Shown here: positions 1-64,000 of the stretch, in pieces
Layout of the letters: every line of letters begins with the position of its first letter
How positions within the stretch are numbered: position 1 is the stretch's first letter
From: Sporobolomyces roseus
Lineage: Eukaryota; Basidiomycota; Microbotryomycetes; Sporidiobolales; Sporidiobolaceae
Direction of reading: 5' to 3'
DNA length: 64,000 bases
Assembly: GCA_016617785.1 (NCBI GenBank)
Contig: JADILM010000001.1
Location: 3,968,001 to 4,032,000, forward strand
Notes under the pieces: generated by a model
Seen by the model: the letters and a program-made list of their open reading frames with translations, nothing else
What the model was told of the DNA's origin: nothing
The model's database searches: none
Translations under genes and position numbers: made by a program

Positions 1-89
1 ATCGTGTGTGAAGCGAAACAGCGAGCGCGCGAAGTGAAGGTTACAGACTCACGCTTTCGAGAATACTCTTTTCCTTCGCTCGTGACTCT

Positions 90-1755
90 CTAAAGTTTCA
101 TTCCCCCTCCGATGCCTCCTACTACTCTTCCATTCCTCCTTGATGCTCCAACCCCCCCAGCGACAGGATAGAGAGGAGCAGGTCGACCGATCCCTTGATA
201 ATTGAAAATCGAAGGTACTTCGTTTCCTCCTCCTACGTAGCTCATTCCATTCGGCCATGACTGAGGATGTTGATATTGTCGATAAGAGTACCGTTGAGCG
301 AGTGGAGGTAGAGGAGGTCGAGAGAAAGCAGGAGGAGAGATGAATCTTTGTGAAGGATGGGAATGAGGGTAAAACAACGACGAATCCTCTTCTGGATCTG
401 ATGAGAGATAAGGTTCCAGCATGTCTTGTGGTTCTAGATTCAGCTGTTCTTGATCCGGGTTACTCGAGTCGGAATCGGATCGTCGAGTCTTGAATTCTGG
501 TCGAAGTATTCCTCCTCCTCCAGTATAGCCCGCTCGACCGTTCGAGAGCCCTCCTCCTCCTCGTTGAGTAGTGAGGACTTGTACTGTCCTCATCAAGTCG
601 CCCATTTGCATTCGCATTCCGCCAATGACATTCCTCATCGAGTTGAGCTCTTCGACGAGATGTTGAGTCGTGTGAAGCGAGTCGGTGTGAGACTGAGTGA
701 GAGTTGCGAGCGAGGAAGAGAGGGAAGCGTTGCGAGAAGTGAGGGTAGCGATGGTCGAAGGTGAAGGAGGCTGAGGGATCGAATCGTTCTTGCTCGTTGA
801 CGGTTCCGGAACAAGGTAGTCGCCTAATGAGTACTTTGTGCCCCTCAGTAGCTTCTCGACATCCTCCAATCGCTCTACCAATCCCTTTACTTTCTCCCTC
901 AATCTCCAATTCTCTCCTTCCCATTCCCTCTCTTTCTCTTGGAATCGCTCGAAACACTCCTTGAGTGGCTCGTAGGGACATTCAGTGTCGAGGTGATCTG
1001 AGGCGAGAGTGGAGCGAGGACCGATATGAAGGCATCCGAAGACGGCGTGAGGACAGGGACTTGGAACAAGAGGACAGGAATTGAGGAGGTGGGACGCGAG
1101 GGACTTAGAAGGGAGTGAGAGAGAGCAGTAGCGACACGGTCGAGGGATAGCTGGACACGATACCGAGTGGGTCTGCGTACAAGAAAGCAAGTTCAGTTAG
1201 TTTCGATTCGAAAACAGGCGAATGCAAAGAGCTCACCTCGATCTTCGTCGACCCCATCGGCTCATGACAGTCTGGGCATCTGAACATAGCCTCCTCGTCT
1301 ACTGCTACTCGCGAGTCGCTCTTCCTGACCCGTTCATCCTCGTCGTCCGCATTCGAATTCTCCTTCTTTCTCGCTTCGCAATCCGCCTCATGTCTTCCAT
1401 AATCGTCCCTCTTCATCTCCTCCTTACAGTCATTACACCTAACCCTCAGCTCGCCCAACAACTCCATTACAACCCTCGGCGCTCCTACTAAATCCTTCTT
1501 CCCAATCCTTTCCCTATCAATCGGACAACTTATCGACGTCTCCATCGCCCGCTCCAAGCATAATCGACAGAATAAATGCTGGCACTTCGAGGGCATAATC
1601 GGGTCGACTAGGGGTGACCTATGAAGGAGGAACCGAGAGTTTTCAATTTCCAAAGTGGGGAAACGAAGAGGGAGAAACAGAGGGACTGACCGGCAGATTG
1701 GACATTCTAATGAAGGAGACACTGAGTCTAGGTACTCGTAGGATAAGTCGGTCAT
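90..1755 (-). CDS. RING-finger / TRAF-type zinc-finger protein
   Basis: Three exons (1755-1691, 1618-1237, 1172-90) give 509 residues; the introns 1690-1619 (72 nt) and 1236-1173 (64 nt) have GT/AG ends and restore frame. The first intron splits the RING: CPIC lies in exon 1 and the CQHLFC and CPID portions in exon 2, giving a C3HC3D-type RING near residues 18-60. Further Cys/His pairs follow (CNDC, CPDC, CRYC and C-H-C groups to about residue 230), a TRAF-type zinc-finger layout, then a short coiled coil rich in E/R/L. The C-terminal half is Ser/Pro/Gly-rich low complexity. Known of the family: RING plus TRAF zinc fingers usually means an E3 ubiquitin ligase or signalling adaptor. The substrate is unknown. 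Family call firm, function inferred. Confidence 0.8.
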
Positions 1756-2509
1756 CTTGCGAGAGTCGGAAGAGGAGTGGTCGAGAAGTTGAGCAAGCGA
1801 TTCGACTAGGAGAGCGAGTTTGACGCTCGGCTCAAGTCAGGCGACCCCTGATCGGTCGATAAGTGCGTTGTGCTTAACAGGTGAGCAGCGGCTGAGGTTG
1901 TCGAGGCGTGTGAGCGGGTTGAAGACGTGGTAGTTGATCAAGGGTTTCCAGCTGTTTGACTGAGCGTACGAGGCTGTTGTAACGCTTTGTGGAAAGCGAG
2001 AGAGCTACTCTACTCAGTTGAGGTAAGCCGAGTCGAGCCGATCGAGGAGATGTATCGTAGAGAGCAACAACTGTGAAAATAAGCGAAAACATTCGCAAGT
2101 TCACTTCATCTTTCGCATTTATAAGCGTTTTCGAGATACCCACGAGAGAAGTAGCGCGGACGGATCAAGAAGTACCGACTGAACAGAAAGAATCGGAAGC
2201 TTCTCAAGGTCTTCGTTCGAATCAAGCTCTTGTGAAAACCCGCAAAGCCAGCGTCAACTCAAATAGGTGTAGCAATAAGATGTAGTACAGATAGATCCGA
2301 AAGCAATAAAGGATAAGGAGTAAGGCTAATAGAGGAGTAAAAAGGGTATAGACAGTCTTGAGAGGGAAGAAACAACGAAAGTAAAGTCATCATAAAGAGT
2401 ACAACAGTTGAAGTCGATCACTAAGAGAGCAGTCCGACCATCGGTGGAGCGTGATTGAGATAGGCGGAGGACAGCTGAGAAGGATGGAAGCGGGCTGGAG
2501 TTGGAATGT
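1756..2509. other. Intergenic, no gene seen
   Basis: This 754-base gap lies between the start of the RING gene and the stop of NDC80, both on the minus strand, so it should hold the RING promoter and the NDC80 3' end. Reading frames here are short and lack recognisable domains or clean splice sites. Confidence 0.6.
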
Positions 2510-5294
2510 TCAGCGACCAAGGTGTTTAATCTTGAGATCCTCTTCCGCCTCCGTCATCAACTGGGTAAGTTTCTCAGTTCCAGCAGTCATATGTTCCTAT
2601 TAGTCACCCCATGACTCGCAATCAGCTCACCGAAAAGAAAAAAGCGAGAGGAACAGAGAGAGGAGGTTTACTTTGTAACTCATGAATGATTCGATTGAGC
2701 TTTCTAGTGCAGCTCGACTCGCAGCTCTGATAGAAGATGTATCTTGATTGACTTGACGACGTCTGTACGAATTCAACGACTTCCTCAGTCGCTGCACGTG
2801 GGGACAGTGAATGAGGGTTAGAGTGAGAACGTACTCGAGAACTCGTTGATCGTAACGATGGGTAGCGAGGAGGAGTGCGTGATCTGCTGTTGAAGATGCG
2901 GCGTGGACTTGTTGTTGTAATCGATCGAGCTCAAGATTCGTAGCGTGCATTTCCCGATCAATTCGCTGCAATTCAACATCAGAGTTTGAGTCAGCATTTG
3001 TTCCTGGCAGAGAACGATGTAAGTAGTGATGAAAAGGTGAAAGAGCTCACCTCGTTGAGATCTACTTTCTCTCTATCGACCGCCTCAAACTCGACATCCA
3101 ACCCAGCCATAACATCACCAAACTCCTGTAACACTTCCCTAATCCTCGTCATTTCCTCCTCCAACCCCACCTGCGCTTCCCTCAACTGTCTAATCTCGTC
3201 CCTCGTCCCTGCCCTCAATTTCTGTAATGCAGGTTTAACCACGGTCGAGATTCCCTCTGGTACTGGATTCTCAGCAGCTCCATTCACTTCCTGCCCAAAG
3301 TAGACGACTTCTTCCATTCCTGGTACTCGAACTGGTCCATCAAGAATTCCGAGAGGAGTAGCTTTCGATTCGTATTCGAGGCATAATCGAGATGCACTAT
3401 CAATTTCCCTCTGCAAGTCGATCTCCAACGACATCTTCTTCTCCGTGACGGCACGATATCGAACCGAAACGTCTTGAATCGCTTTCGTGAGTTGTTGACG
3501 TTCAGTGTTGAGGGACGAGATTTCGAAAGGAGTGAGTTTTTGATTCTTGATTTGTAATTCCAATCGTTCTTGTTCTTGTTGTTTAGATTGTCTCTCCTCG
3601 ACTATAAGATCCTCACTCACTCAATCAGTTCTCCTCTTCTCACGAATTCAACTTACTGAAGGAAGTTGGACGTACGAGATTCTTTGATGACCTGTTCCAA
3701 CAATTTCCTCGTATTAACATAACCCCCATTCTTCTTGTGCATATTGACGCAATAATCGTTCAACCTCTGAATATCCCTCTGTACTTCTTCTTTCTTGTTC
3801 GTGAACGCAACCATCGGATCCTCAGTCCTATTCAATTCTTCCCATTCCCTCTCTAAATCCTCGAATTCCTCACTCAAATCTTGTACTCTACCTCTCTGAA
3901 TCGCTGATGCTTGATCTGTTCACTCCCATCACAACTCAGCTCATACATTCGGAGAAAAGGAAGGGAAGAGGGAAAAGGGAGAGTAAAGGAACGAACCTTG
4001 AACAATTCGAAACTCTTCCAAATCTTGTTCCCAACTATCTTCTTCCTCTCCAGCAATGAATTTGTCATAACTATTCATCAAGAACCTGTACCACGCATGA
4101 GGAATGATTTCGTCTGTCGTATTCATCGAATTCAAGGCTCGTTGATTCAAATCGTGTGCTGGCATTTGTAATTCCGGATCTGAATTGAATGCGATTGTTC
4201 GAGCCTACATCGAGTTCTCATCAGTGAGAGTACGAGAGGAGGGAGAGGAGGAAAAGGGGAAGGGAGGAGAGAGACGTACTTCGATAACCATTACTAACCA
4301 ATGCAACATAGCCAACATGTTTGGCCAAGATTGCATACTACCAATACTTTGTAAATGACTCTTTGTAATACTATCCGTAAAAGGATACTGAACCATCCTC
4401 AAAGTATTCAAAACCTCATCTTCGAATTTTATTTTCGGTTGACCTTTGACGACAGGTTGATTTCCGAAATGAATTGACGGATCGAACAATTTCGTCAAGA
4501 ATCCAAACAATTGAGAGAAATGGGATGAGGTCGGACCGAGGAGGTTCGCGAGGGATAATTGAAAGGGACATTGGTGGGAAGATAGGAATTGTAGAATGTC
4601 TTCGGCGTGTCGTTCTTGAGCTCTTTTGGGACGTACTTCTCGAGGATCCTTCGAGGGTCGAGAGAGAGTAGATGATGAGATTCCTCCTCCCGGAGTCATG
4701 AGGAGTCCTCCAGGAGGTCCACCGGCTGAAGTTGAATTGGGGAGGTTGGGCAGGTTGGAAGAAGTTCCCATGGTTGATCGTCGATAAGTCGAAGTACGTC
4801 GTTCCCTGTACTCTCACTCTCTTGATTCAGTGCGAGGTCCAGACTGAATATAGGAGAGTGGGAACGTACGAAGGAGGAACATAATCATAGATATTCCCAC
4901 CAGTTGGCGCGATCGAACCTCTCGAGGAAGTCAACAAGTGTTGATTCCTCGCGACCGACATTGTTCCCAAATTACTGTGTTGTTGTGAAGTATACATATG
5001 ACCCAATCTACTAGCGGTCATTGGAGGTTGTTGTCCTCCGATTCCTCCATGACCTTGACTAAAAGGTTGTGATTGACTTCCTCCTCCCTGATCATAGGTG
5101 GAGTAAGGTGCTATTGATTGTCGTGAAGTTGATTGTCTAGCTTGTTGTTGAGTAGTAGAGGAGGGGAGGAGAGAAGTACGATTGTTTGAAGGAGCGAGAG
5201 ATTGTCGGAGGGATGCATTCGAGGGTCGGGGGATAGAGGAAGGGACTGTGGGAGGTTGTGAAGGTTGTTGGATTGTACGTCGTCGGTCTCCCAT
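2510..5294 (-). CDS. NDC80: Kinetochore protein Ndc80 (Hec1)
   Basis: Component of the outer-kinetochore NDC80 complex that binds spindle microtubules. The N-terminal tail (5294-4700) is basic and Gln/Ser-rich, followed by a calponin-homology domain: the KDPR.VRPKR block, the LFGFLTKLFDP helix, the FEDEVLNTLRMVQYPF segment and the SMQSWPNMLAMLHWLV helix match Ndc80 family landmarks. From about 4165 down to 2520 the exons encode almost continuous coiled coil. The last exon is recovered by splicing after SYK to EHMTAGTEKLTQLM and stops at 2510. Several short introns interrupt it; the first joins VPPS to ERRTSTYRR. The start at 5294 is the first ATG of the open frame. Divergent from the BRCT gene. 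Family assignment secure; a few internal splice sites unsure. Confidence 0.92.
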
Positions 5295-5626
5295 CGCTTA
5301 GTGAAGAGAGAGTAGGGTTGTTTGTTGATCGACTAGAGTTGAACGATGAGGGCTGATTGTAAAGTTGTGTCACTCAGTTGAGCGTGTAGTTATGGTTCTA
5401 GAGTATCTGTATATCGTGTGCTGAGTATAGCCGGGTGTATGGGGGAGAGAGAGTGAGAGACGTTTGTTCTGTTGTCGCGTCTCTTCCTCCTTCTCTTGCC
5501 TCTCCACTCTCTAGGTTGCTCTTGACTCCATCTTGAACGTGAATCACCTCGAACGTGAATGACCGCCCACTAGTTCCTCCAACGCTCAACTCTTCAAAGA
5601 TCTCTAGCACGCGACTGTCTCCCCCG
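5295..5626. promoter_or_regulatory. Shared divergent promoter of NDC80 and the BRCT gene
   Basis: About 330 bases separate the two divergent start codons. Two copies of ACGCGAC occur, reverse-oriented at 5474-5480 and forward at 5609-5615. They resemble the ACGCG core bound by MBF-type G1/S factors in fungi. The motif also occurs elsewhere in the window, so function is only inferred. Confidence 0.35.
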
Positions 5627-8600
5627 ATGTCCAACTCGTCCCATTCAATCCCAAACCTATACAAAGGTATATATTTCTACATCCACGATTCACTACATCC
5701 CAAAGTATCCCAAGCTGTACGTCTTCCCTCTCCTTCTCTCTCTTTCTCCCCACTTTTTTGCTCACTTCTCTCTTCCCTCTCTAGCTATCCCAACTCTTAC
5801 TCAACTACGGAGCAACTCAATGTCCACCTCCTCCATTAGACGATCCGCCCACATCACGATTCGATTTGAACAAAATCACTCATTTCATTACCCCTAATCT
5901 CGACTTCCCTGAATTCTCTCTCTTACAACAGATCAATGAGGAAGCGACGAATAATGACGACAATGATGGGAAAGGGAAAGGGAAAGGGAAAGGTGTGATT
6001 GCGAATGTGAAAGGTGCGAGCGTAAAGGATGAGAAAATAAAAATCGTACTCGTGAGTCGAAAGGAATGCTTTCTCCATCTCTCCTATCGAGCACAGGATT
6101 GATGAAAGATGGGTTTCCGCCTCACAGCCTTCGTGGGTCACTCGTTCATTCGATTTACAAGCTATTCAACAGTTCGTTCTCCCTTTCCTTTCGCAAGCTC
6201 TTCTCTTTCCTGACTGACCCCTCTCTTTCCTTGATGTAGAGCACGATTCTATTCCCCCGATCCATCCCTATTCCTTTCCTCAACCTGTATCTGTACAACT
6301 CAAGTACATCCTACCCTCCTCTACTACCCCTCACTCCTCTCAAAGAACTGACTCCCCCATCTCGTGTAATGAAACAGTTACCAGTAGCAGATGACTTGTT
6401 GATTTGTTCAGCGGTCGAAACGTTCGGTGGACAATGGAGGCGTGAATTGACTAGGGAAGTAACTCATTTGGTTTGTGTGACGGAACATGGGAAACCTGGG
6501 GACAAGTATGAGATGGCGATTAAATTCGGGACTGAATTGGGAATCGCTATAGTTTTACCTCACTGGTAAGCTTTTTCTCTCTTTTGTAAGAAGTGGGATT
6601 GAGCTGATTCAGGGATGAAGGGACAGGTTTGAAGAATGTTTGAGGTTGAATCGATTAGTCGAAACAGACATTTATAGATTCCCTTCCCCACCCTTTACTA
6701 CCACTCTTCGCTCCACCTCCTCTTCTTCTTCCTCATCAGCAGCAGTGAATAAACCATTCGTTGAACGTCTCAACGAGTATTGGAAACAACGTTTATCAAA
6801 CCAACCATCTACTTCTTCCTCTTCCTCTTCTTCCACAAACTCGACTCCTCCTCAAACCACGCCAAACACGTCTACTTACAAGATCTTGGGGTTGGAAGTG
6901 GGAGTACAAAAGAATTTGACAGAAGTTATGAGGGAAAAAGAGGGTTATTTTAGAACGAGTGGATTAGTTGGTCAAATCGACCAGGGTGTAAACTTGGTAT
7001 CTCAATTGGGAATCTCTAATGGGAGTTTGAATACTCAACAACAATTGAATTCTCAGATTGCGAGTTTGGGAGGAGGAGGGAAGAAGAAGAAAGGAGGTTG
7101 TTTCGAAGGGAAGAAAGTTTATTTGGCTAGCGATTTGGGATTGAGTGAAGGGTTGTTGGGAACTGTTAGGTTTAGGATTGAAGAGTTGGGTGGAGAGGTC
7201 AGAGAGAATTATCTGAGTGGGGAGACGGTTGAAGGGAGTTTGAGTGCGGGTGCTAGTTTGAATACGGGAGGGGATAGTTGGGGAAGGAGGAGGAAAGCCG
7301 AGAGGGAATTGAGAGAGTCTGATATCGTCGTCATGAGGAATAGAGAGGGCTGGGAATACTGGCTTGTGAGTTCACTTACGCTTTGACCTTCACTCTTTGT
7401 AGAGAAATCACGAGACTGAGTGTGATTCGAGGTTGTGATCACAGGCTTACGAATTGAACTTATCGATCGCTACACCTTCTTGGTTATTCCATACGTTCCT
7501 CACTTCGACCTGTACCTCTCCCTTATCGAAACTCACCCATTACCCTCCTCCATCACTCTATGGAATCCCCGCGTTCAGGGACAAGACGATCACTGTCAGT
7601 AACTATACTGGGAGTGCGAGGGATTATGTCAGGATGTTGATCGAGATGTTGGGTGCGAAATACGAGGGGACTATGGGAAAGGGTACGGATTATGTCGTTA
7701 CTGCTTCGTATGTTCTCTCCTCCTTTCTCATCGTGACGACCGAGTCAGCTGATGTTTTCGAGCGGAACAATACAGCGACCTTGGAAGCAAGTGTTCACAT
7801 GCGAGAACTTGGTCGATTCCGTTAGTAACGCATGAATGGTTAGAATCTTGCGTTTTGACTTGGTCTCACCTCTCTCCCGCCCTCTCTCCTACCTACACGA
7901 TCTCGACTGGTCAACAATACGGCATGTCGTATCCTAACTCACTCGGAGAGAAGGGATGGACGAAGGAAGCGATCAGGAGATGGGCTGATGCGGATGAGAG
8001 GAAAGAGGAGCGAGAGAAGGGGAGAAGGAGTGTCGAGGAATTGATCAGGATCGAGGAGGAGGAAGAGGGAGGAGGGAGGATGGTCATGGATGAGGGAAAG
8101 AGTACGGAAGTTGAGGGAGAGAATGAGGAAGAGGACGATGTCGAGATGGAAACGGAGGAGAAATCGATCAAGAAACCGGTTAAAGCTTCTACGGTCGAGG
8201 AAAAGGTAGTCAAGGAGGTACCGGTGATCGAGGTTCCGCCACGTTCGAAGGAGAAATCAACTTCGAAGAAGTCGTCGTCGGAAAAAGGCAAGGAGAAGGA
8301 GGTCTCGAAACCGATACCAAAGACCAAGTCGAAGAAACCTCGACCTACCGAAGACGATGCGATGGCCGTCGATCAAGGTCAAGATGAATCGACGCCAGCT
8401 CCAGAATCTGCTCGACCTCGATCTCGTTCCAAACCCGTTTCAAATCCCGCCAAAACCGTTTCTCCTCCTCCCTTCCCACCTCGAGCCGAAACTCCCGAAC
8501 AACCGACAAGAAAGAAGAACTCTACGACAAAGCCTTCGAAACTTTCGAAAGAAACTCGTCCTGTCGAATCAACAAAGGAGAATCAAGACGAGAATGGATC

Positions 8601-10172
8601 TTCCGCCTTGTCCGAAGCCGACGATGACGACGACGGATCAAATTCAAGCTCTTCCTCTTCCAATCTACCTCAGTCTGCGAAAGCAATGTCGAAACATTTC
8701 AACCAAATCGATTCTCACAACCTCGTTCAGCCCGGTTCGAAACGTGCTGCAGCTGGGAAAGCTCGAGCTGCGTTACACGTCGCGATGGAGGACAAGAACA
8801 AGTTCGAGTTGGAACAGAAGAGTAGTGCGAAGAAGACAGGATTGGGACCGAGGAGGAGTAGTCAAGGTTTGGGTCCGAAGGAAGGAGGGAGTAGTCCGAT
8901 TAAGAAGCGGAAAGTCAAGAGGGAAGAGGGGAGTGATGAGGAAGAGGATGATCTCATGAAGGATGTCAACGATGAGAATGAGGAAGAGAAACCGGTCATC
9001 AAGAAAGGGAGAGGAAAAGCGAAAGCGATACGAGAGGTTACGGAGGATGTTGAAGTGGAAGAAGAGATGCCGAAGAAGAAGGCAAAAGTCGCTGTCAACA
9101 AGAACCTGAAGAATGTCACGACTCAAGATGAGACAACTCAAGAAGGTGCTGTTTCAAGTTTCGATAATCCTCCAAAAGCTAAACCTGTTCCGTGAGTTTC
9201 GCTTCCGCTGTCACTCCTCGAATCGTTCGTGTGTGTTGACAGCCGCTCTCCTCGGGCACAGCACCAAATCAAACAAGTTGCGAATCATCTCGACAGGTCT
9301 CGGACTCGACAAAACTTCAACCGAAATCAAGGTGAGTCTCCCCTGACTTTTTCAGTTCCATAACGCATCTCGCTGAGTCTCGAGAGTTGTATCGTAGGCT
9401 CTGAAATCTCTCGGTGTCGTTTGGACCGATAAGCCGCAAGAGGCGACTCATCTCGTTGTCAAAGGTCTTTCTCGAACGGAAAAGTTCCTTTGTTGTGAGT
9501 CTCTCGACATCGTGTATACCTGCGTGATCTGACAATGCTGACTGAAACCTCTCGCGTTCAGGCTTACCCTTCACCCCATTCATCGTCACGAAGAAATGGA
9601 TCGACGCTTGTATCGATGCAGGGACACTTGTCGGTACGCAAACATTCCTCTCTTTGATCGATGTAGTTCAGGTGACTGACGTATTCCTCTGACAGACGAA
9701 GCGCCTTATCTCCTCAAAGACAAGAAGAAAGAACTCGACCTCGGCGACACGCTCGAAGCCATTCTCTCCCGAGCGAAGAAGGGCAAGATGCTCGAGGGAC
9801 GAAAAGTCTACATAACGAAAGGAGTGAATCCAGAAGTAGCTGTCATGCAACGCATCATTGCTGCTTGCGGAGGAATTGTACGTTTCACCTGTCTCTCCCT
9901 TCTCTCACCTCCTGATCTCGAAGACTGACTCTTTCGCCGTCCTTCTCCGATAGATCGCTCCAAACGACCTGATCAAGCAACACAAGAAGATCGTCTCGGA
10001 TCCTACAGCACTCGTTGTCTCATCACCAGGCGATCGAAGGGAATGGGAGAAACTCTCGAGCGAAGGGATTCCGATCTATACAGTCGAAGCAGTCTTCGTC
10101 GCAGCGATGCATCAACAGGTCGAGAAAGGATTCTCGAGTGCCAATAGGGTAGATCCCCAGCTTACGGCTTAG
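5627..10172 (+). CDS. Rtt107/Brc1-type multi-BRCT DNA-damage scaffold
   Basis: A multi-exon gene with six BRCT-like units: two at the N-terminus (about 5660-6303 and 6378-6690, the second with LLICSAVETFGG and THLV), two in the middle (7105-7560 with CFEGKKVYLASD; 7565-7900 ending in a HEWLESC helix), a long acidic/basic linker with likely nuclear-localisation signals (7960-9190), and a C-terminal pair (9250-9650 with IISTGLGLD and THLVV; 9790-10140 with LEGRKVYITKG). The 4+2 arrangement is that of Rtt107/Brc1, scaffolds for replication-fork repair whose last BRCT pair binds phosphorylated H2A. Introns of about 50-75 nt join these blocks in frame, for example 6304-6377. An in-frame ATG at 5555 would add 24 residues; 5627 is chosen because it lies just before BRCT1. 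Orthology to Rtt107/Brc1 rather than another BRCT scaffold is inferred from architecture. Confidence 0.83.
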
Positions 10173-10610
10173 AGGGTAGGTTTAGGGAAAGGAAGTCTTG
10201 TGTTGTATTCTCTGTTTTTTTCGAACCTTTTCTTGTCGAAATCATCGTTTCTTCGTGTACTCAATCACCAGTCCCGAAGACTCTCTCCTGTCGTATATAC
10301 TTGATCTTTCCAGTGCTGAGCATGCTGCGTCCAGGTTCATTCTTGAAGAAGGCGAAGCCACAGGTCGGGACGAGACCGTTCTCGGTCGGGAGCTACTTGC
10401 GCTGATTGCGCGTCGATGTCTTTGATCTCATCTCGGTCCCTCAGCATCCCACGAAACAGAAATCCACGACAAGCGGTTGTAGTCTTTTATCCGGTATCGT
10501 TTATTGATGGCTCTTCCGCTCTTTCTCTTTCCTCTCTTCCAACGATCTGCTCCTATCATATATCAATCTCCCTAGTCGAGCCTCGGTGCAACCGCTGTCC
10601 TCTTGTGACC
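10173..10610. other. Intergenic, no gene seen
   Basis: Between two plus-strand genes; presumably the 3' end of the BRCT gene and the promoter of the next. The open frame extends upstream of 10611 to 10416, but that extension has no protein-like features. Confidence 0.55.
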
Positions 10611-11868
10611 ATGTCGTCGCACACCAAGAATCGAGCCAAAAGACGGAAAAAGTCGGTTCTTACAGCAGATTGTCGAAAAGATCCAGAGGACGAATTCCAC
10701 TGCGAGGGCTGCGGGTACCGCGTGACAACGACGAAGTCGCAAGCTTGGGAAAAGAGAAGGGTAAGCGAACTTATATCTTTTGCCAGTGCTGTGACGTCTT
10801 CTCATAGATCGAGCGTCTCCCACAGCGCATGTGTCAGCACCTGGACCGTAGCAGGACGCTCGCTGAGCCTTGTCCGTACTGTCGAGGACCAGACTACGGA
10901 GTTTGTCCTCGTTTCGTGCTCGAGTTGGGTGTCAAAGCTGAATTGCCTCGATCGCCTTAGGACCTCAAACAACATATCAGAAACTGTCACACAGCACTAC
11001 AAATGAGCTTTCGATGCAGAAACTGTGGCAACGTCGGCTTCAAGGCAGAGTGCATCTCCTTTTTCTAGTTGCGATTCGTGGTGGTTGAGACGGGGAACTT
11101 ACGTTTGTTGGCTCATGCGACAGATGGGTATTAGATGAACACGTAAATGAGGCCTGTCCAGTCAAGGATGTTGAGACGAGGGAACTTTTTGACGGATGGA
11201 TTTGGACTGAAACGGATCCGAGCATTCCTGTTCGCAAAGATGTTGTGAGTAGACCCTGTAGCTGTGCCTCACTAGCGCTCTGGCTGATTATGATTGGGTT
11301 ATAGATGCATCTTATGTTCCCGGAGGTGCTCGCAGCGGCGTCTGAAGCGCTCAATCGAACGCAAAACGTAGCGACTCCACCTGCCAGCGAAAGGGTTCAG
11401 CACGCTACGCGTACCCTTCGCCCTCCGCCACAGTATCATCAGCCACCGCCGCCTACTCTCGCTTTCCAACAGCCGCTTCCTACAAACTTTGAACAAGTTT
11501 TTGCGAATCTTCCTCCTCCGAACAATCCTCAGATTACGACGCAGCATCCTGTTCGAGTGATATCGTACCCCACGGAGCCGGGACATCATGTGTGGAGCTC
11601 TACGGCTTACCCTCCTCCAGCCACAAACTTTGCTCCTCCTCCAACCCAGATGAATCTTCAACAACCGTTCCTACCTCCCGGTTCCTTCATCCCGCCTGCT
11701 CTTCCTTCTCAGTATCCTCAGACGATTCAACATCCTTCAGGCGATTACTACGATCCATCACTGAATCAATTCTATTCCCCTTACATGCCGAGCACGACTA
11801 GACATTCTCTTGCGAAACATCTCTCACCTCGTCAACTCCGTCGATACGGTCCTCATATGCTCCCTTGA
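10611..11868 (+). CDS. Uncharacterised protein with serial Cys/His zinc motifs
   Basis: Not recognised as a named family. The start at 10611 sits in a good context (gaccATGt) and begins a basic segment (KNRAKRRKK). Spliced exons give successive metal-binding-like motifs: CEGCGY, CPYCRG with a following Cys, LKQHIRNCH, then CRNCGN linked across an intron to EHVNEAC. The first and fourth introns are clear (gtaagc...catag near 10760-10806; gtgagt...ttatag near 11246-11304); the two between are less certain, one of about 44 nt being needed to bypass the TAG near 10960. The C-terminal half is Pro/Gln-rich and ends with RQLRRYGPHMLP. It could be a nucleic-acid-binding or adaptor protein, but that is inference. 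Confidence 0.55.
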
Positions 11869-12226
11869 ATACACTTCACTCTACCTCTCCCGTCTCTGCC
11901 TTGTGTCTTTGCCTGCCGTTTGGCTCACCCCCAGTAAATGTAGATTCCGTTTCAAGCTTTCGTCTTGCAACAGTCTTGATATAGGCGAAGCAGCACAGCT
12001 TCGCTTCCCAACGGAGCGAGGTCACCTGCGCACATGGAAGAGCTTGTGATTCTGCCGCAGACAGGAGAACTTGAAGTTCCGAAGAGCAGCTGCAAGAGTA
12101 TCTGCTCGCTGAGGAGCGAGAAGAAGCAATCACCGGCGACACTACTAGCTGAACAGAGACAGAGCAATAGTGATTAGCAAAAAAGAGACAACAAAAAACG
12201 AAACTAACGAAACTACCCCACGAGCA
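11869..12226. other. Convergent intergenic spacer
   Basis: Lies between the stop codons of two convergent genes. I see no coding potential or RNA gene in it. Confidence 0.6.
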
Positions 12227-13357
12227 TTACTTTTTCCCAAACACTCTCCGTCTCCTCTCCCTCCGTCTCTCAGCCTCCATCCCGCTCCCAACACGTTCCA
12301 ATCCCATTCCCTTCGCTCCAGGTCTAGCTCCAGTCCCAACTCGTTTCCCAGCCTCAGCCTGTACTACTTTTCCAGCTTTTTCATTCCCACTTGGTCCAAC
12401 TTTCGCCTGATGACCATCCCCACCATTCGCCGGAGCAAGTACTTCTTCAGGTTTGACCACTTTCCCACCCGTCCCAATCTTCTTCGGTTTACCAGCGATC
12501 GGTTTCGGTTGCCTCAATTTCGCTTTCTCTCCTCCTCCTCCTGATGAATCTTTGCGAGACTTGTCGTCCGATTCAATCTTGTTCGCGGCGTGATCTACGA
12601 GGACTACATCGTTATTTGGCGGTGTAGAATCGGTCGCATCGGTCGAAAAGGTTGCATCGTCGTCGCCAGTTGAAGTGCCGAGAGCTGCGAGAGGAGCTCG
12701 ATCGACCGCGTCGTCCTCGATTGCGACCCTTGGTGAGTCCGCCAAAGCTTCTTCTTCCGCTGTGAATAGTGGCCTCGAATCACCCTTATCTTGACCTGGC
12801 CTTAACCGACCAACCTCCTCCCCATTTTCATCTCCAACCGTTCCAAACGGTCTCGCTATCCGTTTCTCTCCTTCTTCGTACTCGGCGACGAGAGCCCAAT
12901 CGTCAAGTCCAGTTCCTTCTCCTTCATCGCTCGATTTGTCCTGTTCCTCGAGAACTTTTGGGTGATTATTGTTGACTTCCTCCTTACTTCCCGCGAAAGC
13001 TTCCGTTCCTCCTTCCGCTCTATCTCCATCCCCTACTTTCTTCCATTCCTGAGTCTCTGGTCTCCTCGCCGCTTTCAGTTCCTTCAACGTAAGTTCGCGT
13101 TCTCCCCGGGTTGATTCAATTTGACTACCTCCTCCCGAATTCCAACCTCCTTCACCATTCCAATACTGATTCGCCCATTCCCTCACTCCTCCTCCTGTTG
13201 TCTGTGTAGTTGAAGGTGAGGTCGAAGAGGTGGAAGAGAAGAAGATGAAATAGATGAAGAAAGTTGAACAAGTGAGTAAGAGAACTCCTCGTTTAGTCGT
13301 CAAGAGGGTCGAGACGAGTGATTGCTGATGGTGTCTTCCTAGTGGAGTGTATGACAT
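12227..13357 (-). CDS. Type II (signal-anchor) membrane protein, function unknown
   Basis: A single exon of 376 residues. After a short basic N-terminus with TTKR comes one hydrophobic stretch (about residues 24-41: GVLLLTCSTFFIYFIFF), then a Ser/Thr linker and a long hydrophilic, acidic then Lys/Gly/Ala-rich domain ending in an Arg cluster (ERRRERRRRVFGKK). This predicts a cytosolic N-terminus and a lumenal or extracellular disordered domain. No catalytic motif or known domain is visible. The frame stays open without introns for 1.1 kb and the hydrophobic segment is well placed, which supports a real gene. Confidence 0.65.
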   Translation of the reverse strand: MSYTPLGRHHQQSLVSTLLTTKRGVLLLTCSTFFIYFIFFSSTSSTSPSTTQTTGGGVREWANQYWNGEGGWNSGGGSQIESTRGERELTLKELKAARRPETQEWKKVGDGDRAEGGTEAFAGSKEEVNNNHPKVLEEQDKSSDEGEGTGLDDWALVAEYEEGEKRIARPFGTVGDENGEEVGRLRPGQDKGDSRPLFTAEEEALADSPRVAIEDDAVDRAPLAALGTSTGDDDATFSTDATDSTPPNNDVVLVDHAANKIESDDKSRKDSSGGGGEKAKLRQPKPIAGKPKKIGTGGKVVKPEEVLAPANGGDGHQAKVGPSGNEKAGKVVQAEAGKRVGTGARPGAKGMGLERVGSGMEAERRRERRRRVFGKK

Positions 13358-14117
13358 GCGTTTGAACTAATCGCCTTTGATAATTCGAAAGAGTGGAGGT
13401 TGAGTGAAGGAAGGAAGGAAGGAAAGAAGGAGGAGAAGAAGATCGCCTGGTGAGATGTCTGAGGAGACGCGAGTATGAAGTATGAGAGACAGATTTCGAG
13501 AAGAGAGGAGAGAGGAGAGAGAGGGTGAGATGAGACCGGTCTCTGTGAATCGGCCACTCGAATGGGCTCTCCTTACTTGAAAAAGTTTTTAGAGTCTCTC
13601 TGGCTGCGAGGCGCGATCGACGCTAGACTTGTCAAGGTAAAACTTCCATTTCAATTACTGAAAAGCACTGACTCTATTAGCGCAATAGACCGACTGATTC
13701 GATAAGAGCAAGCAGTCAGTTCGTCAATCGCTCGCGACGAAGAGAAAAGCTCGTTTCTATCCAAGTCAGTTTTCGTGTGAACAATCCTCGCGAATAGGGA
13801 AGTGAGCACCCGACTCTCACTCTTCTCGCTGACGACGACGATAGCTGCAATCTGACGAGAGTTAGAGAAAGGTCAGAGGAGAAGGAGGACGTTAGAATTG
13901 TTAGTTCTCAATCTTTCGCGAGGTCAGTCCAGAGGGGAACGTCAGAGTACACAAAGGAAGGGAGCACAATATACAAAGGTAGAGAGAGAAGGGGATAGTA
14001 GTGAGTATTGGGGACGAAAGACTGAAAATTTGGTACCGATTTTTTTTGACGCGACGAGAATAGAATAGTTAGTTGGGTTAGTTGAAGTGAGCGTTAGTGA
14101 GTGTCGAGCGAATCCGA
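13358..14117. other. Intergenic, no gene seen
   Basis: About 760 bases between two minus-strand genes: promoter and 5' leader of the membrane-protein gene and 3' region of the BBP gene. No open frame with protein-like composition or splice support was found. Confidence 0.6.
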
Positions 14118-16247
14118 TTAGTAGCCTCCAGGTTGACCGTAGCCTCCGTATTGTTGGGGTGGCTGTTGTTGTTGCTGGTAACCTCCATCTAAAGCGAAGA
14201 TGGAAAACGACGACGATCAGAAACCCGAGTCGAAGAGGGAAAGAAAGCGAGACTCACATTGTGCGGCACTGTAGTTAGCAGTAGGGAAAGAAGTGTATCC
14301 GTTTCCTACTTGTTGACCACCGTAAGGAACAGGAGGAGGTGGGGGAGGACGAGCTTGTTGAGGGGGAGCAGTTCGAACGATGACGGGAGGGTTCCTAACA
14401 ACGCGAAATGAATTGGTACCACTCGTGACATTGACGAAAGAAGAGATGCTCACCAATTCGAAGCGATCCTCCAAGGAGGAATTTTGTTTCCATTCTCATC
14501 GACAGGGTTCATAGGAGGTTGCTGACCATAATCTCCTCCACCTTGTTGAGGTGCGCCTGGCGGTCCACCTCCTAGAGGAGGAGCGGTAGTAGTCTCACCG
14601 AGTTCAGCCATGAGAGAAGCATATTCGGAATCGAATTGCTGAGCGACGGGGTTCGCTTGAGGTGCTCCAGGTTGTTGTTGTCCGAATTGCTGACCGGGTC
14701 CACCTCGTCGTTGGGTACAGTCCCTCGCCATGTGACCAGCTGAGAAAGAGAATACGCGTGAATATGGATCGACTAGGAGAAGAGAGAAACGAGACTTACC
14801 TCCTCCACAAATTCGACAGATGATGTTTGCACTCCAATTCTTCTGTTCGGGACACTCGTACTTGCGGTGACCTAGACCTCCACAGTTTCTGTTCGCAGAC
14901 GATGAGAGTTAGCGAGGAACCAGACGAGGAGGAGAATGTGAGACTTACTGGCAAACTTGATTCTCGTCATCTCGAAGAGTACCGTTGAGAGCAGCGAGTT
15001 CACGAAGTTGGTTTCGCTTGTGATCATTCTGACCTTCAGGAACCGATGCAGCCTGTTAAATGCGCAGATATGAGCGAGAGTAAACGGGATTGAAAAGCGA
15101 AAAAACTGTCACAGTTTCGATAACCGTGTTGATAATTTTGACACAAGCTTGAACTTTTTCCTCCGAATCTCCGGTAACCAAACAATGAAGTTCATCGTTC
15201 TCATCATCATCGAAGTGACCCGGTCGACCTTTTCCTTCTTTGACTGAACCTTTTCCACGAATCGAAATCTTTGCACCACTCTCCCTCTCCATCTTCTTGA
15301 GCGAGTTACCACGAGGACCGACGAGTAAACCGAAGAAGTTGATCTCGGGGAACTCTTTGACTGGGATGTAGACTTTGTCGGAAGGTCGACCAGCGTTTTG
15401 ACGTTTCGCCATGAGATATTCGGTAGGAGGTTTGTAATTCGGGTCGTTCTTCATTTGGCGGTCGACAAGTCGCATACGTTCATCTTCGAGCTTCTTGCGG
15501 TATCGTACTTCTCGAGTGTTCGTTCGTCGACCGTGAGAATCATAAGTCGGAGGAGGAGAAGGGGAACGTTGACCATCCGGAGGAACGACTTGTCCAGTTC
15601 GTAAAGAGCGAGAGATCTCGTCGAGACGCAGTTGCACTACGCAAATAGTTTACGATTAGTAAGTGTCTAAGGAGTAAGCGAGGGAAGGAACTCACGAGCG
15701 TAGGCTTCGAGATCTTTTTCTTGAACTCCACCGGTAATAGCTACTGGCATCGCAGCGTTCTCCTGTTTCGATCCCCAACGACTCTTTCTCTTCCTTTCCC
15801 CGGGAGCTGCTTCCTCAGCTTCGGCAGCTGGAGGAGGGGGCGGTGGAGCAGAAGGCAAACCAGGAGGACCTCGATCATCGAATCTACTTTGTGGTCTTCC
15901 TCTCGGTTCCTCGTATCCTCCTCCGTAACCCTGAGATTGCTGCTGTTGACCGTAGCCTGCTCCTCCTGGTGGTGATTGTTGCCCGTAACCTCTTGGTGGT
16001 CCACCTCCGAAATTCCCAGGTCCACGATCTCCGCCCCCGTAGCCTCCTTGTTGCTGTTGCTGATACCCTCCACCGTATCCTCCAGGTCCTTGCTGTCCAC
16101 CTCCGAATCCTCCCCCGTGGCCATTTTGAGGAGGGGGAGGTCCACCTTGTTGAGGAGGTCCAGAATCGTGTCCTCCTCCTCCCCATCTACGTTGAGTAGC
16201 TAAAGGTGCATCATTCGCACCCGTTTGCTTGTTGTTGTTGCGCCACA
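14118..16247 (-). CDS. Branchpoint-bridging protein (SF1/Msl5)
   Basis: Binds the intron branch point during early spliceosome assembly. Domains in order: an N-terminal MWRNNN start, a Gly/Gln/Pro-rich stretch, a KRKSRWG tryptophan motif of the kind bound by the U2AF large subunit, an SPSPPP motif, the helix-hairpin region, a KH-QUA2 domain with the [18 protein letters not shown] loop, and two CCHC zinc knuckles ([14 protein letters not shown] and CRICGGGGHMARDC) split by a short intron. The tail is Pro/Gln/Gly-rich and ends in GQPGGY. I chose the ATG at 16247 because MWRNNN begins the family-like sequence; an in-frame ATG at 16359 would add 37 residues. The stop at 14118 lies in a last exon beginning DGGYQQQQQ. 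The assignment is firm. Confidence 0.92.
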
Positions 16248-16746
16248 TCCTCCGTGCGTCTCTGTTGCTGTATCGGGTAGAAAGTTTCGACGGGTTTCGA
16301 GAGATGAAGTTGTCTAGAGGGCGATTGAAACCTGTGGAAACGCTGTGGAAGTCAGTCATAGGCTCAAGAGAGGTACTCCTACCTCCTCGGAGGTTCGATG
16401 GTTGCTTACGAGTGACTTCGTTGAGAGGTTACTTTCAACCCTTTCTCTCGCTGTAATTTCGCAAGTCAAACTTTGACATTTCCGATCTCTCGTTTTCTCG
16501 CCCTCTTTAATCCTCAGACGAAAGCGTTTAGAAGAAATAGACAAACGGGTTGCAAAGAAAACGATAGTGCGAAATAGAGGAGACAAAAGCAACATAAAGA
16601 AAACGAGGACTAGAAAGAAGGGAATAGCAAGCGGATCCTGTTGGGGGTATCGATGAACGAGCGGTGCAGTACGATAAAAGGGTTCGGAAGGCGAGCGACG
16701 GAAACGCGAAAGTCGAGCGGGAGGAAAAGAAGACCTGCGATCATTT
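16248..16746. other. Intergenic, promoter side of the BBP gene
   Basis: About 500 bases between the BBP start and the beta-tubulin stop, both minus-strand. A minus-strand frame with a hydrophobic run crosses it but overlaps the beta-tubulin 3' coding end and was not accepted. Confidence 0.55.
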
Positions 16747-18587
16747 TCAGACGTCGACGGTTGACTCTCCTTCGAATGGGTTTGCTTGATCACCCTCTTC
16801 GATGTAGCTCTCTTCGAATGACTCCTCGTCGTCGACGCCAGCGTCCTGGTATTCTGCTCATGTCAAAGGAGGGAAAGACCAAGTTCAATGCTTAGACCAA
16901 TCGAGGAGAAGGAGAGATGAGAGACGTACGTTGATACTCAGCGACGAGATCAACTGCAACCATTCGAAACCGGATATCAGTTTGAGGTGTAGAGCGATAA
17001 ACGGAGGAAGGGACGCACTCATGTTTGATTCAGCTTCTGTAAACTCGAGCTCATCCATTCCCTCTCCCGTATACCAATGTAAGAACGCTTTCCTCCTGAA
17101 CAATGCAGCGAACTGAGAATGCGTTCTGCGGAAAAGATCTTGTACGCAAGTGTTGTTGCTGATGAGGGTTCCTGAGACGGGAGAATCGAGGGCGGGGACG
17201 GAGCAGAGAGCCGTTTGCGATGAGTTCGGAATCCATTCTACGAAGAAGGAGCTGTTCTATAAGCGAAAGAGGGGAGTGCAGGGCGGAGGGGTAAGCGAAA
17301 CGAACAGGTCAGCGCGAAACCCATGAGATTCGTTGCGAAAGAAGATCATCGATGTACTTTTCGTTGAACGCCCAGCATTGCTTCGTCCACTTCTCGACTT
17401 GAGATGTCTCTACCTCGAAGATAGCAAGCGACAGTCAAAAATCGACCTGAATAGACGTCGGAAGCTGCCATCTGATTCTTCGATTCGAGTAGATCCGAGA
17501 TGATTTCGGGAACTTTCATTCTTTTGAAGGCGGTCGCGCCAGGAGCGTGTAGAGGAGCGTAGGAGGTCGTGAAGAAATGAAGACGAGGGAAGGGGACTAG
17601 GTTGGTACCGAGTTTGCGAAGATCCGAGTTGAGCTGACCGGAGAAACGGAATGGAGTCGAGATTCCTGACATGACTTTGGCGATGATGGCGTTGAGGGCG
17701 GGGTAGGAAGGGTTGTCTTCTTTGAAGTTGCGCTTGACAATATCGTACAAAGCCTCATTATCAAAATTCATCGTCAAATCGGCATGTTCGACGAGTTGAT
17801 GGAATGACAAGACTGCGTTATACCTATCGCACATTGAATCGAGAGATCAGTCGAGGCACTCTGATTATAGGAGCAGTCGAATGGTCTGTGGTCGGATTGA
17901 AAAAGGAGGAAGACTCACGGCTCAACAACAGTTTCTGAAACTTTAGGGGAGGGCAAGACCGAGTAGGTCGCAATCATTCGATCTGGATACTCTTCGCGGA
18001 TCTTAGAGAGTAGAAGAGTGCCGAGGCCAGATCCGGTTCCTCCTCCAACCGAATGAACGAGCTGAAAGCCTTGAAGCAAATCGCAGCTTTCCGCTTCGTG
18101 ACGAAGCTGATCGAGAACTGGCTCGAGCAGCTCCGCTCCCTCGGTGTAGTATCCCTTCGCAAAGTTGTTCCCAGCTCCCGATTGACCGCAGATGAACGAG
18201 TTGGGTCGGAACAGCTTTCCTAGCTTGGAGTTTCGAATCGAATCTCCCGTCGACGGTTCGAGATCAACGGCTAATCCTCTCGGTACATACTTCTTCCCCG
18301 CTATCAGTTGTTGTCGTCAGCTATCCTTCAATAATCCATTATGGATCAGGCAGCTTACAAGCCTCAGAGAAAAAGACGTTCAACCTCTCTGTCTGCTCTC
18401 TTGTCGCATCGTCCTTGATCATTCCTTCATCGTTCAAGCCATGCTCCTGCAATATAGTCTCCCAGAACGCTGTTGCAACTTGATTTCCAGCTTGACCTGT
18501 AACAAAGGGAGATGTCGATTTAGCTGGGATGCGAGGGAGAAGAAGCGAAAGAGGCGAACCTGCTTGAATAGTGACTAACTCTCGCAT
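16747..18587 (-). CDS. Divergent beta-tubulin
   Basis: GTP-binding microtubule subunit. The start [10 protein letters not shown] at 18587 is followed, after an intron, by [12 protein letters not shown]. The tubulin signature [12 protein letters not shown], the [13 protein letters not shown] segment (here [20 protein letters not shown]) and the C-terminal [25 protein letters not shown] block are all present, so it is beta, not alpha or gamma. It differs from canonical fungal beta-tubulin at many conserved sites. In the segment [16 protein letters not shown] the positions equivalent to Glu198 and Phe/Tyr200 are Leu and Met. The last two introns join NM to IDLVAEYQQYQDA and to a tail ending GESTVDV. 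Many basidiomycetes carry a second, faster-evolving beta-tubulin; this looks like such a paralogue, though only one copy is visible here. Confidence 0.9.
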
Positions 18588-18651
18588 GTCTGATATTGCT
18601 TGTGGTCTGTCTGTCTGTCGTCTTCTGAAGAGGTTTGGGAAGATGGAGTGA

Positions 18652-18886
18652 ATGGAAACAAAGAGGGAGCGAGCGAAATCTTTTCACCATAAACCAACAA
18701 CCCTCAAAGCTCAGATCGGATGGTCAACGCTACAAGAGATCTATCAAAGTATCACGAGTCTCACTAGGGAGGTGAGTTTGTCCTCAGTACGCTCCTCGCT
18801 TTTCTCTTCTTCTCAGTGTTCATTGATCAAGTCTGTCTGAGCCACAGCTTCTGATGCCCTACAACGCGTCTCAGACGGAAGGATAG
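18652..18886 (+). CDS. Possible small two-exon gene (52 aa)
   Basis: Begins only 64 bases from the divergent beta-tubulin start. Exon 1 (18652-18771) encodes a basic, helical 40-residue segment beginning METKRERAKSFHHKP. A well-formed intron (gtgagt at 18772 to cacag at 18847, 76 nt) leads to a 12-residue second exon ending at a TAG at 18884-18886. I recognise no family. The splice signals are good, but such a short spacer between divergent starts is unusual, and the segment could equally be an upstream leader exon. Confidence 0.28.
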
Positions 18887-19915
18887 CTTTCAAGAATGCC
18901 TCCCCGCCGCGAGGACGACAGTCAACGCGTTTAACGAGCGACGAAGACCTCGATCTCGTCGAAATTTTCGTCTCAAGCCGTTACGAGGCTCGATTCGCGC
19001 TCGCGGAACACGGCAAGTATAGCACACGGCACAGAAGCTATTCAACACCTCGTAGTGCTGTCCATGGAAGGATCGCTACGCCGTCGATCAAGTCGACTCT
19101 TCGCTATTTTCGATTCTGCGTCTCTCGCTCGACCGACATCGTGCCGGACGCCATCGGCCACTGCTCATTGTACGCTACATCGTAACGAGACCGCCACCTC
19201 AGCTCTGGCGCACTTTCCCGACAGTTCCGGAGGTGTCCGTCAAGCTCATTCCCATCAGCAATTTTTCTTCCTCGCCGATTCGTCGTTTCTCAACTCGTAC
19301 ACGCATTCCTGCTGCACGAAGGACGTTACAGAGTCGATGCTATGCTGGTCAGAAGGAGACCAGGCTCGAGGAGCTCAGCTGTACCTCACAATTTGTTCTT
19401 CGCAGAGTTTTGCAATTCTTATTTTCCTCTATCTCTTTCGACCGCATCCGGATCTCGCCGAGTTCTCTCTCGCCGTCGTGAGCGGAGTAGGAGAGCGTGC
19501 AGACTGTCGCTTACGAAACTTTCGGCTGCGCGTTCGCTCCTTTCCCTAGACTCCGAACTCCGCGTTTTTCGCTTTCTTCTAGTTTCTCTCTCCTCACACG
19601 ACTCAAACCAAAACCTCACTTCTCAAGAAAGCTACCCTACTCGGCCAACAGCTGTGAACAGACAGCGTCAGTCAGCGAGAGAGAGGGACCTGCACCGCGC
19701 ACGACTCCATCTTCCTTCTTCCCCTTTCTCCATCTCGTCTGCACACGCGCTCGCCCTACACCCCAGTCAGAAGCTATAGGAAGGATCAAAAGGAGCTAAG
19801 AAGCGAGATCTGTAGATCAGCTCGTGAGTCTAGGAGGAGCATCTCGGTACTTCATTCAGAGCTGATTCACATCCTCTTCCGGCGGGTCTAGAGATCTCCT
19901 ACAGACCTTGGTACC
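18887..19915. other. Long gap, 5' side of the 19.9-kb gene
   Basis: About 1 kb. Overlapping stop-poor frames occur on the plus strand, but their translations are Ser/Arg/Leu-skewed, mutually overlapping in all frames and without domains. Probably promoter and leader of the gene starting at 19916. Confidence 0.5.
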
Positions 19916-21805
19916 ATGGAGGATCCATTCGATACCCCGACAGCTCGACCTAACAATCCGATCAACGATGCATTGAGAGCTGAACCATCAAATCTTCTTC
20001 CTCCCTCTCGAGTGTCTTCTCCTCCTCTCGTCCCTTCTTCCCAACGATCAAGAATGCGATCTCCCGATACAAATCCGAGCCGCCCGAATAGTCGAATGTC
20101 GCAAGTCCGTCAAAACTCGTTCGTTTCTGTGCAGAAGAACGCGATTTCAAGCCTTCCTCCCTCTTCCTACGTTAAAGCCTCGAAAGGACCGACAAAGCGG
20201 CCTGCCAACGACCGTACGAAGCGAATGTCGATGGTGGATACCCAAAGCGTTCATTCCCAAGCACAATCTTCGCAACCTCATGCCCAAGATTTCGCAGGAT
20301 ACACTCCCGAAGAGCTCGTACGCTTTTCGGCACTGTGTCGTCGACAGTACTATGATAAGGACAACGAAGCTGGTTAGTCACTATTTACTGCAGGTATGAT
20401 CGAAAGCTGACTAGTTTCGAAACAGCTCGCAAAGTCGGCGAAATATTAGCGAAACTTCCTCCTTCATCCGTCGCCGTCTTCTCTCGCACCATGGCCAACA
20501 TTCGGAGCGAATACCACCGGGACAAAGAGATCGAACGGAGACTGCACGTCGAAACGACATTAGCTTCGACGCTACCGGGTCAAACGATCAGAATGGCGCT
20601 CGGAGTCAGTCTCGAAGATGGAATCGGAGGAGGAGTAGCCGCGATGCGATCCTCGAAAGCTCGCAAAGCTCGGCATCAAGCTTTCAAGGCCTTCATCGAG
20701 ACGAACTGCGTGAAAGCTTGCCCGGGATTGCACCCTTTCTATCGTTCGCTTTTCGCCATGCTTTGGCTTCAATCGATCGAACCTACGAGAGGAGGAGCTG
20801 GACCGAGGCGAGTAGAGTGGGAGGTAGATGTAGCTGTATTCAGTGAAGCTGGAGGAGGAGACCTATGGGTAGGAGACGCCGTTGAAGCGCTGAAAGGAGT
20901 GAGTGTCGCTTTTCTCCTCTCTCTGAAGTATCACGAGCTGAGTTGCATGTCCTCCCTAGGTACTCGGCATGTCTGAAAGAGTCAAGGAACCTTCTCACAC
21001 CGACACCTTTCGCTCGTCCATGAGAAGCGAGTCGATCAGTATCGCGAGTCACGAGGAGGATGCAACCGGTACACCAGCTCTCGAACCGACCCCTCTACCA
21101 TCGACAAACGAGGGAGATCTAGAACCTCGCTCATTACCCCATGAGCACGATGCACTCGCCCCATCGACCAAGAAACAACCTCCTGCAGTTCCTCCTCATC
21201 GAAGTAGCTTGCGAAATCGAGCACCGAGCGACCCTTTCCTCGATCCCGGTGACAAGCTCCGAGCTGCCTCCAGTCCTCCAGCTGTCCCGCCCCGCGAACT
21301 TCCGACCTCTCCTACTGTGCCGACAGCAAATCTCGCTTCCCCTGACCTCTTAACTGCTACCTCCTCGACTCCCTTCCTCACCTCTTCTGGACTCCCATCA
21401 CCCGACCCGACTTCTCCTTCTTCCCCTCCACCAGTCTCTCGACCACCTCTACTCCCCTCGCGCTCTTCGCAAGGTCGTCCTCTGCCCGCCGTCGAACCTC
21501 AATTCAGAATCTTCACTCTCCCTTCTTACCTGACCAATCCAGAACTTCGCTCCCTCTGTCGACTCTTTCCCGACTTTATCTCTTCCCCTGCCCGTACTGG
21601 TGCAAGGTTCAGATCCGCTTCAGTCGGTTCAACAGATCGGACGAAAGCGCAAGAAGATGCGGGAGTTAACGGGAAAGGAGGTGGACTCGCCAAAGTCGGA
21701 CATGGCGAACTCAGGATTGGTTCGGGAGAGAGAGACGCTGGATGGAGAGGAACTCTGTGGGAGAGAATCCTGGCGTGGTTCAGAGCTTGCTTTGGAAGAG
21801 GTTGA
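19916..21805 (+). CDS. Conserved-looking protein of unknown function
   Basis: The start lies in a strong context (gtaccATGg). Three exons are joined by a 52-nt intron after NEA (about 20372-20424) and one after EALKG (about 20900-20959), both preserving frame. The N-terminus is Ser/Pro-rich. The central part (about 20290-20980) is compact and helical, with the segments EELVRFSALCRRQYYD, IRSEYHRDKEIERRLH, AFKAFIETNC and GPRRVEWEVDVAVF. After a long Pro/Ser linker comes a second ordered block near the end (LPSYLTNPELRSLCRLFP), then a Gly-rich stretch and a final TLWERILAWFRACFGRG helix. The layout suggests two folded parts joined by a disordered linker. No catalytic motif is seen and no function is proposed. 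Confidence 0.72.
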
Positions 21806-22147
21806 AATGTTTGTTTTCCTTTCCCGTTTTCAGTGCTGTTGATTCACCCTTGATCTCTATACCCTTCATTTGATCAGTATGACCTCTCTCTGCACTTGCA
21901 TTAATTACCCTGTTCTCTCTTGTATACCTTTTCCTCCCTCATTCTACTCTCGCACGATCGCAACTCCTCGCAACGTAGACACTGCCTTTTCTTGTCCGAC
22001 GCGAGCCCTTCGTTGATTGACTACGACGAACGGTGATCGAGACTCAGAGCAAATTTGCGCTCTTGTGAAGAGAGAAGACAGTTGCGACTCTGCGAAACTT
22101 TGCTCTCTCTCCTTCACCAATTCGACTCATCCCAATTCCCTCTTAGC
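21806..22147. other. Intergenic, no gene seen
   Basis: Between two plus-strand genes; pyrimidine-rich toward the next start codon. Nothing coding was recognised. Confidence 0.55.
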
Positions 22148-23665
22148 ATGGCAGCACAAGCAACAGTCAAGCCTCAAACAGCTCTACCGACCAAGCGTAT
22201 CGTCAGCAAGGCTCATCTCGATGCCTGGCTCACTTCCTCCACTCACTCTGAACTTGTCAACTTTGTCGAAGAGCTCAACGAGTCTGTAGTAGGGGTCAAA
22301 CTCAGTGATGGGATAGTGGAAAGCGATGTAAGTCTTCCTCCCTCTCCTTCTAGCTGTTGGAGAGCAATCAGGGGACTGAACCAGTTACATCAATAATCCT
22401 AAATTTCTAGATCACGAATGCCTTAACTGAAGTACTAGATGGGGTAGGAGCTGTAGCAAATGATACACCACCCGTGGACAATGGCAAGTCGAGGTTCGGG
22501 AACCCTGCATTCAGAGATTTCTACGATAAAGTCGCTTCGGTTCGTTTCCCTCGCCTCATCTCTTCATTCGTCAATAAGCTGACTCGTTATAGCAACAGAA
22601 AGCGACTGATTTACACAAGAAGATCCCTGGACTCAAAGAAGAATACGTTGCAGAGTTGAGCGTGTATTTCTGTGAATGCTGGGGAAACAGGACGAGGGTT
22701 GATTACGGGAGTGGAATGGAGTTGAACTTTATCTGCTGGTTGTGAGTATCCTTCACTAGCTCCATGCACGAAAAGAGGTTGACGGCTAGAGGTCTCAATA
22801 GGTTATGCTTGAAGAAACTCGATATTATCAAATCTCGAGATTATCAAGCAGTCGTGATCAAGGTCTTTTGGAAGTAAGTCAGATGCTCGCTCAGTACCTA
22901 GATTCTCTCGTACTGAGCAGAGCTTGCGCCTTCCAGGTATATGAAGATTGCTCGATTGCTTCAAACGGAATATTGGCTTGAACCTGCTGGATCTCACGGA
23001 GCACAAGGTCTCGACGATTACCATTTCGCTGTCTTCAGTACGTACAGATTCTCGACATCAACAGATGAGCGATGTGCTGAGTCCAAGCTTGCGCACAGTC
23101 TTCGGCTCTGCTCAACTTCGAACTCACAAATACTTGCGACCAAAAGCGATCCACGACGCTGATATCCTCGAAGAGTTCTCAAAGGATTACATGTACCTCT
23201 CATATATTCGCTACATCAATTCTGTGAGTATTGTCGTACTCCTTCTGCTTCTTTCACCACTTGACCTCCTCTCTAAACGCTCTCCAGATCAAAACCGCTT
23301 CACTCCGCTGGCATTCTCCAATGCTCGATGATATCTCAGGTGTCAAGTCATGGGACAAAGTGAACAGTGGTATGCTCAAGATGTATCAAGCTGAAGTCCT
23401 CGCAAAACTCCCCGTCGCGCAACATTTCCTCTTTGGCCAACTCCTCCCTTACCCCGAAACCCCCGAACTCGAAACGCACCACTCTGAATCAGATGTGCAC
23501 ATCGATGAACACGGTCACTTGCATGTGAGGGGAGAAGCAAAGTTTGGAGATTGTTGTGGAATTGCGATTCCTTCGGCTTTCGCTGCGGCTGCTGAAGAGA
23601 AAAAGAGGGCGGCCGGAGGGTTGTCAAGTAGTAATTCAGCTATCAAACCTATACCTTTTGATTAG
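22148..23665 (+). CDS. Serine/threonine phosphatase 2A activator (PTPA/Rrd family)
   Basis: A peptidyl-prolyl isomerase-like activator of PP2A catalytic subunits. The spliced product shows the family's order of motifs: [13 protein letters not shown], a [13 protein letters not shown] segment, [20 protein letters not shown], the hallmark [35 protein letters not shown] and the C-terminal [22 protein letters not shown]. Five or more introns of 55-75 nt interrupt it. The start [10 protein letters not shown] at 22148 is the first ATG of the frame. The C-terminus carries a His/Glu-rich insert and a Lys/Ala-rich tail ending IKPIPFD. Whether it is the Rrd1-like or Rrd2-like member cannot be decided from the window. 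Confidence 0.93.
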
Positions 23666-23845
23666 CTCACCTTGAAACTTTGAAAACTCGACTTTGCGAA
23701 AACGATCCACTCCGGTTAATTTTCTTCGATCTAGACCGGGACGATCTTTCGCTTCATCATCTTCACCTTTTGGCTTCGGTTCAGCTCTATCACCCATAAG
23801 AAGCAAGTGAGCACCTCTAGACAGTTCCTAGGCAGCGCTCACAAG

Positions 23846-26800
23846 ATGTCATTCTCCGCTCTCGCCGGAGGAGCCGAATGTGGACCTGTCAATCCTCTAT
23901 CTCAACTCTCAAAGACCTTCGCACACGATAGAGGAGCGCAACAGGTATGTAGTAACTCCCCCTACCCCTTGTTGAGCTCTCACCGCTCTAAGGGACGGAA
24001 GCTGACTGATGAATGATTTTTCAGGATCATTTCGGTTCTCATGGTGGATCTTCCAAGCAGGTGAGTTCCTCAAGCATCCTTACAGCTATCCAACAACCCT
24101 GCTTATCTAATCACCCTTCCCGCTAGTCCTTCCGCCACTCCCCTGTCGGCCCCTCTTCTTCTTCTTCCCTCCCTTCTGATCCTCAAGCCGCCCAATTCTT
24201 CCAGCAACACAACGGCAAATTCTTCGACTTATCACCTCTCAACCGCGCACTCACTCCATCCCATTCCCACACTCCTCCTCCTCCTTCTTCCGCTGTTCCT
24301 GCCTGGGTACAAGCGTTCAATCAGCATCAACATGCTCCACCTCTCGCCCATTCTTCTCAAGAGCAAGAGATGTTCTCACAAGCTTTCGGTCGACCAGCAC
24401 AACAACAACAGAACGCTGTACCGGCTTGGGCGCAAGATTTCTCTCGAATGAGCGTTACTTCGCAAACTCCTGCATCTCAACAGAATCATCGATCGGAGGT
24501 TGCGATGCAAGGACAGAATCAGAATGCGAGACTGTATGGTTTGACGAATGGAGGAGCGGGAATGATGCAGAGTTCGATGAGGATGGGAATGCAAGGTTAC
24601 TCTTCACAACCAGGAATGATTCGATATCAAGATTCGGATGTCGCGATGAAGCAGGGTGAAGGTAGGTTACTATCCATCCATTGAGCTCAGTTTATGCTGC
24701 ACCAAGCTGACTGGATCTGAACTCTACAGCTGACGATTGGGAAACCGCTTTCCTCGCACAAGAAGCGACATCCTCGACTTCAACTGCTACGGCTCACGAC
24801 GCCTCGACTTCGAGTTTCAGAGATCACGTCCTGGAGACTCGAGCTCTCACTCCTCCTCTTCGTGCCCACACTCCGATCGACGAATCGACAGCACGAGATG
24901 CACTCGCTCGAACTGCTGCCGCTCTCCTCTCGACCGTCAAAACCTCCGAAGATCAACGAGCAAGGACAAATGCGACCTCTCAAGAAGATCAGGTTCAGCA
25001 ACGAGATATTGGGGACAAATTCGCTCAATCGAGTTTCATGGATCTTATGAGGAGGTTGAGGGATGGAGAAGTTGCAGTTGAAGGGGACAAAGTAGTCGAG
25101 CAAGTTCAACCTTACAGCTCCACGTCGAAGGGGAAAGCGAGAGCGGATGGGTGGACGAGCGATTTCTCCGCGACCAACGTTTCGAGAGAGGAAGAAGGGA
25201 GAGTTGGCGGGATGCAGGCTCCTCCAATCTTACGACCTGGTGGAAACGTCGCTGAACACACTCAGGCTCAACATCAATGGGCTAATAGACAGGCGAATTC
25301 GGCGAATCTCAAGCGAGAGGTCGAGGAGAGTTACGGTACGATGCAAGGGTTGTGGGAAGAGGAGGATCAGGTCAGGGCTAGGAGGGAAATGGACAAGGGG
25401 AAGGGAAAGGAGAAGGTGGAGAGGCCCCTACAGTTTCAAGGAGATGGAGGTGCGATGATCGATTCGGATTCGGAACAACAGTACGATACTCGAGTTCACC
25501 TCGCTCAATCTTCGTGGGAGGAGGATTTCGACGATGCGACAATGATCGTCGGAGGACATGCACTGGGGAGCCAGACGAAACGAAGGTCGTTGTCAGCTCA
25601 ACAGAAGGAGTGGGATATGTTACAAGATAGTTGGGACGAATTCGATGTCACGGCTTCTGGTCTCAAACCAAAAGATCCCGCTTCCCTATCTCAACAGCAA
25701 CAACCTTCGACCAGCTCTGCCGCACATGGCTACTCCTTCGCCCAGAACAACCCTTACCTTCTTCATCAACGAGAAACCGCTTTCTCGAACCAAACTACCC
25801 ATCATCACTCTCACCACCACCAGGCCTCGTTCAACGACGCTGCCGCCCTCTCTTCCGCTCGCATTGATTCTCTCCTACAACACGAGGCGGACGTTCAGAT
25901 CGATCCGAAGAACGCATCGGCATGGTTCTCCCTCGGACTCAAACAGCAAGAGAACGAACGAGAAGAACTCGCAATCACTGCACTTCAACGAGCTATCGAG
26001 ATCGATCCGACTGTCGCACGAGGAGCAGCTCACCTCGCACTCGCGATCTCGTTCACGAATGAATCGAGACGTGGAGCAGCTTACGAACAAATCGACAAAT
26101 GGATCGACGTGATCGCTCGTTCACCTTCAGAGGAAACCAAGATGTACTCGAACGAGATCTCTCAGTACCGTAACTTGTTTGGATCGAAGTTGCCAGAGAC
26201 GTCGACGGAACGACATCAGTATTTAACGGGATTGTTGATCAGGTTGGCACAGAGTGGGACGGAATCGATGGATGGTGCGGTGGATGCCGATGTTCAAGTT
26301 GCGATGGGAGTACTGTTCAATTCGAGTGAGGAGTACGAGAAGGCGGGAGATTGTTTCGAAGCCGCTTTGGCAGTCCGCCCAGATGTGCGTATCCATTCTG
26401 CACTTTTCTACCCAACTTCGCACTGACTCGTTGCTACTGGTTCAGGATCCTCTCCTCTTCAATCGACTTGGCGCTACCTATGCGAATTCGGGCAAGACCG
26501 AACTCGCGATTCAATACTACCACGCCGCTCTCGATGTTCAGCCTGGCTACGTTCGAGCGCGATTCAATCTCGCGGTTGCGAACATGAATCTAGGGGTACG
26601 TTCGAGCTTCTACTGCACCCGCGCGTCACCTCGCTGATGCATCTGATCCTCCTCGTGCAGAACTACGAAGAAGCGATTCATCACCTCTTGACTTCACTTT
26701 CCGTTCAAGAAGCTGACTCGGAACACGAGCGTAAGTCGTGCTAGCACCATTCCTATCGACAGTGTACTGACTCCAGTGGTGTTCTCGTAGATCTTCTCGA

Positions 26801-27026
26801 TCCCACGCCGTCGAACGCTCCTCAGAACGGAATCACCTCGCAGACTCTGTGGGATTCGCTCAATGTTTCCCTCATCCAGTGAGCCCAGCTCTCTCTGCCC
26901 TGACCCTCGACTTGTTGCTGACGACGACTCTTCGCTTCTGCTAGTATGGGACGTTCCGATTTGAGCGAGTTGGCCGTCAAGAAGGATTTGAGAGGATTAC
27001 AACGTGAACTTGGAGATTCAGATTGA
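23846..27026 (+). CDS. PEX5: Peroxisomal PTS1 import receptor PEX5
   Basis: Cycling receptor that recognises C-terminal SKL-type signals and carries matrix proteins into peroxisomes. The N-terminus has the conserved cysteine (Cys12, in GGAECGPVNPL) used for ubiquitin-dependent recycling. At least four Trp-containing pentapeptides of WxxxF/Y type follow (WVQAF, WAQDF, WETAF, WEEDF), which bind PEX14/PEX13. The C-terminal half is a TPR array, with units such as NASAWFSLGLKQQENEREELAI, and the DPLLFNRLGATYANSGK and GYVRARFNLAVANMNLGNYEEA repeats. Exon 2 is a 36-nt microexon (24025-24060). An upstream in-frame ATG at 23807 exists; 23846 is preferred because it places the cysteine near the N-terminus. 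The assignment is secure. Confidence 0.94.
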
Positions 27027-27349
27027 TAGTGTTGAAATTGATCAAGATGTTGTTGTCGTCATTGTCAGTCAGCGAGAATGATTGCGAGAAAAGCGTTTTT
27101 TGACCGTGGAGTTAGGAAAGGGAATCCAAGAGGAGAATGAGGAGAGAGGGAGTTTGCTTCGTCTCTCAAAGGTTACCACCTACTCTACGCCTCCAAGAGC
27201 TCTAGACTAGCTACAGACAGCCAAAGCACGACTCAGCGAGCTCTTCCAGACTCGTACACCACCTTACTCGTCACCAAGTCTGATCAAGGTTTCCCCTCCC
27301 GCTCCTCCAACCCACTTTCAACCAGCACTCAACTAGATCAGTAAGGGGA
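27027..27349. other. Intergenic, no gene seen
   Basis: Between PEX5 and the ChAPs gene; promoter and leader sequence only, as far as I can see. Confidence 0.55.
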
Positions 27350-30300
27350 ATGGGAGAGTACCTCAAAGATACTCCAGAGTTTGTAGAACTCGAACTAGGG
27401 GAATCGTTAGTCAGTCGGACAGAGACTTTAGGTTAGTTCACACAACACTTCATCAGACACCTCATCACAACAAGGGAGACAGACCAAGAGGCCGCGAGAT
27501 GTACTACGCTGTCGAGGAGTCAGTCTGCAGCACGTTGGAGCGAGGAGGATGGGGTGCAGAACCAGATCGATTCGTTAGAGAGAGCGGGTACTGATTCATC
27601 CTTGTTGTCGATTCTAGCCTCCTTCCGAGAACTAGGTCCTCCAGATCTATGTCATGTCATCAAGACTACCGGTAAAGCCGGTCAAAAAGACGTGAGTACC
27701 TCAATCCACTCTCCTTTCCGATTCTTCCATACTCGCAACTCACGTACTCTCGTTTGTTCGTCAGATGGGATCATATCACTACGTTTCTGGTGTCGACGCT
27801 TCGTCTTCAGCTTCACTCGCCGCCTACCTCAACTCGCTCACTTACACAGTCGAGGAAACTACTTCTTGGTTCTTTGGTTCGGGAGGAGCGAAATCAGCAT
27901 GGAAGATCAGAGGAGGAGCTTTCTGCTCGTTCAACGCATTCTCAAGAGTCGACGTCAGGGTCGAGGTCAAGATTCCTGGAGGTGTAGAAGCTTATGTCGT
28001 TGATGTGAGAGGGGAAAGGTGCGTTATCAATGGATCATTCGAGCTAATCGACATTCAGCTGATCTCCTCTTTGTGAACGCAGACACGAAGCTACGCCTCA
28101 GATGTGGCAAGAAGTTTACCTCTCCGCCGTTCTTCGATCAGTACTCTACGCCGATGACGCGAATTATCGACTCGCCGGTTTCCGCAAACTCGACCCTATC
28201 ACCTCACCTGATGCCGAACTCAAGTTCATCGCTGCCGCCGAACACGCCTTCTTCAAAGGTTGGCAACTAGGCTCGGAACCAGAGATTCAGGTCGCAACGG
28301 TCGTTTCGAATCACCTCACTTCGGGATTGATGAAGTACTTTGGAGACTCGTTCCGTTATGGTCCGGCAGTCAACCTGTTCGAGAAGCTGGTTGTAAAGGA
28401 TGGAGAAGTTGCGTGTCTGCTAGCACAAAGCTATCTCGGAATGAGTAACTTTTTATTCCTCCCTTTCGCTCTATTCTGGTCTCACTGTTTCTCTATCCAC
28501 AGACGAAGAAGTCAAAGCTGTTCGAGTGCTTCAATCGGCTCTTCAGAATCACCCTCAATCCTACTCCCTCCTTCACGTTCAATGCGATTTCCTTCGAACA
28601 AAGGGAAAGCACGAGTGGGCTCTCAAATTGGCGAAACAAGCGGTCAACTGCGCACCGAGCGAGTTTGTTACTTGGGCGAAGCTTACACAAGTCAACATCG
28701 AACTCGGTCGATACTCTGATGTGAGTCCCTCAAACGGTTTGAGTGATCTCGAATGTTTCGTTACTGATCTCTTCTTCTACAGGCTCTCCTCACCCTCAAC
28801 TCCTGCCCCATGTTCACCTACAATGAACGCGACCTCCACCGAATGCCGACTCCTTCAAAATCCCATCTCCCCGTCAAGGAGTTCATCGCCGCTTCCGGAA
28901 TCCTCGACGAAGAAAACTCTTCTTCACACTCAACAGACGCCGATGTCGCCCTTCTCCGTCTCCCTGCCCCCTCACTTCGAGGTACATTCGCGAAAGCCTA
29001 TGTACTCCTCGCGAAACTCGTCAGTCAAATCGGTTGGGACGAACTCCTAAAGTGTCGAAGCCAAGTTTTCGTTATGGAGGAGGAGTACAGAATGCACCGC
29101 GCGCAGGATATGACGGGTGATAGTCCTATGGCACCTCCAAAGGATGGAGAGGGAGATGATGAGAGCGTTACTGAAGGGTTCGGACCACTGGCGATTGCGA
29201 CGGATGAAGAATCGGATTCGGGATCGATTCGAAGGGATTCAAACGCTACACCAACTCCAGCTACTCTTCCTTCTACTACGTCTCCTTCTGCTCCTACTTC
29301 ATCCAACAACACCGCTTCAAACGGAGTACCGATTATTGCGGTCAACGGCGAAACTTCGGATGGAGAACGAGTCGTCCCGAATAGTGACAACGAAGAGGAC
29401 GGACCTTCTAGTCCCGGAATTCCGACGATCAAGGTCTCGACTGAGTCGGATGGTGAACGGGAACGAGAGGAACTGAAGAAGTTTGAAGCGAGTGAGGAAG
29501 GTAGAAAGGCTAGGGAGGTTATCGAGAAACCCGGTCAAGCGGCGAAGGAGGACGACGATGATGTAGCGCAAGGGCAGGAGAACGATGACGCTGCCCCTGC
29601 TTCGAAGGAAGAAAATGGAAACGGATTGGAAAACAAGCGATTGTGCGAGAGATGGCTCGACAACCTTTTCATGGTTCTTTACGAGGTGAGCATTTCTTGT
29701 CCTCAGTTCATTGTTCACGAGCACTGAAGTTTCGTTGACATGGTCACAGGATCTCCGAGTCTACACCATCTGGCGAGCAGAGGTCGCCCATTTCAAGGCC
29801 CAACATCTTCCTTACCGAAAGACTGGTACGGAATGGGAGATTCTCGGAGAACTCGCTCAACGTCTACACCACAAGGAGGAGTCAAAGGATGCTTTCCAAC
29901 GTGCGCTAGATCAAAAGTTCTCCGCGAAGGCTTGGTTGAAATTGCTGGAAATGTATGCCGATGAGGGAGACGTTCAAAGAAGCTTGAACGCTGCTATCAG
30001 ATTGAGCGTCTATCAACATCGATGGTACATGGAGATGTCTGTATGTAGCTACTCTTTCCTCATATTCGCTTGTTCGTCGCTAATGTCTGCGTTTTTCCAA
30101 TCGAACAGTACCCAACAGCTGTCGCTCATCAACTTTTCAAGCTCATTCGACGAGATGGTCTTGCCAAGATCTCTTACTCTCTAGTATCTGTACGTAACTG
30201 TTCAGCTCGCGTCACCTATCGAATATTGAACTGACTGATCGTCTTCTCTCGTTTCAGATGAACGTACCTCAAGCGATTCTGAAGGGAGTCATGCAACCAG

Positions 30301-30414
30301 TCTTCTCGTATGCTCAGCAGTTCCATGGCACGTCTATCAATCCCTCTGCTCCACGATCTGAGTATTCGAACTGAATCCTTTTCATCGTCGACAGTCGAAG
30401 GTTCCGACTTCTAA
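27350..30414 (+). CDS. Exomer cargo adaptor, ChAPs family (Chs6/Bch1-like)
   Basis: Subunit of the exomer coat that with Chs5 and Arf1 exports selected cargo such as chitin synthase from the trans-Golgi network. The product has the ChAPs landmarks: GPPDLCHVIKTTGKAG, GSYHYVSGVDASSSASL, a SWFFGSGGAKSAWKIRGGAF block, TPR-like helices (PQSYSLLHVQCDFLRTKGK), LNSCPMFTYNERDLHRMP, and the C-terminal LRVYTIWRAEVAHFKAQHLPY and YQHRWYMEMSYPTA. A large acidic Ser/Thr insert (about 29115-29640) interrupts the fold. The start MGEYLKDTPEF at 27350 joins through an intron to DQEAARC. The 3' end is uncertain: reading through gives a stop at 30374, a GC-AG intron gives ...FHVEGSDF ending at 30414, and a GT-AG alternative runs to 30728. 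Confidence 0.9.
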
Positions 30415-31864
30415 ACGAAGAACTTGACTCATCTTTCCGTACCCTATACCCTTCCTTGCCTCCTCTTTTCGATATCGACTCGATCACGACGTTCGAGCTC
30501 TCGACCACTACCTCCGCTCGCCCAAAAGTACCACATCCGCTTTCTTCACTCCTTCTTCTGGATGGAATCTCCTCTTTCTCACTATGCTCTTCTTTTTCTC
30601 TACTGAAGTACGTATCTGTTTATGCCGTATCCTCTCCTTCGTTTGCTCCCCTTTGCAAGACTCGATTCAACAGCAGATTTCCGAGGAACGCAACATCTGA
30701 GAGTTTGCGAAGCAGCGGCGTTCCGTAGTCGCAGGACACAGCAGACTGGCATGTCCACGATACTGTCGCTTTGTCTCGGAAGTAGCAGACTAGACAATGC
30801 AGCAAAGAATGAAAGTCATCGAGACCTGCGGAATGAATTCGAGCTTCGAGAAATTTACATCTTCCGACAATACCTGGTTTCGGACTGAAGCCCTCCTTCC
30901 GGGGACAGGACAAACTATGACTGTATCTGAGTGCCGCATGGTCGATAGATCGACGTTTTAGCGCCTGTGCAGAGATGAGAGGAGGTTCAGGTTCACCACG
31001 CGAGGTTTAACGCTCAAAGTTTCGAAGGAGGTGCAGGATATCTCATGAGTTTTGTTCTCACCAGGAGATCTGCATCGTCGACGAGTTGGAGAGGATCGAC
31101 ATAGCTTAGTGCGCCATGTTCCGATAGAGGCAGGAAAGCTTCTGCCAGCTTTCACTGAATCGTTTTTGAACTGATTGACGAAATGATCGCAGGATCTTCG
31201 ACAGGGAGATTACATTCTTCAACTCTATTCCTTGTCGTCGTCGATAGGTCGTCTGTAGCCTCTCGTCGACGTCGCCGGGTGATAGCAACGGTCGAACGAG
31301 AGAGCTCACGAAGAAGGATCACACATTTCCTTTTGTACTGTACTGCAACCCGTCGGCTTGCGCTGCCGAGAGTCGTTTTGTTCTCTCCAATTTGACGTTG
31401 CTTGAGTCGCGTCGGTCAGTCGGTCAGTCGTCGCGTCAAAGTCCTTCTCATTTCCTTTTTTTTCTTCAAAGTCCTGCGATAGATTCCTTCCTGCTTTCCT
31501 GGCAATGATCTACGTCCTGCCGTTCTCGCTTCCTTGCGAACTCAAAGTACTCTACCTCCTGCTCGCTTGGGTCTCTCTTCTCTCTTGTCTACAGTATCCG
31601 AAGCTCCAAATTTTTCACACATCCAACGGAAATTTTTCGATTCACGTGTTGGCAAAAGCCCTAATTCTGTTCCCTTTTTCACCGCTTCTCTTCTTCACCC
31701 CTACACCGACCACCTACACCTGTCCCCTCTCTCTCTGCACGACCATCACGATTCTCTAACAGCTGTGCTGTCCCTCTCCTTCGTCTCTCTCTCTTCAATC
31801 ACTCTCCTTCAACATCTCGATCTTCTTCCCTTCTCTCAACTCACCACGACGCGATTCATCCTAG
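30415..31864. other. 1.45-kb gap, 5' side of the 31.9-kb gene
   Basis: The first 300 bases carry an open frame that could belong to an alternative ChAPs end. The rest has no supported gene. The last 350 bases before 31865 are strongly pyrimidine-rich, as in a long transcribed leader. Confidence 0.5.
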
Positions 31865-33644
31865 ATGAACTACTCAGCAGACTACTCTCCGGCAATGTCC
31901 TCCCCTCTGACACCCTGGAGCGACGCCCACTCCACCTTCAACAATTCGCCTTACCTCGATTCATCGCGCAACGGTAGTTCAACTTCACTTTGGACAGCTT
32001 CTTCAGTCAGTGATGGAGGTGAAGAGGATGATATGAGTTCAGAGTTAAAGTGTCTGGAGTTACTAGCAGAGTTGGAACGCGAAAAGAGAAGGAAATCTTT
32101 AGAGGAAAAGAGGGACCAATACTCGATGCAAACACGCGAGAATGGCTACAAACATTCAAGGGACGATAGCCTACCCGATATCGTACAGCCCCTCAACCTC
32201 GAGAAAGCGAAAGCTGCTCGAAACGCTAGATCTGCACCTTCGAAAGCAGTTCCTTCGTAAGTTTGAATTCTTTGATCGATGGCCTCTTTACTCGGAACAT
32301 CGAATGCTGATATCGTCCGTACTGTATAGCCCGGTCCCCTCGACTTCGCGCTCAGCCCAAAAGACGAAACGTCAATCTCGCAGAATTTCTTTCACTTCGA
32401 CCGACCTCTCCGAACTCGATATCGACGCGATCCTCGACGCCTACACTTCTGAAGCCCTTGCAGTGCCACAAACGTACCCCGACTTCTCCTCTTACACTCA
32501 GCAAGCACAAATTCCCCGATCAAAGAGCTCGTTCAACCTCAAAGGCGAAGTCCACTCTCCAGTCTTCCAATCCTCCCGAAGCTCGGCTATGTACCGGGAC
32601 AGCTCAGCGCAGTCTATCCGATCAACTCGCTCAACTCGCTCGAATGGATCCCCTCTGCCCTCGAACGACGAACAATTCCCTCAACGAAGAACCGCTCCTT
32701 TCCCTACGATCACTCGTCAGCGAAGCAACGCGTCTCTCGCCTCTCGAAAACTTCCCTTCGATACCGACTCTCTCCCGCCTCTTCCCTCAGGTCCTCCTCC
32801 AGCTCTTCCCACTTCAGTCCCAATGTCGAACCGCACATTCTCTTCGTTCTCCCGCCAATCCACCGCTTCCTCGGCATCCGCTTCGAGCGCCCACTCCCTT
32901 CCACTCCGATCTCTTCCAGGCTCCCGCATGTCCTACGCCTCCTCAACGATGTCGCGTCAGACCAGCGCTTCTTCCGCCTCTGCTGGAAACAGCTTCCGAT
33001 GGTCTGTCGCTACCTCCTCGACTGTTCCAACAATCCTCTCGGACGGTTCATCAGATTGCGGAGCGAGTCGACGTGGCTCCCTCGCCAACTCGTTCGGAGG
33101 AGGAAGCATCAAACAATCACCTCCTCCTCGAAGTCGTCGTCGTCCTTCTGCACCCTTTCCCGGTTCTCCCATCGAACAAGACGAGGATGACCGCTTCTGG
33201 GGACAATCACCTACGAAACCGGCGAGAGCGAATGAGATGGACGACGAAGAAGGTGATCTCAAGAATGGTGGATTGATCTCATGGGAAGATTTCGCAGATG
33301 AACTCGCTTCTCTCCCGGTCCCTACTCGCCCCACTCCTCGTCGAATGGACAGTCAAGGTTCTTCAACGTCCTCTCGTTCCCGAAAAACTTCAACCACTTC
33401 TTCCCTTAAATCCTCGACCTCTCCTTTCCCTTCCCGATCATCCAACAATCTAGTCTTTGCTTCACCCGAATCCCTTCGCTCGACTTCGACTCTCACTTCC
33501 CACAACTCAAGCTCGAAACCGTCTTCCCCCTTTCCTTCGACTCCCTCGCCAACGAACGGCAAAAGTAGTGGAAAGAAAGGTTTATTACAAGGGTTGAGAG
33601 GGATGCGATCAACGAGGGACCTAGCTAGTTCTTACAACTCTTGA
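31865..33644 (+). CDS. Low-complexity protein with SFTSTD motif, family member 1
   Basis: Two exons (31865-32256 and 32330-33644) give 568 residues; the intron has a gtaagt donor and tatag acceptor. The protein is mostly Ser/Pro/Arg-rich and probably disordered. A short N-terminal helix (SELKCLELLAELEREKRRKSL) precedes the most ordered part, just after the intron: RRISFTSTDLSELDIDAIL at about 32380-32440. The same motif occurs near the N-terminus of the gene at 42886. An acidic block (GLISWEDFADELASLP) lies near 33270 and the C-terminus is basic (GKKGLLQGLRGMRSTRDL). No known domain or catalytic site is visible; a regulatory or scaffold role would be inference. Confidence 0.65.
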
Positions 33645-33918
33645 AGAGACCTTCTTTGATGAATTTCTCTGCCTCTCTTGAATCATAACGGAAAAACCAT
33701 AACCTATTATTTGAGCATCTACACCTTCGTTTTCTATCAATCTTGTTGTTTTACTATCTGATCACCCTTGCAATCCGCACTCATCCTCACCGGAGCATCC
33801 CACATACTTCTGAACCCTTGCGAATGTGTCTTTCGCCAGCGAAGAGATTTGAACGCATTGTCTGCGAGACTGTACAGCATCCCAATTCGTTTTGTAACAA
33901 TCCTTCTCCTTCAGCAGA

Positions 33919-35811
33919 TCAAGGCGGTAAACCATTCAAACCATTTCCTCTTTGTTTCGGAGCTCTCCCTTCACTACCTTTTCTTTCAAACGAATCCTCT
34001 CCTTCTCCTCCATCAAAGCTTCGACCAAACGATACTTCGCCTTTGCCTCCTACCTGCCCCTGCGTACTCCAATCGCTAGTCGTGTATTGGTTGGTCGAGT
34101 CAGGTGTTAGGCACATCGAAAGACGAGAAATACTATTCGATTGATCGAGTTTCGGTTTACGATTCCTACGAAAAATCGTATCGAGAAGCGATGAAGAACG
34201 ACTGATCGTTGAAGAGGAGGTAGTAGTGTTGAAGGATGGTTGGGAGAGAGAACGAGAGTGTTGAGAGTGAGAGGGTTTGCGAAGTACTGAACGAGTCTTT
34301 TGGATTGATGAGGGAGAAATTGGGGGGAGGGGAGCGCGGGAGTAGAGGGATTGGGAGGTCGAAGGACGAGGAGGTTGATAGTGATCGAAGCTGGTGCGAG
34401 GGTGGGAGGCGAAGAGAGGTGCGGTGGCTTCGGCTACGAAAGATGGGGTTGGGGCGCGGTTGGGGTTGAAGTCGATTGATTGTGAACGATGGTGGGAGAT
34501 TGGACGGAGATGAGAGTGGGAGAAGGAAGGCTGTTCGGGCGAATCGAAGGAGGGGAGAGCAGGGCGAGAGTGGAAAGGTCGAGTTGATTTTCCGTGGTGA
34601 ATCGGAGTAGAGTGAGTTGGGGAGAGGGTATCGACTCCAGAGAGGTTTGAGTCGGCGAAATGAGGAGAAGGAGTGGGAGCTGCGAAGGGGAGAGAAGTAG
34701 ATCCAGTCGAGGCTTCTCGAGGAGTGTTTCGAGTTTCTTCGTGTGGTGAGACCGCTTCGAAAGAAGTACTGTCCAGCAACTCTTCTCGTTCTTCGTCCTC
34801 CTCCTCGTCTCCACTGTCGTATGCGTGACCGGAGGGAGAGGTGGTGTCAGGAGAAAGAGGTGCAGGCGTAGGTTGCGAAGTTGCTGCATTCGTCGATTGA
34901 ACAGGCGTCGACTCGGTTACATCTTCAGTATGTGCTGCTTGTTGTGGTGATTCAACACCACGACGAGCGCTGGGCTGGGAAACGCTCGAATTGGTCGGAT
35001 GCATCGGATTCGTAGCGGGTTGATAACTTTGAAGTCCTTGATTGAGGATTCTCAGACGCTGCATGTCCGTCACTTCCTCTCGTTGAACAATTGCGTACTC
35101 CCATTCGATCGCTTGGTGAATGGCGTCCTGATAGGAATGAGCTAGAGTAAGCTTTGCGAAAAGATCCGGGAAATCGAGGGTTGCGCTGTGAGTAGTGGAT
35201 ATCGCACATGAGCTTGACGGCAGAGTACCCGCAAGAGCTGATCCAGACACTCACTTGGTAAGGATAGTCTGCTTCTGTTTATCCGTTTCAACTCCGACAC
35301 AATAGAGTAGTCGTTCCAAATCGTCAATCAGGTGCTTGATGTTCTCCGTTCGCTTCCCTCGTTGCCTGAACTTGCGAGAGCCGAGTTCGATAGTAGCCGT
35401 GTTCTTCTTGAGTCTGTAAGCTTGACCTGCGTCGTCAACTTGACGCGACTTTGAATCGTTGAGAGAGGTGAGAGCTCACGCTTTCCTAACGGGATCATTC
35501 CATAACTCCCTACACGAGGCAATGGCGACATCGAAACGCGTTCTTTCGAAAGCTGACTCTGGTGTATTGTTTTGATAGGCGATAGCAGCAGAGTCTTTGA
35601 GGCTGAGGGAGAGGATTCGAGCTGATTCTTCGGAATGTAGTGGAATTCCTCGAACGAAGAGCCATGATTTGAGGCTGTCACAGCGATTTGGATCAGCAAG
35701 CGTCTCAGTAAGGAAGTAAACAAAGACTCACTTGGACTCGTGAAGTTCCCAATCCTCTGAGATACGGCCGCTGAACGAAGGGAGGTGCAAGCCATCTGCG
35801 TTGTCCTCCAT
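33919..35811 (-). CDS. Gag-like protein with long disordered tail
   Basis: Four exons with in-frame GT-AG introns. The N-terminal 180 residues read like a retrotransposon capsid: LPSFSGRISEDWELHES, NLKSWLFVRGIPLHSEESAR, ILSLSLKDSAAIAYQN, a CRELW segment, then KRTENIKHLIDDLERLLYCV and GVETDKQKQTILTNATLDF followed by a final helix. This follows the order of Gag capsid helices in Ty1/copia- and Ty3-type elements. The remaining 440 residues are Ser/Pro/His-rich and disordered. No CCHC knuckle, protease, reverse transcriptase, integrase or flanking long repeats are visible, and the gene has several introns, so it is either a domesticated Gag gene or a cellular protein with a convergent fold. The similarity is judged by eye and is moderate. 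Confidence 0.55.
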
Positions 35812-36117
35812 CGCGTGTGATTGTCGATTCGGAGGGAGAGAAACAAGAACAACAGCTCAGAGTGGGAATGAAAGGTCCTCCATTCCGTTCCGCGGATGCT
35901 GTTGATAAGAAAGATAGGAGGTTTGGAAAAAGAAGGAAAAGATTCTAGAACCCTAAGCAGAAGCGACGAGTAGACTTCAAGGGTCTGGTAGAGCTTCAAG
36001 AGTCCTTAGAGCATTCTAAGAGCATCAAAGCGAGGAAGCAGTGAAGGTGAGGAGGTCAACGAACCTCTTGAAATTGTTTCCCTTCTTCCGCACTTTCACT
36101 CCACTCCTAACACCAGG
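35812..36117. promoter_or_regulatory. Divergent promoter of the Gag-like gene and RSC7
   Basis: A 306-base spacer between two divergent start codons, so it should carry both promoters. No specific element was recognised. Confidence 0.4.
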
Positions 36118-38333
36118 ATGAATCCACAACAGAACAACTATGTACCACCACCAGTACCTCAACCTCCACCTCCACAACAATACGCATCCCAAGCGATTAT
36201 CTCCTCTCAACAACAAGTCCCACTGTCATTCCCGACGATTCAACAACCTCTAATCGATTCATCCGCGTACAGTAGAGCAACTTCAACAGATCCTGGATCA
36301 ATGGGAATCATGACTGGAGAAGTAGGAACTCCGATGGGTTCAGAAGGTGCGAATGAAGATGGAGAAACTTCGGGTCCTGCTACTCCACTACCAACGGAGG
36401 ATGATAGCGCGCCTGCTCAACCAGTCAAGAGATCTAAAGCATTGAACTTTTTGAAGAAGAAGGAAACCAAAGTCGTAGGTTTTCACTGCTCTCCTCTCTC
36501 GTTGTTTGTTATTGAAACTGAGCAATCACCCTCTCGCGATAGAACGTCAAAGGTACTGCATACAAGATTATAGATGATGAGATTCAATTAGAAGATGATC
36601 CAAGAGGAGAAGCAAAGATTGACGATAACGGTACCCTCTTGGGAGGTAAGTTCTTCACTCTCTCTGCGCTACTTCTCTCCCTCTCCTCACACTCTCATCA
36701 AACCAGGTCGAAATTGGAAAGTTCACACCTTCACCTCACCTATGCGGACCAACACGGAGAAACTCTACATGCTTTCAATCGACGCGGCTCGTTGTGCTGG
36801 ATTCCGAGATTCCCTTTACTTCTTCCGACGAAATCCTCTCATTCATAAACTCAGTTGTTCGCAACCGGAGAAGGATCGATTGATTGAGTTGGGCAAATTG
36901 AGCGGGAATCTCAAGAGTAGGGCAGTTACGATGGTTAGTGCTAGAAACGTTTTCAAGGTGATGGGTGCTACTTTCGTCGCAGGTAAGCCTCACTTTCCCT
37001 TCATTGCGCTCAATAGTATGGAAGCTGACCCTGTGCGTTATGTAGACGGCAAGTATATTCTCGACGACTATTGTAAGTCACCTCGTTTTGCTCAATTCTT
37101 TGTGCATCTTCCCTTTACTCACGCCTCACTCTTCAAACAGACGAAGGCAAATCTCTAGCAGCTGGTCATAAACCTGGAGAACCCGCTTTCATCGAACCTT
37201 ACGACCCGGAGAAAGATACTGGAACTCTCGCGGTTTCGAAAGGAAACGCTCCTCCCGGTGCAACCTCACTCGGTCTCAACGTCTTGATCGGTCACCCAGG
37301 AAAACCAAAAATGCCAGGATCCGAGTTCATCTCTTCAACAGTAGGAGGAGGAATGCATGCGACGTTCGGAGGAAACGGATTACAACCTTTCGGGAAGAGT
37401 TTCGATCCTGGTGCGAAGAAGGCGAAACCTGCTAGTCATTTAACGGTCGAGGATTGGATGTACGAGTATGCGAAGGAAGTGGCAGAGACGAACAAGAGGT
37501 ACATTGCAGTGAGGAGGAGTCATGTCGGTCAAGTCGCGATCAGTTTGGGAGTCGAAGAGAAGGAAGAGGATTGTTGGGAAATGGTAGAAGAGGAGTATAC
37601 GGATGATGAACCTGAACCTGTAGCACCTCCTCAAGCTCAAGCTTCGACGAGTCATGGCGTTCCTCCACCTCCTGCACCACCAAATTCAGGATATCAACAT
37701 TACCTTCCCCCTCCACCTCCACCTCCCGCTCGTCAGCCCTCCCATCAGCACCAGCCACCACAACAAAATTTCTCTCTCCCTTCCACTTCCTCCCATCCTT
37801 ACACACATCAAGCACCTTTCGATCCCTCTCAACCTCAACTCTACACCGCACAACCCACTCAACACAACAACACTTTCTCCCTTCCCTCGACCTCTACCCC
37901 AACCTCTTCCTCTTATCCCTCGTCAGCTCCTACTCCCGCCCCTGTTCCTCAACCGAAAGTCGTTCGACCAAAAAAGAAACGAATGACTAAACGATTCAAT
38001 CCTATTCGAGGTTTTTACGAACCCGAAACGAACGTTCCACATGTGTATCAATCTACTCAACCTAGTTTCGCAGAGATCTATCGCTCAGACTCTACCGCCC
38101 ATCTTTATCCCGACGAGGAACGAGGCGTCGATCGAGAGGGTGAAGAGGAGAAGAGGAAGAAGATAAAGTTGGAAATGGAGGCTACGAAAGTTGGAGCAGC
38201 GAGTTTGGAGTTTGTTAGTTGGGAGAAAGCGTGGAATTTGGAGGAGAACGAGGGGAGGGAACCATTGATTCCTGGGATTTGGGATTTCGGGGCGGGACCA
38301 GAGGGGTTGAGGGATCTCGTAGAGAGTAATTGA
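36118..38333 (+). CDS. Chromatin remodelling complex subunit RSC7/Npl6 (Swp82 family)
   Basis: Accessory subunit of SWI/SNF-class remodellers (RSC or SWI/SNF). A Pro/Gln-rich N-terminus precedes the family core: NVKGTAYKIIDDEIQLEDDP, GEAKIDDNGTLLGGRNWKVH, PMRTNTEKLYMLSIDAAR, GFRDSLYFFRRNP, EKDRLIELGKL, SRAVTMVSARNVFKVMGATF and DGKYILDDYYEGK. Short introns fall within this core and all preserve frame. The C-terminal part has a MYEYAKEVAETNKRYIAVRR helix, a Pro/Gln-rich linker and a conserved-looking RFNPIRGFYEPETNVPHVY segment. Start at 36118 is the first ATG. The next gene, also chromatin-related, starts 305 bases downstream on the same strand. The family call is strong; which remodeller it joins is not visible. 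Confidence 0.92.
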
Positions 38334-38637
38334 GGGTGAGAAGAGACAGTACATATAGAGATAGGGTGGAGAGTGGGACTTCTGTGAGAGACGAGAGAAG
38401 AGAGAGGGAGAAGGTGCAAAATCTCGAGAATGAGTTCCTCTCTTTAGAACGAAGCCGTTTCGTTTCGCCTCTCGGATCTAGCATTATCTATTCCTCTATA
38501 GCACACTACTACTGTCATTGTTCAGCAAGCGAAAGTCCATCCAGTCCGCGGAATGAGAGGCAGATCGAAATCTTCACTCTTCTCTTCTCTTCTCCTCCTC
38601 TCACTCTCACACTTTCTCGCTTCTCCTACCTCGAGAT

Positions 38638-39692
38638 ATGTCAGCAATCGATCAAGTGAGTCCTCTCAACCCAGCTGCAGCTCTCTCCACCCTCCTGCAG
38701 CTCAAACTTCCTTTCCCTCTTGTTGCAGATCGAAGCAGCTCAACAAGGTCTCAAATCTGCTTTCGACGCTTACGCAATCAGTCACCGACAAGCTATCGAT
38801 GCGATCGATGATTTCTGTGGTTCGTCGAATTCCGACTTTCTCGCTCTTCTTCGAATTTTGAGAGGGCTGATATACCATCCTTTCCTCCGTTCTCTCACTC
38901 TCTACAGGCGTCAAGAAGAATGCTCCTGCGAAAGCCCCTCCGAAGACGAGGAAGCGCGTAGTAAGTTTTCGTTCTCTCTCTCGCAGAGAGTTCAAACAAT
39001 TCATGAACGGTTGCTCCTACCTTTCCCGACCTTTCTCTCTCGCACGTTCTCTGTCTCTCTATAGATCTCAGTAGCTTCTGAAGGAGACGATACCGCCAAA
39101 GGAACCACTACTGCAGCGAAGAAGAAACAGAAGACTACTCGCAAAAAGAAACACCCCAACCAACCGACGAAACCAGCTACAGGCTACCTCCGCTTCCGTT
39201 CCGAAGCTTACCAGAGTATCAAAGCTCGTTACCCTTCGTTCTCTCCTACTCAAATCACGAGTCACATTGCCAGCCTCTGGAATACTCTCACTGATGAACA
39301 AAAACAGGTGAGTCTTCTCTCCTCTCGATTCAAGTCAGTGGAGCTCATCCGTTGATTGGATCTAGCCGTATAACAAAGAGTACAAACAAGCCAAAGTTCA
39401 ATACGATATCGAAATGACCGCTTTCAAAGACAAACTCGCGAAAGAAGTCGAACAAGTCGAACAAACTCCTGACATTCAAGTCGAAGCTCCCGCTCCCACT
39501 CCCGTCGTCGAAGAAAAGGCAAAGGAGAAGGGAAAGGAATCGAAGGAAGAGAGGAAGAAGAGGAAGAAGGAAAAGAGGGAACAGAAAGAGAGGGACAAGG
39601 TTGCGAAGGAGAAAGCTCAGAAGAAGAAGAAAGTTTTGTCGAAAGAGATGGTTACCGCTAGTGACGAGGATGGAGATATCCCCGTCAACTAA
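38638..39692 (+). CDS. HMG-box DNA-binding protein
   Basis: The first coding exon is only MSAIDQ (38638-38655), followed by a gtgagt intron and IEAAQQGLKSAFDAYAISHR, a helical segment resembling the N-terminal helix seen before the HMG box in fungal Hmo1-type proteins. Then comes a basic stretch and one HMG box (PTKPATGYLRFRSEAYQSIK to ..LTDEQKQPYNKEYKQAKVQY) split by an intron at about 39308-39365. The C-terminus is highly charged (Lys/Glu), with many KK and EE runs, ending DGDIPVN. Non-sequence-specific DNA bending in chromatin or at rDNA is the usual role. Assignment to an exact subfamily is uncertain. Confidence 0.87.
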
Positions 39693-40013
39693 TCGCGTAT
39701 GTACTGACTCTCCTCTCTCGTGCATGCCGCGGAAAACTAATCTGAGCTTCTCGTTGATCTCGCAGTTCAATCATGCTCTCGCTTGTCTCCCGCATCATAC
39801 CGCTTGTCAACTGTTCTCATCTAGTCAATGTCGAACCTACATAATCCTTCCACGTCACTCTCCGAAACTGTAGTAATACGCTTGAAGATACCCTTGTCAT
39901 CCTTCGCTGTAATTCTGGTCTCTCCTAGTAGTTCTCTGTACCCTCCCTTTTGAACGAAAATAGCAAAGAATTACACTTTCCTCATCTTTCTTCATGCTCT
40001 CAGATATCGCACA
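39693..40013. other. Convergent intergenic spacer
   Basis: Lies between the stop of the HMG gene and the stop of the possible secreted-protein gene. Nothing recognised. Confidence 0.5.
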
Positions 40014-40713
40014 TCACGAAGGGTCGTTGTTTCGCGAAGGACAGGACGAAGCATTCTTATTCTCCTCGTAATCTGCGCGTTCTGAACGATCACTCTCTCT
40101 AGCCCCACAGCAAGGAGAAGTCGGCACATTGTCAAACGTAGAAGGGGCATTGCAGTCCAGCTGCAAGTACGCTACGCTTGCGAACGTCGCGAACCAAGTA
40201 AACCTTTTCCCTCTCTCTAGGATCTCCGCCTCTCCTTCCTCGTCGTCCACGCTTCCCTCATTCCTCACACTCCATTGTTACCTCCTTTATCGCTAGTCGC
40301 AGTACTGCTATCGACTACCTGTGTGTTCGAAGGTGCGTAAGGAACCCTTGTCGAATTCGCAGGAGCGTCACAATCGATCCTGCACAATCCTCTCCGCCAA
40401 CCTCGTCAGCTTTCCATCTCCCTCCGAGATTATGAGTCAAAGAGAAAGTAGGGATCGCTCACCTTTGGAAGAATGTTCCAATGTAGAAACATCGTTTCTT
40501 CATTCGTTTCTCAAACCTCTCCTCCTGGTTACCTTTTCCCGTCGACTTCAACACCCGATGTTCGACGGGTTCTGACCTCGGTTGGGCGGTCGAGTGATCG
40601 AGAGCTTGAGTAGTCGAGGAGAGAGAGGCAGACGATTGGGAAGAGGGCGGATCGATAGAAGTTGCGAGGACGATGATGAGGCTGAAAAGGAGTGAGATGA
40701 GGGAGAGTAGCAT
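40014..40713 (-). CDS. Possible small secreted protein
   Basis: The proposed start at 40713 gives a strong hydrophobic signal (MLLSLISLLFSLIIVLATS), then Ser/Thr-rich sequence and a basic RFEKRMKKRCFYIGTFFQR segment. An intron (gtgagc...gtgcag) leads to IDCDAPANSTRVPYAP. A second, less certain intron (gtagtc...atgag) leads to an acidic segment and FATFASVAYLQLDCNAPS, a Cys-Cys pair and a Cys-containing tail ending at 40014. The DC[DN]AP motif appears twice. No family is recognised. Without the second intron the frame ends earlier, at a TGA near 40258. Whether this is a real gene depends on transcript evidence. Confidence 0.4.
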
Positions 40714-41325
40714 ATTGACCTTCGACCGGCGAGAGAGCGTTACGTAGAGGAAAGGATGTCGGGGCACGAGGGGCGAAAGCTGTGTATGGAAAGAGAAGGA
40801 GTAAGTATCGAGAAATCAACGCAGGTAGATGCTGTGAAACGACTCACGATTGCTTCGTACCAGCGAAAGCAGCGCTTTACAAGAGAAGAGAAAGGAAAGC
40901 TAGAGGAGCAGGAAGAAGAGACGAGAGAATTCGATGAGTCGTCGAGAATGATTTGGAATGTTGGAGACTCTTCAGAAATCGTGTGCCTCAAAGTCTCCAA
41001 GATAGTAGTCGTCTAGTCACTTGCTAACGTTGATTGATGTTCAAGGTGAGAAAGATCGTGTAGAAGGGTATGCTTATGAACGCCTGAAAGCGAGACGCTG
41101 AATCGATGAGAATCGCTGTACTCTCGTCGCAACACCATTCGAGCGTGTCGCTTTGCTGAGAAAGGTGGAAGGTACTGCGTTTGGTTTCAGGGTTGCGAGT
41201 AAAGCGATGTACAACCTGCAATACGAATGCGGTTAGATCAGTCAAGGCAAATCGTGAGCGAGAACGAAATGAGGACTTACAAACAAAGTAGAAAGCGAGC
41301 CGATCACCGTGACAAAGCGTAGACC
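40714..41325. other. Intergenic, no gene seen
   Basis: About 600 bases between two minus-strand genes. It should contain the promoter of the possible secreted-protein gene and the 3' region of HAP3. Short frames on both strands show no features. Confidence 0.5.
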
Positions 41326-42053
41326 TCATTCAGCTTCTCCCTCGACCGAATCAGGATAATCTTCTTCGTCTTCCTCCTCTCCTCCTTCTCCTCCTTCGCC
41401 GGCTTCCTCCGCTTGTGATTGTGCGAGAGCCGCGGCCTCTTTCGCAGCTCGTTTCTGAGCACGCTTCCCAGTTGATCGTTGATGCTGTAAAGCGCTGCAC
41501 ACTTGAGCACTGACCGACCGAGTCAAAATAGTGCAAAAGAGTGAGGACTCACCTCTCGATATTTCGACAAATAAACCTTCATTACGACTCCATACTCATC
41601 GAACCCTAACGTATGTAACGCAAACAATATATCTTCCCCATTGATCGTTTTCCTCTTCTCCAAAGCACACCGATCCGCCGCTTCCGAAGTGATGAAACTG
41701 ATGAACTCGCTCGTGCATTCTTGTACGCACTCTTTAGCTTCTTTCGAAACTTTCGTAGTTTCCGGTAAACACTTCTTCATGATTCTACCGACGTTCGCTA
41801 TTGGTAAATATCGCTGCAATCATCCAAAAGGTAGGTGGGGTTTCCGAAGAAAGATCAGTTTCTCTCGACTACAACGAGCGATGAGGGCGAGGGCGAGAGA
41901 GTGTACATCTTGTTCCTTGTACATTTCTACTTCATGCTCTTCAATCTGTCTCGGAGGCGCCAATGAGCCGGAAACAGTTTCATCTTGATCATTAGTTTTC
42001 GCGGCCGGACGTAAAGGTGGGAAGGCGATGTCGGATTGAAAGTTGAGATCCAT
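41326..42053 (-). CDS. HAP3: CCAAT-binding factor subunit HAP3/NF-YB
   Basis: Histone-fold subunit of the heterotrimeric CCAAT-binding complex (with HAP2 and HAP5), a transcription factor for respiratory and iron genes in fungi. An intron after EQD joins to [20 protein letters not shown]; the core continues with [40 protein letters not shown] and [20 protein letters not shown], all standard NF-YB sequence. A second intron (from YRE) leads to [20 protein letters not shown] and a Glu/Gly-rich acidic tail ending VEGEAE. The start at 42053 is the first ATG. The product is about 180 residues, ordinary for a fungal HAP3. Assignment is secure. Confidence 0.95.
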
Positions 42054-42885
42054 AGTGGATCTATCAGGTGTACGTGTTGGATTAGGCGATCGTTGTCGAA
42101 TCGAGGTGGGAGATGAGGTTCAGAGAGAAGTTTGGGAGAAATTACTTCTTCTCCTTCACCTCTTCACTTGATATCGCTCCGTCGGCTTGTGAAGCTTGAG
42201 TACAGCCGTAGAAGATTGAAAATACTGATGCCGGTATGGTATGCCTTCCACAAATCGCGGAAGGCGTCATTCAACCTCCGCTCTTCGACTCCTCGCTCTG
42301 CCCAACCCTCTGCCCAGCCTACTTCCGATGATGCCGACAAGCTCACTGCTGACCCGATTGACGCCGGTACGGCTCCTCTCCCTTTGATTGTTGCACACTC
42401 CTCCTCACTCCTCCTCAATTTCGTTAATTTCGGCCCGATCAGACTCACCCCTTCCCTCCAATGGTACGATACTTGACAAAGGGATTCAATGGATGCGTGT
42501 TTGAAAGGTATGTTTCAGATAATCAGTATCTTCGCCCAGAAAACACGCTAATCTCGCGTTTCTTCCCCTTCTCTTCTTCTAGCGTTGTCCTGCAAGATGA
42601 AAAAGTGTGATGGAAGCGAAGCGAAGAACAAAAACAAAGAATCATTTACACCCTTCTCGCTTTGACTTCCTCTCAAACTGCACACTCCATCTCTCGACGC
42701 CGGATCGCTTGAGGAACTTCCGTCGCATCGACCCTTTCACGGCCGGTAGCTTTCATCGAGAGAAGTCGGCCTATCCTCACGACGAGGTATTGATCAAGTT
42801 AGGTGAGTGCACCACTAGCTTCTCCTCCTTTCGTTGCTTGCTGACTCCTCACCGAAACTTCACTAGAAGAGCGAAGGAAGAGAAT
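42054..42885. other. Gap with spliced leader or small-ORF exons
   Basis: About 830 bases between the divergent HAP3 and 42886 starts. Three intron-like segments are well formed on the plus strand: gtacgg (about 42372) to gatcag (42447), gtatgt (about 42509) to ttctag (42583), and gtgagt (about 42803) to cactag (about 42866). Spliced, they can encode a short peptide containing MVRYLTKGFNGCVFES and ending VVLQDEKV at 42610, but the first exon's frame is ambiguous. The simplest reading is a multi-exon leader of the downstream gene; a small separate gene is possible. Confidence 0.35.
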
Positions 42886-43680
42886 ATGGCTTTTGTTGAA
42901 CGATCGCATCACGTCTCTCGGTACTCTTTCACCAGTACCGACATCTCCCAACTCGACATTGAATGGCTACTAGAGACTGCTCTCTCCTCGATCCAACCAC
43001 CTCCCGCCTCGACTGTCACGGAAGAAGAAGATTCTCCTCCGAATTCACCCCTCGACAGAGGTTTCAATCAAATCCCATTCTCATCCCCTCCTTCCACCTT
43101 ACCCTACTTCAATTCATCTCCCATACCTCCCCTCACGCCCGATACCCCTCGACCACCTCGACCATTAGCTCGAACGATCGACCCAATCTCCGAAATCCCG
43201 CTCGACCTCACAAACTATTCCTTCCCACCTCCTCGCCCATCCACACCTCCATCTCGTAGCTCTACACCCACTCCGACCTCCTCAATTCATTCCCACTCGA
43301 TAAGCCAGAAATTCCCATCGAATCATTCAACGAAACTCTCAGTCGGCTCGGGCACAATCATGGTAGAATTGGACGATTTCTTCCCTCGCAAACCCGACAC
43401 CACAACAATCTTTCCTACCTTCTCCACCCTCCCCTCCTCTTCCGCCTCCTCAACGATGTCAATGAGGAAAGGATCAGAAGCTTCATTCTTTTCGAATTCG
43501 ACTGGTTCTTCCGCCTCGTCGAGTGAGTCGGGAAGATCGAGATCGACGTCGAATAGGAGTGGGGGGAGTGGAGAGGTCGAACTGAAGTACGCCGCTTATC
43601 CGAGATATGTTCCTCCGAAACCGCCGAAGGTTGAGGGAGAAGGGGGAAAGAAATTCAAGATGTTTGGGATCTCTGTGTGA
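42886..43680 (+). CDS. Low-complexity protein with SFTSTD motif, family member 2
   Basis: The start at 42886 (agaatATGg) gives 264 residues in one exon. Shortly after the start lies SRYSFTSTDISQLDIEWLLE, closely matching RRISFTSTDLSELDIDAIL in the gene at 31865. The rest is Ser/Pro/Thr-rich, with an acidic patch, a short IMVELDDFFP segment, a SASSTMSMRKGSE stretch reminiscent of the other member, and a basic end (YPRYVPPKPPKVE...KKFKMFGISV). The frame is open upstream but without convincing coding content; an acceptor at about 42866 suggests a spliced 5' leader. Function unknown. Confidence 0.62.
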   Translation: MAFVERSHHVSRYSFTSTDISQLDIEWLLETALSSIQPPPASTVTEEEDSPPNSPLDRGFNQIPFSSPPSTLPYFNSSPIPPLTPDTPRPPRPLARTIDPISEIPLDLTNYSFPPPRPSTPPSRSSTPTPTSSIHSHSISQKFPSNHSTKLSVGSGTIMVELDDFFPRKPDTTTIFPTFSTLPSSSASSTMSMRKGSEASFFSNSTGSSASSSESGRSRSTSNRSGGSGEVELKYAAYPRYVPPKPPKVEGEGGKKFKMFGISV

Positions 43681-44196
43681 GGGGAGATGTACGAGCGAGA
43701 GGGAAGCGAGCAAGGGGGAACTGTGTAGTGCGAGGATGCGCTGGAGAGAAATTGGAACAGGAGATGGAGGAATGGGGTGAGTAGGAAGGAGGACTCGGAG
43801 GGATCGTTTGGCGAAGCGTTTTGCTGTCGCTGCCTTCACGCCTATTACTGGATATATGGATCGTCCGTCTTCGTCTTGTTGTACTATCATGGGAATGGAC
43901 TGCGCAAGGAATAGATCAGAACTCTCATCGACAACTTACAAGCTACCGTTGCGAAAGAAACCGATGTTTTCGAGGTTTATCGAATCCTCCCTCGTCCGTT
44001 CGAGCTCGCTTCTTCCGCTCGCCTCATTTTCAGTGATCCAGCGACCTCTCGAGTGAGCTTACAATCCGGACATTGTCGACTCAAATAGTTGACCGATCCA
44101 AATTCTCTGCTGCGAATTTCATCAATCTACGTTCAAACTTCTTCCATCACCTCCTACTCTGCTTGGGCTCCCAGCATCACTTCAAGGCAGCTCTAT
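43681..44196. other. Intergenic, no gene seen
   Basis: Between two plus-strand genes; 3' end of the SFTSTD gene and promoter of the mannosyltransferase. No supported frame. Confidence 0.55.
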
Positions 44197-46121
44197 ATGC
44201 CGCCCAGACAAGACTTAAAACTCCCACCACTCAAATACCTCCTCTCAGGACTCTGCGCATTCTTGGTTCTCTCCTTCCTCGCCGCTAGAGAACACAGTGA
44301 CAAATTAGGAGGGAGTGGACGAATAGGAAGTAGTGGAGGACAGGTGGATAAGAGTACGGGAGCTTATGTGCCAGTGAGAAAGGAGAAGTTGCATGACGAG
44401 TGGAGCGGAAGTTCTGCTGTGAGTCTCCTTGTCCTCTTTACGAGGCTGTACTTGAGCTGATATAGAGCGGGAATACAGACGAATCGAACGAAAGCGAATG
44501 CGGCATTCGTAGCGTGAGTTTCAAGTTTCCTTTCTTTCGAAATCTCGTCGCAAGGAGGGCGAAATCTGACTGAACATCTCACATTCTCGATGGATCTATA
44601 GGCTGGCACGGAATTCGGATGTATGGGGCATCGTAGAATCGATCAGACAGATCGAGGATCGTTTCAACTCGAAAGGCTATCACTGTTCGTTTCCAATTCT
44701 TACGAGATTCCTCTTCTTCCTCTCGCTCACGCCTTCTCTCCTTCGTTTAGATGATTATGTATTCCTGAACGATGAGCCCTTCTCGGACGAGTTCAAACGA
44801 TACACTTCGGGGATCGCAACGGGGAAATGTTCGTATGGATCAGTACCGAAAGAACATTGGGAGGAACCGAAATGGATTGATGAGGAGAAAGCGAGTAAGG
44901 CGAGGAAAGAGATGGAGGAGAAGAAAGTCATCTATGGGGGAAGTAAAGCTTATAGGAGAATGTGTGAGTCTCCCTTGTCATTCTCCGAAAGAGAGAAGTG
45001 GGGCTTTGTAATCGAGTACAGATTCGCTGACTATGTGGATCGCTCTGCTAGGTCGATATGAAAGCGGTGAGCGCACCCGAAAGTATACCTCTAAGTTTAT
45101 TCGACTGATGTACTGCGATCGATCGCCTTCACAGGGTTCTTCTTCCGACATCCTCTCCTGGATCAATATGATTATTATTGGGTAAGCCTTCTCGCTCTAC
45201 TTAGCGAGATAAGGCAGGAGCTAAGCAAGATTTGTGAGACATACAGCGTCTCGACCCGAGTGTCAAATTCTACTGCGATATCGATTATGATCCATTCCTG
45301 TATATGCAACAAAAGAAGAAGAAATATGGATGGACTGTATCGCTATATGAATATGCGGAGACTATTCCGACGCTGTGGGATCGAACGAAAGGTAAGTCTC
45401 TCACTCCGATTTCGTCAAGAACGAAATCTCCATCTTCCCTTCTCAGCCGAAAATTCCTATTTCTCGATCAAGAGACTGACTTCGGATCTGTATGAGTAGA
45501 GTTCATCGATCAGAACCCTCAATATCTAGCGAAACCGAACATGATGGAATGGATTTCAGGCGACGGAGGTAAAACCTACAACCGCTGTCATTTCTGGTAT
45601 GCTTCTCTCCCCCCCTCTCCCCTATTGAGTCTTCCTGACTCTTCATGACGACATAGGTCAAACTTTGAGATTGCGGATCTCAACTTCCTGAGAAGTGAGG
45701 CGTACATGAAATATTTCGATCATTTGGATCATTCAGGTGGATTCTCTTATGAACGATGGGGAGACGGTACGTCCATTTCCTTTCAGTCTATCCTAGTAGT
45801 AGCTGATAGATCGTATCGAACGGACGTAGCACCGGTTCATTCGATCGCAGCAGCACTTTTCCTCAAACCTCAAGAGATTCATCATTTCGACGATATTGGC
45901 TACTACCACGCGCCGTTCTCAAACTGCCCAGCTGACGCAAGTGACCGGTGTGCATGCAATCCGAACGATGGGAACAACTTTGGTGCGTTCTTGTCAATTA
46001 TCTCGCCTTTTCGCTCCTTTCGAGCTGATCCCGACTCTCTGACTTCACAGCTGCTCATAGGAAACATTGGTACTCGTGTTCAAATTCTTGGATCGAGAAG
46101 ACAAAGCAGTATAACACGTGA
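44197..46121 (+). CDS. Golgi alpha-1,2-mannosyltransferase, GT15 (KRE2/KTR family)
   Basis: Type II Golgi enzyme that extends N- and O-linked mannose chains using GDP-mannose. A short cytosolic segment is followed by a signal anchor ([17 protein letters not shown]) and a stem. The catalytic part contains the GT15 landmarks: [45 protein letters not shown]-like [32 protein letters not shown], the [19 protein letters not shown] acidic block, [32 protein letters not shown] and [20 protein letters not shown]. The family's proposed catalytic glutamate lies in the SNFEIAD region. At least seven short introns interrupt it. The last exon ends KTKQYNT at 46121. An upstream in-frame ATG at 44089 lacks the usual short N-terminus, so 44197 is chosen. 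Confidence 0.94.
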
Positions 46122-46762
46122 AAACAGCGTTCGCCATCTTCGAAACATCGCAATAGACAATAATTCGCACGTTTTCGTCGGGTCCATTCGCTGGCGCTCT
46201 CTGATGCAATCCTCTCATCATCGACATTATGAGGGTGATGGTGTGCTACAAGCTAACCTGGGCCTAAGCCGTCGTCCGAGAGAAGCGAGAAAAGTACAGA
46301 GAAAGAGCGAGATTGATTCCGAAACCTAGAGAGGCTCACGTTGCGACTGGCGAGAGATCCTCTCATCTGTCGCAATACGTTCAACGATAGAGCAAGCTGG
46401 CCCCGCGAGGTCATCTATCGAAAGTCAAGATTGCGAAAAATCGACTTGCGATTTCGTGATCCCTGTTTCGGACTCAATCCTAGTCATCTCGGAGTCTTTC
46501 CTCTACTCTTCCCTTCGACTCTGCACACCTCGAGCAACTCACTTAGAAGGCGTCATCAGTAACGCTAGACCAAGTTCAAGTGCATAAAGTCGCAACTCTT
46601 CAAGTCACCCGACTCTAATCTTCATCAAACTCGACTTGATCGAGTAAGCCCTCTCTGAACCTCGACTCCCTCCCGAGTATTCACCGATAGCTCGCACATA
46701 GCCTACCTCTAGCTCTCAACAGCTTAACTACGCCCTCTTGATCGACTTGAAAGCGGCTTCCC
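46122..46762. other. Intergenic, no gene seen
   Basis: About 640 bases before the MET30 start. No coding or RNA signal recognised; presumably its promoter and leader. Confidence 0.55.
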
Positions 46763-49368
46763 ATGACACTTCCTCTGCTACCTCATGGAGACTTGACTGC
46801 GTTCTCCTTCTCCCCCTCCTCGCCACCTAGTACATCAGGATTCACTCGAGATCCTCGTTCCTTCCCTTTCCCTTCCTCTGCATCGCCACCACCTCCAGAT
46901 TTCCCTTCACATGTTTCTCCAGCTCTCCTCTCTCCTCACTCAGCCGCATCTACCGCTTCAATCGCTCAAAGCATCTCACAGAACCTAGGTCCACCGGGAA
47001 GTCCACTCAGACCAGATGATTCAACGATGAATGAAGCGGACCCTACCGGACGAAGAAATATCGGAGATACCCTCAATGTGAAACCTAATTCGGGAGGAGA
47101 TTCAGGGATGGATGTAGAGGATGAACTGAGAAGAGGACCACCTGCAGCGGATATTCCAGGTGGAGATTGTAAAAACGTTTGCATTCGACATGCGAGAATG
47201 GCTAATGGTTCCACGAATTTGATGCTGCAAAAGGTGAAACGTCTCTATCTATCTCTTATCCTTCGTAGACTGACATCGAATCGTTGTAGTCGATCGAAAA
47301 CCTCGCACCGAACGAACAACAAGCAGTCAACACGATTTGGTCCCTCTTCTCTTCCTCCCCTTCAAAACGCCGACTCCTCATCCTTCGCGGTCTCCTCACT
47401 ATCGCCTGTCCCTCTCAGCTTTCCTTCCTACAAGAAGCACTCGCCCTCGAGATGAGACTCGATCCAGTCGAACTCTTACCTCGAGAAGTTACCCTCAAAA
47501 TCTTCGGTTACCTCGATGCAATCTCTCTCGGACGAGCGGCACAGGTTTCCAGAGCATGGAAAGGAATGGCAGATGACGATCTATTGTGGAGAACGATGTG
47601 TGAACAGCACATTGAGAGGAAATGCGAGAAATGTGGTTGGGGTTTACCGTTGTTGGGAGAAAGGAGGAGGAAAGCGAGATTAGCGATGAATGCTTTGCCG
47701 GCGATGAAAGGTGGAGAACTAGGCGGATTCGGAAGGGACAAGGTTATGGAAGATGTCGCGAGTTCAGCCGCCGCCGCTCAACAGCAACACCAACTTCAAC
47801 ATCACCAAGCAGATCAAGATTTCTCGACCACTCCTCTTTCCGCTCTCTCTTCTTCCTCCACAATCGAAGGCGACTCTCATCGACACAAACGATCAAAGAC
47901 GACTTCTCCCGGCCCTTCTCGCACCGCCTCCCCTCGAAACGCTTCTCCTCGTCCCGTTTCTCGCGCTCTCCTCCCCACCACCGATTCTTCCTTACTTCCT
48001 CCCCTCACTCGACCCTGGAAGCACGTCTACTGCGAACGACTCGCCATCGAACGCAATTGGAGACGAGGCACCTGCGTCGCAACCGTTCTCTCTGGCCATA
48101 CCGATTCGATCACTTGCTTGCAAGTAGCTGAAGATCTACCTCATCCCGCTTTCCCAGTCCTCATGACGGGATCATGGGATCGAAGTGTTCGAATCTGGAA
48201 CCTCGAAACTGGAAAGGAGGTTGGAGTATTACGAGGTCACACTCGAGGAGTTCGAGCACTCCAATTCGACGCTACGAAACTCGTTACGGGTAGTATGGAT
48301 TCGACTCTCAAAATCTGGAATTGGAGGACTGGAGAATGTATGAGAACTTTGAGGGGACATCGAGATGCAGTCATTTGTTTGACTTATGACAAGCAGTTAC
48401 TCGTCAGTGGGAGTGGAGATTCGACGATCAGGGTATGGGATTTCGGAACGGGAGAAGTGTACACTCTTAGGGGACACAGTGAATGGGTCAATTCGGTCGC
48501 TCTATGGGGTTCGAAATCGGATGGATGCGATCCTTCGCCCAACTCGACTGGAGAAGTAGGAGCCCCAACAAGTAATCCGGAACTCGCGAAACAATCGAAC
48601 ATGGGCAAATACCTCTTCTCAGCTTCGGACGATGCGACTGTTCGAGTTTGGGACCTCTACACTAGAACTTGCGTTCGAGTCCTCAGTGGTCACGTCGCAC
48701 AAGTTCAATCTCTCAAGGTTTACGTCGTACCCGCCAACGAAACTCAAAAAGATCAATCTTCATTCCCTTCGAATCTCTTACAACCTCCCGCCAACACTCC
48801 CAACAGAGAAGATGGTCCTCTCGCTTCAGGTGGTCCTTCCTGCTCAACGAATCGCCTACCCGTCGGAATCATCTCTCTCGCTCCTCCAGCTTCGACGAAT
48901 CCTCAACCCGATTTCGAGTTCAGCGGTGACAGGAAACCTTTTGTCGTGTCAGCTTCCCTCGATAATACGATCAGAGTGTGGGATGTAGAGAAGGCTCAAT
49001 GTATGAGAACTGGATTCGGTCATCTCGAGGGAGTTTGGGATGTCGATGTAGACAAGTTGAGAATCGTTTCTGCTAGTCATGATCGAACTCTCAAAGTGAG
49101 TCTCACTTCTTGTACGGGATCGGTGAGGCCATGCTCACTGACATTGCCTCGTTCTTCTCGATAGATCTGGGATCGAGATACAGGTCGTTGTCTTCACACT
49201 CTCATCGGTCACAAATCTGCAGTGTATGTCTTTCCACTTTGCTCCATCTCTCCTCGATACTGATTCGCTCTGTTCGATAGTACCTCTGCCCTTCTCACCG
49301 ATCAGCAAATCGTCAGCGGTTCCGACGACGGCGAAATCCGAGTCTGGTCCTTCGCACCCACTTCCTGA
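46763..49368 (+). CDS. MET30: Met30/SconB-type F-box WD40 protein
   Basis: Substrate receptor of an SCF ubiquitin ligase that in fungi controls sulfur-assimilation genes. The N-terminal domain carries the Met30-specific CIRHARMANG block and, after an intron, ENLAPNEQQAVNTIWSLFSS and LLILRGLLTIACPSQLSFLQ. An F-box follows (LLPREVTLKIFGYLDAISLG), then a Gln/His/Ser linker, WKHVYCERLAIERNWRRGTC and a seven-bladed WD40 propeller: SGHTDSITCL, GHTRGVRALQF, GHRDAVICL, GHSEWVNSV, GHVAQVQSL, GHLEGVWDVDV and GHKSA repeats, with VRIWNLE/LKIWNWR-type WD ends. Two blades hold long inserts. The last small exons end RVWSFAPTS at 49368. Sulfur control is inferred from the family, not seen here. Confidence 0.92.
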
Positions 49369-49734
49369 TCCCCCTTTCCCGTCTCTCACTTCCTTTCCCT
49401 TCCTTGATCGTTTCCTTCCTTCCCCTCACGACACTTTGCAATACTCTACTCGGACACTACTCGTCATCATCATCGTCGATTTACTACTGTTGCTTCCAAT
49501 TCTTGTTTAATATCATTCCTCTCTCTTTTTCGTTCCGAATTCGCTCACCATTCTCGTCGAGTAGAGATTCGTTCTTCTCTCAGTTGAATTCATGCCTCGA
49601 AGCTTCAACTCGTCACACGCTCTTGCCGCGGAAACTCCGTCAACGCTAAATCCTCCTCAATTCTCCCTCGTTTGGATTCGGTTTTTCTTCTTTCCTTCTT
49701 CCCCCTCACTTCACCCGCCCTGCCTCAAATCACG
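49369..49734. other. Intergenic, no gene seen
   Basis: Pyrimidine-rich spacer between MET30 and the first tandem paralogue; promoter and leader only. Confidence 0.55.
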
Positions 49735-50677
49735 ATGGCCATACCAGCCCTTGTACTCCCGAAGGGAACGCATGACAGCATAGACGAAGCCCATTGGCAG
49801 CTACTCACTCTCGTCTATCCGATGAGCCACTACAACGTCTACAAGGACGTCAAGGGCGAAGTGAAAAGTTACTTCAGGTGCTGCGCAAAGGGTGCATCGA
49901 CAGAACTAGGCGAAGTTAAGAACTGTCCCTTTTCCGTTGTCGGCAGTCGACCGGACGTCAACTCACGTTGGACGTTGACGATCAAACGAGGCAAGCACAA
50001 CCATGAAAAAGGACAGAAGCGGGAGCCTCCGAAAGACACGCACCTGTGGGAGGTGCTGCAAGCTCTTCGTCAGTTCCTCTACCTATCTACTCAGTGTGGA
50101 AAACTGAATAATGTGGAGACTCCGGTTCTGCAGGGCGAGAGGACTCCGCCGCAGAGAGCGACGACTCTGCTGGTCAGACACCACCAGCTCCACTGTCCCG
50201 AGAGGATCGTCTACGCGTGAGTCGTTCGCTGTACAAAGTCAAGATCTCGGACTTCGCTTACATCTCCTATTACAGCGTCGACATCCCAGCCACTTTGAGG
50301 ACAATCTGGACGAGGACGCAAGGGAGCGTCGAGCCCCGCGGTCCCCTGGGCCTGAAGTCGAGGAGGAATTCGAAGAGGAAATGAAACCGCCAGTCGACGA
50401 CGAACCAAACATTCTCGTCCTCTCCGAGAGTGACGACGACGACAGGACCGACTCCCTCATTACCTTCCTCGACTCTCTTTCATCCACCTTCAAGCTTTCG
50501 AAACTTGTCGACGTTTTTCGCGCGCCAGAAATCGGAGTCGAAACGAAGGAACAGCTTCTCGAAGTCGCTAGAATGGATTTAGGAGTGCTGATGGATGCTT
50601 TGAAGCCAAAGATAGGACTGGGACCGATTCAAGTGTTGAGGAAAGGGTTGAAAGAAGCGATAGAGAGAGAATTTTGA
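49735..50677 (+). CDS. FAR1/WRKY-GCM1-like zinc-motif protein, tandem paralogue A
   Basis: Three exons (49735-50068, 50134-50216, 50276-50677) sum to exactly 272 codons plus stop. The N-terminal domain (about residues 40-95) has RCC, then CPFSV, RWTLT and KHNHEKG. This Cys-Cys-CPF-W-HxH order is typical of FAR1/Mutator-transposase-derived and Aft1-like WRKY-GCM1 zinc domains (compare GCPF...W...EHNH). The middle is acidic and disordered with NILVLSESDDDD, a SUMO-interaction-like motif (50406-50441). The C-terminal 75 residues (LITFLDSLSSTFKLSKLVDV, QLLEVARMDL, GPIQVLRKGLKEAIEREF) match the end of the next gene and look like a small helical, SAM-like bundle. Start context (cacgATGg) is good. 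A DNA-binding or SUMO-linked nuclear role is inference. Confidence 0.72.
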
Positions 50678-50933
50678 TGTGGAGTATGGGAAAGAACGGA
50701 ATGGGGAGGAGGGACTGAGGGAGAAAGACCGCTTGTACTGACCTTGGTGTATAGCAACTCTAGTCAAGTGATTGTTGATGATGAGAGATGAGTGCGAGCT
50801 CGTCTATCCAGATAAAGCTTTGTATCTCGAGCATTCCTCGACCTAGGTTTTTGTTTTTCTTCCGACACAACAACATTCCATCCTCTCTTCATCACCCTCG
50901 TCACTCTCATCTACTCCAACGACTCCTGGAGAA

Positions 50934-52135
50934 ATGTACGACTTCCCTTCCCTCCCGTCTCCAACCGAACAATTCAAAGACCTCCGCAAGCTTTACGATC
51001 GATTACTTCTCTCCGTCTTCCCCATCTCTGCTTACACTCTCGATCGCACCCACGACCCGATCTTGACTTGCAACTTTCATTGTGCTCGAGGACTTCAGCG
51101 TCACGTCGGATTCGGAGCGTGCCCATTCGTAGTCAAGGCCGAACGAGCGAGCTTGAAAACCCCTTGGACTGTCGTTAGTCCTCTTGAATACGATCATGAT
51201 CATGAACCTATCCCACTTTCACGTCCTAGGAGAGGTACGGCGCTCGCTGAGGCACTCGAAAAGTTTGGAGTGGGCGACGAGTTTTGGATGAACGGTAAGT
51301 TCGAAAGGTTCATTTCGAGCGTGAAACTTGTCTCGAGGGTTATTGATGCAGTCTCGTGTCCTCAATAGGAGACAACGGAGGAAAGGATGACGAAGATGGT
51401 GAGAAGGAGGAGAAGCCAATGGGATCTGACGAGGAGGGAGATGAGGATCAATTGGGACAGGCAGATTTCGGTTCTACTCCTCCAGTACAGGTTCGTCGCG
51501 AATCTCACTGGATGCCAATCAAGATACTTGACTGCTAAGCTACTCACGCACACCTTGATCAGGAGCAACCTCTCTCTCCCGATGGATTGCGCTATCAGAA
51601 ACGACAGAAACTCAAGTTGAGTGGACGAGCACGAGAACGATCGTCGAGCAGGGGTCTGGAAGTGATAGATCTGACTGGAGAGGACGACGAAGAAGAAGAT
51701 GAGGAATACGAAGCGGGATCAGAAGCAAACGAAGTAGAGTCAAACGTCGACGAGGCAGAGCAGGAGAAGGAGCAGGAACTGGGCCAAGCAGATGACAGCG
51801 GTGTTTTCGTTGGCTCAGACGTCGAAGAGGATGTCAAGTCGATCAATGAAGCGGAGGAAGAGGAACAAGAACAACGCGACGGTTCTGAAGAAGCTGTTCC
51901 CTCGCAGTACGCCCAATTCAAGCAGTATCTTGATACGCTGGACCCAGAATTCCGGTTGGGTTGGTGTGTCGATACATTGTGGGATCGACCATTCTTGATC
52001 AGGAGTGAGAGGCAATTGTTGATGGTCGCGAGGAAGGATTTGAAAGGATTAATGGAGCTGTTTACGAAGGAGACGGCGTTCGGGCCAGCTTGCGCTCTGA
52101 GACAGGGACTTGAAGATGCACTGGATCGAGAGTAG
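50934..52135 (+). CDS. FAR1/WRKY-GCM1-like zinc-motif protein, tandem paralogue B
   Basis: Three exons (50934-51294, 51369-51490, 51563-52135) encode 351 residues. It repeats the plan of the gene 256 bases upstream: LTCNFHC, then GACPFVV, PWTVV and DHDHEP form the zinc domain (about residues 42-90); an acidic linker contains VIDLTGEDDEEED (51660-51698), a textbook SUMO-interaction motif; and the C-terminus (QYLDTLDPEFRLGWCVDTLW, QLLMVARKDLKGLM, FGPACALRQGLEDALDRE) aligns with paralogue A. The linker is much longer and richer in Glu than in A. The two genes clearly arose by tandem duplication but have diverged widely. No transposase catalytic domain is present, so these are stand-alone proteins. 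Function unknown. Confidence 0.75.
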
Positions 52136-52369
52136 GAGGGAGGGAGGGAGCGGGGAAGGAAGGTCGAGGGAGGTTGAGGGGAAGTAAGGTTGTAGACTAG
52201 CGAGGGAAGGTTTGTAGAGTTGTTGGAATCGTTTGCCGACGTCTGTAGTAGCTTCAGATGGATCTAGTTGTTGTCTGGAGCTACTCTGTAAGATCGAGAG
52301 TTGTGGTAGGAAGCAAAGAGCGAACGAGAAAGGAATCGCTTTTTGACCCCCACCAACTACTCTTCAACT

Positions 52370-54708
<2,339 letters not shown>

Positions 54709-55032
54709 TAAAGCACTGTCTCCTGAATCAACACTCTTTAATCGACGCGTCTGTAAGTGAGAGAAGGACTTTGTCGATTCCTGTACGAGCGAAAGGATCA
54801 AAGGGAGAAAGAATAGCTACAACGAGAAAAGTGAAAAGGCTATGTAGACAGTTTGAGAGGGAGAAGAGAGGTAGTGATGGACATTTTCTAGAGGGTGTAT
54901 TGTAGATTGTAACGACATGAACAAGGGAAGAACTGAAGAGCGAGGGGAAAGAAGGGAGGAAACAGAGAGAAAGGCACAGATTGGAAAACTATACAACCGA
55001 GAAGTCTATGAGGAGAAGTAACGAGTTCAGAG
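54709..55032. other. Convergent intergenic spacer
   Basis: Lies between the SRP54 stop and the stop of the minus-strand membrane-protein gene. An AATAAA overlaps the SRP54 stop codon (54707-54712). No gene seen. Confidence 0.55.
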
Positions 55033-55953
55033 CTAGTCGTCCTTCGCTTTCGTGAAAGATAGACTCGGCTGTAGGGTCGAGGTTCTCCTGGGAGCGACTG
55101 GTGGAGGACCGTTGTGAACTTTGCCCCCTGCGAAATAATCTCCTCCCGCTCCTCCTCCTCCTCCTGCATCACTCTCAGCTCCCGGTGTCTGCGCTTCTCC
55201 ATCTGTCGTATCTCCACCGAATAACGGTCCATCCAATCCAATCGAAGGAGCTCTGTGTCGATTCATTGATTTCGAAGAATAAGGAGTATCTCCATCACTC
55301 GCGCTCGAGATTGAAGCCTTCCTAGTTCTCGATCTTGATTTTGAGCGTGATTGTTTACGTGAGATCATAGTTTCGTCAATTGAGGGAAGGGCAGAGGTAG
55401 TTGAAGCTGGAGAGGAAATGGGAGAATTTGACGCTTCGGAGGAAGATGAGGAAGGGACGGAAGAATCATTGCCTCCGGGTGAAGAGGGAGAAATGAAGGC
55501 TGGTGGTTCAGGATCTTTGAACCGAATACTGTCATCAATCGAAGGTGGGTTCAGTTTGAAACGAGTTCGCCGATTTGAAAGTGGGGAGATTTGAGGAGGA
55601 ACAGATTGTAAACTCACGTTGAAGCGTATCCCAGTGGTCTCAATACTAATTTGAAGAATGCCCATCCTATCACATCAGCCTGTACACAGTCAAGAGAGGT
55701 GAGATTAGCTTGTATGCGGAAGAATCAGGGGAAAGAGAGAGAGAGAGAGTCGACAGTGGCAAGGGTTACAGAGGGAAGGGGAACGTACCAATGCTAATGC
55801 AGCTACGGGTAAGAAGCATAGAGCAGCTAGTAGCCTGAACAAGGTAGGTAACACTTGAATGTGGTCTTGTAATTTATCGAGTTGAGGTTCAGTGTATACC
55901 GCTAACCAAGGTAATGGGTTCACTCTAGAGGCAAAGGGAATGGCAGATGCCAT
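55033..55953 (-). CDS. Small membrane protein with disordered C-terminus, unknown function
   Basis: Three exons spliced by eye. Exon 1 begins MASAIPFASRVNPLPWLAVY and ends with a hydrophobic segment (LFRLLAALCFLPVAALAL). An intron (gtacgt...tgtacag) joins to ADVIGWAFFKLVLRPLGYAS, apparently continuing or pairing the membrane segment. A second intron of about 90 nt (gtgagt...gatgacag) joins to IRFKDPEPPAFISPSS and a Ser/Pro/Gly-rich tail with a basic patch (RKQSRSKSRSRTRK), ending SFTKAKDD. One or two transmembrane helices near the N-terminus and a disordered cytosolic tail are predicted. I do not recognise the family. Confidence 0.6.
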
Positions 55954-56444
55954 ATAGTCGCGAGTTGTAGTCGAGTTTGAAGTGAGAAGTGATGGAGAGT
56001 GGGTCAAGATTAATTTCGCAAGAAATTTCGCAAGTCGAAGCCAAGTTTTCCAAACTGAATCCTGCGAATCCACCCGCAGCTCTAACCCGCTCATACAGTC
56101 TCAACGTACTCTCCTGTCTCGAGGGAGTATAGCAAGCTTTTCGTGAAACCGTTGATCGACGAAAACTCTCTTTCAGTTGCGAAGGGGGGTCATTATGAAT
56201 GTTGGAGCTTGAGCTGCTTCTCCCATCTCTTATCGCAGCTCCCTTCCGACCCACGTTCGTTCGAAGCAGTCACCTTCCCCCAGACCCACATTGAATCGGT
56301 TCGCGTCGGAAGTGGTATCGCTGCGAAAGAGCTTCGTTTTCAGTTGTTTCGGCAACCTCGAATCTAGCTCGTAGCCTTCCGAGACGTGAGAGAGAGCAAC
56401 TGAGAAGAGACGAGCTGGAAGTTGCACCACTGAGAGAGCTGCGC
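55954..56444. other. Intergenic, no gene seen
   Basis: About 490 bases between two minus-strand genes. Frames here overlap the uncertain 3' end of the upstream gene and have no independent support. Confidence 0.45.
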
Positions 56445-57924
56445 TCAACAGAGAAGAAACCGCTTCGAATCGCAACGAAAGAGGTAAGAAGGAGGGCAGC
56501 TATCGGCGCTGGAACGAAAGCAAAGTGTGAAGAGCTTGTTGAAGAAGCGAAGCATTCCTGTGTAGCGGTGAGCGAGGGAGTCAGCTTACACCCGTGCAAG
56601 TCCAGCTCAACGAACGACTCCGAGCGAATCTCGAGTAGGGAAGGAAGAAAAGCTCACTATTCGAAACCGTAGTTGCGACGTTGTCGATGAGAGAGTTGTT
56701 GGTGATCGAGGGAGTGTTGGACTGCTGTATGAGAAGAGCTTGAAGCAGGGTTGTACCGACTCTGTCAACGATTCGATTCAATATTCGCTGCGCGTAAATC
56801 GAGCTCAGACGGGCAGACCGTACCAGCTGATCCGCTCCAGGCAAGCGCGACGGGCCTCGCTGCGGAGTCCAGATAGGAGCAATGTCGATAGGACAGTCGG
56901 GATAGCGAATCTTGAGTTCTCTCGGCAATAGTTTGTTCATCTGGATTCGCACTTCCTCTGGCGTTTGCTGCGCAAGTACTCGCAACTTCAGTCAGCTCAA
57001 CCGAAGCTGATGGTAACGTGGTAAACGTGACATACCTTGAGGAGCGTCAGTGCGTCGTTATAAGATAAAAAGCTCCGCTGATCGCGTAATTTTGAAACTC
57101 CGATCCTCACCCATCTTGCAAGCGCTTGAAGCTGTGCCTCAGTTCTCACGGGATTTACGGATCTACCAAATCCCCATTGGAGAAACGACGCTCCTAAGAC
57201 CTTCCAGAACAGATTGAACTGCGAGGTCAAAGATGGCTTCTTCGCATTCGGGTGATTCTCGCACAACTGGTTGATCGCTTCGTCGATTGGTTGGAGTACA
57301 CTCCGGATCTTGCCCTATAGAAGCGAAAGATCGGTAATCGGACAGCAGTTTCGAGACATGAACGCACCATCAAGACCTCCCAAGGTTGTATCGCCTTCAT
57401 CAAAGAGTGCACGGTAGCCGGCACAGCTACGGAGAGCTTCTTGTTCTCTCGGTCTCCAAAATTTGGTATCTATTGCAGCTGTGTCAGCGCAGCTAAAAGG
57501 CGGAAAGATGGAATGAAGCTTACAAACTGGCTGCAGAAATCTTCTCGACTTTGTATCTCGAGATTGAAGACTCCTTCGCCCTGGAGTCGTAGGTAGACAC
57601 ATGTGGCGGTGACTGTCTCCATCTTGGTAGACTCAGTACGCAATTGACCCTCAAGCCTTTCCCACGTTGCCAGTTTCCACTGTCCAAACCAGTCATCCGA
57701 AATATCGTCGAGCCGAAAGTAGACGTTGCCTTCTCCGATGGACAACCAGACCGCTCTGCAAGTCTCGATGAGAGGGAAAGTGTTTGGGTCGTAGCATTTC
57801 GGCAGGTGGCGCTTCGGAGTCGAAGGAGCAGGAATTCGAGATGGCGTAGCTGCAGGGCGATCGTGGAGTCGCCTGTAGTTGAAGCCGGTCACCGGATCGC
57901 GCTCTTCGTCGTTACGATAAGCCA
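56445..57924 (-). CDS. Unrecognised helical protein
   Basis: No known family. Exon 1 starts MAYRNDEERDPVTGFNYRRL and contains ETCRAVWLSIGEGNVYFRLD and VTATCVYLRLQGEGVFNLEI. Splicing at CSQF|IPNFGDRENKKLSVAVP keeps a sensible helical frame (VHSLMKAIQPWEVLM), followed by GKIRSVLQPIDEAINQLCEN, FWKVLGASFLQWGFGRSVNP, ALARWVRIGVSKLRDQRSFL and, after another intron, QTPEEVRIQMNKLLPRELKI. Later segments (SRLPGADQLVRSARLSS; GTTLLQALLIQQSN) are helical. The C-terminal exon and the stop at 56445 are uncertain. The frame is open upstream to 58180 with a hydrophobic run just before the chosen ATG, so a longer N-terminus with a membrane anchor cannot be excluded. Confidence 0.5.
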
Positions 57925-58270
57925 TCGCGATAATGAAAAGGCTGAACAGGACGAAAGAGGATCGCAAACTTGGATGGCTATCTGCTCCGCCGGCGTCCGC
58001 GGCGTTGACGCTAATTGGAAAGAATCGGTCAGATCGAATCAGACTAGGGTTACATTTACGGCAGATGAGCGCTGAGCTGGGATCGAGGAAGGGAAGAGGG
58101 CGAAAGGAGGTGATATATACGAGGCGAAACGAAATTTGCAGTTTTGCGATGAATTGCGATAATCTGTACATTCTATACAAGTCTGAGAGTTTTGAGAAGC
58201 GTCAGCGAGCGTTATACAAAAGAAGAGAGAAAGCAGAAACTGACCTATAGACACGCTACAAATCGCTCTT
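57925..58270. other. Intergenic, promoter of the 56.4-57.9 kb gene
   Basis: Lies between two minus-strand genes. The in-frame upstream extension of the 57924 start covers part of it; otherwise nothing recognised. Confidence 0.45.
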
Positions 58271-60128
58271 CTACGGCATCGAAGCCAACCTAACCCTCTC
58301 CTTCCCCGCCACTTCATCTGCTATCCTCCTCTCCCGATCCTCCTCCGCCTGCCTCTTGAGTTCCTCCCACCCCTTCACCGCATTCTCCGCATCATGTCGA
58401 ATGAAATGCCCTTGCAAAGCAGCCATACTAACCCTCGTACCTTCCTTCACAGCACTCTCGACCATCCCTACCATCTCCTCCTTCAAGCTTTCGAATCGCT
58501 CAGTTGAAAGTTCAGCTTGATCCGAGTAAAACCGGTGGAAGAGTTCTCGAGTTTGGTAAGAAGTCGCATCGTCGATTAATTCTTTCAGGTCGACTCGTCC
58601 CGGTCGGATCAAAGCGGGATCGAGCTTCTCGAGGTGATTCGTTGTGAGGAAGAGGATACGCTGAGAGGTCGAAGAGGCGACTCCATCGAGAGCGTTGAGG
58701 AGACCGGAGAAAGTTACGTTACTGTTGAAGCTGTTTGATCGAATCGTTCTCGAATCAGTCAGAGACTCTCGGCTTAGCGCTCTTTATGTGAAGTGAAAGA
58801 CTCACCCAGCTTCACCAGTTTGTTGACGTTTCGAAAACGCCGCATCGATATCCTCCAACAAGACCACACTTCTCTCCGGTGCATTCGCGAGTAGATGGTT
58901 CAGCTTGTCGTCGGTCAATCCTCGTTCCGAAAGGTTGAGAACACAGATGTTGTAATCGATCGAACCGGCGAGAGCTTGAATGAAGGAAGATTTGCCAGAT
59001 CCTGGTGGACCGTGCAAGAGGTATCCTCTCCGATATGGAATACCTGTGATGAGAGGGAGACATCAGTATCAGTCGAGAGAAAAGGGTAAAGAAAACTTAC
59101 CTCGCTCAGAATACCATCTCCCTCGACTCATGAATGATTTGACATCGTCTACAACCCTCTCCTTGACTCCCTCATCCAGCACTACACTCTCCAATAACCT
59201 CTTCTCTCTCGGTCTCCCAAAAGGTCTCCATTCCGCTCCCCAAGCCGTATAAATCACTGTTCGACCAACTACCGCTTGTTGAGCCAATTTTCTCGCTTCG
59301 TTGAGGAGTGCTGGAAAGAGAGATCGATCTCGAGATAGTGTCGTCAAGTGTACTGTCTCCCAAGGTGTGCCCGAGTTGAGGTCGAGCATATTGGTCGCTC
59401 GTTCTCGTTTGACCTGTAACGAGAATACGAATTGGGAATCAGCGAGATGAACTCTTCGCAAGTTTCCAATTCCTCCTTCCTTACCTGAAACCAAGCGTCT
59501 TTGTATCTGAAGTAATGCGTCCCAGGTCCGGGCACGAGACTAAACTCAGCTGAAGAACTCCCATCTTTCCTCTGTTCATACTTTGTCTCGACTGCCAACT
59601 CGTGACTCTTGACCCTACTCGCCAACCCTTCGATCCCTCTCAACGGTTTCTGAGCAAGTTTAGCTTGGTGGGCTGATTGATGTGACATCCATTGAAGGAA
59701 CCAGAGGTACGAGGGATCTTTCGAGGAGATTTCGAGAGAAACTAGTAATCTTCTTTGGGCGAGGGTTGCACCGTAGACTGCTGATCGTCGGAGGATTTGT
59801 GCTCCTACTCCTAATGCCTATCGATCTGAGTCGTTAGCTTGACATGAACGAGCACATGGAGAGGTTTGAACGAACCATGAGTCCGAAACCAGCGGAAAAG
59901 TAAGGACTTAAGGGGATGAAGGGAGTCAAGTCAGCTCAATCAGGATAGCGGAGAGCCTAGTAGAGCTTACTTTGAATCTAATGCAGTCTGTACCAATCCT
60001 CTTAGTCCTGTAGGTTTGTCTGTAATCGGATCCGATAAATTGTTGGAAGCGACATCTACTGAACTCGCTATCTCGCTTGATGGACCGGCTGTAGGTTGAT
60101 TCATAGCTGTTGGTAAAGGTGGTGGCAT
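58271..60128 (-). CDS. BCS1: Mitochondrial AAA ATPase Bcs1
   Basis: Inner-membrane AAA protein that inserts the Rieske iron-sulfur subunit into complex III. After a Ser/Thr/Pro N-terminus ([16 protein letters not shown]) comes the single membrane segment ([20 protein letters not shown]) and the BCS1-specific domain ([46 protein letters not shown]). The AAA domain has [20 protein letters not shown] (Walker A), [13 protein letters not shown] (Walker B), [20 protein letters not shown] (sensor 1) and [11 protein letters not shown] (arginine finger). The C-terminal helices end RVRLASMP at 58271. Introns interrupt it in at least four places. The start at 60128 (actATGcc) is 135 bases from the divergent uS9m start. 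Assignment is secure. Confidence 0.94.
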
Positions 60129-60262
60129 AGTCGTATAAAGCAGAGCAGAGTGTATGGTAGGAGATGAAGCGATCACTTTCTCCCATCTTCGAAAGTTCCA
60201 GTTCGACTCTGGCCTCAACCAACCACTCACGACTCGTTGAAGAGCAAGAGGGGCTCGCTAGA

Positions 60263-61475
60263 ATGTCCTCAACAATGAAATCAGCTCAACAAACGCTATC
60301 CCGGGCTGCCCCATCTCGTCAAGCGTCTTCCTCTAGCTCTTTCTTCCCAGTTCAATCCGCACCATCTCCTTCCTTGCTCGCCATCAAACCCACTCAGAAA
60401 CCTCCTTCCTCTCAATGGTACACCGCTCGACCTTCCTTCAACGCTACCCTCGCTTCCCTCGATCACTCTCTCACTTCTGCTCGCGCTCACCTCTTCAGAC
60501 AAGGTCTACTCCCTTCCATCTCGTCCCCTCTCAACGGTCCCGAAGCAGAATTTGGTCAAATCTTACCTCATCCCCGAATCAGGAGGTGGAAAGGAGCGAA
60601 AGAAATGTCGGCCTACTTGAGGAATGGAACGGATCTCAAAACTTCTCAATACAAACGACTCACTTCGGTACTCGCTACGATCGAAGGTTTGTTACCTTAT
60701 GCACAAGTGGCAGATTCGATTCAAACTTCAGACCTCGAAACTCCTTCCCTCGTCATCGACCCCGTTGCAGTAGGAACGAGTAGAGCGACTCCGGATCAAG
60801 TTAGAGCAGACTCTGCTTCCCTCCGAAGACAACTCGAGGATATCCTCGCGAAATTCCAACAGACGGCGGCGGTATCCTCGACGGGAGTAACGGTGGAAAG
60901 GGTAGTTGGAAAAGATCGAAGGTTGGGGAAACAAGATGATCAAGAACGAACTTACGCCGTTGGACGTCGAAAGGAGAGTAGCGCGAGAGTCTGGATCGTA
61001 CCCACTTTTTTGGCCTCGAAAGATCAAGATGGAGAAACTCAACTTGGACGAGTCTTGATCAATACTTTACCGATTTCGACCTACTTCTCCCAAGCGACCC
61101 TCAGGAACACGGTCATCAGACCGTTGACCCTCACTTCTTCCCTCGGTGGTTTCAACGTGTTCGCGATTGTCAAGGGAGGTGGAAGTAATGCTCAAGCGGA
61201 TGCGGTAGCGATGGGATTGGCGAGAGCTCTGGCGGAGTGGGAGAGGTGTGAAGTCGAGAAGGGAAGGAGGAGTGAAGAGGAGGTAACTTGGAGGGATGTA
61301 CTCAAGAAGGGTGAGTTCGAGCTTCTCTCACCTTAATCGATTGTCTGCTGGGCTGACGAAACTTTCGATCTCTCCGCGCGCAGCTGAACTCATTGAGCGA
61401 GATCCTCGAGTGGTCGAAAGGAAGAAGCATGGATTTGTCAAGTCTCGCAAGCGTCCTACCTGGGTCAAGCGATGA
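60263..61475 (+). CDS. MRPS9: Mitochondrial small ribosomal subunit protein uS9m
   Basis: Two exons; the intron after KK (gtgagt...gcgcag) ends at about 61383. A Ser/Pro/Gln-rich mitochondrial presequence and an N-terminal extension of about 230 residues precede the uS9 domain: RTYAVGRRKESSARVWIVP, GRVLINTLPISTYF, NVFAIVKGGGSNAQADAVAM and LARALAEWE. The C-terminal exon supplies LIERDPRVVERKKHGFVKSR and the conserved basic end KRPTWVKR, whose last Lys-Arg reaches the ribosomal P site in bacterial S9. The extension is usual for fungal mitoribosomal S9. An upstream in-frame ATG at 60164 is less likely, since 60263 gives a more presequence-like start (MSSTMKSAQQTLSRAAPSR). Confidence 0.92.
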
Positions 61476-62671
61476 TCAGATTGTTGGAGAACACGGAGGA
61501 AAAGGTCGCGAGGGAAGAGATCGAGAAGACGGATTCGAACTGTGGCATGTGGAGTGTGATACAATGGAGATCACGGAGATGTGGTACATACGATGCAACT
61601 CGCAGTTATAGAGACGAAGTCGGTACGTAGACTTTTCGTCCAATCCATTTCGCGAGAACGCAGGGACGAGGGGAGTATCTTGTCTTCGCCAGACGGGACA
61701 GTCGAGCAGCGTGCGAAGGGACTAGTTGCATGCTTCTGATCTCTGTCTTCTGGTTCACGCTGTCGTTTTCGATTTCGTATCGCTTTTGGGCTCTTTCACG
61801 CTTCGTAGCTTCTTTTGTACCTCGACTCTCAGCACTTGGGGCTGCTGTTGTCGAAGATCGTAGCGTTCAGGGCGGGGACGACGTATCTGTGATTAATGGT
61901 GAAGTGGAATTTCTGCTTTCGAAATCTCCGTCGACCTTTTGCTGATTCTATTCGTTTCAGTTCTGCAGCTCTCTCGACGATTGATACCAGGATATGGCGA
62001 CGTCGACACAAGCGCAATGAAGGCGAAGTCGACATGGGAACAGAGAATGAGCGGCTTGGGAAAAGGATGAAACGAAATTGTGTAGGAGTACGAGATACTC
62101 CGCCACTTCAGCTCGCCACGAGCTACTCATGGCTCTTTGTGCTCGACAGGCTGCGACTCTCAGATGGGTATGCTTGTAAAGGGACCGAGGAGGAAGGCTA
62201 GTCGATTTTGCCTTGACCTAGGTGCGTCTAATTCTCGCTTCTCTCTGCTCTTCCTTCGCTCGGCTGACGGTCACCTACTCAGCAGCTTGGACTTAGTTGC
62301 TTACGCTACCGCTCAGTACGTCAGAGTAGAGAGGAGAGCTCAGAGTCACTGACTTTGAAAAGAGACCGGGCCGACTCGATAACCCTTTCCACTCAAGGTC
62401 TCCCAATAGCTTTTAGCCCCAGTCTCAGCCTCGACTTCCAAGTTCCACTTCTAGACGATGCTCCAACCCTCGAGCTCAAGATCGTGGGAGGGAAGTCTTC
62501 CGATTCTCTCCTCTTTCTCTCTCTCTCTCTCTCTCTCACTCTTTCCTTCTCCAATCTCACTCTTTCACCTCAACTCGAGCCTTATCTTTCCTCCCTCTTC
62601 CTACCTCTACCTTTCTTTCTCAAGGAGTTTCATTCGAGTACACCAGATCTCTACCGTGTCCTACCAAGAGA
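61476..62671. other. 1.2-kb gap, no gene seen
   Basis: Several short frames but none with domain features or paired splice sites. The second half is pyrimidine-rich and includes a TC repeat, consistent with a long leader of the cold-shock-domain gene. Confidence 0.5.
62516..62537 (+). repeat. (TC)11 microsatellite
   Basis: Uninterrupted TC dinucleotide repeat of 22 bases in a pyrimidine-rich stretch upstream of the cold-shock-domain gene. Confidence 0.9.
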
Positions 62672-64000
62672 ATGCAAACTTCTACTCCTCTCATGTTCGT
62701 TCAACTCTCTCCCTCTCCCTTCCTAGCCTCTCGCCTGACTCGCTGACAATATGCTGACACGGCTTGTGAATAGGTCGCTACCCCCTCGAGGTCCTCGCAA
62801 GGCTCGATTGGCAGATCGCCGCCGACACTCTCTCGCGACTTCTTCCCTTCCTTCCTGTCCTCCTTCTCTCACTTCCTCCTCCGAAAATACTCCAGCTCGC
62901 GGGATATTCAACGATCCTGCGGTTCTTCAAGTCAGCGAGACTTCGACCTCGAGTTCGACTTCTCCCGAGTTCGATGATTCTTCGATCACTTCTCCAACTG
63001 GAGCTTCTTTCGTTGGACCTCCTTCTCTCATCGCAGAGCTCGCCAAATTCGACGAATTCACTCCTTACGAAGAACTTCGTTACGTTATGGAACTCACTGC
63101 AGTACAAGCGATCGAAGGAGTTTATCCGATTCCTCCTTCTCCCACTCTTCCCGAGACTTCTATTCCTCCCGTCAAAATCTGTCTCGCCGCAAAGAGGTAT
63201 CTTGCCGAGTACAACGCTGGAGGACATCGCCTTCCTCCTCCCCCTCCTCCCCCTCCTCCACCTCCCGCTGTCGTCGTTACCGAACCTTACGCCGTCGAAC
63301 AAGCTCACTACGATCCCGGACTTTCTCCAACATACGGTTACTTTGCTCCTCTTCCTCCCGTTCCTCAAGATCCTCACTTCTTCGCTATGCCTCACTACAC
63401 ATACTATCCTGTTCCCCTCGACCCCTCTTTCGCTCCTTACGACGCTTCATTCGTTTATCCCTACCCCCTTTCTCCCATCGATCCTACTTTCTTCCCTCCT
63501 CCTCTCCCTCACGCCGCTTACTCTCCCCTTCCTCCCCCTGCTCCGACTTTCGAGATCTCTCAAGCCGACGTTTCTCCCTCCTCAACCTCTATCTCTCAAT
63601 TCTCGACTCCTGACCTCTCCCTCACTCCTCTCTCCTCAACATTCAGTCTAAGTCCCGCCACGACTCCCGCAACTTCCCCAGCTCTCCCTTCGTTCCCTTT
63701 CGATACATGTTCGACTCGAGCTGGACCCTCAGGAGGAGGAGGAGGAAGGACGAAATCTCTTGCGAGATTGGCAGCTGAGGAATTCGCTCAGAAAGAAGGA
63801 TCGGTCAAGTCTTGGGGTGTAGTCAAATTCTTCGATGGTAACAAGGTGAGCTTTTTCTCGTTGGTTCTTCCAAGTCGAGAAGATTGGAACTGATTTCTCT
63901 CTTGTTCGTCGATTTCGCAGGGTTGGGGTTTCATTCTTGATCAATCTCGCATTCCTGGTGAAGACAGTACGTTCCTTCACTCTCTCGTCTATTTCCTACC
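62672..64000 (+). CDS. Cold-shock-domain protein, 3' end beyond the window
   Basis: The last exons read SVKSWGVVKFFDGNK, then an intron (gtgagc...cgcag, about 63847-63920), then GWGFILDQSRIPGEDS: a cold-shock domain with its RNP1-like KGWGFI motif split by the intron. Before it lies a 350-residue Pro/Ser/Tyr-rich region, including an 11-proline run and many PL.P and YP repeats. The start is uncertain. A first exon MQTSTPLM at 62672 joined by a gttcgt...gaatag intron (with CTGAC 17 bases upstream) to SLPPRGPRKARLADRR is preferred; the unspliced alternative starts at 62751. Known of the family: RNA- and single-strand-DNA-binding regulators of mRNA. The gene runs off the window. Confidence 0.8.

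Follow-up and report, generated by a model that had tools for sequence, protein, structure and literature searches.

Two adjacent genes, here called A and B, lie on the forward strand between positions 49735 and 52135 of the window, the 64,000-nucleotide stretch of Sporobolomyces roseus DNA that was analysed. The tandem pair described in the earlier note was confirmed at these coordinates: both genes have open frames, and their introns (65, 59, 74 and 72 nt) run from GT to AG.

Gene A encodes 272 aa from three exons that form one open frame. Exon 1 (49735..50068, from its translation) contains a putative zinc domain with approximate limits 49762..50019, in which C50 (or C49), C64, H88 and H90 are the candidate ligands. 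Exon 2 (50134..50216) encodes a linker, and its frame is open with this acceptor only of the two tried. Exon 3 (50276..50677, including the stop), delimited by its translation and the A-B alignment, encodes an acidic linker and the C-terminal helical domain (50453..50674). The start of A is supported by P0003 and P0006 (ENA/JGI sources), since both begin with MAIPALVLPK; the outside support covers this start only, and the exon joins of A are a prediction.

Gene B encodes 351 aa, likewise from three exons in one open frame. Exon 1 (50934..51294), read from its translation and P0001, includes the zinc domain (approximately 50958..51212), marked by the invariant columns C50, C63, H88 and H90 and by its match to Aft2. 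Exon 2 (51369..51490), with an open frame, encodes an acidic linker, and exon 3 (51563..52135, including the stop) a basic and acidic linker followed by the C-terminal helical domain (51896..52132). The joins of exons 2 and 3 are consistent with the S. roseus protein P0001, which aligns with B over its full length (52% identity, 100% of the query) and thus supports the start and exon joins of B. The sequence EVIDLTGED occurs in both B (core VIDLT at 51662..51676) and P0001, and P0004 has MIDLTGEN; motif comparison found no VIDLT-type core in P0002. We take EVIDLTGED to resemble a SUMO-interacting motif, for which the ILVLS core that precedes ESDDDD in A (50411..50425) is presumably also a candidate.

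Upstream of the pair, an F-box/WD-repeat gene occupies 47290-49370 of the window, and an SRP54-like GTPase gene, by the earlier reading, lies downstream at about 52370-54650. The upstream gene had been named MET30; its F-box/WD-repeat nature stands, but MET30 was not separated from other F-box/WD proteins.

Zinc domain and C-terminal domain of the pair

A and B resemble one another beyond chance in the N-terminal part (E 3e-8) and in the C-terminal part (E 2e-11, 38% over 69 aa), and by sequence comparison they are homologous in both domains and paralogous, in line with the duplication proposed earlier. Whole-genome searches listed only these two genes, both with the zinc domain of A (B at E 5.9e-4) and with the tail of B (A at E 2.3e-7). 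The shared motifs at both ends were also found as described: all six zinc-domain sequences compared agree at C50, C63, W78, T79, H88 and H90 (numbered as in B), and QLL..A..DL and GP..LR.GL...RE are common to the tails of A, B and P0001, the last with QML.

The WRKY-GCM1 ligand pattern, two Cys with HxH or HxC, is present in its HxH form in 6/6 sequences, and the same columns align with Aft2. For the predicted fold of the zinc domain of B, the nearest structure is the yeast Aft2 DNA-binding domain, which is both the top sequence match and the top structural match among Foldseek's own candidates, to which the structural comparisons of zinc domain and tail were confined. By ligand pattern and predicted fold, the domain therefore looks like one of the WRKY-GCM1 type, a class of zinc domains that links transposons with plant, animal and yeast regulators. 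Its likeness to Aft1/Aft2 (PF08731; 4LMG) consists of the pattern C-x(n)-C-P-F-...-W-...-H-x-H and the best fold and PDB match; A and B differ in matching no AFT profile, in the absence of a CDC motif and in their added helical C-terminal domain. The Pfam scan of A and B gave nothing above any cut-off, with no match to FAR1, AFT, SWIM or SAM, and the NCBIfam scan of the six zinc-domain sequences likewise gave nothing above cut-off. AFT was matched by two of these six, the better being P0006 (E 0.0029, 18.3 bits, under the cut-off of 21.6), while FAR1 was matched by 7/10 zinc-domain sequences scanned (best E 4.4e-7), seven of those ten scanned being from contig C6. Of the grouping with FAR1, Aft1 and WRKY-GCM1 suggested earlier, the ligand pattern and the Aft2-like predicted fold hold, whereas the FAR1 and AFT profiles do not recognise A or B.

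The tail, some 75 residues, is predicted to fold into a compact helical bundle whose last helix is long. Five models of the B tail had average pLDDT values of 93, 87, 64, 63 and 61, the best of them showing four helices. Foldseek found no match to the tail model under E 5.9, and in a comparison by VIA on 30 chains the top scores were tied, at 6.1 for BAF, 5.5 for a chain that contains SAM and 5.2 for a DNA-ligase domain. Among nine tail sequences scanned, three matched SAM_EPH (best E 0.0028), and six other families were matched by one sequence each; in three C6 proteins whose bit scores were compared, SAM_EPH fell under its cut-off. The description of the tail as SAM-like is retained in part: a compact bundle is predicted, but the SAM profile does not match A or B, and the likeness of fold is weak.

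Relatives are few. Among about 5.8 billion proteins, searches at E up to 10 found two relatives of B and one of A, and a profile of five sequences found six in the same set, having scored only the 7,997 candidates that shared most words. In a zinc-domain tree of 25 rows, a branch with support 92/95 (not starred) sets the six A/B-type rows apart from the rest, and these six split into an A-type set (97/98) and a B-type set (80/71). Because each set contains rows from outside this genome, the duplication may predate the split from S. roseus, the B-type branch being weakly supported; none of the A-type relatives found among these proteins comes from a named genome.

The related family on contig C6

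A FAR1 search of the same genome (22.4 Mb, 15 contigs) gave eight matches, seven on contig C6 at 190-233 kb and one weak match on C2; only two C6 exons passed the cut-off. An AFT search gave one C6 match above cut-off and one weak match on C4. Contig C6 measures 1,676,062 bases, 7.5% of the assembly. With three C6 proteins as queries, 18/20, 4/5 and 10/11 matches at E up to 10 were on C6, own locus included, as were 13/14 with an additional zinc-domain query and 16/16 with a tail query. Gene B was the eleventh match of the third protein (E 0.034); across the five queries, B was listed by that one and A by none, and neither the zinc domain of A nor the tail of B retrieved a C6 locus as a genome query. 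Pairing by strand and order gave 19 C6 loci with both domains, two with the zinc domain only and five with the tail only, counts that are lower bounds. They cover the loci entered for pairing and exclude other matches, for example at 55-58 kb and at 242-244 kb. Some of these loci may be pseudogenes, because stops are marked inside some matches and introns were ignored in matching.

While single-sequence searches between A/B and the C6 proteins were mostly negative, profiles connected them. A profile of 20 C6-only zinc domains ranked B first (27.5 bits) and A second (19.4 bits) among 1,373 non-C6 frames, a sample of the genome made up of the window plus a small number of loci on C2 and C4; out of 2,000 shuffles, none scored above 7.3 bits. 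The C6 tail profile put A at the top with just 10.7 bits, against 8.7 for the best shuffle, left B unlisted and gave no score above zero for the tails of P0001, P0002 and P0004. In hhalign, the A/B type and C6 zinc domains aligned with P 5e-9 (probability 96%) and the tails with P 8e-4 (25%). On these scores, kinship of the zinc domains is well supported and kinship of the tails is possible. The earlier note had the pair founding a family of its own; its homology and zinc pattern stand, but A and B appear instead to belong, as remote relatives, to a larger and apparently unnamed family whose other members found in this genome lie almost exclusively on a stretch of C6.

The C6 copies at 393.1-393.7 and 417.6-418.2 kb lie on opposite strands and are 97% identical in protein, which suggests a recent inverted duplication at 388-418 kb. 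Seven duplicate pairs had Ka/Ks values of 0.31-0.81, the 0.81 pair comprising seven differences only; these values are in keeping with coding function. In one inverted pair, Ks was 0.04 for the zinc domain against 0.49 for the tail, and in another 0.01 against 0.17; this disparity, over few sites, suggests exchange between copies.

No report of the A/B-C6 family was found in the literature searched, and the main text of a comparative Sporidiobolales paper does not contain 'transcription factor', 'zinc finger', 'DNA-binding' or 'WRKY' (PMC12093110). Table 3 of a 2015 Pfam survey (PMC4469406) gives a FAR1 count of zero for S. roseus, R. glutinis and M. lychnidis-dioicae, set against the 19 loci with zinc domain followed by helical domain found here. 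Profile surveys may therefore miss such proteins; in the genome searched here, no more than two exons exceeded the FAR1 cut-off.

The C6 genes at 190-233 kb (L017, L018 and L021) have an upstream exon with C..C..HSC, perhaps a second, HxC-type zinc domain within the same protein; these exons score iE 0.34 or worse. The C6 gene above the Pfam AFT cut-off (C6:243589-244257, L022:3589-4257; 23.1 versus 21.6 bits) makes, by its sequence match, a stronger candidate than either A or B for a genuine Aft-type regulator. A link of the C6 cluster to mating type was unsupported, the three STE3 matches all being on C11; the STE3-type pheromone receptor matches there lie at C11:266514-267497.

Proposed function and alternatives

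On balance, we favour the explanation that A and B act in the nucleus as regulators, paralogues that bind DNA and carry an oligomerising tail, and that they form an older pair apart from the C6 cluster. The zinc domain would use its beta sheet to bind specific DNA, as in Aft2, and the SAM-like tail would form homo- or hetero-oligomers, perhaps of A with B, so that two zinc domains together could recognise paired sites. Co-regulators might be recruited by the acidic linker, which in B contains a candidate SUMO-interacting motif. Tandem and inverted duplications within one chromosome, together with exchange among the copies, would have enlarged the C6 family, and A and B would represent an older pair on C1.

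Somewhat unlikely, in our judgement, is that A and B are domesticated fragments of a Mutator-like transposon that kept the FAR1-type DNA-binding end and lost the transposase core, as proposed for plant FRF. The FAR1 matches among the zinc-domain sequences speak for such an origin; those of the C6 relatives, two above cut-off, cover the C-terminal half of the profile (PF03101). Plant FRFs are described as truncated FRS proteins with the FAR1 domain alone, the transposase being absent as in A and B (PMC6000157). Of four inverted pairs located by a repeat finder in 49300-52600, one of 15 nt (93% complementary, 49414-49428 and 52175-52189) flanks both genes, but it is short, has one pyrimidine-rich arm and stands without a chance control. 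The MULE core is absent from A and B in Pfam, and a search of the whole genome with PF10551 (MULE), at a threshold of E 10, gave 0 matches, which bears out the earlier observation that no transposase core is present. Unlike plant FAR1/FRS proteins, A and B pass no FAR1 threshold, lack the MULE core and SWIM, and have a SAM-like tail instead. Moreover, the nearest fold is that of Aft2, which is not known to be a transposase. Since an ancient Mutator-like origin would leave no trace, the earlier proposal of transposon-derived regulators is kept as a rival, favoured by the FAR1-like matches of the C6 relatives and disfavoured by the lack of MULE remains.

We also consider it unlikely that the tail binds DNA as a module of the helix-hairpin-helix or BAF-like kind, which would make A and B two-handed architectural DNA-binding proteins and not SAM-type oligomerising regulators. 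The weak structural similarity of the bundle extends to SAM, BAF and helix-hairpin-helix folds, with no significant sequence or fold match to any of them, and these three kinds of match presumably belong to one fold class.

The CDC motif is the iron-sulfur sensing motif of Aft regulators. That A and B act as Aft-type activators responding to iron, the basidiomycete counterpart of Aft1/Aft2, is highly doubtful: the Aft2 matches by structure and sequence, the AFT score of P0006 and the C6 gene above the AFT cut-off agree with it, but A, B and P0001-P0006 contain no CDC or CxC motif, the immediate neighbours are the F-box/WD and SRP54-like genes and not iron genes, and a Pichia Aft1 paper names Cys291 and Cys293 and places iron uptake in most fungi under a GATA factor (PMC4161868).

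A far more speculative extension, which we think improbable, is that this Sporobolomyces-like yeast has an undescribed family of about 20 or more two-domain DNA-binding proteins (WRKY-GCM1 zinc domain and SAM-like oligomerising tail), encoded over about half a megabase of one chromosome in a layout like that of KRAB zinc-finger clusters and changing by duplication and exchange. Its role may be the recognition and silencing of mobile DNA or of rival alleles, and A and B would be its stable members outside the cluster. KRAB zinc-finger clusters are clustered DNA-binding gene families, and C6 likewise carries many paralogues of DNA-binding type on one contig, near-identical duplicates among them; the domains are unrelated, however, and a silencing role for C6 is hypothetical. 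A two-domain family so large and so confined would be a convenient system in which to study the growth of DNA-binding gene families.
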